The notes under the pieces were generated by a model that worked only from the letters and a program-made list of their open reading frames with translations, was not told where the DNA came from and made no database searches. Positions 1 through 64,000 of a DNA stretch of 64,000 nucleotides are shown here, piece after piece; within the stretch, counting starts at the first letter, position 1; each line of letters starts with the position of its first letter. Position numbers and translations under genes: made by a program. Source of the stretch: an uncultured Spirochaetaceae bacterium (GTDB lineage Bacteria > Spirochaetota > Spirochaetia > Sphaerochaetales > Sphaerochaetaceae); the NCBI GenBank assembly GCA_944389295.1, contig CALXLV010000016.1, positions 1 through 64,000 of the forward strand, read 5' to 3'.

Positions 1-36
1 ATTGTTGACGGCATTGCCTATTCAGGAAAAGAAGAA

Positions 37-255
37 TTGAAAGTTGAAGCCGTAAAGGTTCTGGATGGCATGAACCTCTTGGTAAAATTCAACTCTGGTG
101 TAGAAAGACTTTTTGACGCCTCTCGACTTCTAAATGCAGGGCCAGTGTTTGCTCCTTTGAAAGATAAGAAGGTCTTCAGAGCTGTAAAGATAGAGTATGG
201 AACGCTGTCATGGAACGACGGGAAAATTGATATTGCACCAGAATATCTAAATTGA
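37..255 (+). CDS. DUF2442 domain protein, possibly 5'-truncated
   Basis: This 72-residue protein matches the small DUF2442 fold: an N-terminal strand pattern VEAVKVLDGMNLLVKF, a central GVERLFDASRLL, then FAPLKDKKVFRAVKI and the ending WNDGKIDIAPEYL. DUF2442 proteins often sit beside DUF4160 or toxin-antitoxin genes and their function is unknown. The start used here is TTG at 37, where family homology begins, but the frame is open to position 1, so the gene may begin to the left, possibly as a fusion. The ATPase gene follows 48 bases downstream on the same strand, so it was probably carried by the same element. Confidence 0.6.
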   Translation: MKVEAVKVLDGMNLLVKFNSGVERLFDASRLLNAGPVFAPLKDKKVFRAVKIEYGTLSWNDGKIDIAPEYLN

Positions 256-303
256 AAGGATCTGACTAGGAAAATGAAATTAATGAAGATACCTTTTTAA
301 AGT

Positions 304-963
304 ATGAATGATCTAGATCCAATCACAGTGGAATATACATTAGAAAAGAAGGGTAACCTATCCCTTATAGAAGCAGAGCCTTCTGCAGGAAAGACAGCAC
401 TAGGTATTCACTTTCTTCTCTCTGCTGTAGAGAATGATGAGCATACCCTCTATCTCTCCCTTGAGTTTTATGAGGATATGCTAAGGGAGAGGCTTCTTTC
501 TGTTGCCTCACAGATAGAATTAAGGAAAATAAGGGAAGATAACCTTACAGAGGAAGAACGTAAAAAGCTTGCTGAAACCAAGGCTGATTTAGCTCTCTGT
601 CGCTTTACAATAAGAGATATGATAGCTCCTTCCTTATCTGAGGTAATAGCCCTTATAGAGAAGAGACACAATGAAGACAAGGCAGAAGTAGTCATCATCG
701 ATTATCTGGGGCTTATAAAGGATGAGGAAAAGGATATCCTTAAGGAACTGAAAGCCCTTGCAGAAAGGTTAGGAATAGCTGTAATAGCCCTACAACAGAT
801 TCCACGGGGAAGTGGAGAAGTGAATATAGATAGTCCATATATGGATAACTTCTACTGCCTGAAAAGGGATGGTAATGAAGCAAGGCTTGTAAACCTGAAG
901 GAGGACAAGGTTATAGAATTCTCTTATGATCCAAAGACAACAAGGTTCAAGTTTGAAAGGTAA
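304..963 (+). CDS. DnaB-like RecA-fold ATPase
   Basis: The 219-residue protein is a stripped RecA/DnaB C-terminal domain. It shows a Walker A motif (AEPSAGKTAL, residues 24-33), a DnaB-type SLEF segment near 52-55, a Walker B of the form VVIIDYLGLI (129-138) and a LQQIPR segment near 163-168 that matches the LSQLxR motif of replicative helicases. It lacks a DnaB N-terminal domain and is about half the length of DnaB. It could be a helicase-like or partition/regulatory ATPase of the mobile element. A RadA- or KaiC-like role is possible, but the IDYLxLI signature favours the DnaB branch. There is no clear ribosome-binding site before ATG 304. Confidence 0.65.
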   Translation: MNDLDPITVEYTLEKKGNLSLIEAEPSAGKTALGIHFLLSAVENDEHTLYLSLEFYEDMLRERLLSVASQIELRKIREDNLTEEERKKLAETKADLALCRFTIRDMIAPSLSEVIALIEKRHNEDKAEVVIIDYLGLIKDEEKDILKELKALAERLGIAVIALQQIPRGSGEVNIDSPYMDNFYCLKRDGNEARLVNLKEDKVIEFSYDPKTTRFKFER

Positions 964-1548
964 ATCCCTTATTAACAGCAAGGCTATAGGCAATATAAAA
1001 GCTTATAGCCTTTATTCATACTTCTAGCTTTCTCTCAGAGGCTATTTCCTGAGCCACCAAGAGATCCTATTAGCAATCTTGTATAGATTTCTTCAGAATG
1101 GGTATAGGATAGCCTGTAGCCCTTGATTTAAGAGTAGCCTAAGAATATTTAGAAGGATAAGGGAGCCTCTCTGGATCAAGAGCTAAGAGACTTAGTTAAG
1201 ATAAGCTAATCAGGAGTTTTAAGATAATAAGAAGATCTCTTATAAGTCTTATTTACCTTAATTCAGAAAGTTATAACTTACAGGAATCCTAGTTTCCCCT
1301 CTAAGGCTATTTACTGGGGCTCTAGGAGCTTCCTTGACAACAAGAGTATAAAAACCTGCAAGGCTATCAGCCTAGCCCCAGGCTTTATTTAATAATCTAA
1401 TTCCTGAAGGTTAAGAGAGTTATCAGATAATAAGCCTCCTATAAAATCTAAGAAGAACAAGTCTCAGCTAAAAACTCTATTTATTAATAAATATACCTAT
1501 ATTGGTCTCTTATAAAAGAAATCAATACAAAATTCGTATAATATAAAC
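964..1548. other. AT-rich non-coding region, possible origin
   Basis: These 585 bases hold no convincing reading frame. The hexamer GGCTAT or its complement occurs six times here (starts near 982, 1040, 1305 and 1362, and complements at 1005 and 1109), several as AAGGCTAT, and small inverted repeats are present, for example around 1362-1383. The location immediately before a putative replication initiator suggests an origin or operator region. The same hexamer also turns up inside neighbouring element genes, so enrichment is not proven. A TATAAT at 1537-1542 lies directly before the next gene. Confidence 0.35.
980..1016 (+). terminator. Hairpin after the DnaB-like ATPase gene
   Basis: Arms 980-991 and 1001-1012 (AAGGCTATAGGC and GCTTATAGCCTT) pair over 12 positions with one G-T wobble around a 9-base loop, followed by a short TTATT. 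It lies 17 bases after the stop at 963. The T tract is weak, so it may instead be part of the origin-like region. Confidence 0.4.
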
Positions 1549-2487
1549 ATGAAGGAATTTGAAACCATAAACTACAATTCATATAGGATTGGAGAAGACA
1601 GAATAACTAAAACAAAACTGATTGAATATGAGGCTATAACCCCATGCAGGAAGCCTCTATCTTATACCTCCTTTGGTATAAAGAGAAACTCTCCTAATGA
1701 GATAAAGTATAGAGGTATTGATAGAATAGGTTTTTCTATCGATAGGGATTACTACAATGAAAAAGATTATTGCAGGAAATATAAGAGAGGGCCAATATCG
1801 ATAGTTCCACTAGGAGCTTATGAATTATTCAATATAAACAGAGAGTATATCTCTTCAAAGCCTCTTCAAGATATTGGCTCAATAGCTGATACTTTCTTCA
1901 GATATGCCATAGAGAAAAGGATCTTCCAGCTTCCTCTTAGGAAGATATCTATAGACCTTCTAAGAGGGGGAGAGATTATCTCTGATGAGGAATTCCCAGA
2001 AAATAGAGTTCAGACACTAGAAGAATTCTATGGGAAAATAAAGGGAATAAGAACCCTTCATAGTATAGAGCTATATTTCGATGTATATCTCCCCTACCTT
2101 GATATTAGGAGCAAGCTCAGGATAGAGGACTTTATTGAAGATGATAATGGCCTTTACTCCAGAGACTATAATATTACAGAGGACTTCCATAAAGAGAAGT
2201 CATCCTTTGTTATATATGATAAGAAGGCAAGATATGAGGAACAAGGTTACAAGATAGAGGAGGACGTTACGAGATTTGAATTCAGATTCAACAGAAGGAA
2301 CTTCACGAGGCTGAAAGACCCTAATATTCTGAACATGGATTACTCTTCTCTAGCTGATACTCTTATCCCCTATGCTATCAAAAGACTCAGAAGGAAGACT
2401 AATATGAAACTTGATGAGATCATAGAGATTCTACCTGAGGAGAATTCTTATCTAAAAGATATACTAATAAAGGTTACTAAAAAATAA
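1549..2487 (+). CDS. Putative replication initiation protein
   Basis: The 312-residue basic protein has a segment SFVIYDKKARYEEQGYKI followed by VTRFEFRFNRRN (about residues 222-255). This resembles the YDK...RFE(V/F)R(L/F)xRR region of phage and plasmid replication initiators such as the Rep_trans/gpII/RstA groups. No unambiguous HUH motif was found, so the assignment is by partial motif, position and context. It sits between an AT-rich repeat region and convergent excisionase and integrase genes, which fits a replicating integrative element. The start has TATAAT six bases upstream and no ribosome-binding site, so the message may be leaderless. Codons are strongly A/T-ending. Confidence 0.45.
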   Translation: MKEFETINYNSYRIGEDRITKTKLIEYEAITPCRKPLSYTSFGIKRNSPNEIKYRGIDRIGFSIDRDYYNEKDYCRKYKRGPISIVPLGAYELFNINREYISSKPLQDIGSIADTFFRYAIEKRIFQLPLRKISIDLLRGGEIISDEEFPENRVQTLEEFYGKIKGIRTLHSIELYFDVYLPYLDIRSKLRIEDFIEDDNGLYSRDYNITEDFHKEKSSFVIYDKKARYEEQGYKIEEDVTRFEFRFNRRNFTRLKDPNILNMDYSSLADTLIPYAIKRLRRKTNMKLDEIIEILPEENSYLKDILIKVTKK

Positions 2488-2539
2488 CCGTAAATATGAT
2501 CTCCGGCTTACTTATATGAGGGAGCTTAAAATAAATGGA

Positions 2540-2583
2540 AAGACAGCCTACAGCAACAATCATTAACACCTGTAGGCCGTCTT
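2540..2583. terminator. Bidirectional terminator between rep-like and excisionase genes
   Basis: Arms AAGAC-a-GCCTACAG (2540-2553) and CTGTAGGC-c-GTCTT (2570-2583) form a long stem with one mismatch and a 16-base loop. It lies in the 102-base gap between two converging genes. No long T tract is present on either side. Confidence 0.5.
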
Positions 2584-2589
2584 CAGCTC

Positions 2590-2829
2590 TCATAGCTTAA
2601 TTTCAGAATCTGTCTTGAGTATCCACTCCTTAACAGTCTTGAATGCCCATACCTTTCTTCCTCCTACAATTCCATCGGGAACTCCCTTATTCGGCTGTAG
2701 CCACTTCTTATTGCAGGCTGTTTTGTAGTTAAGCCCTTTAAGCCTGCAGCAATCCTTAAGGTTGAACCAATAATGATCTGGCAAGATAGGTTCATCAAAG
2801 ACGATTGATTCATTAGTGAGATTTTTCAT
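2590..2829 (-). CDS. Excisionase-like helix-turn-helix protein
   Basis: This 79-residue protein contains an excisionase/MerR-like winged helix: HYWFNLKDCCRLKGLNYKTA, then GGRKVWAFKTVKEWIL, the usual pattern of an N-terminal helix-turn-helix, a basic wing (VGGRKVW) and a final helix. Such proteins bind next to attachment sites and steer the partner integrase toward excision, and many also act as repressors. It lies 26 bases downstream of the integrase gene on the same strand, so the order is int then xis. A promoterless short gap suggests co-transcription. The ATG at 2829 is preceded by AGGAGGAAAA. Confidence 0.65.
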   Translation of the reverse strand: MKNLTNESIVFDEPILPDHYWFNLKDCCRLKGLNYKTACNKKWLQPNKGVPDGIVGGRKVWAFKTVKEWILKTDSEIKL

Positions 2830-2855
2830 TTTTCCTCCTGATGAAAATAGTTCAA

Positions 2856-4019
2856 TCAGGATTCCTTATGATTCTCCTCTGTTCCCCCAATCAGTATTGC
2901 ATCAATTACCTTCCCCTGATTTACCATACGAGCTGCATCATAGTGTGTATAATTCCTCTGTATCTGAGGATTACTCCACCCAGTCATAGCCCTTATAACC
3001 TCAGGGCTTTCTCCTTTTTCAAGCAGAAGAGTGTTCAAGGTATGCCTGAAGCTATGAGGTTTCAGATGACGGAATTCCTTCTCCTCTTTAGTTATTCCGA
3101 TAGCAGATATAGCTCTGTTAAAAGCCCTCTGCCAGTGCCAGAGACTATACGGAGACCCATCCATATTGCAAACAACCAAGTCTGCTTCCCCTGAAAACTT
3201 TGTATAGCCACGGAATTGCTGTAACCTCTCCTTCAGGAAATCACAGAGGATAACAGTTCTCGGCTTATAGCTTTTAGGAAGTCCTACTACATGGTTGCAA
3301 TCATCCTTCCATGCTTCCTTGACATATATGATATTATTATCGAACCTTATGTTTCCCCATTTCAGGCATAGTATCTCGCTCTTCCTCATACCAGTAAGAG
3401 CCGCTATCAAGAAACAGATATAATCAGAAGGTGTCTCCCAGGCTAAGGACAGTTCAGGATGGATAAAAAGCATTCCAAGCTCCTGAGCTGTGAATACTCC
3501 TGCTTCTTTATTATCTGTCACCATCTTCCCTACTTTCTCTGCTGGGTTATAAGGTATATCTTCCCTGTAAACAGCCTCTCCAAGAATCACAGAGATTGTT
3601 CTGATAGTAGAATTGATAACATTCTTCGAGACCTTGTTATTCAGGAGTTTATCCCTGAACCTGAGAATATCCCCTCTCCTGATATCTGCGATATGGATTC
3701 TCCCAAGTTCTGAACCAAAGAAGTACTTCTCAAGGAGCCTTCTGTTGTTATTGCAATATCTCTCAGTAATATGCTTCCCCTCGGCCCTAAGCCTTGTTGC
3801 ATGGGGACACCGCTCCCAATCAAAATAAGGCTCTGCATAATCCTTGAACAACGGATTGGCTTTGCCTACCATCTTCTTTTCCATCAGTTCCTTAACATAC
3901 TCTTGAGCCCTTGCTTTGCTTGTCTGACAGGTTGTCTTGAAGCAAGACATCTCCGGTGTCTTATAGTAGTAATATTTTCCATTCTTCCAGTATTTAACTG
4001 GGGACTTTGCTCTACTCAT
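2856..4019 (-). CDS. Tyrosine recombinase/integrase
   Basis: The 387-residue protein has an N-terminal arm-binding part (1-60), a SAM-like core-binding domain (about 60-160) and a catalytic domain (about 175-375). Catalytic residues are visible: Arg212 in LTGMRKSEIL, Lys249 near LPKSYK, His322 and Arg325 in PHSFRH, Trp348 in TGWSN where many relatives have His, and the nucleophile Tyr357 in NYTHYD. It would integrate and excise the element at a specific chromosomal site. A good ribosome-binding site (AAGGAG, five bases before ATG) supports the start. The gene lies nearest the chromosomal boundary, with the att site expected in 4020-4430. Confidence 0.93.
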   Translation of the reverse strand: MSRAKSPVKYWKNGKYYYYKTPEMSCFKTTCQTSKARAQEYVKELMEKKMVGKANPLFKDYAEPYFDWERCPHATRLRAEGKHITERYCNNNRRLLEKYFFGSELGRIHIADIRRGDILRFRDKLLNNKVSKNVINSTIRTISVILGEAVYREDIPYNPAEKVGKMVTDNKEAGVFTAQELGMLFIHPELSLAWETPSDYICFLIAALTGMRKSEILCLKWGNIRFDNNIIYVKEAWKDDCNHVVGLPKSYKPRTVILCDFLKERLQQFRGYTKFSGEADLVVCNMDGSPYSLWHWQRAFNRAISAIGITKEEKEFRHLKPHSFRHTLNTLLLEKGESPEVIRAMTGWSNPQIQRNYTHYDAARMVNQGKVIDAILIGGTEENHKES

Positions 4020-4200
4020 AGTTACTCCTTCTACTGGAAATAGGAGCTTTCAGGAAAAGCTTTTTATGGATTTTGGTGAATGATCCAAGATTCTATCTAA
4101 AGTCGGGGATTCCTGACACATCAAGAAGGAAGTGTTAGATTCCTAATTCTTTAGAGTATAAAAGATTACCTGCTCAGTATTTTCATTTCACAAGGAAAAT

Positions 4201-4244
4201 AAAAAACCCCACAGCGGGCAAAAGGAGGTAAACCGCTTATGGGG
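4201..4244 (-). terminator. Minus-strand hairpin with T6
   Basis: Read on the minus strand, CCCCA...GCGG (from 4244 and 4236) pairs with CCGC...TGGGG (4217 to 4207) and is followed directly by TTTTTT (4206-4201). It would stop transcripts entering the element from the chromosomal side. The loop contains one of the two GGAGG repeats. Confidence 0.5.
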
Positions 4245-4433
4245 AACAAAAGGAGGTTAGAATGGAAGTTCTGCTTCCACTTTCTGCCCATAATATAGCG
4301 AGTTCAGGAAAGAATGAAAAGAGGTTTATGAAAAATTTTTAAAAATTTTCGGAACAACGTTGCATTTTGCGGATGCTGATTAATTCTGGATGATAAGTTC
4401 TTATGGAAAAGCCAATAACAGGGACAATATGAA

Positions 4434-4453
4434 GGGCGGGATCGCTCCCGCCC
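4434..4453 (-). terminator. Terminator of the phosphofructokinase operon
   Basis: A perfect 8-bp stem GGGCGGGA / TCCCGCCC with a 4-base loop lies 7 bases after the phosphofructokinase stop codon on the minus strand. The following bases are only moderately T-rich. Confidence 0.65.
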
Positions 4454-4459
4454 GCTGAA

Positions 4460-5794
4460 TCACACGTTATTCTTCATTGAGAATGGCTGTCTTGTGTTCT
4501 CAAGGACATCCCTCCAGAGAGAGCCCTCTATATCAACATGGCTTCTCTGCGAGACTGCGACCTTGATAGGTATGTAGACGTACTGGTTGTTCACGCGCGA
4601 TGCGATGCACTGCGTCTTGCCCGCCATCGCCGCATGTACCGCGTGAGCGCCAATCCTCGCGCAGTAGATCGAGTCATAGCTGTTTGCGGGGGCTGAGCGG
4701 ATTATGTACGACGGATCAATGTATTTGATCGAGATCGTGATTCCCTGCTCTGCGAAATACTCCTTAATCTTGTTCTTGAGGAATATGCCGATGTCGTGGA
4801 ACTTGAGGTTGCCGGAGGCATCCGTCTCTCCCGATGGCGGGATGAACTCCTGTCCCGCGCCCTCAGCGACAAGTATGACAGCATGGCCGCGTTCAAGGAG
4901 CCTTCTCTTGAGATTCTCCATGAGGCCGTTAGGACCGTCGAGATCGAACGGGGATTCCGGAATGAGGCAGAAGTTGACGTCTGACTGCGCAAGCGATGCG
5001 TTGGCCGCGATGAATCCTGACTCCCTTCCCATTACCTTGACGATGCCGATTCCGTTGATCGAACCAGTGGCCTCAACATGGGCGCCGCGGATGACGGGCG
5101 CCGCCTGAGAGACAGCGGTATCGAAGCCGAAGGAGGCATCGATGAACGAGAGATCATTGTCTATCGTCTTGGGAACTCCGATCACGGAAATCTTGAGCCC
5201 TCTCCTCTTTATCTCCTCTCCGATGTCATAAGCGCCGCGGAGCGTTCCGTCTCCTCCAATTGAGATAAGGATGTTTATATTCATCCTCTCAAGGGAATCC
5301 ACGATCTCCTCTACCTGCTTGCCGCCTCCGCGGGCCGATCCGAGGATGGTGCCTCCCTTGTCCTGAATATCATCGACGACATCGGGATCAAGCTCTATGA
5401 CAGGCCACGGGGAGTTCTCGAGAAGTCCAAGATAGCCGTACTGGATTCCCGATATGCGGCGCACGCCGTAGCGGTACCAGAGACAGCGGACCACAGATCT
5501 TATTACGTTGTTCAGACCCGGGCAGAGACCGCCGCAGGTGCAGATGGCGGCATGGACATGGGCCGGATTGAAATAGATCTTCTCCCTCGGCCCTGCAAGC
5601 TCTATCGTCTCGTTCTTCTGCAGCTTGATATCAGCACCGTCGGCCTGTCTTGTCTCTATTGAATAGAGGATACGGTCATTGTCCGTGACATAGTCGGCAA
5701 GTCCGTCGCCGCCGTGCTTTGACATTCTGATCGGAGAGCTGAGCTTGGCGGGCCCGAGCGTCTCGATTGTGAAATCATATCTGGTATTGCTCAT
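4460..5794 (-). CDS. pfk: 6-phosphofructokinase, long form, probably ATP-dependent
   Basis: This cytosolic enzyme phosphorylates fructose 6-phosphate to fructose 1,6-bisphosphate. The 444-residue protein belongs to the long PfkA group. It has GGLCPGLN (88-95), the nucleotide motif GGDG (180-183), PKTIDND (208-214) and an MGRESGF loop near 262. In this superfamily Gly after GGD goes with ATP use, while Lys in PKTIDND is common in pyrophosphate enzymes. The mixed pair is known from ATP enzymes of trypanosomatid and related type, so ATP is the better guess. An N-terminal extension of about 80 residues precedes the core. The ATG overlaps the stop of the ModE-like gene (ATGA), with a GGAGG site inside that gene. 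Confidence 0.88.
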   Translation of the reverse strand: MSNTRYDFTIETLGPAKLSSPIRMSKHGGDGLADYVTDNDRILYSIETRQADGADIKLQKNETIELAGPREKIYFNPAHVHAAICTCGGLCPGLNNVIRSVVRCLWYRYGVRRISGIQYGYLGLLENSPWPVIELDPDVVDDIQDKGGTILGSARGGGKQVEEIVDSLERMNINILISIGGDGTLRGAYDIGEEIKRRGLKISVIGVPKTIDNDLSFIDASFGFDTAVSQAAPVIRGAHVEATGSINGIGIVKVMGRESGFIAANASLAQSDVNFCLIPESPFDLDGPNGLMENLKRRLLERGHAVILVAEGAGQEFIPPSGETDASGNLKFHDIGIFLKNKIKEYFAEQGITISIKYIDPSYIIRSAPANSYDSIYCARIGAHAVHAAMAGKTQCIASRVNNQYVYIPIKVAVSQRSHVDIEGSLWRDVLENTRQPFSMKNNV

Positions 5795-6153
5795 TCCTCT
5801 ACCTCCATGAGCTTGTCTAGAGACGAGAGGAAGGAATCAAAACGCTTTCCAGCATCCTCCTTCACCCCGTCCTGAAACTCCCTGTACAGGGAGATGAACT
5901 CCTTCGCGAAAGGCGTCAGCACAGCGCCGGAACGCTCCGCTCCGCCTTTTCTCCTCTCTATGACAGGACGCCCCAGATTCCTCTCCAGATTATCAAGCAT
6001 GGCGCGCGCCTTCGTATATGACAGCCCCATGCTTTTTGAAGCGGAGAGAAGGGAGCCCTTTGCCTCGATGTTCTCGAGAAGCCAGAGCACACCGGCACCC
6101 ATGAACTTCCCGCCCGCATCATCGAGAATATAGAGCTTGGTGCTCAGCTCCAT
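5791..6153 (-). CDS. ModE N-terminal-type winged-helix regulator
   Basis: The 120-residue protein is a single LysR/ModE-like DNA-binding domain. It shows the sequence LLENIEAKGSLLSASKSMG, then SYTKARAMLDNLERNLGRP, then the wing RRKGGAERSGAVLT. It lacks the C-terminal molybdate-binding MOP domains of full ModE (about 260 residues), so an effector is not evident. It overlaps the aminotransferase gene upstream by 10 bases and the phosphofructokinase downstream by 4, so the three are translationally coupled. A molybdenum-hydroxylase-like cluster lies divergently beyond ligA, but a regulatory link is only inferred. An AGGAG site precedes ATG 6153. Confidence 0.8.
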   Translation of the reverse strand: MELSTKLYILDDAGGKFMGAGVLWLLENIEAKGSLLSASKSMGLSYTKARAMLDNLERNLGRPVIERRKGGAERSGAVLTPFAKEFISLYREFQDGVKEDAGKRFDSFLSSLDKLMEVEE

Positions 6154-7445
6154 AGCTCTCCTGCAGCCCTGTAGACCGTATCGACAACCTCATCCAGTCC
6201 CTCAGGCTCCACTGAGCAGTACGCCAGGCGGAGAGTCCTGCCCATTATGTTTATCGCTCCGATCTGGTACTTGTCGAGAAGGTATGTCCTGAGCTCCTCG
6301 GCGTCATGCCCGTTCGTATTAAAAGCCATGAAATATCCGGAGTTGAAGGGATAAGGCGTGAGAACCTTGTCATCAGCGTGCCTCTCCACAGCGCCGCGCA
6401 CTATCTCATAGCGCTTCTTCATCTCGGTGAAGATGACCTCCTTGTCCTCCTCGTAGTGCCGGCCGTTCCTCATCGCGCTGACGATGAGGCTCTGTCCCGG
6501 CCTGTCGCAGTTGGACACCGTGCATCTGATCGCACCAAGCGTTTTCTTCGTAAGCGCATCGAGATGGGCATCCGTGAAGCCCTTCGAGGCGTATGTCAGG
6601 AAACCAACCCTGAAGCCCCAGACCATCTCCTCCTTGGTGGCGGCATCGCCCTTTACGGCAAAGATGTTCTCATGGGCATCTGCGAAGTATGAGAACAGCG
6701 ACTCCTTCTCTGTCTCATCCTCGAAAAAGAGTCCGAAATATGCATCATCGGAGAGAACGAGCACCTTTTTGCCGCTCTCGGCAACCGATACGACGGCATC
6801 AACTATCTTCCTGCGCTCCTCGACAGAAGGTGTGTATCCCGTAGGATTGTTCGGGAAGTTGAGGATTATGCGCGCATGATCTCCCTTCACCGAGAGAAGC
6901 GCCTCCTTCATGCCTTCCACATTGAATCCCCCGTCCTTTCCGTAGAACGGGAATGTCACCGCTTTTGCTCCGATGAGATCGGTGAAGATGAGGTCATAGT
7001 TGTCCCAGAAAAGATCGGGGCAGACAATCTCATCTCCCTCGCCTACGAAGAGCTCGGCAGTCATGCTTATCGCATGCGTAAGTCCTCCGGTCACGAGAGG
7101 CAGCGAGAATTTCTTGCCCGAGAGATGGGGATTCTTCTTTATCATCATATCGCGCCAGAGAGAGCGGAGAGCCTTGTCGCCGCCGCCGGGAGCATATGAG
7201 AAGATATCAGAAGGCTTGAACGCTCCTTCCCTGAATGCTGAGTAGATATCCCGCAGATAGAATGGCTGGCCATTCCTCGTCGCAAGACCTACCGTGGCGT
7301 TGTATCTCTTCGCCTTCTCCTTGGCCTCGTCGCTCTGCGCTACTATACCTTTGGGGAAATACATCCTCCGGCCAATCGGAGAGAGAAAGCCGTAAGCCAC
7401 CGAATCCGAAAGCGTCCTGTTCAATTCTTCTGCCAATATATTCAT
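6144..7445 (-). CDS. Class I/II PLP-dependent aminotransferase
   Basis: The protein is a fold-type I aminotransferase of 433 residues. Visible motifs are NNPTG (199-203), SDDAYFG (232-238) and the PLP lysine in DAATKEEMVWGFRVG (Lys271), with the substrate-carboxylate Arg expected in the C-terminal TLRLAYCSVEP region. The substrate cannot be read from sequence; the family includes aromatic, alanine and LL-DAP aminotransferases. The start is placed at ATG 7445, which has a GGAGG site five bases upstream. An in-frame TTG at 7457 would overlap that site and is less likely. It is the first gene of the operon with the ModE-like regulator and phosphofructokinase. Confidence 0.85.
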   Translation of the reverse strand: MNILAEELNRTLSDSVAYGFLSPIGRRMYFPKGIVAQSDEAKEKAKRYNATVGLATRNGQPFYLRDIYSAFREGAFKPSDIFSYAPGGGDKALRSLWRDMMIKKNPHLSGKKFSLPLVTGGLTHAISMTAELFVGEGDEIVCPDLFWDNYDLIFTDLIGAKAVTFPFYGKDGGFNVEGMKEALLSVKGDHARIILNFPNNPTGYTPSVEERRKIVDAVVSVAESGKKVLVLSDDAYFGLFFEDETEKESLFSYFADAHENIFAVKGDAATKEEMVWGFRVGFLTYASKGFTDAHLDALTKKTLGAIRCTVSNCDRPGQSLIVSAMRNGRHYEEDKEVIFTEMKKRYEIVRGAVERHADDKVLTPYPFNSGYFMAFNTNGHDAEELRTYLLDKYQIGAINIMGRTLRLAYCSVEPEGLDEVVDTVYRAAGELWS

Positions 7446-7519
7446 GACTGCCTCCAACTATCCTTATATCACATTCGGGAATATTGATGTACTCCGGAGA
7501 TTTTCCGGCACTCCCGGCC

Positions 7520-9628
7520 TCAGAAAAGCGTCGGCTGCTCCTCTTCGCCCTTCTTTTCTCCGCCTCCGATGAGAGCCATGAACTCATCCTCGCTGACAAT
7601 CTTCACGCCGAGACGTTCGGCATCAGCCCTCTTCGAGCCGCCGCCCTTCCCGGCAAGAAGATGCGTCGTGCTGCCCGTGACGGATGAGACAGTCCTTCCG
7701 CTCCTCTTCTCTATCTCCTTCAGCGCCTTTGAACGCGGATTGAAGTTCTGGAATGAACCAGTGATGCACCACACCTCGCCCGCAAATATCTGCTCCTCCG
7801 AATTCTCCTCTCTGTCGAGCGAGGCATCCATATGCACTCCCGCCTTTCTCAGGCCCTCCACAGTTTTTCTCAGCGACGGAGATCTGAACGCTTCTGTGAT
7901 GCGGCGTGCGGTGAGCTCGCCGAAACCTGGAATCGCGGAAAGGGCGGCAATATCATCCCTGTCGGCGGCCTCGAGAATCTTGTCCATCATGTCAAATCCA
8001 TTGCGGACGAGTATCTCAGCGCTCTTCTTGCCTATCTCAGCGACGCCCAGAGCGGAAAGCACGGTGGTGAAAGGACGGGAAAGGCTCGCCTTTATCCCTT
8101 CCTGCAGGATGTTTATGCTCTTCTCGCCGATTCCGGGGAGGGAGGAAGCGGAAGCGTAGTCAGCCGTATAGATATCCTCTACGCTGCGGAGGATTCCGGC
8201 ATCATAGAGAAGCTCCACTGTCCTTGGGCCAAGTGACTCAATATCCATCTCATCCGCGCTGGCAAAATAGGCGATCCTTCCCTTCACCTGATCAGGACAC
8301 TCCGGATTGGGGCAGTACTGCAGACCGCCCACCTGTACGATCGGCGTATGGCAGCACGGGCAGTCCGGGGGAAGCGTGAATGTAGTGTTTCCCTCGCTGT
8401 TCTTCTCTATCACGCTCTCGACAGCGGGAATGACATCGCCGCGCTTTGAGATGGAGACTGTATCACCCACGGCAAGCTCAAGCTCGTTTATATATTCCTG
8501 ATTGTGAAGCGTCGCACGTCGTATCGTGGAACCTCCCAGCTTTGTAGCAGTTATCTCCGCCACAGGTGTTATCCTGCCGGTACGCCCTACCTGGACAGTT
8601 ATGCCGAGAAGTCTCGCCTCCGCCTGCGGTGCCTCGAACTTGTAGGCTATCGCCCAGCGGGGATGATGCTCGGTGTAGCCGAACTTCTCCCTGACATCCA
8701 GCTCGTTTATCTTGAAAACAAGACCGTCTATCTCATACGGCAGAGTGCTCCGCTCCTCGCTTTTCTTTCTTATGAAAGCTCCGATGTCAGAAAAAGCGTA
8801 GGCCTCGCCGTCAAGTCCAGCCGCCGCCAGCTTCTCCGCAGCGCTCTCCCTGCTGCTGTCGAAGAACGCGAGATGGGGATTTATCCTGAAACCGAGGCTC
8901 TTGAGCCTTGAGAGGATATGAAGGTGATCAGCAGGAGTCTCAGCTTTATCCGTCCAGAACCCCTCATAGCAGAAGATGGTCAGAGGGACGCGCCCCGCCT
9001 CGCTGCTCTTCTGCCGCCTCACGGTTCCAGCCGCAAGATTGCGGGGATTGGCAGCCTTCTTTGTCTCATCAGTCTCCGCCTCGTTGAGACGGATGAAGTC
9101 CGCCTTGGCGAGATAGACCTCGCCGCGCACAGCGATGTCCAGCTTCTCAGGCAGAGAGAGAGGAACGGCCTTTATCGTCATTATATTGGGAGTGACATCG
9201 TTGCCGACCTCACCGTTGCCCCTCGTCACAGCTCTTTTCAGCACGCCTTTTTCGTAGTAGAGGACCATCGAGATGCCGTCTATCTTCTCCTCGGCGGCGA
9301 ATGTCAGCGCTCCTCCCTCCTTCTGCACCGATCTCGAGAAGAAGTCGAGAACAGCCTCGTCCGAATATGCCTTGTCGAGAGAGAGGACGGGAATCGTATG
9401 CCTCACCTCGGGAAAGTCGTTGGTGAGATCGGAGCCGACGCGCTTCGTGGGCGAGTCGGGATGCTGGAACTCCGGATGCTCCTTTTCAAGGACGATGAGC
9501 CTGTCGGTCAGCCTGTCATACTCGCTGTCGGAGACAAGGGACACGCCCTCTTTGTAATACTTGTCCTGATATATCTTCAGATCTGCGGTGAGTTTGTCGA
9601 TCTCTTCCTTTATATCGTTGATGCCCAT
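7520..9628 (-). CDS. ligA: NAD-dependent DNA ligase
   Basis: LigA seals nicks during replication and repair using NAD. The 702-residue protein has the Ia NAD-capture domain, the adenylation motif EKIDGIS with Lys115, an OB domain with VGRTGRITPVAEI, a four-cysteine zinc finger (CPCCH...CPNPEC, about 424-444), helix-hairpin-helix repeats (SLPGIGEKS, AIPGFGEL) and a C-terminal BRCT domain (about 620-690). The start is set at ATG 9628 (MGINDIKEEI), where homology begins; an in-frame ATG at 9685 would add 19 unlikely residues. TATCAT lies seven bases before this ATG and there is no ribosome-binding site, suggesting a leaderless message. It is divergent from the XDH-like cluster. Confidence 0.96.
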   Translation of the reverse strand: MGINDIKEEIDKLTADLKIYQDKYYKEGVSLVSDSEYDRLTDRLIVLEKEHPEFQHPDSPTKRVGSDLTNDFPEVRHTIPVLSLDKAYSDEAVLDFFSRSVQKEGGALTFAAEEKIDGISMVLYYEKGVLKRAVTRGNGEVGNDVTPNIMTIKAVPLSLPEKLDIAVRGEVYLAKADFIRLNEAETDETKKAANPRNLAAGTVRRQKSSEAGRVPLTIFCYEGFWTDKAETPADHLHILSRLKSLGFRINPHLAFFDSSRESAAEKLAAAGLDGEAYAFSDIGAFIRKKSEERSTLPYEIDGLVFKINELDVREKFGYTEHHPRWAIAYKFEAPQAEARLLGITVQVGRTGRITPVAEITATKLGGSTIRRATLHNQEYINELELAVGDTVSISKRGDVIPAVESVIEKNSEGNTTFTLPPDCPCCHTPIVQVGGLQYCPNPECPDQVKGRIAYFASADEMDIESLGPRTVELLYDAGILRSVEDIYTADYASASSLPGIGEKSINILQEGIKASLSRPFTTVLSALGVAEIGKKSAEILVRNGFDMMDKILEAADRDDIAALSAIPGFGELTARRITEAFRSPSLRKTVEGLRKAGVHMDASLDREENSEEQIFAGEVWCITGSFQNFNPRSKALKEIEKRSGRTVSSVTGSTTHLLAGKGGGSKRADAERLGVKIVSEDEFMALIGGGEKKGEEEQPTLF

Positions 9629-9684
9629 ACCCGGGATGATACCACACTGCGGGGCGGCATACCCATACCCTCCCCTGTCCGTCA

Positions 9685-9713
9685 TTGCGCGACTTCATGA
9701 GAGATGGTATCCT
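9685..9713 (+). promoter_or_regulatory. Promoter of the XDH-like operon
   Basis: TTGCGC (9685-9690), a 17-base spacer and TATCCT (9708-9713) lie so that the -10 ends seven bases before ATG 9721. Transcription would begin at or next to the start codon. Confidence 0.5.
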
Positions 9714-9720
9714 CATTTCT

Positions 9721-11646
9721 ATGGCAGACCGCAAGAATTTCTCCCGCTACAATATGCGATGCGGAATCCTGATGCACGCAGCAGAGGGAGGAGTGCGCAT
9801 TTCAGATCTGAAGCTGCCTGATCTCGACTCGAGATACCTCGTGCTGACAGGAAACGACATTCCCGGCACGAACACGATCTCCTTCCTCGGACGCTCGATG
9901 CCGATAATCGCGAAGGAGACGCTCTCATATCCCGGACAGATAATCCTTGCACTCTTCGCCCCTGACTATGAGTCTGCAGAGCTGGTGATGAGGGAGATAT
10001 CAGTAACCACAGAACCTCTCGGAGAGACGGCGGAGCCGCAGCTCCCCGACTCCCTCGAATACGGATGGGGAGAGCTTGCCGAGGAGGACGAGGCGAAGCT
10101 GAGGAAAATAGAAACCAGCTTCACCCTCAGACACATCGCAAAGCGCAGCAGGCGACTCTACACCGTCACGGCATGGATGGAAGGCGCGAACATGCACATA
10201 GAGGCTCCTACGGAGTGGGTTGAGCTTGTGAAGGCCACAGTCGAGAGAGCCACGGGCTATCCGAAGAGAAACATTATCATACACACTCTGCCATATACAG
10301 CAAAGCACGATGAGTACCTTCTGGACCCCGCCCTGCTGGCGGCAGTCGCCGCGACCGCAACGATAAGGACGGGACTGCCTTCGGAGATAAGGACCGACGG
10401 AGTGTTCTCCCGCCCCGGCATCAATGTGCAGAGGACGGTAGGAGTCGACGAGGACGGAAAGCCTGTAACAGAGACTGCAGTGATGACCGTCGATCAGGGA
10501 GCTTTCGCATTCGCTCCCGAAGAGTATCAGAGACAGGCGATGGCAGGGCTCATCCCTCCTTATTCCCTCAAGCGTTTCAGAGCCTCTGTAAGGATAGCAT
10601 CATCCGGCAGCTACCCCTCCGCCTTCTGCGGCTCCCTCGGCTACAGCGAGGCGCTTGCATCGACGGAGTACCATATCTCGAGAATCGCGGCGGAACTCGG
10701 CACGACACCCTATCTCTACAGAGGAACGGTCGAGAAGGAGAAGAGGAAGTTCACCGACTACATCCCCGGATTTGAGCTCGAGGAGGTGAAGAAATGCGCC
10801 GACGACGCCGTAGCACGCTCCTCATACAACAGGAAGTGGTCCGCAGACACATTCCAGAAGGAGGATTTCGGCCTTCTGGGCTATCTCAGGGGAATAGGCA
10901 TGGCAAGCGGCGCGGGAATCTCAGGTTTCTCAACGACGCTCTCGAAAGAGCTCAGGTTCTCCGCCATGATGACATACACGCAGAAGAGGAACGTCACGAT
11001 AAGCACCTCCGCACTGAGCCATCAGGGAACGATTGCATCATGGAAGAAAAGGATAGCTGAGAGGATAATACCCGGCCGCCCTGATGACGTCATGTTCCTC
11101 AGCTACGGTCCGGACACGATAGACACAGGGCCGGATGTGCTCTCCAGACTAGTGGCATCGTTCACGCCACAGCTTGAGAGTGCGGCGAAGAGGCTGAGCA
11201 TACTCAAGGACAGCGAGAAACTGCCTGTATCGCTGAGGTTCGATGCGGAGAACACATCGTATCCCTGCGAGTTTGAGAACTCGGGATACGGTGCGGTGGT
11301 CTGCGAAATAAAGATAGAGCGCAATACGATGCTTCCGGTCGTCACCGAAATCTGGGGATCGTTTGCATTCCCTTCGATAATGGACAGGATATCGCTTGTA
11401 AACTCGATAAGGCGCACGATGATGCTGACGGTTAAGGAGAACGGCATGGTGATTCCCCTCTCCTTCCGCCTCCACCTCGAGCTCCGGGAGACGGGAACAG
11501 ACGACACGGTGTCGTCGGTGCAGCAGCTTGCAAGGGGCCTTACGCTCGGCGCGCTGATGAACGCGGTGGCGCAGGCGATCGGCAGCAAGGCCGCGGAGCT
11601 TCCCGTCACCGATGAGGACCTCGAGCTGCTCTACAGGGGAAGATGA
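9721..11646 (+). CDS. Xanthine dehydrogenase-like large (Mo) subunit, divergent
   Basis: The 641-residue protein aligns by eye with the molybdopterin subunit of xanthine dehydrogenase/aldehyde oxidase. A segment SGSYPSAFCGSLGYSEALAS leading into STEYHISRIAAELG matches the RGFGxPQ...ExxxDxIAxxLG region, and the tail ALMNAVAQAIGSK with ELPVTDEDL matches the conserved C-terminus. However, the RGFG and GxGE signatures are absent: where the catalytic Glu of GVGEPP should be, the protein reads LARGLTLG. It is also shorter than the usual 700-800 residues. It may be a non-hydroxylase paralogue. The start is ATG 9721 next to a -10 element; ATG 9685 upstream would overlap the promoter. Confidence 0.7.
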   Translation: MADRKNFSRYNMRCGILMHAAEGGVRISDLKLPDLDSRYLVLTGNDIPGTNTISFLGRSMPIIAKETLSYPGQIILALFAPDYESAELVMREISVTTEPLGETAEPQLPDSLEYGWGELAEEDEAKLRKIETSFTLRHIAKRSRRLYTVTAWMEGANMHIEAPTEWVELVKATVERATGYPKRNIIIHTLPYTAKHDEYLLDPALLAAVAATATIRTGLPSEIRTDGVFSRPGINVQRTVGVDEDGKPVTETAVMTVDQGAFAFAPEEYQRQAMAGLIPPYSLKRFRASVRIASSGSYPSAFCGSLGYSEALASTEYHISRIAAELGTTPYLYRGTVEKEKRKFTDYIPGFELEEVKKCADDAVARSSYNRKWSADTFQKEDFGLLGYLRGIGMASGAGISGFSTTLSKELRFSAMMTYTQKRNVTISTSALSHQGTIASWKKRIAERIIPGRPDDVMFLSYGPDTIDTGPDVLSRLVASFTPQLESAAKRLSILKDSEKLPVSLRFDAENTSYPCEFENSGYGAVVCEIKIERNTMLPVVTEIWGSFAFPSIMDRISLVNSIRRTMMLTVKENGMVIPLSFRLHLELRETGTDDTVSSVQQLARGLTLGALMNAVAQAIGSKAAELPVTDEDLELLYRGR

Positions 11647-11647
11647 G

Positions 11648-12136
11648 ATGAAGATAGACTGCACGATAGACGGAAAGACGCTCACCCTCTCCCTGAATTC
11701 GGACAAGCCGCTTTCCCTTATACTCAGGGAGAATATGGGAGACGAGGGATACGTCAATCACTGCGGAGGACAGATGTGCGGCCTCTGCGCGGTTCTCGTC
11801 GACGGACGCGCAATGCTTTCATGCATGGTCCCCGCCTTTGAAATAAGGGGGAAGAACGTAGTCACGTTCGAGAGTTTCAGGCGCACGAGGAACGTGAAGG
11901 ACATAGAGAAGGCGTACGAGAGCGTAGGGGCGTATCCCTGCCCCGACTGCTACGCATCGCGCACGATGATCTTCGAGTCTCTGATAGACGAGGGCGTCTC
12001 GGACAGTACGCAGATACTCAAGGAGCTTTCGATGGTGCGCTGTCCCTGCATGGACCCGGATGATGAGATAAGAATAGTGCAGAAAGGCATAGAGCTAAGG
12101 AGGAAGAGGAATGTACGAAGGACTCAGTTCGCCTAA
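11648..12136 (+). CDS. Xanthine dehydrogenase-like 2Fe-2S subunit
   Basis: The 162-residue protein has the two-cluster layout of XDH small subunits. The ferredoxin part carries HCGGQMCGLC and a later SC (first cluster, about residues 38-61), and a helical part carries YPCPDC and RCPC (second cluster). All eight cysteine ligands are present. The usual QCGFCTPG segment, whose Gln contacts the molybdenum cofactor, is replaced by PCPDCYASR, in line with the loss of signature residues in the large subunit. It would carry electrons between the large subunit and the FAD subunit. The gene starts directly after the large-subunit stop and overlaps the next gene by 26 bases. Confidence 0.8.
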   Translation: MKIDCTIDGKTLTLSLNSDKPLSLILRENMGDEGYVNHCGGQMCGLCAVLVDGRAMLSCMVPAFEIRGKNVVTFESFRRTRNVKDIEKAYESVGAYPCPDCYASRTMIFESLIDEGVSDSTQILKELSMVRCPCMDPDDEIRIVQKGIELRRKRNVRRTQFA

Positions 12137-13013
12137 CATACACACCCCGGCAAACCTCGGCGAGTACGCCTCGATCGTCCTGCACTACCCCAGATCATCG
12201 CTCTGGGCAGGGGGAACCTTCATCATGTCCCGCCCCGATTCATACCCGTCAAGAAAGATGAACGCCGAGATAATCTATCTCGGAGAGATCGAGGAGCTCC
12301 ACAGATTCCAGAGAAACGACAGGTTCGCGGAGTTCGGAGCGATGGTCACACTGGATGAGATACTCAATACAGGAAAGGCCGTCCTCCCGCGCGTGTTGAT
12401 AGACGGAATAGAGAGCATCGGCAGCCGCCTGATAACAAGAAGGGCGACGATCGGGGGATCGATGTGCACGAAGGGCTTCACGACATCATTTCCGGGCATG
12501 ATGATCGCGCTGGATGCTACAGCCGAGGTGAGGTTCATAAAGAAGAAAAGGCTTCACTCGAAATGGATGCAGATAACTCGCCTGATGGACAGGAACGGAA
12601 GGATAGTCCTCCCGCAGCAGGGCATGATCTCGCGCGTGAGGATCGCATTCACGGAGAAGAACTGCCAGTACTTCTCGAGAATCGGCTCGTTCATGCTTGA
12701 ACCTGAGAAATCCGTCTCAGCATCATTCACGGCCACTCTCGATCAGGACATTCTTATAAACCCCAAGATAACATTCACCTACCCCAATCTCGGCATCTGC
12801 TATTCAAGGGACATAGACAGCCTCTTCACCACGCTGCGCTTCCCTCTGGACGACAGCGAGCTGATGAATCTCGAGTCGATGGTATTCACATTCATAGACT
12901 CTTTCTTCCAGGGAATCTCAGAGCTGCAGAGGATAAGGACAAAAGGAATACTCAGGGAGATCGTCGAGAATCTCAACGAGAAGGCGCTCACTATACCTTT
13001 TGAGGAGAGCTGA
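12111..13013 (+). CDS. Xanthine dehydrogenase-like FAD subunit
   Basis: The 300-residue protein matches the FAD-binding subunit of molybdenum hydroxylases. It has LWAGGTFIM near the N-terminus (the AGGTDL flavin motif), ITRRATIGGSMCT in the middle (the IGGN motif), and a C-terminal CO-dehydrogenase-flavoprotein-like domain with the RIGSF segment. It would oxidise the Fe-S subunit and pass electrons to an acceptor. The gene overlaps the Fe-S subunit gene and has a strong GGAGGAAGAGGA site before ATG 12111. Gene order large / Fe-S / FAD with tight overlaps indicates one complex. Confidence 0.75.
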   Translation: MYEGLSSPNIHTPANLGEYASIVLHYPRSSLWAGGTFIMSRPDSYPSRKMNAEIIYLGEIEELHRFQRNDRFAEFGAMVTLDEILNTGKAVLPRVLIDGIESIGSRLITRRATIGGSMCTKGFTTSFPGMMIALDATAEVRFIKKKRLHSKWMQITRLMDRNGRIVLPQQGMISRVRIAFTEKNCQYFSRIGSFMLEPEKSVSASFTATLDQDILINPKITFTYPNLGICYSRDIDSLFTTLRFPLDDSELMNLESMVFTFIDSFFQGISELQRIRTKGILREIVENLNEKALTIPFEES

Positions 13014-13031
13014 ACCATTGTCTCCGGCGAA

Positions 13032-13069
13032 ATAATCCCCAAGTGAATGACTGAGGGATAATCTTTTAT
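13032..13069 (+). terminator. Weak terminator after the XDH-like operon
   Basis: ATAATCCC (13032-13039) and GGGATAAT (13055-13062) pair over seven of eight positions, followed by CTTTTAT. It lies 18 bases after the FAD-subunit stop. Confidence 0.35.
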
Positions 13070-13103
13070 CGCTATTGGCCGGACATTATGATAAAATTGC
13101 CGT

Positions 13104-14237
13104 ATGAAGAAAGCAGTACTTATTCCCGATTCGTTCAAAGGGACAATGTCCAGCGAGAAGATCATCTCGATAATGAAAGAGAGAATCCTTGCATATCATC
13201 CTGACTGCGAGGTCGTTTCGATACCTGTCGCCGACGGCGGCGAGGGATCTGTGGATTCCTTCCTTGCCGCTCTCGGAGGAAAGAAGATAACACTCCCCGC
13301 GAAGGGTCCGTGGAATGAGGACATAGAGGGATTCTACGGCATGCTCCCCGACGGGACCGCCGTAATAGAGATGGCTGCGGCTGCAGGACTGCCTCAGGTC
13401 GGAGACAGGAAGGACCCGTCAAAGACAACGACCTACGGAGTAGGACAGCTCATACTGCACGCTGCGAAGAACGGCGCAAAGAGACTCGTCATAGGACTCG
13501 GCGGAAGCGCCACGAACGATGCAGGATGCGGTGCGGCTGCGGCATGCGGAGTCTCTTTCCTCGACAGCAGCGGAAAGAAGTTCGTTCCGGTGGGAGACAC
13601 TCTCGACAGGATAGCGCATGTGGACACATCAACGCTCGACGAGGCAGTTAAGGCCCTCCCGATAACCGCAATGTGCGATATAGACAATCCTTTCTACGGC
13701 CCCAGCGGTGCGGCTGCGGTCTACGGCCCGCAGAAAGGCGCCGACCCGGCGATGGTAGAGATGCTTGACGGCAAGATGAAGAAGCTGTCGGAGGTCATTT
13801 CCCGCGATCTCGGCATAGAGCTGCAGGAAATCCCCGGAAGCGGTGCCGCAGGCGGAATGGGCGGAGGAATGAGGGCGTTCTTCTCTGCACGCCTCCAGAT
13901 GGGAATAGACACGGTGCTCGATGTCACCGACTTCGGCAATCTCGCCGCAGGCGCTGACATGATCTTCACAGGCGAAGGAAAGATCGATGGCCAGTCGCTC
14001 AGAGGAAAGGTCGTCATAGGAGTTGCAAGAAGGGCAAAGGAGATGGGAATTCCCGTAGTGGCTGTCGTCGGAGATATCGGCGACAACATCGAAGGAGCCT
14101 ACGAGAACGGCGTTACCGGAATCTTCTCCACAAACCGCGTCGCAGTTCCCTACAAGGAAGCAAGGCCGAGAGCGGAGAGCGACATGCGCCTGACGATGGA
14201 CAACCTCCTGAGATTCATGAAGAGCATGAAGATTTGA
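13104..14237 (+). CDS. glxK: Glycerate 2-kinase
   Basis: This GarK/GlxK-family enzyme phosphorylates D-glycerate with ATP, feeding it into lower glycolysis. The 377-residue protein has the N-terminal PDSFKGTMSS motif, the ADGGEGS motif (about residues 43-49), IGLGGSATNDAG(C)G near 133-145 and GEGKIDGQSLRGK near 290-302, all diagnostic of the family. Length is normal. TAAAAT ends six bases before ATG 13104 and no ribosome-binding site is seen, so the message may be leaderless. A strong terminator follows. Confidence 0.95.
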   Translation: MKKAVLIPDSFKGTMSSEKIISIMKERILAYHPDCEVVSIPVADGGEGSVDSFLAALGGKKITLPAKGPWNEDIEGFYGMLPDGTAVIEMAAAAGLPQVGDRKDPSKTTTYGVGQLILHAAKNGAKRLVIGLGGSATNDAGCGAAAACGVSFLDSSGKKFVPVGDTLDRIAHVDTSTLDEAVKALPITAMCDIDNPFYGPSGAAAVYGPQKGADPAMVEMLDGKMKKLSEVISRDLGIELQEIPGSGAAGGMGGGMRAFFSARLQMGIDTVLDVTDFGNLAAGADMIFTGEGKIDGQSLRGKVVIGVARRAKEMGIPVVAVVGDIGDNIEGAYENGVTGIFSTNRVAVPYKEARPRAESDMRLTMDNLLRFMKSMKI

Positions 14238-14258
14238 ACGCTAATAAGCTGATTGCAG

Positions 14259-14283
14259 GGACGGGTGAGAGCCCGTCCTTTTT
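14259..14283 (+). terminator. Rho-independent terminator of the glycerate kinase gene
   Basis: A 7-bp stem GGACGGG / CCCGTCC with a 6-base loop is followed by TTTTT, 21 bases after the stop. Confidence 0.85.
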
Positions 14284-14319
14284 CTATTTCAGAAGAAACA
14301 CACCTACCCTGCAGGCATA

Positions 14320-14348
14320 AGGACAAACTGAGGCACTTGCCTTATAAT
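14320..14348 (+). promoter_or_regulatory. Putative dnaE promoter
   Basis: A consensus TATAAT (14343-14348) lies eight bases before ATG 14357. The best -35 match, AGGACA (14320-14325), is 17 bases upstream. With no ribosome-binding site between, the transcript would have a leader of zero to two bases. Confidence 0.5.
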
Positions 14349-14356
14349 GCATCCCT

Positions 14357-17300
14357 ATGAGCTTCGTACATCTTCACAACCATACTGACTACTCCCTCCT
14401 CGACGGAGCGGCATCGATCGGAAAGTACATGGCGAAGGCAAAGGAATGCGGAATGACAAGCCTTGCCATCACCGACCACGGAAACATGTTCGGTGCGGTG
14501 ACCTTCTACGAGGCATGCAGGAAGAATGACATAAACCCGATAGTCGGATGTGAGTTCTACATAGCCCGCAACAGGAAGGACAGATCGCCCGCGGCAGAGG
14601 GAAACAGATACTATCATCTCATCCTTCTCGCTATGAGCGACAAGGGCTACCACAATCTGATGGAGCTCAACTCGATAGCCTACAAGGAGGGCTTCTACTA
14701 CAAGCCGAGAATAGACCACGAGACGCTCGCTTCGCACAGCGATGATCTGATCTGCCTCTCGGCATGTCTTGCCGGAGAGATAGCGCAGAACCTTCTGCAT
14801 GACAACTATGAGGAGGCAAGAAAGGCTGCGCTCTGGTACAAGGAGGTATTCGGGGACAGATACTACCTTGAGATGCAGGATCACGGGCTGCCGGAGGAGA
14901 AGAAGATACTTCCCCTCATCCTCAAGCTCGCCAGAGAACTGGACATACCTCCTGTGTGCACGAACGACATACACTACATAGAGAAGGATGACTGGAACGC
15001 GCACGACACACTGCTCTGCATCGGCACGGCATCCAAGAAGAATGACAGGAACAGGCTGAGATACAAGGAAGGAGAGTTCTACTTCCGCACTCCCGAGGAG
15101 ATGGCCCAGCTCTTCTCATGGTGTCCCGAGGCGGTGGAGAACACGGGAAAGCTGGCTGAGAGATGCCACCTTGAGATAAACTTCCCCGGCCCTATTCTCC
15201 CCAAGTGCACAATACCCCCAGAGTTCAAGAACGACGCAGAATACCTGACATATCTTGCCAATGAGGGACTCAGGAAGAGATATCCCGTAGTCACTCCGGA
15301 GCTGCAGCAGAGGCTGGACTACGAGCTCGGGATCATCATACAGATGGACTTCCCCGCCTACTTCCTCATCGTGCGCGACTACATCCACTGGGCAAAGACG
15401 CACGGAATCCCTGTAGGCCCGGGAAGAGGAAGCGGCGCAGGCTCGCTTGTCGCATATGCGACGACGATAACCGATGTCGACCCGATAAAATACAACCTCA
15501 TCTTCGAGCGCTTCCTGAACCCTGAACGCGTATCACTTCCGGATTTCGACGTCGACTTCTGCTTCGAAGGCAGGAGCCAGGTGATAGATTATGTGACGGA
15601 GCACTACGGCAAGGACAGGGTCGGACAGATCATCACATTCGGAACTCTCAAGCCCAAGGCAGTTGTAAAGGACGTAGCCCGCGTGCTGGACATTCCCTAT
15701 GACGAGTCAAACAAAATCTGCGCTCTGATATCCGACGAACTCAAGATGACGCTTGACAAGGCCTTCGAGCTTGAGCCGAGACTCAAGGAGATAGAGAACA
15801 GCGGCCCCATTTACAAAGAGCTCTTCGACACCGCAAGACGCCTCGAGGGACTGAACAGGCACTCCTCGCTCCATGCCGCGGGAGTAGTCATAGGAAGAGA
15901 GAATCTCGATCACTACGTTCCCCTCTACGCCGATCCCAAGACCGGAGCGATCTCAACGCAGTACCCGATGACACAGATAGAGAACTGCGGACTTGTGAAG
16001 ATGGACTTCCTCGGGCTCAAGACTCTGACCCTGATAAAGCACACCGTCGAACTGATACACAAGAAGGACCCCGATTTCGACATAAACAAGATCGACGACA
16101 CCGACAAGAAAACATTCGACATGCTCTGCCGCGGCGACAGCAAGTGCGTGTTCCAGTTTGAATCGGACGGAATGGCTGACATCCTCCGCCGCGAGCATCC
16201 GCAGACGATCGAGGAGCTTGTCGCATTGAACGCGCTTTACAGGCCGGGCCCGATGCAGTTCATCGACCAGTTCATCGACGCCAAGTTCGGCAGGGTTCCG
16301 ATCAAATACCCAGACCCGTGCCTTGAGAATGAGCTCAAGGAGACATACGGCGTCATCGTTTATCAGGAACAGGTCATGAAGGTCGCCCAGATAATAGCAG
16401 GGTACACACTCGGACAGGCCGACAACCTCCGGCGCATAATGGGCAAGAAGAAGAAGGAAAAGCTCGCAGAGGAGCTTATTAAGTTCAAAGCCGGCGCGGT
16501 GAAGAACGGATTCACGGAGGAGCACGCCGAGGAGATTTTCCACATCCTCGAGCCGTTCGCGGGATACGGATTCAATAAATCGCACGCGGTCGCCTACTCC
16601 ATCGTCGCCTACCAGACGGCGTTCCTGAAAGCCAACTACCCCGCGGAGTTCCTCGCGGCCAACCTCACGAACGAGATGAGCAACCCGGCGAAGTTCACCG
16701 AGTATCTCAACCTCGCGCCGAAATACGGCCTGAAGATACTTCCTCCGTCGATCAACAACTCAGAGCTCCACTTCAACGTCGTCGATGGAAACATAGTCTA
16801 CGGCCTCGCAGGAATAAAGAATGTCGGCGAGAACATCGTCAACGAGATCATCAGAGAGCGTTCGGCGCACGGCCCGTACAAGGACTTCATGGACTTTCTG
16901 TCGCGGCAGCCTGAGGGTGCGATAAATACCAAGACAGTCGAGTCACTGATAAAGGCGGGCGCCTTCGATGAGCTCGGCACGGATACCGCCACACTGCTTG
17001 CCAACCTCGATGAGGCAATGAAGTTCGACAGGGATTCAAAGGAGACCACTGCCTACGGTCAGCTCTCGCTCTTCGGCAGCGATGACCCTGTGATAGGGAA
17101 CTTCGAGATGAGAAGAGCGGAGCCCATTCCGAAGAAGGAGAAACTGCAGATGGAGAAGGAGTATCTGGGCTTCTACATCTCCGGTCATCCCCTCGACGAA
17201 TACGCCACGGAAATCGCGGCATCGGTAAGAAGCGATCTCTCCAAACCCTATACGATACAGCTCAACCAGGAGACTTCGCTGATCGCGCTCGTGACCGCCG

Positions 17301-17770
17301 AGAGACAGGTGCTGACGAAGGCGAAGAAGGAGAAGATGGGCATATACAGCCTCCAGACAAGGGAAGGCGATGTCGATGCGGTGGCGTTCCCGTCCATCTA
17401 TGAGAGCATCAGGGACATGGTAGAGGTCGATCAGGTCTACGGTTTCAGAGGGATCTTCAAAAGAAAGGATGCCGATGGGAAGCTCTCATTCACGATATCC
17501 TCGGTCTGCGCTCCGTCGGAGCTCAAGCCGGAAGCCATCTCAATGGTGCACATAGAACTCGGGAACCGGCAGACATACCGCACGGATGAGCTGAGGGAGC
17601 TGGCTTCGAAGCTGCAGGCCCATGAGGGATACACTCCGCTCTCATTCACGATAGACAGGATAAACGGAGAGGAGCTCAAGGCGGGAGGAATGTACGCAGT
17701 GGAGTATTCCAGAGCTCTCATCACAGATCTTGAGGAACTGCCTATAGTCAGCAAGGTCTGGATTTCTTAG
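14357..17770 (+). CDS. dnaE: DNA polymerase III alpha subunit
   Basis: This is the replicative polymerase catalytic subunit. The 1137-residue protein has the N-terminal PHP domain (HLHNHTDYSLLDGA, ITDHGNMFG), the pol beta-like palm with GPGRGSGAGS near 354 and the catalytic PDFDVDF near 395, a finger domain with GLNRHSSLHAAGVVIG, helix-hairpin-helix, an OB fold and a short C-terminal region. Length is that of type DnaE1. The start ATG 14357 agrees with the first family-conserved residues (MSFVHLHNHTDYS) and lies directly after a -10 element. It heads a run of plus-strand genes continuing through yggT and recG. Confidence 0.97.
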   Translation: MSFVHLHNHTDYSLLDGAASIGKYMAKAKECGMTSLAITDHGNMFGAVTFYEACRKNDINPIVGCEFYIARNRKDRSPAAEGNRYYHLILLAMSDKGYHNLMELNSIAYKEGFYYKPRIDHETLASHSDDLICLSACLAGEIAQNLLHDNYEEARKAALWYKEVFGDRYYLEMQDHGLPEEKKILPLILKLARELDIPPVCTNDIHYIEKDDWNAHDTLLCIGTASKKNDRNRLRYKEGEFYFRTPEEMAQLFSWCPEAVENTGKLAERCHLEINFPGPILPKCTIPPEFKNDAEYLTYLANEGLRKRYPVVTPELQQRLDYELGIIIQMDFPAYFLIVRDYIHWAKTHGIPVGPGRGSGAGSLVAYATTITDVDPIKYNLIFERFLNPERVSLPDFDVDFCFEGRSQVIDYVTEHYGKDRVGQIITFGTLKPKAVVKDVARVLDIPYDESNKICALISDELKMTLDKAFELEPRLKEIENSGPIYKELFDTARRLEGLNRHSSLHAAGVVIGRENLDHYVPLYADPKTGAISTQYPMTQIENCGLVKMDFLGLKTLTLIKHTVELIHKKDPDFDINKIDDTDKKTFDMLCRGDSKCVFQFESDGMADILRREHPQTIEELVALNALYRPGPMQFIDQFIDAKFGRVPIKYPDPCLENELKETYGVIVYQEQVMKVAQIIAGYTLGQADNLRRIMGKKKKEKLAEELIKFKAGAVKNGFTEEHAEEIFHILEPFAGYGFNKSHAVAYSIVAYQTAFLKANYPAEFLAANLTNEMSNPAKFTEYLNLAPKYGLKILPPSINNSELHFNVVDGNIVYGLAGIKNVGENIVNEIIRERSAHGPYKDFMDFLSRQPEGAINTKTVESLIKAGAFDELGTDTATLLANLDEAMKFDRDSKETTAYGQLSLFGSDDPVIGNFEMRRAEPIPKKEKLQMEKEYLGFYISGHPLDEYATEIAASVRSDLSKPYTIQLNQETSLIALVTAERQVLTKAKKEKMGIYSLQTREGDVDAVAFPSIYESIRDMVEVDQVYGFRGIFKRKDADGKLSFTISSVCAPSELKPEAISMVHIELGNRQTYRTDELRELASKLQAHEGYTPLSFTIDRINGEELKAGGMYAVEYSRALITDLEELPIVSKVWIS

Positions 17771-17788
17771 ATTAATAGAGGAGGCTCT

Positions 17789-18385
17789 ATGCACGCACTC
17801 ATGAAGGTTTCGCTCTTCTTCGCGAGACTGCTTGAACTGTATTCCTTCCTGATCTGGATAAGGATAATAATATCATGGTTCAGGCCCTACCCCAGGGTCG
17901 GATCATTCACGTACTATATCGCGAAGGCCGTTGATCCGTACCTTTCGGTGTTCCGCTCTGACAAGGCGCGCATGGGAATGCTGGACTTCTCGCCGATATT
18001 CGCGATAGGAATAATCTCGGTGGCGGCCTCGCTTCTCTCCGTATTCGGAACGCTTGGCTTCCTCACGCTGGGGATAATCCTCGCGCAGATAGTACAGGCG
18101 CTCTGGGTCTACTGCGTCTCGATATTCCTCTTCTTCATGATAATCCTGCAGATATTCAGGCTTATCGCGGCGGTGACGCACAACCCTGCGATGTATGCCG
18201 CAAACACGCAGATGCATCTCTCTGACCCGATAACGAACATCGTCAGGGGATGCTTTTCAAAAAGCATTCCCAAGGACAGCACCGTATCGCTGATCGCGCT
18301 TGCAGTGACGATCGGCCTCTACATCGTGCTGAAAGTCCTCTTCCTGGAGATACTCTACCCCTGGGCACTCTCCCTTCCGATATAA
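17789..18385 (+). CDS. yggT: YggT-family membrane protein
   Basis: The 198-residue protein has the double YggT layout: two copies of a hydrophobic unit of two membrane helices each, with the characteristic FLIWIRIIISWFRPYP segment in the first (residues 20-36) and DPYLSVFR after it. YggT proteins are inner-membrane proteins linked in some bacteria to osmotic tolerance or cell-division complexes, with no fixed biochemical role. GAGGAGG lies four bases before ATG 17789. It is 18 bases after dnaE and 13 bases before recG, so probably co-transcribed with both. Confidence 0.85.
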   Translation: MHALMKVSLFFARLLELYSFLIWIRIIISWFRPYPRVGSFTYYIAKAVDPYLSVFRSDKARMGMLDFSPIFAIGIISVAASLLSVFGTLGFLTLGIILAQIVQALWVYCVSIFLFFMIILQIFRLIAAVTHNPAMYAANTQMHLSDPITNIVRGCFSKSIPKDSTVSLIALAVTIGLYIVLKVLFLEILYPWALSLPI

Positions 18386-18398
18386 TCCGGAGGAGCAG

Positions 18399-20444
18399 GT
18401 GGAGAGCGGAAGGAGGATAACGGAGGCGCCGGGAATCGGAGCGGTTGCCGCCCGCGAAATGCAGGCGCTCGGGATAACCACCCTCGCCGACATGATACGC
18501 TTTTCCCCCCGTGCATATGATGACAGGCGGGAGGAGCGCACTGTGCGGATGGCCACGATGGATGATCCCTCGATAGCCTGCCGCATCACAGTGCTGCGCC
18601 ATTCGGACTTCCCTACAAGAAGCGGGAGGACGCTCAAGGTCACCGCGGAGGACGATGACGGAACGCATCTCGAAATACTATGCTTCAACAGATACTTTCT
18701 GAAGCAGCAGCTCTCCCTCGGCTCCGAGTGGTATATACACGGGAAAATACAGCGCGTCAGAGGCATATACCAGATATCGGCATTTGAACTCAAGAGAACG
18801 AGGGAGGAGATAGGTCTCGGGAGGATTCTTCCTGTATATCCCCTTTCGGGAAAACTCACGGAGAAGATGATGCGCACAGCCGCGGCATACGCGCTGAGGG
18901 AACTCTCCCCCATTGAAGATGAGCTTCCGGAGAGGATGTACGGCGAACTCGGCCTTATGAGGCACAGGGATGCCTACAGGGCCATCCACTTCCCATCCAC
19001 GATGGATGAGGCGGGAAGAGCGCTGAGGACACTCTCGTTCACAGAGCTTTTTATGATGGAGCTCTCGGTGCTGAGAGAGAAAGGAACGCCGCCGGCGAAA
19101 ACACGTTCCGTTCCGTCATCAAGGGAGAGGCAGCTCCTCTCATCGCTTCCTTTCCGCCTTACCGATGACCAGCTGAGAGCAGCCGAGGAGATAAGGGAGG
19201 ATCTTGACTCCTCAGTGCCGATGAACAGGCTTCTGCAGGGAGATGTCGGCTCAGGAAAGACGCTTGTGGCCTGGCTCTCGGCCCTTCATGAGATAGACAA
19301 GGGCGGACAGGTCGCGTTCATGGCTCCGACAGAACTGCTTGCGCGCCAGCATGCAGACGGCGCGGCAGAGCTTCTCGGGAAAACGGGAATCAGGATCGCG
19401 TTCATAACTGGGAGCGTCAAAGGCGAGAGCCGCAGGCTGCTGCTTGAATCGCTGAGAAACGGCACCACCGATCTCGTCATAGGCACACACGCCCTCTTCT
19501 CCGAGGATGTTTCATTTAGAAATCTCCGCTATGCGATCATAGACGAGCAGCACAGATTCGGAGTGCAGCAGCGGGAAGCGCTGATGAGAAAAGGTCCCGG
19601 ATGCGGCATCCTGTCGATGTCAGCCACCCCTATACCCCGCTCTCTCGCACTCACCCTCTACGCCGGATACAGCGTATCGACGCTCAGGACGATGCCGCAG
19701 GGAAGGATTCCAGTGAAAACCTACCTCGTGCGCGATGACAACAGGGAGAATATGTACAGATCGGTCGGCGTTGAGTTCAGCCGCGGGCATCAGGCGTACT
19801 TTGTCTATCCGAGGATAGACGACGAAGGAGAGAGCGATCTCAGGGACGTGACAGGGATGTTCAGCTTCCTCCAGAAGGAGTACCCCGGCATCCCCTCCGC
19901 GCTGATACACTCGAAACTCGCCGACGAAGAGAAGATGAAGATACTCAGGGACTTCCGTGACAAGAAGCTCTCCTACCTCGTTGCGACATCGGTGGTGGAG
20001 GTAGGCATAGACATTCCGGATGCCACATGCATGGTGATAGAGCACGCGGAGAGGTTCGGGCTTGCCGCCCTCCATCAGCTCAGGGGAAGGGTCGGAAGAA
20101 GCACTCTCCCCTCATACTGCTTCCTCGTCTACGGAAAGAACCTCACAGAGGAGGCCAAGGCAAGGCTGAGCGTCATGAAGGAGACGACCGACGGCTTCCT
20201 GATCGCGGAGAAGGACCTTGAGATAAGAGGCCCGGGAGACATCGCCGGAGACAGGCAGTCGGGATTCCTCCACCTGAAGTTCGCAAGCCTGACAGGTGAT
20301 CTCGATCTTATAGAACTCGCCCGCGGCGAGGCCGAGCGCGTGATAAAAGAGGACATAGGCCTGCTGAAAGCCGAGAATGCGGTGCTGAGAAGAGCCCTTG
20401 CGGAAGGCGGCAGGACTACAGCAAAGGCGGAGAGAAGAATATAA
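18399..20444 (+). CDS. recG: ATP-dependent DNA helicase RecG
   Basis: RecG regresses stalled forks and branch-migrates Holliday junctions. The 681-residue protein has the N-terminal wedge/OB domain (about 60-160), Walker A GDVGSGKT (near 281-288), the DEQHRFG box, SATPIPRSLALT (motif III), and a C-terminal helicase domain with VVEVGIDIPDATCMVIEHAERFG-type motifs and the QLRGRVGR motif VI. The start is GTG 18399 with GGAGGAGC just upstream. The N-terminus is slightly shorter than E. coli RecG, as often outside Proteobacteria. Confidence 0.96.
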   Translation: MESGRRITEAPGIGAVAAREMQALGITTLADMIRFSPRAYDDRREERTVRMATMDDPSIACRITVLRHSDFPTRSGRTLKVTAEDDDGTHLEILCFNRYFLKQQLSLGSEWYIHGKIQRVRGIYQISAFELKRTREEIGLGRILPVYPLSGKLTEKMMRTAAAYALRELSPIEDELPERMYGELGLMRHRDAYRAIHFPSTMDEAGRALRTLSFTELFMMELSVLREKGTPPAKTRSVPSSRERQLLSSLPFRLTDDQLRAAEEIREDLDSSVPMNRLLQGDVGSGKTLVAWLSALHEIDKGGQVAFMAPTELLARQHADGAAELLGKTGIRIAFITGSVKGESRRLLLESLRNGTTDLVIGTHALFSEDVSFRNLRYAIIDEQHRFGVQQREALMRKGPGCGILSMSATPIPRSLALTLYAGYSVSTLRTMPQGRIPVKTYLVRDDNRENMYRSVGVEFSRGHQAYFVYPRIDDEGESDLRDVTGMFSFLQKEYPGIPSALIHSKLADEEKMKILRDFRDKKLSYLVATSVVEVGIDIPDATCMVIEHAERFGLAALHQLRGRVGRSTLPSYCFLVYGKNLTEEAKARLSVMKETTDGFLIAEKDLEIRGPGDIAGDRQSGFLHLKFASLTGDLDLIELARGEAERVIKEDIGLLKAENAVLRRALAEGGRTTAKAERRI

Positions 20445-20464
20445 TACCTGCTGAGGAGTTTCAA

Positions 20465-21025
20465 ATGGACAGGAAACAGGCTGAAGAGCTTTTCAGGAAA
20501 TACAACAAATCGGAGAGTCTCTACCATCATGCCCTCTCGGTGGAGGCCGTGATGCGTGAGTTCGCAGAGAAATACGGAGAGGATGCGGACTTCTGGGGAA
20601 CCGTGGGATTCCTGCACGATATTGACTGGGAGATGTTCCCGGAGGAGCACTGCAGGAAAGCTCCGGAGCTTTTGAGCGAGATCGATGCTCCGGAAGATGT
20701 AGTGCATGCCGTATGCAGCCACGGCTACGGCCTTGTATCAGACGTCAAGCCTGAGCACAGGATGGAGAAGGTACTCTACACGATCGACGAGCTTACGGGG
20801 CTCATAACCGCCACTGCGCTGATGAGGCCCGAGAAGATGAAGGGCATCTCAGTCAAGTCGGTCAAGAAGAAGTGGAAGGACAAGTCCTTCGCGGCAGGCG
20901 TCAACAGAGAACTCATAACAAAGGGCGCTGAGATGATGGGAGAGGATATCGGCACCGTGATACAGACAGCTATAGACGGCATGACAAAGATAGCTCCCCA
21001 GCTCGGACTCTGGCCGGAAGAGTGA
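20465..21025 (+). CDS. HD-domain hydrolase-like protein
   Basis: The 186-residue protein is an HD-superfamily member. It has LYHHALSVEAVM (metal-binding His), GFLHDIDWE (the HD pair near residue 54), and later VVHAVCSHG with further His ligands. These proteins are metal-dependent phosphohydrolases, often on nucleotides, but the substrate here is unknown. It lies 20 bases after recG with a good GAGGAG site and 3 bases before rsmD, so it belongs to the same operon. Confidence 0.8.
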   Translation: MDRKQAEELFRKYNKSESLYHHALSVEAVMREFAEKYGEDADFWGTVGFLHDIDWEMFPEEHCRKAPELLSEIDAPEDVVHAVCSHGYGLVSDVKPEHRMEKVLYTIDELTGLITATALMRPEKMKGISVKSVKKKWKDKSFAAGVNRELITKGAEMMGEDIGTVIQTAIDGMTKIAPQLGLWPEE

Positions 21026-21028
21026 GAG

Positions 21029-21583
21029 ATGAGAATAACTGGCGGGAAATACGTAAGACGGCAGGTGAAATGTCCTCCGGGAGAGATTCGTCCGGCTATG
21101 GACAGGATGAGGGAATCCCTCTTTGCAATTCTCGGCGATCTCTCAGGGCTCTCGTTCCTTGACCTCTACTCAGGATCGGGATGCGTCGCGATCGAGGCAG
21201 CCTCAAGGGGCGCCGATCCGGTGCATCTTGTGGAGATGGACAGGGGGAAGAAAGCCACGATAGAGAGCAACCTCTCATTCGTGGAGGAGAAGCACAGACT
21301 CTTCACGATGGATGTATTCCGCTTCCTCTCGGCAGGAGCATATTCCTACTCGATAGTCTATGCCGACCCTCCCTTCCCGATGGAGGAAAAGACGAAGATC
21401 ATCGATGCCGTGATCAGAAACGGAGGCGTGAAGGAGCACGGGCTCTTCATCATCCACATCCCTGCGGAGGAACGGAAGCTGTGGAATGACAGCTATGATC
21501 CGTTCAGACTGATCGACGAGAGAAAATACGGCAGATCGGTTCTGCTTTTCTACAGGAGAGAGAATGTTCAGGATAGACAGTGA
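21029..21583 (+). CDS. rsmD: 16S rRNA (guanine966-N2)-methyltransferase
   Basis: RsmD methylates G966 of 16S rRNA. The 184-residue protein starts MRITGGKYVRR, the family hallmark, followed by RPAMDRMRESLFAIL, a Rossmann SAM-binding loop FLDLYSGSGCVAIEAASRGA (about 50-69) and the catalytic DPPF motif near residue 114. Length is typical. Its last 20 bases overlap the thioesterase gene. Confidence 0.92.
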   Translation: MRITGGKYVRRQVKCPPGEIRPAMDRMRESLFAILGDLSGLSFLDLYSGSGCVAIEAASRGADPVHLVEMDRGKKATIESNLSFVEEKHRLFTMDVFRFLSAGAYSYSIVYADPPFPMEEKTKIIDAVIRNGGVKEHGLFIIHIPAEERKLWNDSYDPFRLIDERKYGRSVLLFYRRENVQDRQ

Positions 21584-22367
21584 CGGAATAGCAAGGGATG
21601 AGATGGAGGTCAGAAGCGCCGACACGGACAGGTTTTTCAAGGCGAAGATTCCCTTCTTCTTCTCAATGCTGCAGGAAATCTCGGCAAAGCATTCAAGCGC
21701 CTCACACTGCGGAATCCCTGAGTTCGTAAAGAGGGAGAACAAGACGTGGGTCATTGTCAGGGCCAGAATAACCGTTGACAGACTTCCGGACTGGATGGAG
21801 ACAGTGAACCTCGAGACATGGCCGGAAACCCCGTTCAGGATGTTCGCGCCGCGCCTCGTGACAGGAGCATCAGCAGACGGCTCTCCCATATTCACCGCAA
21901 TAAGCCACTGGGTCGTCATAGACATAGAGAGAGGACGTCCGGTGAGGCCGAACGAGGCTCTGCAGTTCTTCCGCATTCCCGACAAGGAGACGCGCTATAT
22001 CGATCCCGACATCGGAAAGCTGAGAATAGCAGAGGATTTCACAGGCTTCCGCCTTCCCGACTACGTTCCGGTGACGAACTACTATGACACCGACACGAAC
22101 GGGCATATAAACAACATCAGCTATATAAACTGGGTATGCGACGCATTTCCGTTCTCTTTTCTCGACAGCCATATGATAAAGACATTCGACTGCCACTGGA
22201 TAAAGCAGACATTTGACGGCGACAGCGTTGCGGTTGAAACGTATTCGGAAGAGAGAGAGCCCCTCTCCTCAGACAACCCCACATTCTACACCAGAATAGT
22301 GAAGAGAGCTGAGGGCGCGGATGATGTCCCCGTATTCGAGGCGGAGACGGAGTGGATCAGAAGATAG
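21564..22367 (+). CDS. Acyl-ACP thioesterase
   Basis: This bacterial FatA/FatB-family enzyme releases fatty acids from acyl carrier protein. The 267-residue protein has two hotdog domains. The first contains MLQEISAKHSSASHCG and KTWVIVRARI, and the second carries the active-site segment DTDTNGHINNISYINW (about residues 170-185) with the Asp, Asn and His of the family. ATG 21564 is preceded by AGGAGAGAGA and lies within rsmD. It is the last gene of the dnaE-yggT-recG run and converges on slyX. Confidence 0.88.
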   Translation: MFRIDSDGIARDEMEVRSADTDRFFKAKIPFFFSMLQEISAKHSSASHCGIPEFVKRENKTWVIVRARITVDRLPDWMETVNLETWPETPFRMFAPRLVTGASADGSPIFTAISHWVVIDIERGRPVRPNEALQFFRIPDKETRYIDPDIGKLRIAEDFTGFRLPDYVPVTNYYDTDTNGHINNISYINWVCDAFPFSFLDSHMIKTFDCHWIKQTFDGDSVAVETYSEEREPLSSDNPTFYTRIVKRAEGADDVPVFEAETEWIRR

Positions 22368-22371
22368 ATCA

Positions 22372-22569
22372 ATAGTGTGGAGGACGGCGGTTCGGTCTGG
22401 GCTCGCCCGACTCCTCAATTAGGTCCTCAACCTTCTTCTCCAGTGCCTCAATCCTTCTTGCCAGCAGATCAATGGATTTCTGCTGCTCTATGACGACTGA
22501 GTCCAGCTCCTCGTTCTGGCTTTCCAGATAGCTCACCTTTATCTCAAGTCTCTCAAGCTCTTCTTCCAT
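22372..22569 (-). CDS. slyX: SlyX-family coiled-coil protein
   Basis: This 65-residue protein is a heptad-repeat coiled coil: EELERLEIKVSYLESQNEEL, then VVIEQQKSIDLLARRIEALE, ending in a proline-rich PRPNRRPPHY tail typical of SlyX. The function of SlyX is unknown. The start is ATG 22569 with GGGAGG six bases upstream; an in-frame ATG at 22602 lacks a site and reads into unrelated residues. It shares its upstream region with the divergent WYL regulator. Confidence 0.85.
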
Positions 22570-22646
22570 TGCATTCCTCCCGGAGAGATATCGCATCTGC
22601 ATGCGACATAATATGGTACAATGAAACGATAAGAAGGAGGAAGTGC

Positions 22647-23612
22647 ATGAAAGGTGAACGGGTAGCGCAGCTTGAGCTGCTCCTCAGGTCACACCCGGAA
22701 GGAATACGGAGAGCCGAAATAGCCCGCCGCCTCGGCGTGCACCGATCGACGATATCGAGATATGTCGACGACCTCTCGAAGCATATAGAGATCTACGAGG
22801 AGAACAATCTGATAAAGCTCCGCGACAGGGATGACGACTCATCTCCGATGGAGCTCTCCGTCTACGAGAGCCTCGCCTTCAACATGGGGGCAGAAGCACT
22901 CGCATCAAATGCCGAGTTCGCCAATCCGCATCTGGCATCCGGGCTGAGGAAGCTCGCGATGAACATGCGCTCCTACGCGCCTAAGATAAGCGAGAACGCG
23001 CTCTATCTTGCGGAGCGCATAGATGAGGCGATACAGAACAACAGGAATGTCACAGGACGCTACAACGCCATTCTCGAAGTACTGATAGACTGCTGGGTCT
23101 CAGGCAGAATAGCGAGGATATCGACATCGGTTCCGGAGAAGGAGGAGATAGAGATAGCCCCCTACTTCATCGGATACAAGGACGACGGCGAGGACGGCAG
23201 GAAGCCGATAACCGTCACAGGACGCCTGAGGCACACGAAGGACATCATAACGCTGGACATCGCCTCGATAACCGATGCCAGAATGCTCGACGAGACCTAT
23301 ACAATACCCGACAATCTCCGTCCGTTCTCCCAGCAGAGGGAACCGCAGTACGATGCGATAGACATGATTCCGCTGAAGCTGTGGATAAGGGAGAAGAGCG
23401 CGCTCAACTCCTTCTCCGCGATAATCCACGACAAGCCGGTGCTTGAGAAAGCTCCCGGCGGCGGCTGGATATGCACCATGAAGGCGGAGAACTCGATAGA
23501 ACTTCTTCTCCGCATTGTCCAGAGCGGCACATCGATCAGAGTCCTGGAGCCTGAGAGCTTCAGAAAGAGGCTCGTATCTCTTCTCGAAAGCATCCTGAGG
23601 ATGTACGGGTGA
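22647..23612 (+). CDS. HTH/WYL-domain transcriptional regulator
   Basis: The 321-residue protein has an N-terminal DeoR/HTH_11-type winged helix (GIRRAEIARRLGVHRSTISRYVDDL, split as helices 2 and 3 around residues 18-40) and a central-to-C-terminal WYL-like sensor region (ISTSVPEKEEIEIAPYFIGY and following). WYL regulators usually bind nucleic-acid or nucleotide ligands. ATG 22647 has AAGGAGGAAG upstream; TACAAT at 22617-22622 is a likely -10. YesN starts 4 bases after its stop, so regulator and two-component genes form one unit. Confidence 0.82.
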   Translation: MKGERVAQLELLLRSHPEGIRRAEIARRLGVHRSTISRYVDDLSKHIEIYEENNLIKLRDRDDDSSPMELSVYESLAFNMGAEALASNAEFANPHLASGLRKLAMNMRSYAPKISENALYLAERIDEAIQNNRNVTGRYNAILEVLIDCWVSGRIARISTSVPEKEEIEIAPYFIGYKDDGEDGRKPITVTGRLRHTKDIITLDIASITDARMLDETYTIPDNLRPFSQQREPQYDAIDMIPLKLWIREKSALNSFSAIIHDKPVLEKAPGGGWICTMKAENSIELLLRIVQSGTSIRVLEPESFRKRLVSLLESILRMYG

Positions 23613-23616
23613 TGCC

Positions 23617-25197
23617 ATGTACACCATACTGCTCGTCGAAGACGAAGATGAGGCAAGGAGATCGATAAGGGAACTGACACCGTGGGAGGAGTACGGTTTC
23701 AGGGTGATCGCGGAGGCCTCAAACGGAAGGGAGGCTTTGGAAATCGTCTCCGACATCCTTCCCGATGTCATCATCACGGACATCCGCATGCCGTACATGG
23801 ACGGAATAGAGTTCATCGAGCGCGTAAGGGAGGAATACTCATCATCGGTAGACGTCATCATCCTCTCCGGCTATGACGAGTTCACATTCGCGCAGACCGC
23901 GATGCGGCTCAATGTCTCAGAATATGTGCTGAAACCTGTCAGCGTCGATATCATGAAAGATGTCCTGAAAAGGACGAGGACAAGGCTCGATGCCGATGTG
24001 GCCCGCGTCTCCGACATGGAGAAGCTGCAGAGTTTCTACAGGGATGCGTTCAGCATCTACAGGGAGAAATTCCTCATCTCGCTTATAACCCCGACGCGGC
24101 GGCGCGGAGAGGAGACGCTCGAGGAAAAGGCGAAGGAATACGGAATCCCTCTCTCGGGAAAACTCTTCGCGGCTGCTGTGATAGACCTTCCCTCCGAAAC
24201 ACTCTCTTCCGTCGCCATGGAGGAGATACTCGGAGAAGCCGCGGGAGAGAGGGATGACATCATCTCCTTCCAGTATGAGAACCAGGAGGTGCTTATCTTC
24301 ATCTCCGGAATGGAGAGGGAGTTCCAGGCACTCTTCAGCAAGCAGATCTTCCGCACCCTCAACCTCCTGCAGTCAAGGATCGTCCACTACTTCTCGCGTC
24401 CGCTCTGCATCGGCGTCGGCGAGATCGTCACGCAGATGAGAAGCCTGCCGGAATCATACAGGGGAGCAGTTGAGGCCCTGAACTATACGGCACTCTATCC
24501 TGAACAGCACATCATAAGCATCAATGACGTGGAGAACGCAGAAAATGAGAGCGAGGAGGAAACCGCGGACAAGAGAACCGAGCTCGTGATGGCTATAAAG
24601 TTCGGGAACGCGGAAGACACAGAGAATGCGGTGCACACCCTCCTCCACGGCCTCACAGACACCGCAAACATACAGAATACAGTGCTGAACATTATCTCCG
24701 TTCTCTCGGAAATATGCACATCATACGGACGGAACGTCGCTACGCTCCTGGACGGAGAGGATCTCTTCATCTCCCTCTCCCACGCCAATACCCTGTCGCG
24801 GGCGGAGAAGCTGCTGACTGAGCTTGCTGTGAGGACAAACGAGGCCGCATGCGGCGAGAGGGAGATCTCGCACATCAGGTTCATAGAGAACGCGAAGAGG
24901 ATAATAAAGGAGAAATACAGCGATCCCTCTTTCGGCCTTGACCAGCTTGCGGAAGAGATCTCCGTCTCTCCTGCATATTTCTCGACGACATTCAAGAAGG
25001 AAACCGGGATGTCGTTCGTGCAGTACCTTACGAATGTCAGGCTCGAGAAAGCGAAGGAGATGCTCAGAAACAGCGATTACAAAACATACGAGATAGCAGA
25101 AAAGACGGGCTTCTCCGAACCAAACTACTTCTCATTCACATTCAAGAAGAACGTGGGACTCTCCCCTTCCCAGTACAGGAGCAGGGCCCGGGAATGA
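23617..25197 (+). CDS. YesN-type response regulator (REC-AraC)
   Basis: The 526-residue protein has an N-terminal receiver domain (1-120; acidic Glu-Asp near 8-9, phospho-acceptor Asp55 in IITDIRMPYMDG, Lys106 in YVLKPVS), a long middle region and a C-terminal AraC pair of helix-turn-helices (about 425-526, with LAEEISVSPAYFSTTFKKE and IAEKTGFSEPNYFSFTFKK). YesN-class regulators often control sugar or oligosaccharide uptake. Its gene overlaps the sensor kinase gene (ATGA), and the pair points at the mgl transporter cluster, a plausible but unproven target. Confidence 0.93.
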   Translation: MYTILLVEDEDEARRSIRELTPWEEYGFRVIAEASNGREALEIVSDILPDVIITDIRMPYMDGIEFIERVREEYSSSVDVIILSGYDEFTFAQTAMRLNVSEYVLKPVSVDIMKDVLKRTRTRLDADVARVSDMEKLQSFYRDAFSIYREKFLISLITPTRRRGEETLEEKAKEYGIPLSGKLFAAAVIDLPSETLSSVAMEEILGEAAGERDDIISFQYENQEVLIFISGMEREFQALFSKQIFRTLNLLQSRIVHYFSRPLCIGVGEIVTQMRSLPESYRGAVEALNYTALYPEQHIISINDVENAENESEEETADKRTELVMAIKFGNAEDTENAVHTLLHGLTDTANIQNTVLNIISVLSEICTSYGRNVATLLDGEDLFISLSHANTLSRAEKLLTELAVRTNEAACGEREISHIRFIENAKRIIKEKYSDPSFGLDQLAEEISVSPAYFSTTFKKETGMSFVQYLTNVRLEKAKEMLRNSDYKTYEIAEKTGFSEPNYFSFTFKKNVGLSPSQYRSRARE

Positions 25198-26960
25198 AAG
25201 GAAGAAGGACGCTCTCGATAAGAACCCTGATGTCAGGCTCGATGCTCCTGATAATCTCGGTGTTTCTAATCGTCATAGTCATTGTTACCAACATCTTCTT
25301 CACGCGCGCCACGATCAAGAACATGGAGGAGTCAACTGCCGAGATAATCACGCAGGTGAACAACAACCTCGGCTATTACATCTCCGATATAATCGGAATC
25401 TCGGACTATGCGAGGAATCTCTCAAGGACCACATCGGGGCTCGGGCCGGAGGAGATAGCCGTGCGGCTTGATGCGCTTGCAAACTCCAGGGACGATCTGA
25501 TACGCATCGCGGTCTTTGAGCCGGACGGCAGCGTTATCGTCTCCACCGATCCGCGGATAGATATGCCGAAGAGCGAGATCGCAGCACAGCAGTGGTTCCA
25601 GAGAGCGGCAGGGGGAGAGGGCGACAGCTTCTTCACTGGCCCCCATCTGCAGGAGATCTCTTCATACTCCTCCTCCGATCCTGTTATCTCCTACTCCACC
25701 GTAATAAACTACGGCGATCTCATGCGCTCCACATCCCCTGCAGTCCTTCTTATCGACCTGAACTTCAATGCGGTGGAGGAACTCCTTTCAGGGCCGCATC
25801 TCTCAAGCAGCGGATACATATACATAATCTCTAATGACGGCGATCTGGTTTACCACCCGTTCAGGGGAGAGATAGAGAAAGGAAGGATGGAAGAGGACTT
25901 CCAGAGCGTCGAGGATCATGTATATGGAACATTCATCTCCAGCTTCGCAGGACGTGAGCGGCTCACGATCATCCAGACAGTCGGGCAGACGAGATGGAGA
26001 ATCGTGGGAGTCGCATTCACCGATGAGCTTCTTAGTTCACTAAGCACGTTCAGATACACCCTCGCTGCAATGATGGCGGTCGCACTTCTCTGCGCGGTCG
26101 GACTTTCCAGGATGATCTCTGCGCATATCACAAAGCCTCTCAGAAAGCTGGAGCTCAGCATGAGGAAAGTGCAGGACGGCGACTTCTCCGCCCCTGCCAT
26201 CAGCGGCAGATCGAAGGAGGTCGTCTCCCTCTCAGCCTCATACGGCATCATGGTGAAGAGGATCGAGGAGCTGATGGAGGAGGTGCGCAGGACAGAGGCC
26301 GTGAAGCGGCAGAGGGAGCTTGATGCGCTGCAGGCGAAGATAAACCCCCACTTCCTCTACAATACGCTCGACAGCGTGGTATGGATGGCAGAGACAGGCA
26401 ACAAGCAGGGCATAGTGAAGATGGTCACAGCTCTTGCGAGCCTTTTCAGGATCTCAATAGCGAAGGGCCATGATGTGATAACCCTCAAGGAGGAGTTCTC
26501 CCATGTCAGAAGCTATCTTGAGATACAGTCGATGCGCTACAGAAACAAGTTCAGCTTCTCGATAGAGCTTCCGGAAGAGCTTGAGGACGCGCCGACGATA
26601 AAGCTCATCGTGCAGCCGATAGTGGAGAACTCGATCTACCATGGAATAAAATACCTTCAGGAAGAAGGAGTTATAAAGATAAGCGCCTCCGACGACGGAA
26701 AAGGAGGAATCCGCATATCGGTATCAGACAACGGCGTGGGAATGACTGAGGATGTGCGCTCCACCCTTCTTGAACCCGGCGGGCGCAGCCATCTCTCCGA
26801 CGGCAACGGCATAGGGCTTGAAAACATCAACGAGAGAATAAAGCTCTCATACGGCGATAGCTACGGCATAGAGATAGAGTCGGAGCCGGATGAGGGAACG
26901 ACAGTGAACATAACAATACCCCATCTTCCGCCGATAAAGTCCGTGGTGATAAAAAACTGA
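25194..26960 (+). CDS. YesM-type sensor histidine kinase
   Basis: The 588-residue membrane protein has one TM helix at about 17-36, an extracytoplasmic Cache-like sensor (about 40-275), a second TM near 283-303, a HAMP linker and a His_kinase/HATPase unit. The phospho-acceptor His lies in QAKINPHFLYNTLDSVVWM (near 388). The ATPase shows QPIVENSIYHG (N box), SDNGVGM (G1) and GNGIGLENINERI (G2). It would sense an external ligand and phosphorylate the YesN regulator whose gene it overlaps. Confidence 0.93.
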   Translation: MKGRRTLSIRTLMSGSMLLIISVFLIVIVIVTNIFFTRATIKNMEESTAEIITQVNNNLGYYISDIIGISDYARNLSRTTSGLGPEEIAVRLDALANSRDDLIRIAVFEPDGSVIVSTDPRIDMPKSEIAAQQWFQRAAGGEGDSFFTGPHLQEISSYSSSDPVISYSTVINYGDLMRSTSPAVLLIDLNFNAVEELLSGPHLSSSGYIYIISNDGDLVYHPFRGEIEKGRMEEDFQSVEDHVYGTFISSFAGRERLTIIQTVGQTRWRIVGVAFTDELLSSLSTFRYTLAAMMAVALLCAVGLSRMISAHITKPLRKLELSMRKVQDGDFSAPAISGRSKEVVSLSASYGIMVKRIEELMEEVRRTEAVKRQRELDALQAKINPHFLYNTLDSVVWMAETGNKQGIVKMVTALASLFRISIAKGHDVITLKEEFSHVRSYLEIQSMRYRNKFSFSIELPEELEDAPTIKLIVQPIVENSIYHGIKYLQEEGVIKISASDDGKGGIRISVSDNGVGMTEDVRSTLLEPGGRSHLSDGNGIGLENINERIKLSYGDSYGIEIESEPDEGTTVNITIPHLPPIKSVVIKN

Positions 26961-27109
26961 ATCTGAAGTTGGCAGGAAATGCAGGTCAGAGCGCATATAT
27001 GGATGTAGAAGCACTGCATTCTACAGTGGAAGGGAACGGGAAACCGAATACACACCTTCCATGCTTTCAGGAGGAAGCGGAGGCAGGTATTTTTCAATAA
27101 TTCTTCCTT

Positions 27110-27139
27110 GCCGGTGTACCCTTCACACCGGCGCTTTTT
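27110..27139. terminator. Bidirectional terminator, yesM / second MglB
   Basis: A perfect 8-bp stem GCCGGTGT / ACACCGGC with a 7-base loop is followed by GCTTTTT on the plus strand. It lies between converging genes. The remaining gap 26961-27109 shows no gene. Confidence 0.75.
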
Positions 27140-28125
27140 CAGATGAGATCGCTTTTAAGCATCGTCGTATAGGGAATCCAGACATAGCGTGAATCTGTGA
27201 GTTCATAGCCGATGGATTCGGAGGTGGGAACGCGCCCTTCCGCAAGTTCCCGGGCTATGTTGTATGCAGCTCTTCCCTGGTTCTCAGCATCGTTGAACAC
27301 CGTACCGAGAAGAGTACCGTCGCGGAGGGCCCTCCGTCCGGCGGGAGTGGCATCGATTCCTATGACGGGCATGTATTTCCCGTTCATGAAATACCCGGCA
27401 TCCTTGAGCGCCTCTATAGCCCCGAGCGCCATGTCGTCGTTGTTGGCGAATACCGCCTCTATCGTCTCTCCGGAGTATGAGAGGAAACCGTTCATCACAT
27501 CGCGTCCGAGATCACGGTTCCACATCGCGGTATCCTCATGGAGCTTTTCCAGCAGGATTCCCCTCTCTGTGAGCGCCTCGGTGAAATATTCGGTCCTCAG
27601 TTCCGTGTCCTGATGCCCTGTCTCCCCCTTTATTATGACGAACTGCAGGGCGCCGTCTCCGTTCTTGTCGGCCTCCGGATGGGAAAGCCAGTAATCTGCA
27701 AGTATCTCACCCGCCATCCGGCCGGAATCCTCCGCTCTGGCCCCGACGTAATATACCTTGTCCCACTTCGCCATATCATCCTTCACGGGTTCCCTGTTGA
27801 AGAATACGAGAGGAACATCATTCTTCATGCACTTCTCTATTATCACGCCGGAGGCCGTGCGGTCGACGGAGTTCACGATTATCGCTGCGGCCCCTGATTC
27901 TATGAAATCCTCTATCTGCTCATTCTGCTTCTGCTGCTTGTTGTCTGCGCTGAGTATGCGTACAGGAACGGAATCTCCGCCTGCTCTGGCGATCTCATTC
28001 CTCACTTCGGAGATGAAGGAATCATCCGAGCGGTAGACGGTGACTCCTATCTCCGGAGAGGAATCATCCGAAGCGCAGGAGAAAAACATGAGTACGGAGA
28101 GAATCAGAAGGAGCGTCTTTTTCAT
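27139..28125 (-). CDS. MglB-like glucose/galactose-binding lipoprotein (canonical topology)
   Basis: The 328-residue periplasmic-binding-protein-type sugar receptor has a lipoprotein signal ending MFFSC (Cys17). All galactose/glucose contact residues of E. coli MglB have counterparts in the normal order: DDSF, FFNREP, GHQD...RT, AMW, ANNDDMALG, IGIDA and TVFNDAENQ. The calcium loop DKNGDGALQ is also kept. It is the last gene of the mgl cluster and lies after a hairpin (28137-28155), so its expression may be attenuated. ATG 28125 begins a clear signal peptide; no Shine-Dalgarno is seen before it. Confidence 0.85.
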   Translation of the reverse strand: MKKTLLLILSVLMFFSCASDDSSPEIGVTVYRSDDSFISEVRNEIARAGGDSVPVRILSADNKQQKQNEQIEDFIESGAAAIIVNSVDRTASGVIIEKCMKNDVPLVFFNREPVKDDMAKWDKVYYVGARAEDSGRMAGEILADYWLSHPEADKNGDGALQFVIIKGETGHQDTELRTEYFTEALTERGILLEKLHEDTAMWNRDLGRDVMNGFLSYSGETIEAVFANNDDMALGAIEALKDAGYFMNGKYMPVIGIDATPAGRRALRDGTLLGTVFNDAENQGRAAYNIARELAEGRVPTSESIGYELTDSRYVWIPYTTMLKSDLI

Positions 28126-28136
28126 TTCAAAGCAGA

Positions 28137-28155
28137 AGCCGGGCAAAACCCGGCT
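28137..28155 (-). terminator. Hairpin between mglC and the second MglB gene
   Basis: A perfect 7-bp stem AGCCGGG / CCCGGCT around a 5-base loop lies nine bases after the mglC stop and 11 bases before the next start. There is no T run, so it may act as a processing or stability hairpin rather than a full stop. Confidence 0.5.
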
Positions 28156-28164
28156 CTAATGATA

Positions 28165-29847
28165 TCACTTCTTCTTCAGATACTTGATGCTGTCAAGCGA
28201 GACCGCAGCGAGGATGATGAAGCCCTTGAACACGAACTGGAGGTTAGTGTCAATTCCGAGGAACGTCAGGCAGTAAGTGAGCGATGTGAAGATTATGACT
28301 CCCAGAGCCGCTCCTCCTATCTTGCCGATTCCTCCGTTGAACGATATTCCTCCGACGACGCATGCCGCGATGGCATCCATCTCATAGCCCTGCCCTGTTC
28401 CCGCGCTGGCATTCGCCCTGAACGCCTCGAGGAACGAGCCGCAGCCGTAGAACACACCGGCCATGATGAACACGCCGAGCGTGACCCAGAACACCGATAT
28501 GCCGGAGACTGCCGCGGCCTCTGCGTTTCCTCCGACTGCGTACATGTTCTTTCCGAAGGTCGTCTTGTTCCAGATGATCCAGGCAACTATGATCGCGATG
28601 ACTGCCGGGATGATCAGCTTGGGGAATGTGATGAGCTGGCCGTTTAGCACTCCCAGCGTCCACCTTCCGCCGATGAGGCTTCTTATGCCGCTGTCAATCG
28701 ATCCGACAGGCGTTCCGCTCGTTCCGTAGAAGAGCATTCCGTAGATGATGAGCTGGTTCGCCATCGTCGAGATGAAGGGATGCATCTTGAAGCGTGCGGT
28801 GAAGAATCCCGCGACAGCGCTGAAGAATACGCAGAGGAACACCGCCATGAGAAGAGCGATTATTACTCTGGCGCCCATCGGAATTGCAGAGAAATCCCAG
28901 GTAGGCATTCCGAAGAGGGAGACGATGTTCATTCCGGGGTGGAGAATGAGGCCCGTGGTCACGGAGCCGAGAGCGACCATTCGGCCTATCGAGAGATCGG
29001 TTCCGGCAAGGAGTATCAGTCCGGCGACGCCGAGGGCGTAGAACATCCTGGTCGATGCCTGCTCGAGTATCGTGAAGATATTCGGAAGCGAGAGGAGATT
29101 TCCCGATCCTCTCAGCGGAGCGGCGATGATGCAGACTATGAAGAATATGATGATGGCTATATAAAGGCCGTTGGCGAGGAAGAATGAGGAGGGCGTGAAA
29201 TTCCTGATGAAGTTCTTCCACTTCATCTGCATGTCCTCTCCGAACGCCGCCTTTCCGTTCCTCAGCTCCCTGTTCTTCTGGATGTGATCGACAAAGGCCT
29301 GATGCTTTGCGGCTTTCGCCCTGTCGACCTGATCCCTGAACCTGCTCTTGGAATCAAAGAGGGCGCTCTTCTGCTCATAGCGGCATATCTCAAGCTCGCT
29401 CCTGAGCATCTGGGGATCTCCGCCGGAGAGTTTTTCCCTTATTTCCTTCTCCCTCTCCTCTCCTGCTCTCTTTATTTCGGCGATCTCCTTCTCATAGAAG
29501 GCCTTCGCACCCTCGATGCGTTTGTTCTGCTTCTCATTGACGGCCTTCTCGATCTCCTTTGAGACGGAATTGACGTATCTGACAGCTTCCTTTGAGAGAG
29601 AAGCTATCTCCGCCCTGTTTCTCGCCTCGACCTCTCTCGCTTTCGCGATCTCGGCATTGAGGGCCTTGATTCTCTCCGCCTTCTCCGCCTCGTCGATGAG
29701 CTTGTTCTTCTTCAATGAGGCGATCTCTATCCTGCAGTCATTTATCCTGTTTATCCCGTCAGCCCTGAGATCATGCAGACGGCTGCTGTATTCCTTTACC
29801 CTGCTGTCATCCTCAAGGGTGATGATTTCCTTCATGTTCTCTGCCAT
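28165..29847 (-). CDS. mglC: Galactose/glucose ABC permease MglC with coiled-coil N-terminus
   Basis: Residues from about 222 to the end form a normal MglC-type permease (branched-chain/sugar permease fold, about 10 hydrophobic segments, with the GTDLSIGRMVALGS loop and VGGNAEAAAVSGI motif). The first 215 residues are an added, highly charged, lysine- and glutamate-rich helical region (for example KEIEKAVNEKQNKRIEGAK) predicted cytoplasmic and coiled-coil. E. coli MglC is about 335 residues, so this 560-residue form is unusual. It lies 10 bases after mglA in the mgl operon. There is no signal peptide before the extension. Confidence 0.9.
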   Translation of the reverse strand: MAENMKEIITLEDDSRVKEYSSRLHDLRADGINRINDCRIEIASLKKNKLIDEAEKAERIKALNAEIAKAREVEARNRAEIASLSKEAVRYVNSVSKEIEKAVNEKQNKRIEGAKAFYEKEIAEIKRAGEEREKEIREKLSGGDPQMLRSELEICRYEQKSALFDSKSRFRDQVDRAKAAKHQAFVDHIQKNRELRNGKAAFGEDMQMKWKNFIRNFTPSSFFLANGLYIAIIIFFIVCIIAAPLRGSGNLLSLPNIFTILEQASTRMFYALGVAGLILLAGTDLSIGRMVALGSVTTGLILHPGMNIVSLFGMPTWDFSAIPMGARVIIALLMAVFLCVFFSAVAGFFTARFKMHPFISTMANQLIIYGMLFYGTSGTPVGSIDSGIRSLIGGRWTLGVLNGQLITFPKLIIPAVIAIIVAWIIWNKTTFGKNMYAVGGNAEAAAVSGISVFWVTLGVFIMAGVFYGCGSFLEAFRANASAGTGQGYEMDAIAACVVGGISFNGGIGKIGGAALGVIIFTSLTYCLTFLGIDTNLQFVFKGFIILAAVSLDSIKYLKKK

Positions 29848-29857
29848 TTCCCGCTCC

Positions 29858-31354
29858 TTACAGATACTTCGCAGAAAGCCTGAGCAGCTCTTCCTGGTTG
29901 GTTTCCCTGGTGTTCACTATTCCGGCGAGCCTGTGATTGCTCATCACGGCTATGCGGTTCGTTATTCCGAGAATCTCCGGCATCTCGGATGAGACGACTA
30001 TTATTGTCTTCCCCTCCTTCGCCATCCTTATTATCAGCTGATAGATCTCATACTTGGCGCCGACATCGATTCCGCGCGTGGGCTCATCCATCAGGAACAC
30101 GTCAGGAGCCCTCTCCATCCACTTCCCGATGATGACCTTCTGCTGGTTGCCGCCGGAAAGAGCCGTTATCAGCTCATCTGGAGAGACGCACTTGGTGTTC
30201 ATCACCGCGATCTCCCTGTTGGTGGCCTCATACATCTTCTTGCTGTCGAGAAGATGGAAACTCTTGTATGCCTCGAGATTCGTTATCGTCGTGTTGAACT
30301 TGATGCTGTCCTTACCGAACATGCCGTTGAGCTTCCTCTCCTCTGTGACAAGGGCGAAGGAGTGATCCATCGCATCCTTGGACGACCGGAACCAGAGTTT
30401 CTTGCCGTTGACGGAGATCCCGCCGCTGGCAATGGTCCTTATTCCGAACATCGACTCAAGAAGCTCGCTCCTGCCGGCTCCCACAAGCCCGTAAAGTCCG
30501 AATATCTCGCCGCGTCGCACCGAGAATGAGATGTCATGAAGAACGGGAGGATACTTGGTTTTCAGATCCCTGACGACGAGATAGTCCTCACCGGGAGTGT
30601 TGTCCACATCCGGGAAGCGCTTGTCGAGGGAGCGGCCGACCATCGCCGCGATGAGCTCGTTCATATTCGTGTCGGCAACATGCTTCTTGAATATCATCTT
30701 GCCGTCCCTGAGCACCGCGACATCATCGCAGATCTCAAAGATCTCATCCATCTTGTGAGAGATGTAGACAAACGATACGCCCTGCTTCCTCAAATCATTG
30801 ACGATGGAGAAGAGCTTCTTCACTTCTCTCTCTGTAAGTGAGCTGGTGGGTTCGTCAAGAACGATCAGCTTGGCGTCATAGCTCACAGCCTTCGCTATCT
30901 CAACCATCTGCCTCTGCGATACGGACATCGTCCTCATCACAGTCTTAGGGTTGACGTTCATCTTGAGCTTCGCGAAGAGGTTGTTGCTTTCGCGAAGCAT
31001 TCTGGCCTCGTCGACGATGCCGCCTTTCTTCGGGTAGCGCCCGAGGAAAAGATTATCCACGACGGTGCGGTCCAGACACTGCTGCAGTTCCTGATGCACC
31101 ATTGCGACGCCGTTCTCGAGAGCATCCTTTGGATTCTTGAAATCCACGGGATGCCCGAAGAGGGAAATCTGTCCCTCATCCTTTGAGTAGATGCCGAAGA
31201 GACACTTCATCATGGTGGACTTTCCCGCGCCGTTCTCACCCATCAGACCGCATACAGTACCTTCTTCGACTGTGAGGCTGATTCCGTCAAGAACCCTGTT
31301 TTTCGCGAAGGATTTGGAGAGATTCTTTATCTCAAGCACAGTTTTCCCGCTCAT
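29858..31354 (-). CDS. mglA: Galactose/glucose ABC transporter ATPase MglA
   Basis: The 498-residue protein has two ABC domains as in all sugar CUT2 ATPases. The first has Walker A GENGAGKST, a degenerate signature MSVSQRQMVEIAKAV and Walker B LIVLDEPTSSLT. The second has a modified Walker A GLVGAGRSELLE and a proper LSGGNQQKVIIGKW signature with FLMDEPTRGIDVGAK. It powers uptake through MglC. It lies between mglB and mglC on the same strand. Confidence 0.96.
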   Translation of the reverse strand: MSGKTVLEIKNLSKSFAKNRVLDGISLTVEEGTVCGLMGENGAGKSTMMKCLFGIYSKDEGQISLFGHPVDFKNPKDALENGVAMVHQELQQCLDRTVVDNLFLGRYPKKGGIVDEARMLRESNNLFAKLKMNVNPKTVMRTMSVSQRQMVEIAKAVSYDAKLIVLDEPTSSLTEREVKKLFSIVNDLRKQGVSFVYISHKMDEIFEICDDVAVLRDGKMIFKKHVADTNMNELIAAMVGRSLDKRFPDVDNTPGEDYLVVRDLKTKYPPVLHDISFSVRRGEIFGLYGLVGAGRSELLESMFGIRTIASGGISVNGKKLWFRSSKDAMDHSFALVTEERKLNGMFGKDSIKFNTTITNLEAYKSFHLLDSKKMYEATNREIAVMNTKCVSPDELITALSGGNQQKVIIGKWMERAPDVFLMDEPTRGIDVGAKYEIYQLIIRMAKEGKTIIVVSSEMPEILGITNRIAVMSNHRLAGIVNTRETNQEELLRLSAKYL

Positions 31355-31431
31355 AAAAACCTTCCAGAGTGCATATCATGCCGATGATGGCGGACGCATC
31401 GCATCCGCCATCCTGATCTTCTGAGAGTGGA

Positions 31432-33065
<1,634 letters not shown>

Positions 33066-33079
<14 letters not shown>

Positions 33080-33365
33080 CAGCCTCTCCTGTGACGGTGA
33101 ACCTTCCTCCTGCCGCCGTCAGTCCTTCTCCGGACAGGACGCTCCCTGCCAGCTTTCCGCTGACGGAGAACTCTATCTTTCCGGCATATGAGTCGTGAGT
33201 GCCGGACACGGAGAAGGAGCCGCTGTCATCAAGCGTTCCCTCCATGCATCCCTCATATCCGATGAAGGAATAGCTCCCCTCCATCCTGCCGTCCAGATAT
33301 GCGGTGAAATGCAGATCGGCAGGGAACTTTCCGTAGGCCGTATCGACCTCAGCCATTATTCTCAT
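33066..33365 (-). CDS. Small beta-rich protein, first tandem paralogue
   Basis: This 99-residue protein of unknown function pairs with the following gene. It opens MRIMAEVDTAYGKFPADLHF and continues with alternating Gly/Ser and hydrophobic strands (MEGSYSFIGYEGCMEGTLDD, GSFSVSGTHDSYAGKIEFS). It looks like a small beta-barrel or meander with no signal peptide, so it is probably cytoplasmic. Translational coupling (14-base overlap) with the downstream paralogue suggests a heteromeric pair or a recent duplication. Confidence 0.6.
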
Positions 33366-33508
33366 GCAATGATTATACCCCAGAGATCACAGGACAGATA
33401 GACCGGCCAGGTCATGATTCATATAAAACGGAGTACCGCATCAGAGGTCGGACCACCCTTGAAAAAAGATTTGCCGTGTGCTCTACTGAACTCGGAGAAA
33501 AACCGCAC

Positions 33509-33606
33509 TTTTACCAAAGGGGGGCTGGGAGAACCCGGCTGAGATACAGACTGATACTGCCTGTGACCCTCTGAACCTGTTGGGTAATGCCATCGTAGGA
33601 AGATTA
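33509..33606 (+). promoter_or_regulatory. TPP riboswitch (THI element)
   Basis: The conserved thi-box parts are present in order: GGGGGGCTGGGAGAACCCGG, then CTGAGA (33559-33564), ACCCTCTGAACCTG, GGGTAATGCCA and CGTAGGAAG. This is the standard thiamine-pyrophosphate aptamer. A terminator hairpin follows at once, so binding of TPP should shut off the thiamine/HMP uptake genes downstream. Confidence 0.95.
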
Positions 33607-33614
33607 CGCGCGTT

Positions 33615-33654
33615 CCGCGCCAAGGTCGCTCAGCGAAGGCTGTGCGGCTTTTTT
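33615..33654 (+). terminator. Riboswitch expression-platform terminator
   Basis: CCGC...GCGG enclosing inner pairs (TCGC-tca-GCGA) forms a long hairpin followed by six T (33649-33654). It lies between the TPP aptamer and the ykoE ribosome-binding site, as expected of a transcription-attenuating riboswitch. Confidence 0.8.
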
Positions 33655-33682
33655 CATAATCCTTTTCCGCTTGGAGGAGTAT

Positions 33683-34294
33683 ATGGAAAAGAAAGCGTGG
33701 GAGCTGAAGGACGTCATAATGATGGCGATTCTCGGCGTTGTGTTCGCGGCGGTGTACATGGCCGTTTTCCAGGGAGGTCTCGCGATCTCGACCGCCCTGA
33801 CGCCGTTCGGACTGGCTAATTTCGGTTTCGAGATCATCTACGGAGTATGGTTCATGGCGGCGACGCTTGCGGCCTACATCATCCGCAAGCCCGGAATCGC
33901 CCTGATAACCGAAATGCTCGCCTCTGCCGTGGAGCTTCTGATGGGCAACTCCGGCGGCCTGACGGTCGTACTCACAGGATTCATCCAGGGACTTGGCGCG
34001 GAGATTGTATTCGCAGCATTCAGGTACAGAAAGTGGAATATGCTCTCAATGAGCCTTGCGGGCATTCTCTCCGCAGCATTCATCTTCTGCTATGAACTCT
34101 ACTACCTCAACTATATAACGCTCGCCCCCGGGCTTCTTGCCGGACAGCTCATCGTACGCTTCATAAGCGCGACTGTGTTCTCAGGAATCATCTGCAAGCT
34201 CGCGGGAGACGGACTTGCCAGGACGGGTGTCGTCAGGAACTACGCCATAGGAGCCGGAACGAATGCCGGCAGAATATACGACGAGGAGGAATGA
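33683..34294 (+). CDS. ykoE: YkoE-family ECF transporter substrate component (thiamine/HMP)
   Basis: The 203-residue integral membrane protein has six hydrophobic segments and matches the YkoE S-component family, which binds thiamine or its hydroxymethylpyrimidine precursor. The signature stretch LTPFGLANFGFEIIYGVWFM appears near residues 40-60, and SAVELLMGNSGG near 92-103. The start is ATG 33683 with GGAGGAG upstream; an in-frame TTG 12 bases earlier overlaps that site. The TPP riboswitch directly upstream supports the substrate assignment. It overlaps the next gene by 4 bases or abuts it, depending on that start. Confidence 0.92.
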   Translation: MEKKAWELKDVIMMAILGVVFAAVYMAVFQGGLAISTALTPFGLANFGFEIIYGVWFMAATLAAYIIRKPGIALITEMLASAVELLMGNSGGLTVVLTGFIQGLGAEIVFAAFRYRKWNMLSMSLAGILSAAFIFCYELYYLNYITLAPGLLAGQLIVRFISATVFSGIICKLAGDGLARTGVVRNYAIGAGTNAGRIYDEEE

Positions 34295-34296
34295 GA

Positions 34297-35175
34297 ATGG
34301 AAAAGCTGAAAGTTGTGCTTGACTGGTTCCCGAACACGAACCACACAGGATATCTTATCGCCCAGAAGAGAGGCTGGTTCAAGGACGAGGGCCTCGATGT
34401 GGAGATACAGGGCAAAGTGCACGGCTCAATGCATCCCGAGGATACGGACTTCATCTGCGGCCCTGAGATCTCTATGCTGGACTGCATGGAGCGCGGCGAG
34501 GAGATGACATGCGTCGCCGTCATGACGCAGAAATGCGATTCAGGCATCGTTTCGCTGAAGGAAGCCGGAATAGAGAGGCCGAGGGACCTTGAGGGAAAGC
34601 GCCTCACCCACTGGTCGCCGGCATGGTTCCACAAGGCCATCGGAAGGATCGTCGAAGTCGACGGCGGCGACTACTCAAAGGTAAAGCTCCTGAACATGGA
34701 TGTCGGCGATATCGTGGCGACTCTCGGCAAGATAGCGGATGCCACATGGGTATATGAGAACTGGGAGAACCAGGTGCTTCTCGAGGCAGGCAAGGAGATC
34801 AACTACTTCAACCTCGGCGACATCGATCCCATCTTCGACTTCTGCGCTCCCGCGATGGCCGCCACGAAGGCCGCTCTTGAAAACAAGCCCGAGGCTGTGA
34901 GGAAGTTCCTCCGCGTGCTTGACCGCGCATACCGCGAGGTCGCTGCCGACCCTGACGGAACGGTCCTTGAGGTCAAGGATATGATGCCCGAAGGCTCGAG
35001 CGACTCCCTGCTGATAAGAAGCCAGAGGCATCTCGCTCCCATCCTTCTCGATGAGAAGGGACGCTGGGGCCGCATAAAGCCGGAGAGATGGGACAGGATG
35101 GCGGACTACATGCTCAGCGCCGGAGTGATCTCAAAGCGCAGGGACAATGAGTACACCAACGGATATTTCGACTGA
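34297..35175 (+). CDS. NMT1/THI5-like pyrimidine-binding protein without signal peptide
   Basis: The 292-residue protein has the NMT1/THI5 periplasmic-binding-like fold: KVVLDWFPNTNHTGYLIAQK at the N-terminus and LGDIDPIFDFCAPAMAATKA near 170-190. Relatives are ThiY-type precursor-binding proteins or the eukaryotic and Legionella Thi5 HMP synthase. There is no signal peptide or lipobox, and the frame upstream of the start encodes charged residues, so it appears cytoplasmic. The Thi5 CCCFC motif is missing (only one Cys remains), arguing against classical Thi5 chemistry. It sits between ykoE and ykoD under the TPP riboswitch. The start at 34297 is best placed for the GAGGAGG site; ATG 34291 is an alternative. 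Confidence 0.8.
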   Translation: MEKLKVVLDWFPNTNHTGYLIAQKRGWFKDEGLDVEIQGKVHGSMHPEDTDFICGPEISMLDCMERGEEMTCVAVMTQKCDSGIVSLKEAGIERPRDLEGKRLTHWSPAWFHKAIGRIVEVDGGDYSKVKLLNMDVGDIVATLGKIADATWVYENWENQVLLEAGKEINYFNLGDIDPIFDFCAPAMAATKAALENKPEAVRKFLRVLDRAYREVAADPDGTVLEVKDMMPEGSSDSLLIRSQRHLAPILLDEKGRWGRIKPERWDRMADYMLSAGVISKRRDNEYTNGYFD

Positions 35176-36602
35176 TGGGAATAATCTTTGACGGTCTTGA
35201 GTTCTCCTATTCCGGGGAACTCGGGCCGGTACTGTCCGGCCTGGACGGAGAGTTCAGAAAGGATGAGATCACAGTACTGACAGGCACATCCGGCTGCGGG
35301 AAGTCGACGCTGCTCTATCTGGCTGCGGGCCTTTATCCGGGAAGCACGGGAGCAGTGATGAAGGGCCGTGTGACGGTTGACGGGAATGAACCCGGACATC
35401 TTCCGCCGCAGAAACGCTGTATTCTCGCGGGGATGATGTTCCAGAACCCCGACCTGCAGTTCTGCATGGATACGGTGCGCAATGAGCTTATCTTCTGCCT
35501 CGAGAACATACAGACGGAACCCGGAGAGATCGATAAGAAGATCAGAGAAGCCCTTGACTTCTGCGGCATAGCGGAACTTGAGAACAGGACTCTGATCACT
35601 CTTTCCGGCGGCGAGAAGCAGAAGGTGGCCCTCGCCTGCCTTGCCGCGATAAACCCCGGATGGCTTCTCCTTGACGAGCCCTTCGCCAATATCGACGAGG
35701 AATCGGCCCGCTCCATAGCAGAGAGGCTCGGGAAAATGCACAGCGAACGCGGAACGGGAATCCTTGCCGTCGACCACAGGCTTGACAGCTGGCTGGGAAT
35801 AGCTGACACCATAAGGGTCATGGAAGATGGGAAACTTCTTCCGGAAAGCCTTGATGCCCGCTCCCTCGATCCGGAGAAGCTGGAGAGTCTCGGCATAATA
35901 GTCCCGGGAGGCTCCTACTCCCCAGACATTCCTCCGGCAAAGCCCGGAGATACAGTCCTTGAGCTGAGCGGCATTGAGATCATGCAGGGGGGACGCACAC
36001 TCCTCCGCGACGTTAACGCCTCATTCAGGCGCGGTGTGATATATGCCGTTCTTGGCCAGAGCGGAACGGGAAAGAGCACTCTCTTCTCCGCGCTCTCGGG
36101 CGTTCTCCCATACGGAGGAGAGGCAAAACTTGAAGGCCGTGATATCAAACATCTCAGGCGCTCCGATATAGGAAAGATGGGGTTCATCACCCAGAATCCG
36201 CAGGATCAGTTTGTAGGAGGCACAGTCCGTCAGGAAATCCTGACAAGCCTCCGCAAGGCACCGGATGCGGCAGAGCGGAGCGAGGAGATTCTGCGCAGGA
36301 TAAAGCTCTGGCGCTACCGCGACATATCACCGTACATGCTGAGCCAGGGACAGCAGAGGCGTCTCGGAACAGCGGCTCTGATCGCATATGACTGCCATTG
36401 CCTTGTATGCGACGAACCTACATACGCGCAGGACAGGAGAAATACGATCGCCATAATGGATGCACTCTGCCGTCAGGCTAGGGAGAAGAACATCGCCCTG
36501 ATATTCTCCACCCACGACAGACAGCTGGCGAAGGATTACGCCGACGAGATACTGGAAATAAAGGAGGGAACGCTCCATGCGGTCACTGAACCCGGCTTGT
36601 AA
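35175..36602 (+). CDS. ykoD: YkoD-type double ATPase of a thiamine/HMP ECF transporter
   Basis: The 475-residue protein carries two ABC ATPase domains in one chain. The first has TGTSGCGKST, signature LSGGEKQKVALAC and WLLLDEPFANID. The second has LGQSGTGKST, signature LSQGQQRRLGTAAL and CLVCDEPTYAQD. This fused EcfA1-EcfA2 form is the YkoD type. It energises uptake with YkoC and YkoE. Its ATG overlaps the stop of the preceding gene (TGATG) and its end overlaps ykoC by 26 bases. Confidence 0.92.
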   Translation: MGIIFDGLEFSYSGELGPVLSGLDGEFRKDEITVLTGTSGCGKSTLLYLAAGLYPGSTGAVMKGRVTVDGNEPGHLPPQKRCILAGMMFQNPDLQFCMDTVRNELIFCLENIQTEPGEIDKKIREALDFCGIAELENRTLITLSGGEKQKVALACLAAINPGWLLLDEPFANIDEESARSIAERLGKMHSERGTGILAVDHRLDSWLGIADTIRVMEDGKLLPESLDARSLDPEKLESLGIIVPGGSYSPDIPPAKPGDTVLELSGIEIMQGGRTLLRDVNASFRRGVIYAVLGQSGTGKSTLFSALSGVLPYGGEAKLEGRDIKHLRRSDIGKMGFITQNPQDQFVGGTVRQEILTSLRKAPDAAERSEEILRRIKLWRYRDISPYMLSQGQQRRLGTAALIAYDCHCLVCDEPTYAQDRRNTIAIMDALCRQAREKNIALIFSTHDRQLAKDYADEILEIKEGTLHAVTEPGL

Positions 36603-37284
36603 GTTCATAGCCCTGATCATCGTCACGATCGTTCTGGCAGGGAGAAGAGATCCTGTATGGAACACCGCGGCTTTTGTTCTGAGCATGGTTCTTATCCTCG
36701 CCTCAGGCGTGAGACCGAAAACTGTGCTGCTTCTTCTCCTGCCCGTCGCGCTGGCGGCTCTGGGAATGTTCTTCACAGGATACAGATTCACTGCCGAGAG
36801 CGCTATGCCCGTCCGCTCCGATGCATTCCTCTCCGGAGACAGTCATCTTCTCAACGGCGTAACGCAGGCAAGCCGTGTGCTCGCATATGCCGGACTGGGA
36901 TATCTTTTCGCTCTGACCACGGACAGGATTCATATGGTGCGGTCATTCCATAGGCAGTTCCACCTGCCGCAGGTGTTCGCATACGGACTTCTCGCCGCAT
37001 GGGGAGTATTCCCGCATATGGCAATGGAGTACAGAAAGACAAAGGCGGCGTTCCGCGCACGCGGCATACATGTGTTCCCTCTCTCTCCGTCACTGCTCGC
37101 ACCGCTTCTTGTTAAATCGGTCAGATGGTCGGACGAGCTCTCCGTGGCTATGGAGTCAAAGGGATTCTCCGCAGCTGCGAAAAGAAGCGACTACGCTCCT
37201 GTGAAGGTTCATCTGAGGGACTGGCTCTTCCTCATCGCCTGCTGCGTCATCCTTCCTCTGGCATCCATTCTTACTGGAAACTGA
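36577..37284 (+). CDS. ykoC: YkoC-type ECF transporter transmembrane component
   Basis: The 235-residue EcfT/CbiQ-family protein has about five to six hydrophobic segments (for example ALIIVTIVLAG and TVLLLLLPVALAALGMFFTG). It also has the EcfT cytoplasmic motifs, of which AAFRARGI and AMESKGFSA (Ala-Arg-Gly / Ser-Lys-Gly boxes) contact the ATPase. It couples the YkoD ATPase to YkoE. AAGGAGGG lies about nine bases before ATG 36577, inside ykoD. Confidence 0.9.
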   Translation: MRSLNPACKFIALIIVTIVLAGRRDPVWNTAAFVLSMVLILASGVRPKTVLLLLLPVALAALGMFFTGYRFTAESAMPVRSDAFLSGDSHLLNGVTQASRVLAYAGLGYLFALTTDRIHMVRSFHRQFHLPQVFAYGLLAAWGVFPHMAMEYRKTKAAFRARGIHVFPLSPSLLAPLLVKSVRWSDELSVAMESKGFSAAAKRSDYAPVKVHLRDWLFLIACCVILPLASILTGN

Positions 37285-37312
37285 GGCCGGAATCATAGTG
37301 AGAACGGGGGAC

Positions 37313-38257
37313 TCACGCAGCATTTATCATTGAATCGACAGTATCAGAATCATAGAACTCAGCACTCTCTATCTGTGCTTCGGAATCTGAGTCCAGAACG
37401 CTGAGGAAGTCGAAACCCGTTTTCGCCTCTATATAGTTCACAGAGCAGATAAATTCTTCCCAATAATCATCGGCAGCGGCACTGCTGTTCGGCATGAATA
37501 CGGCAACGACATCACACTCAAGATCATTTATCCTTCCGATGTCGTCTCCATCACTCTCGGCATAATCCTGATCATCATTGAGTATTACCGCTATCTTCCA
37601 GACGGCTTCCGGTACGTTTATATGCTTCTCCGTACCGTTTATATCGGCGGAAATGAACTCCTTCCTTGCATTCTCCTCATCATATCCGCCCGTTCCATAT
37701 GGTCCTGCTAAAATATAAACTTCCCTTCCGTTATCAGCCAAATTCTGAAGATGTTTCTCAAAAGCCTGCCATGCCCCGTCATTGCATTCCTGATTCTGCG
37801 GAATTATGTTGCTCATATAGAAGGTCTGGTCCCTCAGCTCAGTATTGCCGTTTCTGTCGGCATTCGGACACATATGCCCTCTTGAGAAACCGGAATGTTC
37901 ATAATCGTTCGAGTACACCCTGTATTCCGGAGGAATTTCCGAATCTCCGACAAAGCCTTCCTTTCTGCCTGTTCCCCTTTCCTCCTGATCAAGATGCCAC
38001 GAGACCCAGAGGGGAATCAGATCATCATAGCTGTAGAGAAGCGTGTATGCAGCACGATTTATAAGCTGAGTGTTCTCGGAATCAACGCTTGATGGATAAC
38101 CAAGATAGGCGTTGCCGTCCTCGCTGTCAGGAGAGGGAGCAGGTTCTCCAGGCTCCTCTGCTGCAGGATTATCTTCAATAAGAGTGTCCAGCAGGAAATC
38201 ACATCCGGAAAGAAGAAAGAGCATGATGATAATGAGCAGAACGGACGTTTTTCGCAT
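37313..38257 (-). CDS. DNA/RNA non-specific endonuclease, lipoprotein
   Basis: The 314-residue protein has a lipoprotein signal (MLFLLSGC, Cys about 19), an acidic proline-rich spacer, and a beta-beta-alpha-metal endonuclease domain of the NucA/EndA type. The active-site segment FSRGHMCPNADR corresponds to the DRGH motif, followed by FYMSNIIPQNQECNDGAWQ with the metal-ligand Asn. Such surface nucleases degrade external DNA and RNA for nutrients. The start is ATG 38257; the longer frame to 38647 is antisense-like and rejected. A good -35/-10 pair lies with the -10 six bases from ATG, so the message seems leaderless. An acidic C-terminal tail (about 30 residues) is unusual. Confidence 0.88.
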   Translation of the reverse strand: MRKTSVLLIIIMLFLLSGCDFLLDTLIEDNPAAEEPGEPAPSPDSEDGNAYLGYPSSVDSENTQLINRAAYTLLYSYDDLIPLWVSWHLDQEERGTGRKEGFVGDSEIPPEYRVYSNDYEHSGFSRGHMCPNADRNGNTELRDQTFYMSNIIPQNQECNDGAWQAFEKHLQNLADNGREVYILAGPYGTGGYDEENARKEFISADINGTEKHINVPEAVWKIAVILNDDQDYAESDGDDIGRINDLECDVVAVFMPNSSAAADDYWEEFICSVNYIEAKTGFDFLSVLDSDSEAQIESAEFYDSDTVDSMINAA

Positions 38258-38263
38258 GAATAT

Positions 38264-38292
38264 ATTATCATTCTGCCGCTGCGGAACTTCAA
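38264..38292 (-). promoter_or_regulatory. Promoter of the nuclease gene
   Basis: On the minus strand TTGAAG (38292-38287), a 17-base spacer and GATAAT (38269-38264) end six bases before ATG 38257. This predicts a leaderless transcript. Confidence 0.65.
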
Positions 38293-38336
38293 TATCCCAC
38301 GTTTTTATATAGAAATGATAGATATTGTTCATAAAG

Positions 38337-38360
38337 AAAGGCTGCCCGCAGGCAGCCTTT
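38337..38360 (-). terminator. Terminator of the PFOR gene
   Basis: A perfect 10-bp stem AAAGGCTGCC / GGCAGCCTTT with a 4-base loop lies 22 bases after the PFOR stop and is followed by CTTTATG on the minus strand. Confidence 0.8.
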
Positions 38361-38381
38361 CCATCATTCAGGATAATCCTG

Positions 38382-41300
38382 TCAGATTGTCTCGCCGAGA
38401 ACCTCTCCGCACCTCTGATAGAATGCAAGTCTTTCCTTTGCATCCTCAGCGGCAGCGTTGAAGAGCTCGTCAGCGTGCTCGGGGTTCGTCTTGTAGAGAG
38501 AGGCGTACCTTGTCTCACCCTTGATGAACTCCAGATAGTCTCCTGTGGCGGGCTTGGTCTCCCAGATGAATCTCTTGCCGGCCTCAAGCCTCGGGTCGAA
38601 GCGGTAGATCGGCCAGTATCCAGCCTCAACAGCCTTCTTTGCCTCAACCTGAGAATACCTCATGTTGATACCGTGGTTGATACACGGAGCATAGCAGAAT
38701 ACGATCGAAGGACCGTTGTAGGAAACAGCTTCCTGCAGAGCCTTCTGGGCCTGGAGCCTGTTGTATCCGAGAGCTATGGAAGCAACATATGCGTGGCCGT
38801 AGCTCATCATCATGAAGCCCATGTTCTTCTTGCCGACCTTCTTTCCGGCGTTGGCGAACTTGGCGACAGCAGCCATCGGAGTCGACTTGGAAGCCTGTCC
38901 GCCTGTGTTGGAGTAGACCTCTGTATCGAGAACGAGGATCGTCACGTTCCTGCCTGTGGCGACAACGTGGTCAACACCGCCGTATCCGATATCATACGCC
39001 CAGCCGTCACCGCCGATGATGATGACCTGCTTGTCGGAGAAGTAATCCTGCAGCTCCCTGATCTTGTCAAGAAGAGCCTGTGCAGCAGGATCGGAAGCCT
39101 TCTCCTGAGCAAGGACAGCCTGGACTTCCTTCTGAGCTGTGATTGATGCCTCTGTGATGTCGTCCCAGAGTGAGTAGCACTTCTCTATCGCAGCCTTGAG
39201 TCCGTCAGAGCATCCCGCAGCGAGAAGCGCGTCGCACTTGGACCTGAGAAGAGTCCTGTTGGAATCAACAGCGAGGCGCATACCGAGACCGTACTCAGCA
39301 TTGTCCTCGAAGAGCGAGTTGCCCCATGCCGGTCCGCGTCCGTCCGCTCTCTTCGTGTAGGGGATCGTCGGGAACGTTCCGGAATAGATCGAGGAGCAGC
39401 CTGTCGCGTTCGCGATGATAGCTCTCTCTCCGCAGATCTGGCTGAGCATCTTCACATACGGTGTCTCACCGCATCCCGCACATGCTCCGGAGAACTCGAA
39501 GAGCGGCTGCTTGAACTGCAGACCCTTTACGGTGTTCATGTTGAGTCCGTCGAGGTTGTCATAGGTGAGATCCTCGAAGAACGCGCAGTTCTCGATCTCT
39601 CCGTTTGCCCTCTCCTCTGCGATCGGCTTGAGCTCGAGAGCCTTCTCCTTTGCAGGACATGCCTCTACGCAGACGCCGCATCCCTGGCAGTCCTCTGTGT
39701 AGACCTGAATCTTGAACATAAGACCGCGGTCATTCTTTGTGTTGGACTTGATCGCCTGGAATGTAGAAGGAGCCTTCGCCATATCCTCAGGAGTGATCTG
39801 CTTTGCTCTGATAGCAGCATGGGGGCAGGACTGGACGCACTGGTTGCACTGGATACACTTCGAGCTGTCCCAGTGAGGAACATAAGCGGCAACGCCTCTC
39901 TTCTCGAGCTTTGTCGTTCCGGTGGGCAACTTGCCGTCGAAAGACATCTCGGAGACGGAAATGTCATTGCCCTCGAGGTGCATGATGCGCTCGATGACGT
40001 TCTTTGTGAAATCATCGGCATCATCGGGGATAAGCCTCTTCGGCTCATAGCTCTTCGTGATCTGGGCAGGAACCTTGACTTCCACGAGAGCAGCGGAAGC
40101 TCCGTCAACTGCAGCCCAGTTCTTGTTGACGACATCCTCGCCCTTCTTGAGGAAGGTTTTCTTGATGTACTTCTTGATGAGGTCGATAGCCTCTGTCTCA
40201 GGCAGCACGCTGGCGATCTTGAAGAACGCAGCCTGCATGACTGTGTTGATCCTGGAGCCGAGACCTACGCTTCTTGCGATATCGAGAGCATCGATATTGT
40301 AGAAGTGGATGTGCTTGCTGATGATCTGCTCCTGCATCTCCCTCGTCAGGTGCTCGAATACCTCATCGGAAGGAATCTGGCTGTTGAGGAGGAATACGCC
40401 TCCGTCCTTGAGAGCGGAGAGCATGTCATAGCGGCCGATGTAAGCCGGGTTGTGGCATGCGACGAAGTCCGCATGGTCGATGAGCCAGGGCATGTCGAGC
40501 TTGCCCTTTCCGAATCTGAGATGCGAGATCGTGATGCCGCCGGACTTCTTCGAGTCATATGCGAAGTATGCCTGAGCGTTCATGTCGGTGTTGTCGCCGA
40601 TGATCTTGATGGAGTTCTTGTTGGCGCCGACAGTACCATCGGAGCCGAGACCCCAGAACATGCAGGAGACAACGCCTTCGGGAGTGACGTCGATCTTGTC
40701 GCAGACAGGAATCGAGAGGCCAGTCACGTCATCGTTGATGCCGACCGTGAAGCCGTGCCATGCATCGTCGCGTGCGAGGAAGTCGAACACAGACTTTGCA
40801 TGTGTAGGAGTGAAGTCCTTGGAGGAGAGTCCATAGCGTCCTCCGATGATCCTCATTCCAGTCCTTCCCTGCTGTGCGAGAGCTGTAACGACATCTTCAT
40901 AGAGAGGCTCGCCAAGAGCGCCGGGCTCCTTTGTCCTGTCCATGACAGCGATTCTCTTCACGGATGCGGGGATGCACTTCACGAGATCAGCAGCGGAGAA
41001 CGGCCTGTAGAGCCTTACCTTCACGAGACCGACCTTTGCTCCCCTCTTGTTGAGGTAGTCAACAACCCACTCGAATGTATCGGCTGCGCTGCCCATGACG
41101 ATGACGACATCCGTCGCATCGGGAGCTCCGACATAGTCGAAGAGGTGGTACTGGCGGCCTGTGAGTCCTGCGACCTTGTCCATGTACTTCTGAACGATTT
41201 CAGGAAGCGCGTTGTAGTACGGGTTGACCGTCTCCCTTCCCTGGAAGTAAACATCCTCGTTCTGAGCTGCGACCTTGGTCATCGGGTGCTCAGGGCGCTG

Positions 41301-41924
41301 TGCACGCTGGCGGAAGCGCTCAATGTACTTCTCGTCTACGAGAGTGCGGATATCGTCATAGGAGATCTCCTCGACCTTCTGGATCTCATGGGATGTCCTG
41401 AATCCGTCGAAGAAAGCGAGGAAAGGAACCTGCGACTCAAGAGTTGCGAGATGTGCGACAAGCGCCATGTCCATCGTCTCCTGAATGCTGGAAGCGCAGG
41501 TCATGGCAAAGCCTGTGTTGCGGCAGGCCATGACGTCGGAATGGTCACCGAAAATGGAGAGGGACTGACATGCGAGCGATCTTGCGGAAACATGGAAAAC
41601 CGTCGGGATCATCTCGCCTGCGATCTTGTACATATTCGGGATCATGAGGAGAAGACCCTGGGATGCGGTGAACGTCGTTGTCAGGGCACCTGCTGCGAGA
41701 GAGCCGTGGACAGCACCTGCCGCACCAGCCTCGGACTGCATCTCTATGATCTCTACTTTCTTTCCCCAGAGATTCTCGCGGCCAGTAGAAGACCACTGCT
41801 CAGCATACTCGCCCATAGGAGAGGACGGAGTAATCGGATAAATAGCGGCCACATCACTGAAGGCATAGGCTATATGCGCAGCAGCGGTGTTTCCATCAAT
41901 GGTAACCATTTTCTTGTCTGCCAT
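38382..41924 (-). CDS. nifJ: Pyruvate:ferredoxin (flavodoxin) oxidoreductase
   Basis: PFOR converts pyruvate to acetyl-CoA and CO2, reducing ferredoxin or flavodoxin, the central anaerobic step. The 1180-residue single-chain enzyme has the N-terminal pyrimidine-binding domain (YPITPSSPMGEYAE), a CoA/gamma region, two 4Fe-4S motifs (CIQCNQCVQSCP and CQGCGVCVEACP, about 690-760), the proximal cluster motif CAGCGE and the thiamine-diphosphate site with GDGWAYDIGYGG (about 970-981). The start is ATG 41924 with AGGAG seven bases upstream. A palindrome and two possible promoters lie in its leader, and a structured RNA lies further upstream. Confidence 0.97.
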   Translation of the reverse strand: MADKKMVTIDGNTAAAHIAYAFSDVAAIYPITPSSPMGEYAEQWSSTGRENLWGKKVEIIEMQSEAGAAGAVHGSLAAGALTTTFTASQGLLLMIPNMYKIAGEMIPTVFHVSARSLACQSLSIFGDHSDVMACRNTGFAMTCASSIQETMDMALVAHLATLESQVPFLAFFDGFRTSHEIQKVEEISYDDIRTLVDEKYIERFRQRAQRPEHPMTKVAAQNEDVYFQGRETVNPYYNALPEIVQKYMDKVAGLTGRQYHLFDYVGAPDATDVVIVMGSAADTFEWVVDYLNKRGAKVGLVKVRLYRPFSAADLVKCIPASVKRIAVMDRTKEPGALGEPLYEDVVTALAQQGRTGMRIIGGRYGLSSKDFTPTHAKSVFDFLARDDAWHGFTVGINDDVTGLSIPVCDKIDVTPEGVVSCMFWGLGSDGTVGANKNSIKIIGDNTDMNAQAYFAYDSKKSGGITISHLRFGKGKLDMPWLIDHADFVACHNPAYIGRYDMLSALKDGGVFLLNSQIPSDEVFEHLTREMQEQIISKHIHFYNIDALDIARSVGLGSRINTVMQAAFFKIASVLPETEAIDLIKKYIKKTFLKKGEDVVNKNWAAVDGASAALVEVKVPAQITKSYEPKRLIPDDADDFTKNVIERIMHLEGNDISVSEMSFDGKLPTGTTKLEKRGVAAYVPHWDSSKCIQCNQCVQSCPHAAIRAKQITPEDMAKAPSTFQAIKSNTKNDRGLMFKIQVYTEDCQGCGVCVEACPAKEKALELKPIAEERANGEIENCAFFEDLTYDNLDGLNMNTVKGLQFKQPLFEFSGACAGCGETPYVKMLSQICGERAIIANATGCSSIYSGTFPTIPYTKRADGRGPAWGNSLFEDNAEYGLGMRLAVDSNRTLLRSKCDALLAAGCSDGLKAAIEKCYSLWDDITEASITAQKEVQAVLAQEKASDPAAQALLDKIRELQDYFSDKQVIIIGGDGWAYDIGYGGVDHVVATGRNVTILVLDTEVYSNTGGQASKSTPMAAVAKFANAGKKVGKKNMGFMMMSYGHAYVASIALGYNRLQAQKALQEAVSYNGPSIVFCYAPCINHGINMRYSQVEAKKAVEAGYWPIYRFDPRLEAGKRFIWETKPATGDYLEFIKGETRYASLYKTNPEHADELFNAAAEDAKERLAFYQRCGEVLGETI

Positions 41925-41947
41925 TTCTACACTCCTAAAATATTTCA

Positions 41948-41962
41948 TGTGGCATTGCCACA
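41948..41962. promoter_or_regulatory. 15-bp palindrome in the PFOR leader
   Basis: TGTGGC-att-GCCACA is a perfect palindrome with 6-bp arms lying 24 bases before the PFOR start and downstream of the -10 at 41997. Its place fits a repressor operator; the cognate regulator is unknown. Confidence 0.4.
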
Positions 41963-41996
41963 GCCAAACCAAAATGAGGGTATTAGCCAATTACAT

Positions 41997-42025
41997 AGGA
42001 TATCGCAAGACGTGTGTGTTTACAA
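41997..42025 (-). promoter_or_regulatory. Putative PFOR promoter
   Basis: TTGTAA (42025-42020) and TATCCT (42002-41997) are separated by 17 bases on the minus strand, giving a leader of about 66 bases that contains the palindrome and ribosome-binding site. A second, weaker pair (TTGCGA/TAATAC) overlaps it. Confidence 0.5.
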
Positions 42026-42051
42026 TAAGAAATATATAGTGCACCTGTATT

Positions 42052-42185
42052 AAAAAAGAGGAAAAAAGAAGGAAGAGGAGCACCTCCGCATCTGATTCCG
42101 TCTGTCTTATACCGGAAACAGGACGGAACGGGAAAGACCGGCGGAGTGCTCCGCTATCCTCTAATGACTTTGGTTAGCTATGGCT
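42052..42185 (-). ncRNA. Possible structured leader or small RNA upstream of PFOR
   Basis: Read on the minus strand, this 130-base stretch has a small hairpin (GTTAGC-cata-GCTAAC, 42173-42188 just at its 5' edge), a 12-bp closing stem (42141-42152 with 42077-42089, one bulge), and an internal hairpin (42122-42128 with 42096-42102, extended by three pairs). It ends in two T6 runs. A TTGACA promoter lies upstream. It could be a small RNA with its own terminator, or an elaborate terminator of the beta-barrel gene. I could not match it to SRP RNA, 6S RNA or a known riboswitch. Confidence 0.35.
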
Positions 42186-42191
42186 AACACA

Positions 42192-42221
42192 AACTTATCA
42201 TATACTCTCCCCTGCTGTCAA
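42192..42221 (-). promoter_or_regulatory. Promoter-like TTGACA upstream of the structured RNA
   Basis: A perfect TTGACA (42221-42216) is followed after 18 bases by TAAGTT (42197-42192) on the minus strand. It would start a transcript at about 42185, at the edge of the structured region. Confidence 0.4.
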
Positions 42222-42241
42222 CCGCATGGAAGAAAAAGCTG

Positions 42242-42808
42242 TCAGAAGTTGAAGAGGACGGCTGCAGAGAACGTTGTCTCATCAAATGACGGGCTGAGCA
42301 TATCCAGCGATCCCGAGTCGAATGATCTCCTGCACGGAACAAATGCTGAGACGCCGGCACTTACGGAACCCAGATTAAGAGTAACGGCAAGGCGGTACGT
42401 CAGCTTCGAACCTCCCAGCACGCCTGATTCGCCGGAGGGGTTTCCGTTAGTGAACCACTCATCATCATCGCCCGAATATACAAGATCGATCATCGGACCG
42501 CCGCCCACCGCAATATCAATAATTCCCGCAAGCGGCAGGTTGAAGTTCAGGGTAGGCACAGTCGAAAGTATGAAGCTCCATCCGCTGCCGAACCCCAGCG
42601 ATGCCGGGATATCGATAGAGAGATGGCTCAGAGGATTAATGCGGAGATCGGCACCGAAGAGGAAACTGTCCAGATCGCGCTCTGCCTCTCCGCTCTCCAG
42701 CGATGTCCTTCCATATGAAACGGACGGCCCCGCCTGAAAGAGTGGAGCCGCGCTGACAGACAGCATGAATAACGAAACAGAAACAAAGAGGAACAGCTTC
42801 CTTAACAT
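42242..42808 (-). CDS. Putative outer-membrane beta-barrel protein
   Basis: The roughly 188-residue protein starts with a signal peptide (MLRKLFLFVSVSLFMLSVSA) and continues with alternating hydrophobic/polar strands separated by Gly/Asp-rich turns, ending in the aromatic LFNF typical of outer-membrane barrels. It resembles small 8- to 10-strand OmpA/OmpW-like barrels but no family was recognised. Two cysteines absent, one CRRS loop present. The start is taken at ATG 42808, which has AGAGG five bases upstream; GTG 42814 is possible. Spirochaete outer-membrane proteins are poorly conserved, which may explain the lack of recognition. Confidence 0.7.
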   Translation of the reverse strand: MLRKLFLFVSVSLFMLSVSAAPLFQAGPSVSYGRTSLESGEAERDLDSFLFGADLRINPLSHLSIDIPASLGFGSGWSFILSTVPTLNFNLPLAGIIDIAVGGGPMIDLVYSGDDDEWFTNGNPSGESGVLGGSKLTYRLAVTLNLGSVSAGVSAFVPCRRSFDSGSLDMLSPSFDETTFSAAVLFNF

Positions 42809-42847
42809 ATCCACCTCTGGAGAGAGAGAACCCTCCGGAGAAGATTC

Positions 42848-44185
42848 TCAGTATCCCTGTGCGCACATGGCATCCGCGACCTTTATGAACGCCGCGATGT
42901 TCGCGCCTTTAACATAATCTATATATCCGTCATCGCATCGTCCATGGCGTACGCATTCGGAGTGTATAGATTCCATTATATGCCTCAGGCGGCTGTCAAC
43001 CTCTTCCTCAGACCATGAGAGATGCATAGCATTCTGGCTCATCTCAAGACCTGATACGGCGACGCCTCCAGCGTTGGCGGCCTTTCCCGGAGCGAAGAGA
43101 ATACGGTTCTTCTCAAACTCCTCAACGGCCTCCGCAGTGCATCCCATGTTCGAGGTCTCCACCACATACCTTGCGCCGTTGGAGATGAGGGAAGCAGCAT
43201 CCTCCTTCCCCAGCTCATTCTGGATGGCGCACGGGAATGCGATATCGACAGGAACCTCCCACGGTTTCCTTCCCTTTACGAACTCTGCGCCGAATTTCCT
43301 GGCATAAGGCTCTACGACATCATTGTTGGAAGCCCTGAGCTGGAGCATATATGCCCACTTCTCCGGAGAGTTTATGCCCTTCTCATCATAGATATATCCA
43401 TCAGGGCCCGAGATCGTGACGACCTTTGCGCCGAGCTGCGAAGCCTTCATCACCGCACCCCATGCGACATTGCCGAAGCCTGATACTGCGACGCGCTTCC
43501 CCTCCATTGTCTCCCCGTTCTCACGGAGCATGTTCTCGGCAAAGTACATCGTCCCGAATCCGGTGGCTTCAGGTCTTATCCTCGAGCCGCCCCATCCGAA
43601 TCCCTTGCCGGTGAGGACTCCGGTGTTCTCAGTCCTTATCCTCTTGTACTGACCGTAGAGGAAGCCTATCTCGCGTCCTCCTACTCCGATGTCTCCCGCG
43701 GGAACGTCGGTGTCTGGTCCGATATATTTATAGAGCTCGGTCATGAACGAGCGGCAGAAGCGGAGGATCTCGGCATCCGAACGTCCCTTCGGCGAGAAAT
43801 CAGAGCCTCCCTTGCCTCCTCCCATGGGAAGGGTTGTCAGCGCATTCTTGAATGTCTGCTCGAAGGCGAGGAACTTCATCGTCCCTTCTGTCACGGAGGA
43901 ATGGAATCTCAGCCCTCCCTTATAAGGTCCGAGGGCGTTGTTGAACTGCACGCGGTAGCCGCGGTTCACCTGAATGTTACCCTCATCATCTTCCCACTCG
44001 ACTTTGAATGAGATCACCCTGTCGGGCTCGGTGATGCGCTCGAGTATCCTGTTCCTGATATAAGCAGGATTCTCATTCACCGTATCGATGACGGATGCGA
44101 CGACCTCCCTGACAGCCTGTATGAACTCCGGTTCGGAGGGATTCTTTCTCTCGACAGCACCCATGAAATCATCAAGCGTAAACAT
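42848..44185 (-). CDS. gdhA: NADP-type glutamate dehydrogenase
   Basis: GdhA interconverts glutamate with 2-oxoglutarate and ammonia. The 445-residue protein is of the hexameric class, with NNALGPYKGGLRFH, the catalytic-lysine stretch LPMGGGKGGSDF (near 110-121), PAGDIGVGGREIGFLYGQY and the dinucleotide-binding VSGFGNVAWGA (near 228). Length is normal. ATG 44185 has GGAGG five bases upstream; a longer frame to 44230 is rejected. A strong promoter lies just upstream. In an anaerobe it may serve nitrogen assimilation or glutamate fermentation. Confidence 0.96.
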   Translation of the reverse strand: MFTLDDFMGAVERKNPSEPEFIQAVREVVASVIDTVNENPAYIRNRILERITEPDRVISFKVEWEDDEGNIQVNRGYRVQFNNALGPYKGGLRFHSSVTEGTMKFLAFEQTFKNALTTLPMGGGKGGSDFSPKGRSDAEILRFCRSFMTELYKYIGPDTDVPAGDIGVGGREIGFLYGQYKRIRTENTGVLTGKGFGWGGSRIRPEATGFGTMYFAENMLRENGETMEGKRVAVSGFGNVAWGAVMKASQLGAKVVTISGPDGYIYDEKGINSPEKWAYMLQLRASNNDVVEPYARKFGAEFVKGRKPWEVPVDIAFPCAIQNELGKEDAASLISNGARYVVETSNMGCTAEAVEEFEKNRILFAPGKAANAGGVAVSGLEMSQNAMHLSWSEEEVDSRLRHIMESIHSECVRHGRCDDGYIDYVKGANIAAFIKVADAMCAQGY

Positions 44186-44201
44186 CTCTGCCTCCGCTTC
44201 C

Positions 44202-44230
44202 AGATTAATAGAGGTTACTGCATCCGTCAA
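44202..44230 (-). promoter_or_regulatory. Promoter of gdhA
   Basis: TTGACG (44230-44225) and TAATCT (44207-44202) are separated by 17 bases, placing the transcript start about 10 bases before the GGAGG site. Confidence 0.7.
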
Positions 44231-44380
44231 CGAAAAAGATATAACGCATATTTTCTGGAAAATAATTATATATCCATCATTTTATTTTGAATTTTCTGCG
44301 GACATTCCAATAATATGCGATTATGTTCTCATGCGGGGCGCTCAATGGCGGGGACGGCGCGTTTGGGTTATACTCGGAGC

Positions 44381-44575
44381 ATGAACAGACGCGATTCGAT
44401 CATATACAAAGTCTCCATGCTGCTGCTTGCGGCGGAGCTTCTGGTGACGATATTCACGATACTCCTGAAATCCGTCTCAGACAGATACCTTCTGGTCTCC
44501 GGCATCATAATACTCGTGACGATGGCGTGCACGGTGTACGGTTTCGTGAGAAAGCAGATGGAGAGAAGAGGATAG
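44381..44575 (+). CDS. Small two-helix membrane protein
   Basis: The 64-residue protein has two hydrophobic helices (VSMLLLAAELLVTIFTILL and YLLVSGIIILVTMACTVYGF) and short charged ends. No family was recognised. ATG 44381 is preceded by CGGAGC and by TATACT six bases upstream, so either a weak ribosome-binding site or leaderless start would serve. It ends one base before the receiver/PEP-synthase-like gene, which suggests a functional or at least transcriptional link. Confidence 0.6.
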   Translation: MNRRDSIIYKVSMLLLAAELLVTIFTILLKSVSDRYLLVSGIIILVTMACTVYGFVRKQMERRG

Positions 44576-44576
44576 C

Positions 44577-47492
44577 ATGTACCTTCTCGATCCGACATGG
44601 CTGCCATTTTCAAACCTGATGCTGCGGCATGTCTACAGCGTTCTCCTCATCTGCTCAGACTACGACAGGTTCATGCTCGAGGAGGACGGCAGGGTCGAGG
44701 AGGAGCTCTACAAGGAATATACGGCGCTCGGTCTTTCTACGCCGCCAAAGATCACGCATGCATCAAACGAAACGGATGCGCTGGCGATGATAGACTCACT
44801 TCCGTTCGATCTCGTGATCTCAATGCTCGATCTTGGTTCCGACAGGGTTGAGGGGCTTGCAAAGGCGATAAAGGAGAAAAAGCCTTCGATGCCCGTGATA
44901 GCCCTCTCCCCCTCTCCCGACCACAGGAAGGCGAAGGAGCTCAGGGGAGAGAACTGCCCGTACATAGATTACCTCTTCTACTGGCAGGGCAACGCCGCGC
45001 TCTTTCTGGCGATGGTCAAGCTCATCGAGGACAGGATGAACGCGGATCATGACACAAACGAGGCGGATGTACAGGTCATAGTGCTCGTCGAGGATTCTGT
45101 GAGGTTCATCTCATCATACCTGCCTGAGATGTATCTCTGCCTTATAAAGCAGAACAGACTCTCAATTCTTGAGGCGCTGAATGACTGGGGAAAGACGCTG
45201 AGGATGAGGGGACGTCCGAAAATCCTCCTTGCCACCGACTTCAGCGAGGCATGGGAGATATATGAGCGCTACAGGGACAACATACTCGGCGTTATAACCG
45301 ACATCAACTTCCCCTCCCCCAAAGGTACGGATGGCGCGGGGCTGAGGCTTGCGAGGAGGATAAAGGAGGACAACCCGGAGGTACGCATACTCATCCAGAG
45401 CACCGAGGAGAAGAACAGGAAGGAGGCTGGAGAGGCAGGAGCAGACTTTCTGTGGAAGCTCTCGCCGACAATACTGCAGGACCTTGAGAAGTACTTCCTC
45501 TCCTCATACAACTTCGGGCCGTTCATCTTCATCGATCCGGAGAGCGGGAAGGAGATAAGCCGCGCCAATACGATGAAGGAGGTACAGGAGACGCTCCGCA
45601 CCCTTCCCCTCCCCTCATTCCGCTACCACTCGAAGCGCAACGACTTCTCACGCTGGCTCAGGGCCCAGTCGCTGTACATGCTCGCCTCAAAGATAAAGAA
45701 CATAAATCTCGACTCCGGCATGACGGACGAGGAGACAAGGGATCTCCTCTACAGAACGATAAGGGACTACAGGGCCGAGAGGACAAGGGGCGTAATCGCG
45801 GAGTTCACACCATCCTCATACGATGACACGGTGCTCTTCGCCAGAATCGGGAAAGGCTCGCTCGGAGGAAAAGGAAGGGGTCTTGCGTTCATAGCAATGG
45901 AAATGAAGGCAAGCGGAATAAGGCAGAAATATCCTTCCGTCTATCTCTCCATCCCCCGCACCATAGTGATAACCACCGAGCTTTTCGATGAGTTCATGGC
46001 GGAGAACTCATTCTCTGACCTCTCCTTTGCAGAGAAGGATGACAGTGATATCCTCTCTCTCTTCCTCTCAGGAGAGATTCCAGCAGGGCTCAGAGAGGAC
46101 CTGAAAGCGATACTCAGAATCGTGAAAAAACCGCTTTCCGTACGCTCCTCATCACTTCTGGAGGATTCACACTTCCAGCCTTTCGCCGGTGTCTACCAGA
46201 CCTCGATGATCGCAAACACGGGAAGCGATGAGAAACGCCTTGCCGAACTTGAGATGGCAGTCAAGACGGTCTGGGCATCAACTTATTTCAGCACCGCACG
46301 GGAATATCTGAGAAGCACTCTCCACTCGCTTGAGGAAGAGAAGATGGCCGTGATAATCCAGCAGGTGACAGGTTCTGACCATGGAGGTTTCTGGTATCCA
46401 AACGTAGCGGGTGTCGCGAGATCGCTGAACTACTACCCTGTTCCGGGGCAGAAGGCCGAGGACGGCGTGGGAATGCTCTCGTTCGGACTGGGGAAGATGA
46501 TCGTGGATGAGGGAACGGCGTTCCGGTTCTGTCCGGCAAAGCCAAGGAAACCCTCAGACTCGCTCTCAGGGGAGTCATCATCGCAGGAGAGCTTCTTCGC
46601 GCTTGATCTCTCCGGCAGCTTCGATCCCCTCACAAACACAGACAACCTTGTGAGAAAGAACATCGACGGAGAGACGGAGCGTTTTCCGAAGGCGTTCAGA
46701 GGCATAGCTTCCACACTCGACATGAACACGGGAATGCTCTCCGAATCGATGCGCACCGAGGGCATGAGGATTCTGACGTTCAACGGGATACTCAAATATG
46801 AGATGCTGCCCCTCGCCCCGATCATAGACGACATGCTCAAGCTCGGTTCCAACGCGATGGCGGAGCCTGTGGAGATAGAGTTCGCGGTGGACACCGAGCA
46901 CAGCGGACGGCCGGACTTCTCAATACTGCAGATAAGGCCGATATCGGGGACGGCAGGATACTCAAGCATCCCTGTAACCGATGAGGACAGGGAAAAAGCT
47001 CTTATTTATGCCGAGAAAGTCATGGGGAACGGTGTTGCCGATGATATCAGGGACATCATCACGATAAAGCCGGAAGCGTTCAGGGCCAGTAAGATGACTG
47101 AGATGGCGAGGGAGCTTGAAATTCTGAACAGCGGCATCGACAGCCTCTATGTGCTTGTCGCAGCAGGACGCCTCGGCTCATCAGACAGATGGCTCGGCAT
47201 TCCGTGCACATGGTCGCAGATATCACGGGCCCATGTGATAGTCGAGACAGGAGTGAAGGAGCTGCAGGTGGAGCCCAGCCAGGGAACGCACTTCTTCCAG
47301 AACATGACATCACTGGGCTGCATCTATCTCACCATCAATCCGGTGTACGGGGACGGAATATTCAGATACGAGAAAATTGCATCGATGGAGATTGTCAGGG
47401 AAACCGAGCACTTCATCCATGTGAGAAGCGAAAAACCGCTTATAATAAAAGCCAGCGGTCTCGATGGCAGGGCCGTCATAAGGAAGGAATGA
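44577..47492 (+). CDS. Receiver-domain / PEP-synthase ATP-grasp fusion protein
   Basis: The 971-residue protein begins with one or two receiver-like domains (about 15-150 and 155-315; the second has LATDFSE...GVITDINFPSPKGTDGAGL with a plausible phospho-Asp and ILIQSTEE) and continues with the ATP-grasp domain of PEP synthase/pyruvate phosphate dikinase (IGKGSLGGKGRGLAF near 420-435, VRSSSLLEDSHFQPFAG near 520-536). The phosphohistidine domain and the PEP-binding barrel of true PEP synthase are absent, so it cannot catalyse the full reaction alone. It may be a phosphotransfer regulator. ATG 44577 has GAGGATAGC upstream; the alcohol dehydrogenase gene follows by 1 base. Confidence 0.75.
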   Translation: MYLLDPTWLPFSNLMLRHVYSVLLICSDYDRFMLEEDGRVEEELYKEYTALGLSTPPKITHASNETDALAMIDSLPFDLVISMLDLGSDRVEGLAKAIKEKKPSMPVIALSPSPDHRKAKELRGENCPYIDYLFYWQGNAALFLAMVKLIEDRMNADHDTNEADVQVIVLVEDSVRFISSYLPEMYLCLIKQNRLSILEALNDWGKTLRMRGRPKILLATDFSEAWEIYERYRDNILGVITDINFPSPKGTDGAGLRLARRIKEDNPEVRILIQSTEEKNRKEAGEAGADFLWKLSPTILQDLEKYFLSSYNFGPFIFIDPESGKEISRANTMKEVQETLRTLPLPSFRYHSKRNDFSRWLRAQSLYMLASKIKNINLDSGMTDEETRDLLYRTIRDYRAERTRGVIAEFTPSSYDDTVLFARIGKGSLGGKGRGLAFIAMEMKASGIRQKYPSVYLSIPRTIVITTELFDEFMAENSFSDLSFAEKDDSDILSLFLSGEIPAGLREDLKAILRIVKKPLSVRSSSLLEDSHFQPFAGVYQTSMIANTGSDEKRLAELEMAVKTVWASTYFSTAREYLRSTLHSLEEEKMAVIIQQVTGSDHGGFWYPNVAGVARSLNYYPVPGQKAEDGVGMLSFGLGKMIVDEGTAFRFCPAKPRKPSDSLSGESSSQESFFALDLSGSFDPLTNTDNLVRKNIDGETERFPKAFRGIASTLDMNTGMLSESMRTEGMRILTFNGILKYEMLPLAPIIDDMLKLGSNAMAEPVEIEFAVDTEHSGRPDFSILQIRPISGTAGYSSIPVTDEDREKALIYAEKVMGNGVADDIRDIITIKPEAFRASKMTEMARELEILNSGIDSLYVLVAAGRLGSSDRWLGIPCTWSQISRAHVIVETGVKELQVEPSQGTHFFQNMTSLGCIYLTINPVYGDGIFRYEKIASMEIVRETEHFIHVRSEKPLIIKASGLDGRAVIRKE

Positions 47493-47493
47493 G

Positions 47494-48672
47494 ATGACAT
47501 CATCGCTTTACACGCCGACGCGCGTCACTCTCGGAAGAGGAGCAGAGGACGCTTTAGGAGATGAACTCAGGAAGGACGGGGCAAAGAAAGTCCTGATCCA
47601 CTACGGCTCGGACCGCATCATAGACAGCGGCCTGATGAAGAGGGCCACCGACCAGCTCGACAGGGAAGGAATCGGATACGTCCTTCTCGGCGGAGTCAAA
47701 CCCAATCCGAGGCTCTCCCTTGTCAGGGAAGGCATAGAACTCGGCAGAAAAGAGAGCATTGATTACATCGTCGCCATAGGCGGCGGCTCGGCAATAGACA
47801 GCGCCAAGGCGATAGCATACGGACTTTACAACGACGGCGATGTCTGGGACTTCTACACAGGCGACAGAGTTCCGGAGGGAGCCCTGCCCGTGGGAGTGAT
47901 TCTCACCCTCGCAGCCACAGGATCTGAGATGAGCAACAGTTCCGTAATATCAAACGAGGACGGCGGCCTCAAGCGCGGCTGCAACACCGACTACGGCCGT
48001 CCGAAATTCGCCCTCCTCGACCCGGAGCTGACATTCTCCGTGCCGCCCTATCAGACTTCATGCGGAACGGCGGACATGATGATGCATACAATCGAGAGAT
48101 TTTTCCACTCCGGCGCCTCCCTCGATCTCACCGATGATCTCTCCATCGCGCTCATCAGGAACATCACCGTGAACGGAGAGAAGGCGCTGCAGAATCCGAA
48201 CTGCTATGAGGCGAGGAAGAACCTGATGTGGGCATCTTCGCTTGCGCACAACGGGCTTACGCAGATGGGCAACGAGCAGAGGGGCGACTGGGCGTGTCAT
48301 CAGATGGAGCATGAGCTTTCAGGAATGTTCGATGTGGCGCACGGCGCCGGTCTTACCGCGATATGGGGAACATGGGCGCGCTATGTCTATCTTGATTATC
48401 CTGAGCGCTTCGCAAAGCTGGGAGCGGGAGTATTCGGCATAAAGCGCACAGGTTCTCCAGAGAACGATGCGGCAGCATCCATAAAGGCCTTCGAGGACTA
48501 TTTCAGGAAAATCCATATGCCCGTCAGCCTCAGGGAGCTGGGGATAAACCCCTCAGACAAGCAGCTTGACGAGCTTGCCGACAAGGCAGTTTTCTTCGGC
48601 AAGCGCACTCTGGGAGCGTTCAAGGTTCTTCAGAGGGACGATATAAGAGAGATATACAGACTGGCAAGGTAA
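47494..48672 (+). CDS. Iron-containing alcohol dehydrogenase (butanol-dehydrogenase type)
   Basis: The 392-residue protein belongs to the type III (Fe) alcohol dehydrogenases, BDH/YqhD branch. It has the nucleotide-binding AIGGGSAIDSAKAIA (about 90-104), ATGSEMSNSSVI, metal ligands in TADMMMHTIERFF, HQMEHELSG and FDVAHGAGLTAI. It would reduce an aldehyde with NAD(P)H, regenerating cofactor in fermentation. The start has AAGGAATGAG upstream and lies one base after the preceding gene, so the two are co-transcribed. A strong terminator follows. Confidence 0.92.
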   Translation: MTSSLYTPTRVTLGRGAEDALGDELRKDGAKKVLIHYGSDRIIDSGLMKRATDQLDREGIGYVLLGGVKPNPRLSLVREGIELGRKESIDYIVAIGGGSAIDSAKAIAYGLYNDGDVWDFYTGDRVPEGALPVGVILTLAATGSEMSNSSVISNEDGGLKRGCNTDYGRPKFALLDPELTFSVPPYQTSCGTADMMMHTIERFFHSGASLDLTDDLSIALIRNITVNGEKALQNPNCYEARKNLMWASSLAHNGLTQMGNEQRGDWACHQMEHELSGMFDVAHGAGLTAIWGTWARYVYLDYPERFAKLGAGVFGIKRTGSPENDAAASIKAFEDYFRKIHMPVSLRELGINPSDKQLDELADKAVFFGKRTLGAFKVLQRDDIREIYRLAR

Positions 48673-48684
48673 TGCCTGAAACTG

Positions 48685-48715
48685 CTCCCGTGGCCGGAAA
48701 GCCATGGGAGTTTTT
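48685..48715 (+). terminator. Rho-independent terminator after the alcohol dehydrogenase gene
   Basis: A 9-bp stem CTCCCGTGG / CCATGGGAG (one G-T pair) with an 8-base loop is followed by TTTTT. Confidence 0.85.
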
Positions 48716-48788
48716 GCTGCAGCCGGAAGCGCTGATATAACGCATAGCAGACGTTATCGGCAGGAATGATTAATAAACGAAAACTGGC

Positions 48789-48836
48789 TCTGAAACGGAC
48801 TTTTTTCAGGTTTTTGCTGGTTTTGTCCGTTTCAGA
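48789..48836. repeat. Palindromic repeat, downstream copy
   Basis: TCTGAAACGGAC (48789-48800) and GTCCGTTTCAGA (48825-48836) are perfect 12-base inverted arms separated by 24 bases. The stop codon of the AAA ATPase gene lies inside the right arm. A nearly identical pair occurs upstream of the same gene. Confidence 0.9.
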
Positions 48837-50082
48837 AACGTTTTCCATCTCTAATAAATTTTGCAAGATTCTCATGGATAATTCCATTACGCTTCTGCTG
48901 CAGAGAATCAAGAGTCAGCAGATATTTCGGGTAATTATCCTTTATTGATTCCAGTGAACGATACTCGCGATTTTCGGTTTTTTCATCTCCGGTAAAGATA
49001 TACATCGCAACCTGTACATATGAATAATCCAAAGAAGGGCTGCGCAAGATAAAATCAACCTCAAGACTTCCTATTTTACCGACACTGACCTTATATCCGA
49101 GACTTCTTGCATATTGATATACAATATTCTCAAGTACAGGACCATATGGAATGCGGTTATCCGTATTGCGCAGAAAATAGAAACTCAGATCAGAAAGATA
49201 GTATTTTTCACCGCCTTTCAACGAACGTTTGCTCTTCAAATCAAAACGCGTACACTTAGAAATAATCCTGAGATTCTCAAGCTGTTCAATATACCTGTAA
49301 ATGGTTTCCTTCCTCACCTTTTCGCCAAGAATCCCATTCAGATGATTGACTATATTATCAACAGAAAGAGTACAGCCGAAATTATTGATTACAAACTGCA
49401 TAATCAGATCGAAAAGCCGTTTCTTCCTTATTCTCCTGTTCCCCTTCACATCCTTATCGAATATTTCATTCACGACATTCTGGACATAGAAACGTTTTTC
49501 CTCAAGGCCATCGTAGTTTACGGCATAAGGGAATCCGCCTTCGAGAATATATGACCTCAGTTCATCCTCTATGTTCAGGCTTATGTTCTTCCCGACAAAA
49601 CTTTTCATGCCTATGTATTCATCGAATGTGAGCGTTGTCATATTCACTTCAAGGTATCGCCCTGTCAGTTTGGTGACGAGTTCGCCGGAAAGGAGATACG
49701 AGTTGCTGCCTGTTATGAATATAGAATAATCTCCATCTTCCCTGTATGCATTAAGACTCTCTTCAAAACCGACGGCATTCTGTACCTCATCAATGAACAG
49801 ATACTTTCTGCCACGTATCTTATCAGAAGCCTCATCAATGGCGCGTTCAAGCGCCGCAGCATTTCTAATATGTCTGTACGGCCGTCTGTCAAGATTGATA
49901 CCGATGATATTGGATTTCGCAACGCCCTTTTCCAGAAGTTCTTCCTGTATCATAAGAAGCAAAGATGACTTCCCGCATCTGCGTACACCTGTAACCACCT
50001 TGATCATCTCGGTGTCATCATAAAAAGGCCGGAGAATCTTCAAATACTTTTCTCTTGGATAAAGTCTCTTTGTTTCTGTCAT
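48832..50082 (-). CDS. AAA ATPase with DUF4143 C-terminal domain
   Basis: The 416-residue protein is of the archaeal-ATPase/DUF4143 family. It shows Walker A GVRRCGKSSL (32-41), Walker B KYLFIDEVQNA (93-103), sensor-like FITGSNSYLLSGEL, and a C-terminal nuclease-fold-like DUF4143 (KYYLSDLSFYFLRNT, LENIVYQYARSLGYKV, EVDFILR). The family is widespread in host-associated anaerobes, often in many copies, with unknown function. The gene is AT-richer than its neighbours and is bracketed by two copies of the same palindrome. The -35 lies inside the upstream palindrome and the -10 (TATATT) six bases before ATG, so the message looks leaderless. Confidence 0.9.
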   Translation of the reverse strand: MTETKRLYPREKYLKILRPFYDDTEMIKVVTGVRRCGKSSLLLMIQEELLEKGVAKSNIIGINLDRRPYRHIRNAAALERAIDEASDKIRGRKYLFIDEVQNAVGFEESLNAYREDGDYSIFITGSNSYLLSGELVTKLTGRYLEVNMTTLTFDEYIGMKSFVGKNISLNIEDELRSYILEGGFPYAVNYDGLEEKRFYVQNVVNEIFDKDVKGNRRIRKKRLFDLIMQFVINNFGCTLSVDNIVNHLNGILGEKVRKETIYRYIEQLENLRIISKCTRFDLKSKRSLKGGEKYYLSDLSFYFLRNTDNRIPYGPVLENIVYQYARSLGYKVSVGKIGSLEVDFILRSPSLDYSYVQVAMYIFTGDEKTENREYRSLESIKDNYPKYLLTLDSLQQKRNGIIHENLAKFIRDGKRF

Positions 50083-50088
50083 ACTGAA

Positions 50089-50118
50089 AATATACTCTGA
50101 AACGGACTAAATTTGCAA
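50089..50118 (-). promoter_or_regulatory. Promoter of the AAA ATPase gene within the palindrome
   Basis: TTGCAA (50118-50113) lies in the palindrome loop, and TATATT (50094-50089) 18 bases further ends six bases before ATG 50082. One arm of the palindrome (50096-50108) fills the spacer, the position of a classical operator. Confidence 0.6.
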
Positions 50119-50143
50119 AAATTATTAGAAAGTCCGTTCCAGA
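50096..50143. repeat. Palindromic repeat, upstream copy
   Basis: TCTGAAACGGACT (50096-50108) and AGTCCGTTCCAGA (50131-50143) are 13-base inverted arms with one mismatch and a 22-base spacer. They match the copy at 48789-48836 in arm sequence and spacing, though not in spacer sequence. Confidence 0.9.
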
Positions 50144-50205
50144 AGGCATTTTGAAGAGCATCAAAGGCAAGAGAAGAGCCAGGAAACCGGGCTTCAATAG
50201 CTGTG

Positions 50206-50901
50206 TTAATATGCCTGCACTCTCTCCAGAAACCACTCCCAGAGCGATGTATGAGGAGGATCGGCAACGATCGTGACCCGCTCCTTCTTCACAGGGTGGA
50301 TAAAGGAAACCCTGCGAGCATGAAGGCATATGCCTCCGTCAGGATTGGAGCGCGCCGCACCGTATTTGAGGTCGCCTTTGATATGCACGCCGATGGCGGC
50401 AAGCTGGGCCCTTATCTGATGGTGCCTTCCGGTGTGGAGATCAATCTCCAGAAGATGATAGTTGTCGGAAGAGGCAATGAGACGGTACGAGAGCTTCGCG
50501 ATCTTGGAGCCCTTCCGCTCCTTTGACGATGCGATGCTCCTGTTCTGCACGCTGTCACGGGTGATATAATGAACAAGCTCGCCCTCCTCTCGCTCCGGCT
50601 TCCTGTCCACGATGGCCCAGTAAGTCTTTTTCACATCAGATGTGCGGAAGAGCGCGGTCATGCGGGAGAGAGCTTTGTCTGTGCGGCAGTAGACGACGAT
50701 TCCGGAAGTCGGACGGTCAAGCCTGTGAGGAATGCCGAGATAGACATTTCCAGGCTTGCCGAACGTCACCTTGAGATACTCCTTTACATCGTCTGCAAGA
50801 GTCCTGTCTCCGGTCTCATCTCCCTGCACAAGCTCCCCGGGCAGCTTGTTCACCGCTATCAAATGGTTGTCAATGTAGAGTATCCTCTCACTTCCTATCA
50901 T
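50206..50901 (-). CDS. RluA-family pseudouridine synthase
   Basis: The 231-residue enzyme isomerises uridine in rRNA or tRNA. It has the catalytic GIPHRLDRPTSGIVV motif (Asp in HRLDRPTSG near residue 61), LEIDLHTGRHHQIRAQLA and HARRVSFIHPV, all RluA-family hallmarks. The N-terminal S4 domain of RluD is absent, as in RluA and RluC-short forms. The target nucleotide cannot be read. It overlaps the end of parC by 14 bases and is the last gene of the parE-parC-rluA run. Confidence 0.92.
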   Translation of the reverse strand: MIGSERILYIDNHLIAVNKLPGELVQGDETGDRTLADDVKEYLKVTFGKPGNVYLGIPHRLDRPTSGIVVYCRTDKALSRMTALFRTSDVKKTYWAIVDRKPEREEGELVHYITRDSVQNRSIASSKERKGSKIAKLSYRLIASSDNYHLLEIDLHTGRHHQIRAQLAAIGVHIKGDLKYGAARSNPDGGICLHARRVSFIHPVKKERVTIVADPPHTSLWEWFLERVQAY

Positions 50902-52882
50902 CTATTCCATCCAGCAGCGTAGGTGCCGTCTCCTCAGTTGTGGAGGTATCCTTGGTCTGTCTCAGCGAAAGCGACTGGAGCTCCTTGCCGGTGAGCTTCT
51001 GCCCTGCGGCGGACGGCGACTTGTAGACTGGGAAATCCGCGAAGCGAACCGTATCCTCCAGTATCTTGTAGCCGTAGCCCGGCTTGAACTTCATCGAGAT
51101 GATCGCGGAGGGCCAGAGAGACATCTTCTTCACCTTCGCTTTCTCTCCTGACACGACCGAGTAGACCTTGTCCGTCGTGAACGATGAGATTCTGAAGCGC
51201 TTTATCTGATAGACGTTCTTGTCCCTGATGCGGTCGCGGTAGATCACGGTGAAGATTTCCTTCGAGATGATCTCCTTGTCCCCGTAGTTGATGTAGAAGA
51301 TGCCCTCGGTACCTATAAAGACCTTATCCTGAACCGCAACAACTCTGTACTCGCCGTTTGTTTTCATGTAGAAAACTTTGTCGAACGGACTGACTTTGAG
51401 CAGGGACTCCCCTGTCTTTATATTTGTTCCGAGGTATCCCGTCTCCTGATCATAGCGTATGTCAAGATTCCTTACGGCGACCTGCCTGACGTTCAGCGTC
51501 TGGAAGGATGATATCTCGGTCCTGCGGGAGAAGGCATCCCTGTCCACCATGCCCTCAAGCTCGGTGAGGCAGTCCTCGGCGTATTCGATGATATGGGAAA
51601 GGTGGTAGTCTATCTCCTTTATTCCTCCCTCTATCTCCGCAATCTCGGCCTTGTTCTTCTCGATGTCGAAGAGGCTTATGCGCCTGATGGGGATTTTGAG
51701 AAGCCTCTCTATATCCTCATCGGTAAGAGGCTCTCCTCCGACTTCGGCCATGAACGGCACGAACCCTTCGACGATTGTGCTTCTGACAGCCTCTGCAGTT
51801 TTCTCCGTCTCAATTCTCTTGTATATCCTCTCCTCGATGAAGATGCGCTCGAGAGTGCGTGCCCTGAGGCGCTCAAGAAGATGCTTTCTGTCATTCTCAA
51901 GCTCTGCCTGCAGAACCTCCACGAGATGCTTTGCGTGGAAGCGTATCATCTCCGTGACAGGTACAGCCTTCGGCAGACCGTCAACTATGACAAGAGGATT
52001 GACGGATATCTTCTTCTCGCAGTCTGTGGTGGCGTAGAGCACGTCTATCATGTCCTGCGAGTAGACGCCGCGCTGCCAGCATATCTCTATCTGGGCTTTC
52101 TCCGCCGTGTAGTCGCTGATCGATGCGATCTTGAGCCTTCCGGCGGCGTTCGCCTTCTCTATCGATGCGATCATCGCATCGCTCGTGACGCCGTAGGGAA
52201 GCTCCTCTATCACCAGCTTCTTGGGGTCCTCCGCGTTGAGGCGGGCCCTCACCGCGATCTTGCCCATGCCGTCGTTATACTCCGAGACATCCATGATGCC
52301 GCCGCCGGGGAAGTCAGGATATATCTCGAAAGCCTCTCCCCTCAAAGCCTTTTTCTCCGCCTCCAGAACCTCAAAGAGGTTATGGGGAAGAATCATCGTG
52401 GACATGCCTACTGCGATTCCCATTGTTCCCTGTATCACTACTACAGGTATCTTGGCGGGGAATACGACGGGCTCCTTGTTTCTGCCGTCGTAGGAATCGG
52501 CGTACTCCGTTATCTCGGGATTGTAAAGAACCTTCTTCGCAAACGGCTTCAGGCGGCACTCTATGTACCTTCCCGCCGCCGCGCCGTCGCCGGTTAGGAA
52601 GTTTCCGTAGTTTCCCTGCTTCTCTATGAAAAGCTCGGCGTTGGCGAGATTGACAAGAGCCTCGTAGATGGATGAATCGCCGTGGGGATGGTACTTCATC
52701 GCCGCTCCGACGACGTTCGCGACCTTCATGAAGCGGCCGTCGTCCATCTCGAAGAGAGTGTGCATTATGCGTCTCTGCACAGGTTTGAAGCCATCGACAA
52801 GATCAGGTATGGCCCTGTCCCTGACAACATATGATGCGTATTCGAGGAAATAGTTCCTGTAGAGTTTATCAGCCTGTGACAT
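50888..52882 (-). CDS. parC: Type IIA topoisomerase subunit A (ParC-like)
   Basis: The 664-residue protein is the DNA-cleaving subunit. It has the N-terminal DGFKPVQRRI, the winged-helix stretch KVANVVGAAMKYHPHGDSSI and the catalytic Tyr106 in AAGRYIECR. The C-terminal beta-pinwheel region is short and the GyrA box is not evident, which points to a topoisomerase IV rather than gyrase. It decatenates chromosomes with ParE. The gene overlaps parE by 14 bases upstream and rluA by 14 downstream. Its start has no strong ribosome-binding site, fitting translational coupling. Confidence 0.9.
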   Translation of the reverse strand: MSQADKLYRNYFLEYASYVVRDRAIPDLVDGFKPVQRRIMHTLFEMDDGRFMKVANVVGAAMKYHPHGDSSIYEALVNLANAELFIEKQGNYGNFLTGDGAAAGRYIECRLKPFAKKVLYNPEITEYADSYDGRNKEPVVFPAKIPVVVIQGTMGIAVGMSTMILPHNLFEVLEAEKKALRGEAFEIYPDFPGGGIMDVSEYNDGMGKIAVRARLNAEDPKKLVIEELPYGVTSDAMIASIEKANAAGRLKIASISDYTAEKAQIEICWQRGVYSQDMIDVLYATTDCEKKISVNPLVIVDGLPKAVPVTEMIRFHAKHLVEVLQAELENDRKHLLERLRARTLERIFIEERIYKRIETEKTAEAVRSTIVEGFVPFMAEVGGEPLTDEDIERLLKIPIRRISLFDIEKNKAEIAEIEGGIKEIDYHLSHIIEYAEDCLTELEGMVDRDAFSRRTEISSFQTLNVRQVAVRNLDIRYDQETGYLGTNIKTGESLLKVSPFDKVFYMKTNGEYRVVAVQDKVFIGTEGIFYINYGDKEIISKEIFTVIYRDRIRDKNVYQIKRFRISSFTTDKVYSVVSGEKAKVKKMSLWPSAIISMKFKPGYGYKILEDTVRFADFPVYKSPSAAGQKLTGKELQSLSLRQTKDTSTTEETAPTLLDGIDDRK

Positions 52883-54674
52883 CCAAGAGGTTCTCCATTA
52901 TGAACTCCTTGCGCTGAGGAGTGTTGTCTCCCATATAGAACTCCATCTTGTCCCGTATGTCCTTGATCGATGTTATCGTTACGGGAAGGAGCTTTATATC
53001 CTCGTTTATGAACCGCCTGAACTCCTTGGGGCTTATCTCTCCCAGACCTTTGAAGCGCGTCACCTCTGCGCCTCTTATCCTCTTCATCGACTCATCCCTC
53101 TCCGCCTCCGAGTAGCAGTATTCCGTAACCTGCTTGTTGCGCACGCGGAAAAGAGGAGTCTCGAGTATGAAGAGCTTTCCGGATGTGACGACCTCCTCGA
53201 AGTATGTGAGGAAGAATGTCATCAGGAGTATGCGTATGTGGAAGCCGTCGGTATCGGCATCGGTTGCGATAACGACCTTCGAGTACCTCAGATCGTCAAT
53301 TCCGTTCTCAATGCCGAGCGCAACCATGATGTTGTAGAGCTCCTCATGCTTGTAGAGCTCCGTGCGTCTGTATCCCTGCACATTGAAAGGCTTTCCCCTC
53401 AACGCGAACACCGCCTGCGTGTTGGCATCGCGTATGTTGGAGAGCGTGCCAGCGGCGCTGTCTCCCTCGGTGAGGAAGATCATCGAGTTCTCGGCATCCT
53501 TGCGGTGCGCCGCGGGCGCGCTGTTGAGATGGTAGCGGCAGTCGCGGAGCTTGGGGATGTGCACGGCGGTTTTCTTCGCCCTCTCCTTGGAGTTGTTCCT
53601 TACCTCCTGCTCCTCCTTGTGCACCTTCTCGTTGGTCGATACCTTATCCTGCAGTCCCTGCGCCTTGGCCTTGTCCTTCATCAGCGCATCCATCACCGCT
53701 TCCTTGACCTCGTTGACTATCCAGGTGCGGACCTCGGTGGAACCCAGCTTGTTCTTCGTCTGGCTCTCGAAAACAGGATTCTGCATCTTTATGGCTATCG
53801 CCGCGACGATTCCGTCCCTGATCTCAGGAGCCTGCCAGCTCTTGCGGAAATACTCGTTTATTCCTTTGAGAACACCTTCCTTGAAGGCTGCGAGATGCGT
53901 GCCTCCGTCGGCCGTGTTCTGACCGTTGACGTATGAGAAATAGTTTTCACCGTATCCAGATGTATGGGTGAACGCAAACTCGAGATGCTCATTGCGGAAG
54001 TGTATCGCAGGATAAAGCCCGTCGTCTCCGATAACCTTTGAGAGCAGATCCAAGAGTCCGTTCCTGCTCCTGAGTATCATCTTGTTGTACTCTATCGTCA
54101 GCCCGGTGTTGAGATAGGCGTAGCTCCACAGTCTGTCGAGGATGAAATCCTCATTGAAGTGGTAATCGGGGAAGATAGTGCTGTCGGGAACGAATGAGAC
54201 GAATGTGCCGTTCTCCTCCGTCGTATCGCTCTCTTTCTTCTTCTTGAGCTTGCCCTTCTGGAACCACGCCTCGACAGCCTTCCCGTCCCTGAAAGACTTG
54301 ACGTAGAACTCTGATGAAAGCGCGTTGACAGCCTTCGTTCCGACTCCGTTGAGACCGACAGAGAACTGGAAAGCCTCGTCGTCATACTTCGCGCCTGTGT
54401 TTATCACGGAGACGCACTCGACGACCTTTCCAAGCGGGATGCCCCTTCCGTAGTCTCGGACTGAGACCCTTCCGTCAAGCACCGTGACCTCGATCCTGTT
54501 CCCGAACTTCATGATGAACTCATCTATCGAGTTGTCCACCACTTCCTTGAGAAGTATGTAAATGCCGTCATCGGGATGGGAGCCGTTTCCCAGCCGCCCG
54601 ATATACATTCCCGGCCTGAGCCTTATATGTTCAAGGGAAGACAGCGATTTGATATTTTTCTCATCATACGCCAT
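52869..54674 (-). CDS. parE: Type IIA topoisomerase subunit B (ParE-like)
   Basis: The 601-residue ATPase subunit has the GHKL ATP site (EVVDNSIDEF, DYGRGIPLG, GLNGVGTKAVNAL), the transducer domain and the TOPRIM domain (LTEGDSAAGTLSN near 390 and DADTDGFHIR near 472). Length is that of ParE (about 600-650) rather than GyrB (about 800). It forms topoisomerase IV with the next gene. It has a strong promoter whose -10 is seven bases before ATG 54674 and no ribosome-binding site, so the transcript is probably leaderless. Confidence 0.93.
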   Translation of the reverse strand: MAYDEKNIKSLSSLEHIRLRPGMYIGRLGNGSHPDDGIYILLKEVVDNSIDEFIMKFGNRIEVTVLDGRVSVRDYGRGIPLGKVVECVSVINTGAKYDDEAFQFSVGLNGVGTKAVNALSSEFYVKSFRDGKAVEAWFQKGKLKKKKESDTTEENGTFVSFVPDSTIFPDYHFNEDFILDRLWSYAYLNTGLTIEYNKMILRSRNGLLDLLSKVIGDDGLYPAIHFRNEHLEFAFTHTSGYGENYFSYVNGQNTADGGTHLAAFKEGVLKGINEYFRKSWQAPEIRDGIVAAIAIKMQNPVFESQTKNKLGSTEVRTWIVNEVKEAVMDALMKDKAKAQGLQDKVSTNEKVHKEEQEVRNNSKERAKKTAVHIPKLRDCRYHLNSAPAAHRKDAENSMIFLTEGDSAAGTLSNIRDANTQAVFALRGKPFNVQGYRRTELYKHEELYNIMVALGIENGIDDLRYSKVVIATDADTDGFHIRILLMTFFLTYFEEVVTSGKLFILETPLFRVRNKQVTEYCYSEAERDESMKRIRGAEVTRFKGLGEISPKEFRRFINEDIKLLPVTITSIKDIRDKMEFYMGDNTPQRKEFIMENLLDVTG

Positions 54675-54681
54675 ACAAAAT

Positions 54682-54711
54682 AGTATAAGACAGTTTGGCG
54701 GATATCTGCAA
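54682..54711 (-). promoter_or_regulatory. Promoter of parE
   Basis: TTGCAG (54711-54706), an 18-base spacer and TATACT (54687-54682) end seven bases before the ATG. This is the clearest leaderless arrangement in the window. Confidence 0.7.
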
Positions 54712-54802
54712 TTGCAGGCGTTATCAGGCTTTTCAGCACGATAAAGTGTCTCCGGCAGCCCTCTGCGGGCAGATATTCACTGAACTGGTTTCATAATTAA
54801 TA

Positions 54803-54829
54803 TTCCTGCCGGACCTTTTCCGGCAGGAA
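54803..54829 (-). terminator. Terminator of the amino-acid transporter operon
   Basis: A perfect 10-bp stem TTCCTGCCGG / CCGGCAGGAA with a 7-base loop lies about 40 bases after the ATPase stop on the minus strand, followed by an AT-rich tail. Confidence 0.8.
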
Positions 54830-54868
54830 CCATTTTAGAATAGAACTTACCCGTTTCCGGGGAAGGAA

Positions 54869-55606
54869 TCAGCCTTTTGTGAATCTTGAGAGGAAATCCT
54901 TTGTCCTCTGGCTTTTTGGATTTCCGAATATCTCTGAGGGAGGTCCCTCCTCCTCTATCTTTCCGTCCGCCATGTAGACGACACGCTTCGAGATATCGCG
55001 GGCGAATGCCATCTCATGAGTGACGACAAGCATCGTCATGCCGCTCTCCGCGAGGTTTTTCATGACATCAAGAACCTCTCCGACCATCTCTGGATCGAGC
55101 GCGGATGTGGGCTCGTCAAAAAGAAGTATCTCCGGGTCCATCGCGAGTGCGCGTGCGATCGCAACTCTCTGCTTCTGTCCGCCTGAGAGCTGCCTGGGCT
55201 TTGCCTTGATGTACTGCTCCATGCCGACTCTCGAGAGATATTCCATCGCCCTTGCCTCGGCATCGCCGCGGTTTCTCTTCAGGACCTTCATCTGCCCTAT
55301 CATGCAGTTGTCCAGAACCGTGTAGTTGTTGAAGAGGTTGAAGGTCTGAAACACCATCCCAACCTTCGTGCGGTAGCGGTCCTCATCAACCGAGCCGTCG
55401 AGGATATTCTTGCCGTGATAGAGAATCTCCCCTCCCGTAGCCTCCTCGAGCATGTTGATGCATCTCAGCAGCGTTGACTTTCCGGAACCGGAGGAACCGA
55501 TGATGCTTATAACATCCCCTTTGTAGACACTGAAATCTATATCCCTGAGAACCTCGTTGGTGCCGAATGTCTTAACGAGGTGTTCTACCTTGAGAATCGC
55601 TTCCAT
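54869..55606 (-). CDS. Polar amino-acid ABC transporter ATP-binding protein
   Basis: The 245-residue protein is a GlnQ/HisP/ArtP-type ATPase. It has Walker [19 protein letters not shown] (37-54), signature [20 protein letters not shown] and Walker [16 protein letters not shown]. It powers the import of a polar amino acid through the permease encoded just upstream. Its ATG overlaps the permease stop (TGATG). Arginine, glutamine or cystine could each be the substrate. Confidence 0.93.
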
Positions 55607-56406
55607 CAGTGCGTCCCCCCTGTCTTGTTATTATAGCTCGTGAGTCCGCTGGTGAACGCGAGAGTATCAGTGGTGGCGAGATCGAAATTCGACGGGCCGT
55701 CCATCTTCTCCTCGACGAAGCGGAGAATGCGCGAACAGACGAAGGTGAGCACGAAGTAGATTATCATTGTCACTGTCGCGGCCTCGAAGTATGTATAAAG
55801 CGCGCCTGAGATGCTCTTGAACGTGAAGAAGAGCTCGACAGTGCCGATTATCGAAAGAACGCATGTGTCCTTGATGTTGATGATGAGGTTGTTTCCGATC
55901 TGGGGCATTATATTTCTAAGCGCCTGAGGAAGAACCACGAAGAGCATCGTCTGGACATGGGACATTCCGATAGCCCTCGCGCCCTCTGTCTGGCCGGGGT
56001 CAACGGAGAGGATGCCTCCCCTCACGGTCTCAGCCATGTATGCGCCTGTGTTTATCGAAACTATTATGATCGCGGCGCTCCACATTCCGAGGTTTATGCC
56101 GAAGAGCTGGCTCATGCCGTAGTAGATGAAGGCTGCCTGGAGCATCATCGGAGTACCTCTGAACACCTCGACGTAGGCCGTAAGAATGATCTTCACTATC
56201 CTCAGAAGTCCTCTCTTGACCATACCGTCTTTTCTGTGAGGCTCCGTCGTCTGAACAAGACCTACAGCGAAACCGATAAGGCACCCGAGAAGAGTGCAGA
56301 TTATCGCTATGGCCATAGTTGTGGCGGCCCCTTTCGCAAGAGAGCCGCCGTAGTTCGAGAGGATGTAGAGCATCCTCTGGAAGAAATTCATTTCAGCGAT
56401 AGTCAT
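55606..56406 (-). CDS. Polar amino-acid ABC transporter permease
   Basis: The roughly 266-residue protein is a HisM/GlnP-family permease with about five to six membrane helices. The coupling EAA-type motif [20 protein letters not shown] lies near 165-185, and [15 protein letters not shown] near 90-104 is the classic family stretch. The start is placed at ATG 56406 with GGTGG four bases upstream; GTG 56421 overlaps the previous stop and is an alternative. It belongs to a three-gene binding protein, permease, ATPase operon. Confidence 0.93.
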
Positions 56407-56417
56407 TTCACCACCGG

Positions 56418-57269
56418 TCACTGTGCAAGGGGCTGCACGGAGATGGCTTCATCCATCATCCTGTTGAAATCATCAACTGTGAGCGTATCGAGCACGCTGT
56501 TGATGCCGTCAAGGAGCTCTGTGTTGCCCTTTCTTACGGAGATGCCTATGTTGATCTCCTCCTCGCTGACCTGGAAATCATCGTCGGAACCGGAGAAATC
56601 AAGGAGCCTCATATTAGGATAGGCGACAAGCGCAGCCTGTCCGGTAGGCATATCCGTGCAGACAAGATCGACCCTGCCGCTGTTGAGAGCCACGAGCATC
56701 GCGGGAGCGCTCTCCTGTGCGGGGAGGATGTTGGCATCGGGAATCTGCGGAAGGCAGACATCATACCATATGGTTCCGAGCTGGCTCGTGCATGTCGCTC
56801 CGGCGAGATCATGCACACCCTGAGCGTTCTCATACTTGCTTCCTGCATTCACGAGGCAGATTATCGATGCGTAGTAGTAGGGAGACGTGAAGTCAACCAT
56901 CTGCAGGCGCTCGGAAGTGATGGACTGTCCGGCGATGGCGCAGTCAACTGTTCCGGAAAGGACGGCAGGAACGAGAGAATCCCAGTCGAGCTTCACGATC
57001 TGAAGATCATATCCGAGCTTCTCGGCGATGAGCTTCGCCATCATGACATCATAGCCGTAGGCGTAGTCATTGGAGTCCGCGATCTTCACGGCTCCGTTGG
57101 CATCGGTTGTCTGCGTCCAGTTGTAGGGAGCGTATCCGCACTCCATCGCAACGCGAAGCACCGGCCTTCCGGAATCCGATGCGGCTGTATCTTCCTTGCT
57201 TCCCCCTGCGAATACCATTGAAACGGCCATTATCATCACAAGGGCGAGAGCTGCAATTCTTCTTCTCAT
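56418..57269 (-). CDS. Polar amino-acid-binding periplasmic protein
   Basis: The 283-residue protein has a signal peptide ending VSMVFA-GGSKE and a type II periplasmic binding fold of the FliY/ArtJ/HisJ group. The opening VLRVAMECGYAPYNWTQTT and the later VDFTSPYYYASIICLV are family-specific, and YGYDVMMAKLIAEKLGYDLQ follows the usual lobe pattern. No lipobox Cys is present, so it should be soluble in the periplasm. It is the first gene of the operon with a strong promoter and an AGGAGG site. Confidence 0.92.
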   Translation of the reverse strand: MRRRIAALALVMIMAVSMVFAGGSKEDTAASDSGRPVLRVAMECGYAPYNWTQTTDANGAVKIADSNDYAYGYDVMMAKLIAEKLGYDLQIVKLDWDSLVPAVLSGTVDCAIAGQSITSERLQMVDFTSPYYYASIICLVNAGSKYENAQGVHDLAGATCTSQLGTIWYDVCLPQIPDANILPAQESAPAMLVALNSGRVDLVCTDMPTGQAALVAYPNMRLLDFSGSDDDFQVSEEEINIGISVRKGNTELLDGINSVLDTLTVDDFNRMMDEAISVQPLAQ

Positions 57270-57299
57270 AGCATACCTCCTGGGATTGCTGATGACCGA

Positions 57300-57328
57300 A
57301 TAATATAGAGATGTTAAAAATTAGTCAA
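57300..57328 (-). promoter_or_regulatory. Promoter of the amino-acid transporter operon
   Basis: TTGACT (57328-57323), a 17-base spacer and TATTAT (57305-57300) form a near-consensus promoter. Repeated TTTTTAACA words and an inverted TGTTA...TAACA pair (about 57350-57366) around it may be regulator sites. Confidence 0.75.
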
Positions 57329-57488
57329 CGTGTTAAAAATAAAACCTAAATGTTATTTTAGTAACAAACAATTAAAGCTATTTCCATCACTCTTCTCCCC
57401 TTCTCCTCCTCTTCATATACAGCGAATCCCCGCGATATGCGGCAGTGCAATATAGCCATTCCCATAATAGAGTGATATCCTCTGCCGT

Positions 57489-59999
57489 ATGAGCAAGTAC
57501 CCTTTCAATGAGATAGAGCCCAAGTGGCAGAAATACTGGGAAGAGCATAAGACGTTCCATGTCGAAGAGGACAAGGCTGTACCGAGAGAGAAGAGGAAAT
57601 ATATCCTCGATATGTTCCCCTATCCGTCGGGAGCCGGACTCCACGTCGGGCATCCGGAAGGCTATACAGCCACCGATATCTATTCCAGATACCTCAGGAT
57701 GAGAGGCTACAACGTCCTTCATCCAATGGGATTCGACTCATTCGGACTTCCTGCGGAGAACTATGCGATAAAAACGGGAACGCATCCCTGGGAGACTACG
57801 AAGAAGAACATCGACACGTTCCGCCGCCAGATAAAGAGCCTCGGCTTCTCATATGACTGGGACAGGGAGGTCTCAACCTGCGAGCCGGACTACTACCACT
57901 GGACGCAGTGGATCTTCGAGAAGCTCTACGAGAAAGGACTGGCATACGAGGCCGTCACTCCGATCAACTGGTGCCCGAGCTGCAAGACAGGACTTGCCAA
58001 TGAGGAAGTCAAGGAAGGCAGATGCGAGAGATGCGGAGAGAAGGTCGAGAAAAAGAACATCAGGCAGTGGATGCTCAGGATAACGGCATACGCCGACAAG
58101 CTCCTCGAGGGCCTCGATGACCTCGACTGGCCGGAATCGGTCAAGACCATGCAGCGCAACTGGATCGGAAGGTCGGAGGGCGCGGCGGTGTTCTTCACGA
58201 CAAAGTCCGGGGACAAGCTCGAGGTATATACAACAAGATGCGACACTCTCTTCGGCGCGACCTACATGGTCATAGCACCCGAGCATCCGCTTGTGGAGAA
58301 GCTCACGACTCCTGAGCAGAAAGAGGCTGTGGAGAAGTATCTCGACGAGGTGAAGCACAAATCGGACCTCGAGAGAACGGACCTTGCTAAAGAGAAAACG
58401 GGCGTGTTCTCAGGCTCATACGCCATCAACCCTGTGAACGGGAAGAGAATCCCCATATGGATCGCGGACTACGTCCTCATCAGCTACGGCACCGGAGCCA
58501 TCATGGCAGTTCCGGCGCACGACACGAGGGACTGGGAGTTCGCCAAGAAGTTCGGACTTCCCATCATCGAAGTGCTCAAGGGCAAGGTCGATGTGCAGAA
58601 GGAAGCCTGGACAGAGGACGGCATCCACGTCAACTCAGAGTGGCTTGACGGCCTGAACAAGGAAGATGCCATAAACAAGATGCTTGAATTCCTCGAGAAG
58701 AACGGCTACGGACACAAGGCGGTCAACTACAAGCTCCGCGACTGGGTATTCTCCCGCCAGAGATACTGGGGCGAGCCTATCCCTCTCATCCACTGCCCCC
58801 ACTGCGGGACGGTGACAGTTCCGGAGGACGAGCTTCCCCTCACTCTCCCCGAAGTTGACAAGTATGAGCCGACAGGAACGGGAGAGTCTCCGCTTGCGAA
58901 CGTGCACGAGTGGGTGAACTGCAAATGCCCCAAGTGCGGCGCGGATGCCAAGAGAGAGACGAACACAATGCCTCAGTGGGCAGGTTCATGCTGGTACTAT
59001 CTCAGGTACATCGATCCGCACAATGACAAAGCGTTTGTCGATCCTGAGAAGGAGAAATACTGGATGCCTGTCGACCTCTATGTCGGCGGCGCGGAACATG
59101 CAGTCCTCCACCTCCTCTACTCGAGGTTCTGGCACAAGGTTCTCTATGATCTGGGCCTTGTATCCACACCGGAGCCCTTCCACTCGCTCGTCAATCAGGG
59201 AATGATCACATCGTTCGCCTACCAGAAGGCGAACAAGAGCCTCGTTCCCACAGACCTAGTCGAGGAGAAGGACGGAAAGTACTATGACAAGGAGACTGGA
59301 GAGGAGCTCACTCAGGTCATAGCCAAGATGTCGAAGTCCCTCAAGAACGTCATCAACCCCGACGACTTCATAAAGAACTACGGCGCCGACAGCGTCAGGA
59401 TGTACGAGATGTTCATGGGCCCGCTCAGGGAATCAAAGCCATGGGCGACCAACGGATTCATCGGCGTCTACCGCTTCCTCGACAGGATATGGAGAATAGC
59501 CACCGAGAAGAAGATCGAGGACATACCGCTCAGCGCAGACCTCGACAAACTGATGAACAAGACGGTGAAGAAGGTCACAGAGGACACGGAGACACTCGCG
59601 TTCAATACCGCGATCAGTCAGATGATGGTATTCGTCAACGAACTCAACAGGCTTGATACGGTGCCTAAGAAGGCGATGGAAACCCTCACTCTCCTCCTCT
59701 CCCCCTACACTCCCCACCTTGCGGAAGAGCTCTGGGAGATGTTCGGCCATGAGCCGTCCGTCGCGAACGCCGAGTGGCCTGAGTATGACGAGAGCAAGAC
59801 AGTCGACGACGAGATCGAGATTGTCGTGCAGGTGAACGGCAAGGTAAGGGCGAAGCTCCAGATGCCGCGCTCAGCCTCAAAAGAGGAGATGCTTGAGAAG
59901 GCGAAAGCCAACGAGAAAATCCTCAGCTGGACCGAAGGAAAAACGGTTGTGAAAGAAATCGTCGTTCCCGGAAAGCTGGTGAACATCGTAGTGAAATGA
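57489..59999 (+). CDS. leuS: Leucyl-tRNA synthetase
   Basis: LeuRS charges tRNA-Leu. The 836-residue class I synthetase has [18 protein letters not shown] with the HIGH-type HVGH (48-51 region), a CP1 editing domain with the conserved threonine-rich [14 protein letters not shown], zinc-finger-like CPSCK...CERCG, and [10 protein letters not shown] with the KMSKS loop (near 618-622). Length is normal for bacterial LeuS. TATCCT ends seven bases before ATG 57489 and no ribosome-binding site is visible. It is divergent from the amino-acid transporter. Confidence 0.97.
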
Positions 60000-60008
60000 G
60001 AAAACAGG

Positions 60009-60037
60009 GCGGCCTCATGAAGCGGGGCCGCTTCTTT
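60009..60037 (+). terminator. Terminator after leuS
   Basis: GCGGCC (60009-60014) and GGCCGC (60026-60031) form a 6-bp stem followed by TTCTTTTC. Confidence 0.6.
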
Positions 60038-60060
60038 TCTCTCCATTGACGGAGGAAGAA

Positions 60061-60284
60061 TGATAATATCACTGAGGATATCGGACGAGGATGCGGCTCT
60101 TTTCAGGAAATATGCAGAGCTCAACGGCGTCTCCCTCTCCGAGATGATAAGGCAGTCTGTAATCTCCAGAATCGAGAAGGAATACGATATGGAAACGTAC
60201 AGGGAAGCACTCTCGCAGTATAAGGAGAATGATGAGACACTGACTCTGGAAGAGACGGAGAGAAGGCTGAATGGCAAAAATTGA
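60061..60284 (+). CDS. RelB/CopG-type antitoxin
   Basis: The 74-residue protein has the ribbon-helix-helix start MIISLRISDEDAALFRKYAE with GVSLSEMIRQSVISRI, then an acidic tail ending in LTLEETERRLNGKN. This is typical of antitoxins paired with RelE toxins: the front binds DNA and the tail binds the toxin. It has GGAGGAAGA directly before ATG and overlaps the toxin gene by 14 bases, the usual arrangement. Confidence 0.85.
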
Positions 60285-60531
60285 ATTCTCAAAAAGAGCG
60301 GCAGAAGAGCTCTCCGCGATGGACAGAATCACATCCTCTCTCATCCTCGGATGGATAAAGCGCCGCCTCCTTCCCCTTGATGATCCCCGCAGCATCGGAG
60401 AGAGCCTAGGAGGAGGGAAAAGATGGCAGTACAGGATAGGAGACTACAGGCTGCTCTCAAGAACCGGCGGGAAGAAAACGGTCATCCTCGCGGTAACGCA
60501 CGGCTGCACTCTGCCATCTCACAGCTCATGA
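60271..60531 (+). CDS. RelE/ParE-type toxin, unusual C-terminus
   Basis: The 86-residue protein starts MAKIEFSKRAAEELSAMD and continues with a central helix pair, then WQYRIGDYRLLSRTGGKKTVILAV, matching the RVGDYRIIY...VLV core of RelE toxins. In relatives the end reads VGHRRDVY, but here it is THGCTLPSHSS, so the catalytic basic tail is changed or lost. It may be inactive or use different residues. Its 3' end overlaps the end of the serine dehydratase gene on the opposite strand by 13 bases. Confidence 0.75.
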   Translation: MAKIEFSKRAAEELSAMDRITSSLILGWIKRRLLPLDDPRSIGESLGGGKRWQYRIGDYRLLSRTGGKKTVILAVTHGCTLPSHSS

Positions 60532-61715
60532 ATGCGGGCAAGCCCTCCCATTGATGTCTCCCTGTAGAGCGACGGCAGGGCATGCCCCGTCTCCATCATT
60601 ACCTCCACGACATCATCAAACGAAATCTTATGGCGTCCGTCGCCCATTATCGCATAGGAAGCATGATCTATGGCCCTGAGGCATGCCATCGCGTTCCTCT
60701 CTATGCAGGGAATCTGCACAAGCCCCATCAGAGGATCGCAGGTGAGCCCGAGATGATGCTCAAGTCCCATCTCGGCCGCATACTCTATCTGCCTTATCGT
60801 TCCGCCGAGAAGCTGCGCCGCGGCAGCTCCCGCCATTGCGCATGCGACGCCGACCTCTCCCTGGCATCCGACCTCCGCCCCTGAGATCGAGCCGTTGCTC
60901 TTCACGATGTTCCCCACCATTCCAGCAGTCAGAAGAGCTCTGAGAACCCTTATCTCGGGAAGGTCGTACTCCATCTTCAGATGGTATAGCACGCCCGGAA
61001 GAACTCCGCAGCTTCCGCAGGTCGGAGCGGTTACGATCTTTCCTCCTCCGGCATTCTCCTCCGAGACGGCGAGAGCATAGGCAAAGGCATGCGCCGTGTT
61101 TCCGAGAGTTCCGGTGAAATCCCGGGCCTTAGCATAAGCCTGGCACGCCTTCCTCTGCAGTTTCAGCCCGCCGGGAAGCACACCCTCGGCCTCAAGGCCG
61201 CTGTGTATGGCTGCCTTCATCACCTCCCAGACTTCCTGCATATATTCAAGAATCTCCTCGCCCTCGAACTCAATGGCCGTTTCCCATATCTGCAGGCCGT
61301 TTTTGTCAGCATAATCGAGGAGACGGGACATCGTTCCCACGCTTTCATCTGGATAAGGCTGCGGAATATCAGCCTCATTCTCGCCTTCCTTGACGACCTT
61401 TCCTCCTCCTACGGAGTAGTATGTTTCGGAAACGCCGTCGCCTGAGAGCGTGAGAGCATTCGGATGGAACGGCTTGAAAGTATCGGGAAACCAGAAGATC
61501 TCAGCCTCTATTCCATGGGCTTTCAGCACATCCCTTATTGCCTTGTCTGTAAGGTGCCCCTTGCCTGTGGCAGCAAGCGAACCGTAGAGCTCCGCCCTGA
61601 CCTTCCTCACCTCGGGATGCTCTGAAATGAATCTCTCGGCAGCCGTCCTCGGCCCCATCGTATGCGATGAGGATGGGCCATATCCAATACGGTAAAGCTC
61701 TCTCAGGGATTCCAT
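60519..61715 (-). CDS. sdaA: L-serine dehydratase, Fe-S dependent
   Basis: The enzyme deaminates L-serine to pyruvate. The 398-residue single chain holds the beta domain first (YGPSSSHTMGPRTAAERF near 12-29) and the alpha domain after it, with the catalytic CGSCGVLPGVL region, GNIVKSNGSISGAE and the cluster cysteines GCQGEVG, LTCDP and IPCIERN. It is somewhat shorter than E. coli SdaA (454). The oxygen-sensitive cluster fits an anaerobe. TAGACT lies six bases before ATG 61715 and there is no good ribosome-binding site. Confidence 0.95.
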   Translation of the reverse strand: MESLRELYRIGYGPSSSHTMGPRTAAERFISEHPEVRKVRAELYGSLAATGKGHLTDKAIRDVLKAHGIEAEIFWFPDTFKPFHPNALTLSGDGVSETYYSVGGGKVVKEGENEADIPQPYPDESVGTMSRLLDYADKNGLQIWETAIEFEGEEILEYMQEVWEVMKAAIHSGLEAEGVLPGGLKLQRKACQAYAKARDFTGTLGNTAHAFAYALAVSEENAGGGKIVTAPTCGSCGVLPGVLYHLKMEYDLPEIRVLRALLTAGMVGNIVKSNGSISGAEVGCQGEVGVACAMAGAAAAQLLGGTIRQIEYAAEMGLEHHLGLTCDPLMGLVQIPCIERNAMACLRAIDHASYAIMGDGRHKISFDDVVEVMMETGHALPSLYRETSMGGLARIHEL

Positions 61716-61744
61716 GCCGACAGTCTACCTGAAAGGAGAGTATT

Positions 61745-62476
61745 TCACCATACGGGAAGAGCTGAAACCATATGTGAAATCTCCCCTTCCTCGGAGACGA
61801 TCAGAGTAAGGAGAAGGTGTTTCTCCATCTCCGCATATCTGTACACTCCTGGGTAGAGACTGAATGATACAGGACGTCCTGAAAAGGAGACTGAAAACGG
61901 CGGCACATCGCGGCGCTCAGATATCCATGTGCCCGACGGAAGTGTATCAAGGGAGAATGTGATGCGCTCATTGAGCGTTATCCCGTACTGGAGCGTACCT
62001 TTGAACACATCGCTGAGGAATGCGGACTCGTCGACCGCGGCAAGATCATCAACGGAGGAGACAACCCTCTCCATCGAGAGCGCAGAGACAGGTTCAGGGC
62101 GGTAAGATGCAGCCCTGATGAGCATTTCCGCGAAAGGGCCATATTCCGGAAGAAGGAATACCGTCCTTCCGTCTCCCGGTTCAAAGAACCCTCCCGCTGC
62201 CCCGAACTCTCCCAGCGGCTTCGCTGCAAAGACCGCAAGACACCCGGCCGCAGCGGAGATATTGACTTCCGCTGTTCCTGCAGGAACATGCATCTCCCTG
62301 ACAGATTTCCCGTCAAAGAAAGATAGCGTATGCCAAAGTTTTCTCCCTGAGTTTTCCTCAAAAGGATGATTCTGAGGGAGGACAAGCGTGACGGGAATAT
62401 CGTGGCGCAGCGAACATGACGGAAAGAGGAAAAGAATGGAGGCGATGATGCAGAGCAGTATATTCATGACCATCAT
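61745..62476 (-). CDS. Putative lipoprotein of unknown function
   Basis: The roughly 243-residue protein begins with a lipoprotein signal ending LFLFPSC and continues with beta-rich sequence (RHDIPVTLVLPQNHPFEE, FSVSFSGRPVSFSLYPGVYR). No family was recognised. Starts at 62476, 62473 and 62467 are all in frame and none has a strong site; 62476 is used. It overlaps the DUF4416 gene on its 5' side only if the longest frame is taken. It is the third gene of the pheA/DUF4416 run. Confidence 0.65.
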   Translation of the reverse strand: MMVMNILLCIIASILFLFPSCSLRHDIPVTLVLPQNHPFEENSGRKLWHTLSFFDGKSVREMHVPAGTAEVNISAAAGCLAVFAAKPLGEFGAAGGFFEPGDGRTVFLLPEYGPFAEMLIRAASYRPEPVSALSMERVVSSVDDLAAVDESAFLSDVFKGTLQYGITLNERITFSLDTLPSGTWISERRDVPPFSVSFSGRPVSFSLYPGVYRYAEMEKHLLLTLIVSEEGEISHMVSALPVW

Positions 62477-62504
62477 ACGCCCTGTGCAGCACAATCCGGC
62501 GACT

Positions 62505-63035
62505 TCAAGCCTCCGTTTCTTTCCTCCTCGCGGCAAGATATGATTTTCTCATCTCCAGAAGCACGGTCTGCACTCTCTCGGAGCGGTAATCCGCATAGGT
62601 CCACGGGAAGGACTGGAAACCATGACTGCGGTAAATGAGCGTGACCTCGGCATAGAGCGACATTCCGATCGCAATGCGGTGCGCTCTGTTCTTCGTCGTG
62701 GCAAGGATGACGCTTGCCTCGGTTATCAGCCCAGGATCGAGATTTATCTTCCGCATGCCGTCCTCGGCTAATGAGAGCTCGATCCTGTCGGTGGCTGTCT
62801 TGACGGCGGCAAGCTCATCGGGAGAAACAAGGCGGGAAAAGGAGATGAAAAACCTCTCTATGCCCTCGCCCATCTCCGGAACGTAGTAATCGGTGAACGA
62901 GAACGGAAAAGGCTCAGTGACCATATCGGCCGGACCGAAGAGCCTCTCCAGCTCTGTCCTGAGAGAATCAGGGAATCCCCTCGTTGAGAGGATTCCCATG
63001 AAGAGTTTAGCCTTCTCGTAAGGCCTCGGGATCAT
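62505..63035 (-). CDS. DUF4416 family protein
   Basis: The 176-residue protein matches DUF4416: an opening AKLFMGILST, the hallmark FSFTDYYVPEMGEGIERFFI, RKINLDPGLITEASVILATT, and AEVTLIYR with the ending PWTYADYRS. DUF4416 is found in spirochaetes and several anaerobic lineages with no known function. Its ATG overlaps the pheA stop (ATGA), so it is translationally coupled to aromatic amino-acid synthesis. Confidence 0.9.
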   Translation of the reverse strand: MIPRPYEKAKLFMGILSTRGFPDSLRTELERLFGPADMVTEPFPFSFTDYYVPEMGEGIERFFISFSRLVSPDELAAVKTATDRIELSLAEDGMRKINLDPGLITEASVILATTKNRAHRIAIGMSLYAEVTLIYRSHGFQSFPWTYADYRSERVQTVLLEMRKSYLAARRKETEA

Positions 63036-64000
63036 TCGATCACCGAGGTGTAGATGCCGAGAACGCGGAGAGAGACAGCCTTCTTTCCGATCTCCGCGAC
63101 AAGCTCGTCGAAAATCTTCGTCTCAGGAAGCTGTACCTCGGCGAAGAAGAGATACTCCCAAGGCTTTCCGGGTATCGGCCTCGATTCGAGCTTCTTCATA
63201 TTCACGCCCTTGTCCGCAATCATCTTGAGAATATCCATAAGCGCGCCCGGCTCATCGGAGACGGAGAATGAGAGAGCCGCCTTGTCAGGCTTCGACTGCG
63301 AGCGGTACACCTCCGCGTTCTCCTCGCGGGAAAGGATGTAGAAGCGTGTGTAGTTGGATGCATCCGTCTCTATGCCCTGACGGAGAATCTCCATGCCGTA
63401 GTAGCTCGCGGCGGGAGCGCCTGCTATGGCTGCGATTGATCTGTCATCGGTGGAGGCGAGGAACTCCACAGCCCCGGCCGTATCGAAGAACGATATCCTC
63501 TCCGCATTGGGAAGCTCCCTGTCAAGGAATGCTCTGCACTGCTGCAGACCCTGCGGATGGGAGTAGACCTTCTTTATCTCCTCGATGCGGGTTCCCGGAT
63601 GGACGATGAGATTGTGCATCACCCTGACCTGCTGCTCGCCTACGATAGTAAGCTCGGGATGCATGGCAAGGAGGTCGAGAGTGTCATAGACCGTTCCGCC
63701 GAGAGTGTTCTCCACAGGAAGGACTGCGTATCTGCTCTTTCCTGATGAGACAGCGTCGAAGGCATCTGCGAAAGTATGGCACGGAAGGACCTTCACACTC
63801 TCGTCAAACGACCTTCTGACGGCAAGCTCCGAGAAAGCTCCCCTTACGCCCTGGAATGCAACAGTAAGAGAGTCAGGAGAATCGGCGGGGCTCCTGTCGG
63901 CCATGTTCTTCGGAAGAACCCTCGGAATCTTCTCGAGACTCTTTCCGACGACTGGACAGAGCGCCTGTATATCGTGAACCAGCTTCTGAAACTGTGAGAG
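63032..64000 (-). CDS. pheA: Prephenate dehydratase with ACT domain, 5' end outside window
   Basis: The protein makes phenylpyruvate from prephenate. From about position 63867 down it has VAFQGVRGAFSELAV at the start of the dehydratase domain, LPVENTLGGTVYD, the catalytic NYTRFYILSRE and a C-terminal ACT domain with DEPGALMDIL and ESRPIPGKPWEYLFF, the phenylalanine-binding loop. An ATG at 63904 could start it, but it has no ribosome-binding site and the frame is open to the window edge without a stop. The extra part contains FQKLVHDIQALCPVVGK, reminiscent of the C-terminal end of type I DAHP synthases, so a fused upstream domain is possible. Confidence 0.88.
   Translation of the reverse strand, partial: LSQFQKLVHDIQALCPVVGKSLEKIPRVLPKNMADRSPADSPDSLTVAFQGVRGAFSELAVRRSFDESVKVLPCHTFADAFDAVSSGKSRYAVLPVENTLGGTVYDTLDLLAMHPELTIVGEQQVRVMHNLIVHPGTRIEEIKKVYSHPQGLQQCRAFLDRELPNAERISFFDTAGAVEFLASTDDRSIAAIAGAPAASYYGMEILRQGIETDASNYTRFYILSREENAEVYRSQSKPDKAALSFSVSDEPGALMDILKMIADKGVNMKKLESRPIPGKPWEYLFFAEVQLPETKIFDELVAEIGKKAVSLRVLGIYTSVIE

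Follow-up and report, generated by a model that had tools for sequence, protein, structure and literature searches.

PEPR, a receiver and ATP-grasp protein encoded beside glutamate dehydrogenase, as a candidate regulator of that enzyme

The PEPR locus and the domains of its product

We studied a window of 64,000 nucleotides from an uncultured Spirochaetaceae bacterium (GCA_944389295.1, contig CALXLV010000016.1, positions 1 to 64,000, forward strand). It holds an open reading frame on the + strand (44577..47492) for a protein of 971 aa, to which we gave the working name PEPR (receiver-receiver-PPDK_N-GTHFF protein). Divergent from it, on the - strand, lies the gene of an NADP-type glutamate dehydrogenase (GDH; 42848..44230; ELFV_dehydrog, and NF006929 over its cut-off), which is a neighbour of PEPR across phyla. 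No inverted repeat of note was found in the divergent GDH/PEPR promoter region. Two further genes flank PEPR on its own strand, with gaps of 1 bp each: a two-helix membrane peptide of 64 aa upstream (44381..44575, best start 44381) and an iron-containing alcohol dehydrogenase (Fe-ADH; 47494..48672) 3' of it. All 36 genomes examined from the bacterium's genus, its own included, hold near full-length relatives of PEPR, and others of ~39-42% identity occur in Bacteroidales, other Bacteroidetes, Delongbacteria, Ignavibacteria, Planctomycetota, Gemmatimonadota, Myxococcales and others, showing that the gene is real and not a chance reading frame.

In PEPR, Pfam matched Response_reg (1e-9, two stretches) and PPDK_N (PF01326, 3.3e-39, residues 428-797), in agreement with an earlier note on this DNA that had described receivers fused to the ATP-grasp of PEP synthase. 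Receivers are present and a complete PEP synthase fold is not. As the same note had proposed, the PEP barrel is missing: Pfam matched neither PF02896 nor the PEP-utilizers domain PF00391, and the secondary structure of the model beyond residue 797 is not that of a barrel. NCBIfam gave partial matches far under cut-off (prodigiosin ligases, PEP synthases, response regulators). The full protein was predicted by AlphaFold with a pLDDT of 85.5 and a pTM of 0.79. Conservation was read from an alignment of 43 PEPR members, from which L044 was excluded for a stop codon.

Where the earlier note counted one or two receivers, two modules were found, the first degenerate and the second intact. Receiver 1 (residues ~20-155, 44637..45041, + strand) has no acceptor Asp at position 83, the acceptor site at the end of the third strand, which is M in 32, T in 8, S in 2 and L in 1 of the 43 sequences. 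Its D85 in the window protein is Asp in just 12 of 43, and an invariant W136 occupies the Lys position. Receiver 2 (residues 165-316, 45069..45524, + strand) carries E172, D242 (codon 45300-45302), S275 and K294 in all 43 sequences and D173 in 41 (N in 2), so that the acidic pair, the acceptor Asp, the Ser/Thr and the Lys of the response-regulator pattern are all there. The receiver fold of the model aligns to known structures with Z scores of about 13-15. Being intact, receiver 2 is supported by its conserved residues as the putative two-component input of PEPR; the genome holds six HisKA matches, none of them on the PEPR contig. Between the receivers and the ATP-grasp lies a linker (residues 329-394, 45561..45758, + strand) with a sub-threshold DUF5752 match (Pfam 19.4 bits, cut-off 23).

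The ATP-grasp (residues 428-797, 45858..46967, + strand) keeps K432, R523, E766, E768, Q785 and R787 in 43 of 43 aligned sequences. We take K432, R523, E766/E768, Q785 and R787 to be the equivalents, in position and in catalytic role, of K22, R92, D321/E323, Q335 and R337 of PPDK, and this correspondence fits the motifs of the PPDK from the same genome. When the comparison was widened to 128 distinct cores of all architectures, none of which was removed by the motif filter, K432, R523, E768, Q785 and H905 of the C-terminal domain were kept in every one. Such invariance of the ATP site and of H905 speaks for phosphate chemistry over mere binding. ATP use by PEPR and control by a two-component signal, both put forward in the earlier note, find support in this site and in D242/E172/S275/K294; transfer of the phosphate to an external acceptor, which it also proposed, may occur.

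The cores differ in what is attached to them. Among the 128, 92 are of the receiver type, 20 are long (~1180 aa), eight are short and receiver-less, three are of ~1060 aa and five are others. The long type has an N-terminus that looks GAF-like by eye, with a weak receiver match in L068. In 18 of these 20 long paralogues (L068:4370-7900 and similar) R787 is replaced by Lys, and their activity is perhaps altered; the equivalent residue is essential in PPDK. Four short forms were translated and measure 564-603 aa. The ~1060-aa relatives (L107:3746-6925, L109:2234-5425, L111:3748-6909) end in a nucleotidyltransferase-like domain, matched as NTP_transf_2 in L107 (Pfam 6.4e-7) and L111 (2.7e-5) and seen as a motif by eye in L109. 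They share their strand with an adjoining receiver-less relative and GDH, and stand second from GDH, about 1.8 kb away, with the short form in between. Such a fusion resembles the regulators of nitrogen enzymes that act by nucleotidyl transfer. Among the five others is one whose N-terminus looks KaiC-like by eye; a relative of this appearance from a Spirochaetia genome (L113:4177-6741, G040) has GDH on one side and a phosphofructokinase gene on the other.

A candidate carrier histidine at the C-terminus

Residues ~800-971 (46974..47489, + strand) form a conserved domain that has no Pfam name. H905 (codon 47289-47291) is invariant (43/43) within a G[T/S]HFF motif, and the domain also bears a GRWGS motif. 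The earlier note had stated that no swivelling phosphohistidine domain was present; PF00391 is indeed matched in none of the 43 C-terminal domains, and what was overlooked is this conserved domain with its swivel-like predicted fold. Modelled alone (AlphaFold, pLDDT 91.3), it adopts a beta/alpha fold whose elements run strand-helix-strand-helix-strand-[G(T/S)H]-helix-strand. This order presumably matches that of PPDK, with H905 at the helix start like the carrier histidine.

In VIA-align, rows 1-7 for this model were all carrier-type domains with weak Z scores of 5.8-6.9: the C-terminal part of pyruvate kinase 2e28, which we assume to be carrier-like (6.9), the PPDK carrier 2fm4 (6.4, over 111 residues at 3.2 A), plant PPDKs (5.9-6.2) and rifampin phosphotransferase (5.8). 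Close behind came apical domains of transferrin receptors (from 5.8) and of chaperonins (5.4). As all these Z scores are below 8, the rank is no more than suggestive of a swivelling phosphoryl-carrier-like fold. Foldseek returned nothing significant for the model, its best hit being an unrelated protein (E 0.078). Homology to the PEP-utilizers domain found no support in HHalign, in which 43 and 71 C-terminal sequences were compared with 16 swivel domains of the PPDK/PEP-synthase type: probabilities did not exceed 2.2% and the alignments were misplaced (E 0.03-0.065 local, 0.0078 global). As Foldseek and HHalign give no support, it is the element order, the motif and the weak structural rank that suggest H905 as a phosphohistidine, and PEPR may have in it a His domain of its own.

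The earlier note had advised a search for a stand-alone PEP-utilising His-domain protein. In the own genome PF00391 matched just the PPDK (C38) and a frame of 590 aa (C8) that is PtsI-like by length and domain position, and no such acceptor was found; as the assembly is 87% complete, its absence is not certain.

Linkage of PEPR to glutamate dehydrogenase

To compare neighbourhoods, 70 of 80 PEPR loci were entered and ten left out; L044 had no centre ORF, giving 69 loci (32 from spirochaetes and 37 others). A GDH gene was found near PEPR in 56 of the 69 (29 spirochaete, 27 other). For L092, L096 and L102, which were among the 13 misses, a genome search placed GDH 182, 220 and 124 bp away; this raises the count to 59, and some of the remaining misses sit close to contig ends. 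No other gene cluster occurred in more than 23 of the 69 loci, and the next one common to spirochaetes and other groups was present in 15. The partner conserved across phyla is GDH, which the earlier note did not mention, and not the membrane peptide or Fe-ADH that it had named. These two are real genes but lineage-local. The Fe-ADH cluster lies 3' of PEPR in 23 of 32 spirochaete loci and in none of the 37 others. For the membrane peptide, a tblastn search of 40 spirochaete loci detected relatives only upstream of PEPR in close spirochaetes (E below 1e-6 in L025, L027-L029, L034 and L052; weaker in L030-L032).

Whole genomes were then counted. Among 60 Spirochaetia genomes, own included, 46 had a PEPR match and all 46 had GDH; for 48 of 51 PEPR matches, one of the 51 being a receiver-only fragment, a GDH gene lay at most 6.6 kb away on that contig. 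In 18 genomes of loci from other groups, GDH was within 6 kb for 22 of 31 PEPR matches, these being the ones kept from 42 after removal of 11 receiver-only rows (E 1.6e-6 or weaker); two weak GDH rows were also removed. Of 149 Bacteroidales genomes, 133 had a PEPR match (three only at E 4e-4 to 9e-4) and 141 had GDH; GDH was within 6 kb for at least 43 of the 150 PEPR matches listed, in at least 36 of 113 genomes, so that linkage is partial in this order. PEPR was present with no GDH match in G089, G122, G125, G149 and G208, all from the Bacteroidales set of 149, and in G074. Conversely, GDH without PEPR occurred in seven Spirochaetia genomes and in 14 of the 16 PEPR-less Bacteroidales genomes, the GDH match being weak in one of these 14.

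The arrangement of the two genes is variable. In 104 PEPR-GDH pairs less than 2 kb apart, GDH was upstream on the opposite strand in 52, downstream on the same strand in 27, upstream on the same strand in 23 and downstream on the opposite strand in 2; four arrangements mean that the linkage is not one inherited order. Two types of GDH take part, and PEPR paralogues pair with GDH by type. In both G056 and G036, a PEPR relative of 43-45% identity stands beside a GDH of 74-77%, and another of 37% beside a GDH of 55-56%. In G057, a receiver-less relative adjoins a GDH of 35%. For GDH of this last type the best model was GdhA_Arch, below its cut-off (two of two scanned); the short forms in L107 and L111 adjoin a GDH with this best model. 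Side-by-side GDH and PEPR genes occur more than once in the multi-copy loci L087, L090, L094 and L107, and, with longest-ORF starts, the genes of the short form and of GDH overlap in L107 and L109. A Mantel comparison of PEPR and GDH distances gave r 0.66, reached by none of 500 permutations. We give it little weight because it includes species relatedness and because the same genome may stand under two locus ids, the 104 pairs being 100 distinct by sequence; one GDH may also be nearest to two cores.

The own genome contains a second GDH (G000:C5:28665-29978, 55% identical), which is unlinked since the sole PEPR match of the genome lies in the window, and which offers a natural control.

The linkage outlasts changes in gene order and strand, in the type of GDH and in the accessory domains, which indicates that PEPR acts on GDH itself, and we consider it very probable that PEPR is functionally tied to GDH. 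Linkage is an association, and tells neither direction nor chemistry.

A possible regulator of glutamate dehydrogenase, and comparison with known systems

As the best explanation, held with about even confidence, PEPR would be dedicated to the GDH encoded next to it, using ATP to regulate this enzyme and being switched itself by a two-component signal. A histidine kinase signalling nitrogen or energy state would phosphorylate D242 of receiver 2, and this would free the ATP-grasp to charge H905, in the swivel-like C-terminal domain, with phosphate taken from ATP. PEPR would then modify GDH, possibly covalently, or otherwise switch it reversibly. The parts of this scheme are not equally strong: for ATP-dependent control of GDH we see the chances as balanced, and the route through phosphorylated H905 is put forward tentatively.

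The variety of accessory modules (receivers, nucleotidyltransferase, GAF-like, KaiC-like) around a persistent linkage is also what a regulatory adaptor would display, and PEPR could be a non-catalytic, self-contained sensor whose ATP-grasp binds ATP or ADP, whose receivers bind the signal and which controls GDH by binding without phosphate transfer. The Lys at position 787 of most long paralogues agrees with this, but the residues invariant in all 128 cores, H905 among them, go beyond the need of binding alone, and we regard such a sensor as unlikely. A metabolic partner is somewhat less likely still. In this reading PEPR would be a dikinase for small molecules, and glutamate, 2-oxoglutarate or ammonia, as substrates or products of GDH, would be phosphorylated or coupled by it. 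This is in keeping with the closest solved folds, those of PEP synthase and of rifampin phosphotransferase (Z 25.7), which phosphorylate small molecules, and with prodigiosin ligases among the NCBIfam partial matches. However, the 971 residues contain no further domain recognised as acceptor-binding, and a regulator better suits both the control by receivers and the matching to GDH types.

The model of the earlier note, in which phosphate passes to an external acceptor and the membrane peptide and Fe-ADH form the functional unit, draws on the 1 bp gaps, which suggest co-transcription in the own genome, and on the frequency of Fe-ADH in spirochaete loci. Given that none of the 37 other loci has the Fe-ADH cluster beside PEPR, that the peptide was found in close relatives among the 40 spirochaete loci searched, and that no stand-alone PEP-utilizers protein was found in the 87%-complete genome, it appears improbable. 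An ordinary phosphorelay from ATP through H905 to PEPR's own receiver, with no protein target, has in its favour that the carrier-like His and the acceptor Asp are both present and invariant, yet short forms, which make up 6 of the 104 pairs, retain H905 without receivers; we think this very improbable.

If PEPR is indeed a regulator of GDH, it may stand for a widespread undescribed class, a generalisation that we hold somewhat below even confidence: its members would modify GDH reversibly by means of the ATP-grasp of PEP synthase and a carrier histidine that has diverged, each GDH type would have its own partner, and interchangeable modules (receivers, GAF-like, KaiC-like, nucleotidyltransferase) would set input or output. 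GDH is among the main enzymes by which Bacteroidales and other gut bacteria assimilate ammonia or break down glutamate. The linkage suggests an undescribed bacterial control of ammonia uptake or release. The GDH of B. fragilis is reportedly inactivated reversibly, for which the literature search gave no confirmation. With a named candidate family and predicted catalytic residues, control of GDH becomes directly testable.

The combination of REC and PPDK domains has already been published (PMC5847659), and these fusions are probably the PEPR family; the accessible part of that paper names the combination and is silent on GDH, on the degenerate receiver and on the C-terminal domain. A title of 1996 by Baggio & Morrison (cited in PMC4539542) reports trans-acting gene(s) downstream of gdhA that affect GDH activity in Bacteroides thetaiotaomicron, an effect that the proposed class, if real, could explain. 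The B. thetaiotaomicron locus tag BT_1971 was discarded as a candidate, being a catalase. In the accessible text of a paper on nitrogen in Prevotella ruminicola (PMC5552732), gdhA is treated and the terms 'phosphoenolpyruvate synthase', 'pyruvate phosphate dikinase' and 'response regulator' are absent. No description of the GDH linkage of PEPR was found in the literature searched, which included few subscription papers.

Among known structures, PEP synthase 2ols can be superposed on the PEPR model over 370 residues (Z 25.7, rmsd 4.9, from 409 to 971 of PEPR) and PPDK 1dik over 343 residues (Z 18.9, rmsd 5.1, from 419 to 971), both alignments extending into the range of the phosphohistidine domain. 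Like these enzymes, PEPR keeps the ATP-grasp half with its K, R, E and Q-x-R positions. Unlike them, it has no PF00391 match and no PEP barrel, and bears N-terminal receivers and the C-terminal G[T/S]HFF and GRWGS motifs; a separate PPDK, truncated where its contig ends, is encoded in the own genome. If the proposed regulation holds, the ATP-grasp of PEP synthase has been reused as a signalling module. An ATP-grasp without PEP barrel is shared with rifampin phosphotransferase (5hv1, 5hv2; Z 25.7 over 284 residues for 5hv1) and with HpeI (9goj; Z 18.5). PEPR differs from both in having no recognised rifampin-binding domain and in possessing receivers and a GDH neighbour.

What the first reader, a model, noticed from the sequence alone, without database searches (positions are those of the whole stretch)
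48789..50143. DUF4143 AAA ATPase bracketed by two copies of the same palindrome
A 1.36-kb AT-rich unit consists of one ATPase gene with a 48-bp palindrome at each end. Arms TCTGAAACGGAC / GTCCGTTTCAGA are shared, spacing is 22-24 bases, and spacers differ. The stop codon lies in one arm. No transposase is present. Conserved arms with variable spacers look like a protein-binding or hairpin signal kept by selection, possibly the substrate of the ATPase or of whatever spreads these units. DUF4143 ATPases occur in many copies in gut anaerobes without known function.
Basis: seen in the sequence. Interest (0 to 1): 0.7.

Follow-up and report, generated by a model that had tools for sequence, protein, structure and literature searches.

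The report
Mobile ATPase gene with palindromic ends
A single gene for a DNA-binding ATPase, bounded by copies of a 48-base palindrome that its own protein probably recognises, has hopped as a compact unit between unrelated places in many gut bacteria without any known transposase, which matters because this protein family is currently counted as one of the commonest candidate antiviral defences.

Summary
Two 48-bp palindromes (arms 12-13 bp, spacer 24 bp in both) bracket one AAA_14/DUF4143 gene. It is not a general DUF4143 trait: about 25 other DUF4143 genes of the genus lack flanking repeats. All 11 close relatives in the genus (at least 70% identity) carry the palindromes, at about nine different loci. 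Relatives lack the window's insertion, and one syntenic pair (93% identical) has palindrome-gene-palindrome in one species and a single palindrome in the other. Beyond the genus, most of 80 homologues in many phyla have an upstream palindrome of the same geometry (47 bp, GTTAA.../...TTAAC, -35 box directly adjacent); about a tenth have a 3' copy. Units 80-94% identical sit beside unrelated genes, and similarity ends at the palindrome's outer edge and at the stop codon: a discrete mobile cassette without transposase. Arm sequence covaries mainly with the recognition helix of the ATPase's winged helix (partial r 0.58; 0.21 at best outside residues 200-290), so the ATPase very probably binds the palindrome. 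Whether the ATPase itself drives movement is inferred. The protein matches PADLOC's PDC-S01, an unvalidated but very common 'defence candidate'. I found no description of the palindrome or the mobile unit.

The parts
48789..48836 (.). 3' palindrome of the unit (48 bp, perfect 12-bp arms, 24-bp spacer); one arm contains the ATPase stop codon
48832..50082 (-). ATPase gene: AAA_14 domain, winged helix, DUF4143 domain (416 aa); best PADLOC match PDC-S01
49279..49323 (-). codons 254-268, recognition helix of the winged helix; the protein segment that covaries most strongly with the palindrome arms (a weaker one is at 210-224)
   Evidence: helix 258-270 in the AlphaFold model
50096..50143 (.). 5' palindrome of the unit (48 bp, one arm mismatch)
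50089..50118 (-). predicted promoter of the ATPase: TTGCAA in the palindrome spacer, TATATT just beyond its inner arm, start codon 6 bases further on
   Evidence: consensus match only; a comparable geometry recurs in relatives
48684..48711 (+). terminator-like hairpin of the neighbouring iron-type alcohol dehydrogenase, outside the unit

Best explanation
The feature is a compact single-gene mobile unit: a roughly 48-bp palindrome next to the promoter, then one gene for an AAA+ ATPase with a winged helix and a DUF4143 (PD-(D/E)XK-fold) domain, then the stop codon; in this genus a second palindrome overlaps the stop codon. The encoded ATPase binds the half-sites of the palindrome through its winged helix. 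At the 5' end this places the protein on its own promoter, so it probably regulates itself; at the ends of the unit it probably also marks the DNA that is moved. Recombination between the two palindromes removes the gene and leaves a solo palindrome. Shown: palindrome pairing, subfamily association, presence at unrelated loci with sharp borders, empty and solo sites, covariation with the recognition helix. Inferred: physical binding, autoregulation, and that the ATPase rather than a host enzyme drives movement.
For: Genus: palindromes flank the genes of at least 70% identity, on both sides in G000, G002, G010, G016, G019, G028, G032, G033, G035, G068, and also in another genus of the family (L247). 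Six pairs are direct repeats including the spacer (G019 47/48, G068 46/48). Empty sites: the alcohol dehydrogenase and RluD genes are 9-60 bp apart with no palindrome in G008, G065, G015, G017, G022. G032 versus G018: 93% identical over 12 kb; unit versus one palindrome, and no palindrome at that place in 28 other species read. Phyla: upstream palindromes of at least 11/13 pairs in 52 of 77 loci versus 2.2 expected and 1 of 77 in-gene controls; 35 of 48 anchored cases are exactly 47 bp; the -35 box directly abuts the arm in 20 of 24 promoter matches. Borders: units 80-94% identical share almost nothing in the flanks, and identity falls to background about 105-120 bp upstream of the start codon and within about 10 bp after the stop; neighbours are unrelated host genes. 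Covariation: partial r 0.58 for residues 254-268, 0.63 without the genus, against 0.21-0.26 outside residues 200-290.
Against: Most homologues outside the genus lack a recognisable 3' palindrome (9 of 75 at the same threshold), so two palindromic ends are not required for presence of the gene. No target duplication or excised circle was seen. The DUF4143 domain has no lysine at the usual (D/E)XK position (Q357-V-A359), so catalysis by it is doubtful. Nearly all genomes are draft or metagenome assemblies.
Confidence: 0.62

Rival explanations
1. The palindrome is only an autoregulatory operator. The gene spreads passively by ordinary horizontal transfer, and the apparent borders are just the functional part (operator to stop codon) surviving while the flanks diverge.
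For: The 5' palindrome is near-universal and abuts the -35 box; the 3' copy is missing in most homologues; the winged helix covaries with the arms.
Against: Borders are equally sharp in pairs 93-94% identical at the DNA level (L165/L177/L178, L197/L198), where passenger flanks should still align. In the genus the second palindrome is kept at the loci read, and its spacer often matches the first.
Confidence: 0.25
2. The unit is a passenger moved in trans by another enzyme that recognises the palindrome, as MITEs are moved by a related transposase.
For: The unit encodes no known recombinase; solo palindromes exist.
Against: No other element found in 48 genomes of the genus ends in this palindrome; elsewhere 9 of 10 hits of a related palindrome lie at this ATPase. 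Arm changes track the ATPase's own recognition helix.
Confidence: 0.15
3. It is a stand-alone antiviral gene (PDC-S01) whose palindrome controls expression during infection; mobility is the usual turnover of defence genes.
For: PADLOC PDC-S01 match E 1.7e-121; fold close to archaeal AAA+ and STAND/ORC ATPases.
Against: Defence is unvalidated for most such candidates (PMC12988326); it does not by itself explain palindromes at both ends or solo palindromes. It is compatible with the main explanation.
Confidence: 0.3

Closest known systems
PDC-S01 phage-defence candidate (PADLOC; COG1373, AAA_14 + DUF4143)
   Same: Same protein family, E 1.7e-121 to model PDLC04787; described as ATPase fused to a PD-(D/E)XK-superfamily domain (PMC12988326).
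   Different: In the passages read, no palindrome, fixed binding site or unit borders are mentioned; only one subfamily has them here.
REPtron / RAYT-REP elements
   Same: One gene flanked by palindromes, with solo palindromes elsewhere (resemblance from general knowledge).
   Different: The gene is an ATPase, not a Y1 HUH transposase; few solo palindromes per genome; fixed spacer length and winged-helix covariation point to duplex DNA.
IS200/IS605-type insertion sequences
   Same: Compact, palindromes near both ends, no terminal inverted repeats of the classical kind (general knowledge).
   Different: No Y1 transposase or TnpB; 3' palindrome usually absent outside this genus.
Autoregulated mobile restriction-modification genes
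   Same: Compact gene units that spread without a transposase and have palindromic operators (general knowledge).
   Different: No methylase or restriction enzyme; regulator, ATPase and possible nuclease are one protein.
ORC/Cdc6 and archaeal AAA+ ATPases (2QEN, 2FNA)
   Same: AAA+ plus winged-helix architecture; Z about 17 over residues 3-307 for 2QEN and 2FNA.
   Different: Extra C-terminal DUF4143 domain; no relative found in the PDB by sequence.

Membership tests
AAA_14/DUF4143 ATPases (COG1373) | AAA_14 and DUF4143 domains over the curated cut-offs | tested here: met
   105 and 41.7 bits against cut-offs 27 and 28.1; Walker A, Walker B, N127 and R142 invariant in 59 homologues
PDC-S01 phage-defence candidate | match to the PADLOC profiles | tested here: met
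   PDLC04787 E 1.7e-121
PDC-S01 phage-defence candidate | protects cells from phage | not testable with these tools
   no experiment; the literature read calls PDCs unvalidated
active PD-(D/E)XK nuclease | acidic pair and lysine of the (D/E)XK motif | tested here: not met
   E341 and D343 invariant, but the next strand reads Q357-V358-A/S/C359 in the 59 homologues, without the lysine; an alternative active site is not excluded
classical insertion sequence | transposase gene in the unit | tested here: not met
   the only gene between the palindromes is the ATPase
classical insertion sequence | target-site duplication | tested here: inconclusive
   empty sites too diverged to align, and the one close pair keeps a full palindrome
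REPtron/RAYT or IS200/IS605 | Y1 HUH transposase | tested here: not met
   Pfam scan of the only gene gives ATPase domains and DUF4143 only
discrete mobile unit | same borders at unrelated loci | tested here: met
   neighbours unrelated

The most novel reading that the evidence does not exclude
An autonomous class of mobile element that needs no known transposase or recombinase: an AAA+ ATPase with a winged helix and a degenerate PD-(D/E)XK domain recognises the palindrome at its own end(s) and itself drives excision and insertion. PDC-S01, scored as one of the commonest prokaryotic defences, would then be at least partly a selfish mobile gene.
Probability: 0.3. Interest if true: 0.93.

Novelty: new variant of a known kind. 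Interest (0 to 1): 0.78.

Why it matters
DUF4143 ATPases are very numerous uncharacterised genes of gut anaerobes and archaea; as PDC-S01 they are counted as the fourth most common defence system across prokaryotes, identified by gene neighbourhood ('guilt-by-embedding') and not yet validated (PMC12988326). If a subfamily moves as a discrete unit, being found inside other loci is weak evidence for defence. The work also gives the family a candidate DNA target, with a readable residue-to-base code (for example Lys257 with GGGGG, Arg257 with GGCGG, Ser/Thr257 with arms such as CGTTA), which makes binding, regulation and movement directly testable.

Tried and rejected
General link between DUF4143 and palindromes: rejected; other subfamilies lack it. 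Phage or plasmid carriage: no exact palindrome in viral contigs, best plasmid and phage homologues only 30-38% identical. Sequence relatives in the PDB: none. Hairpin acting as single-stranded DNA: folds well, but the constant spacing and the winged-helix covariation favour duplex half-sites. Terminator function: the loop is too long and there is no T tail after the stem; a separate terminator lies near the window unit. TTAA target duplication as in piggyBac: suggested by TTAA at several left ends, rejected because many right ends read TTCTGA or TTTTAG. Neighbouring integrase or transposase: none among the tested genes next to near-identical units. Literature searches for DUF4143, COG1373 and flanking palindromes gave no description; one survey lists COG1373 among genes co-shared between gut genera (PMC10782964). 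A search for 'AAA_14' returned only unrelated papers.

Full report
Observation. Both palindromes are exactly 48 bp with a 24-bp spacer; the left is perfect over 12 bp, the right has one mismatch. The paired pattern has an expectation of zero in shuffled windows. The gene is a 416-aa AAA_14/DUF4143 protein on the minus strand. The left palindrome is therefore at the gene's 3' end and holds its TGA stop; the right one is at the 5' end, with a promoter-like TTGCAA-18-TATATT whose first hexamer is in the palindrome spacer and whose second lies just beyond the gene-proximal arm.

The genus. The window lies in an unnamed draft genome with nine DUF4143 genes, of which only this one has the palindrome. 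In 48 genomes of the genus, the 48-bp pattern (up to 3 mismatches, fixed spacing) occurs in 12; the reversed control never matches. Close homologues of the protein (at least 70% identity) occur in 11 genomes. Read at base level, these have a palindrome at both ends; the 5' copies of G013 and G035 are the most degenerate, and the G013 unit lies near a contig end. About 10 bp outside the arms there are weaker matching boxes (GAAAA/TTTTC). The ATPase stop codon sits in the 3' arm in most of them, and where the arm has changed (TCTGA to TCTAA) it still gives a stop. In G019 the gene is interrupted by insertion sequences and the two palindromes differ at 1 of 48 positions. The 5' and 3' copies are direct repeats including the spacer in G013, G016, G019, G032, G035 and G068, and resemble inverted repeats in G000 and G002. 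Solo palindromes without the gene occur in G006, G009, G018 and G061. About 25 other DUF4143 genes of the genus (mostly 34-39% identical) have no significant shared sequence between their two flanks.

Sites with and without the unit. The window unit lies between an iron-type alcohol dehydrogenase and an RluD-type gene. In G008, G065, G015, G017 and G022 the same two genes are 9-60 bp apart without palindrome or ATPase. G018 and G032 are 93% identical over the compared 12 kb; G032 has palindrome-ATPase-palindrome downstream of metQ, G018 has one palindrome at the same place. Of 30 metQ loci read, only these two have any palindrome there. The simplest history is insertion in their common ancestor and loss of the gene by recombination between the repeats in G018. 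The genus units lie at about nine different places; G010, G028 and G033 probably share one.

Beyond the genus. A scan of one genome for each of 84,980 species returned 80 homologues at 52-65% identity from Bacillota, Actinomycetota, Pseudomonadota, Fibrobacterota, Kiritimatiellota, Planctomycetota, Spirochaetota and others. Of 77 with enough upstream sequence, 52 have an upstream palindrome with at least 11 of 13 arm positions paired; 2.2 are expected by shuffling, and 1 of 77 in-gene control stretches qualifies. Anchored on T[TG]AA, 35 of 48 are exactly 47 bp long (the genus version is 46 in that register). The arms differ between lineages: GTTAAGGGGGTA, GTTAACGTTACC, TAAACCGAACT, CTGAAACGGACT. 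A -35/-10 pair follows in 24 of 41, and in 20 of those 24 the -35 box starts at the base after the arm. A downstream palindrome meets the same threshold in 9 of 75; the clearest, L156, differs from its 5' copy at 1 of the 26 arm positions and nowhere in the spacer. In 48 genomes a related pattern hits ten places: nine at a gene of this subfamily and one solo. In the class, homologues in two further genera of the family and in one other family were found; one of them (L247) has both palindromes with the genus arms.

Mobility. Homologues that are 80-94% identical at the DNA level from different genomes (L123/L124, L144/L153, L163/L167, L165/L177/L178, L194/L195/L197/L198) have no detectable similarity in up to 4 kb of flank, apart from one 102-bp match in L144/L153. 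Similarity starts at the outer edge of the 5' palindrome (about 83-116 bp upstream of the start codon) and stops within about 10 bp (at most 30) of the stop codon. The tested neighbours are unrelated host genes such as a MATE transporter, an epimerase, argS, tsaE and a glycoside hydrolase, and none is a recognisable transposase or integrase. The protein tree mixes phyla, and the divergent copy in G005 falls among Bacillota sequences. A survey of gut genomes lists COG1373 among genes co-shared between genera (PMC10782964).

Who reads the palindrome. For 47 proteins with a clear 5' palindrome, arm distance and protein distance correlate (Mantel r 0.47, 0 of 999 permutations as high). After removing the rest of the protein, 15-residue windows give partial r 0.58 at residues 254-268 and 0.45 at 210-224; the best window starting outside 200-275 reaches 0.21. 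Leaving out the genus raises the peak to 0.63. The AlphaFold model (mean pLDDT 88.8) places residues 258-270 in a helix of the winged helix. Residue 257 tracks the arm: Lys with GGGGG, Arg with GGCGG or ACGGACT, Ser/Thr with CGTTA, CAAAT and similar, with some exceptions. This is what direct reading of the half-site by the ATPase predicts. It is correlational; binding was not measured.

What the protein is. The fold resembles archaeal AAA+ ATPases (2QEN, 2FNA), STAND ATPases and ORC/Cdc6. The ATPase motifs checked are invariant. The C-terminal domain keeps E341 and D343 but has Q-V-A in place of the usual (D/E)XK, so cleavage by it is uncertain. PADLOC calls the protein PDC-S01, described as the fourth most common defence across prokaryotes and still unvalidated (PMC12988326), and as the most frequent individual defence locus in rumen genomes (PMC13356809).

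How it probably works. The ATPase binds its palindrome as two half-sites about 34-35 bp apart (inferred). At the 5' end this must affect its own promoter, so it is probably autoregulated (inferred from geometry). The unit between the palindrome and the stop codon, with a second palindrome in this genus, moves as one piece (shown by borders and empty sites). The ATPase is the natural candidate for driving the movement because nothing else is carried (inferred, about 0.3-0.4). Recombination between the two copies leaves a solo palindrome (inferred from G018/G032).

Limits. The genomes are mostly metagenome assemblies; the 80 homologues are the best-scoring ones; no close pair with a palindrome-free empty site was found, so target choice and duplication remain unknown; paper searches covered only open-licence full texts. 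Novelty was set at 'new variant of a known kind' because the protein family is known; self-driven movement, if shown, would make it a new class.

Noticed in passing
L079:6929-9684 and L085:4620-7344 (G019): The G019 unit is interrupted: an ISL3-like transposase gene lies inside the ATPase near its 5' end and a further insertion splits its 3' end across two contigs, while the two palindromes stay nearly identical.
   Followed up: partly
L206:1501-1544: A solo GGGGG-type palindrome in the genome of L145, about 1 kb from a gene that looks like a DUF4143-type ATPase of another subfamily.
   Followed up: partly
L188 and L191 around the ATPase stop codon: Two Fibrobacter loci are 95% identical through upstream flank and gene, but lose similarity about 9 bp after the stop codon, which hints at events at the 3' end alone.
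   Followed up: no
L052 (G005): One species of the genus has a 55% identical homologue with a GTTATCATTACA-type upstream palindrome; it groups with Bacillota proteins, so it looks like a separate acquisition.
   Followed up: partly
L183 and L209: One genome (goat duodenum bacterium) holds two members of the subfamily with different palindrome arms.
   Followed up: partly
C-terminus of the protein family (alignment A2): The last residue is phenylalanine in most homologues, so the gene end reads TTYTRR, close to the start of the palindrome arm even where no 3' palindrome is present.
   Followed up: no
window 48789-48836 and 50096-50143: In G000 and G002 the two palindromes resemble each other best in inverted orientation, in six other species in direct orientation; how the spacer becomes inverted is unexplained.
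   Followed up: no
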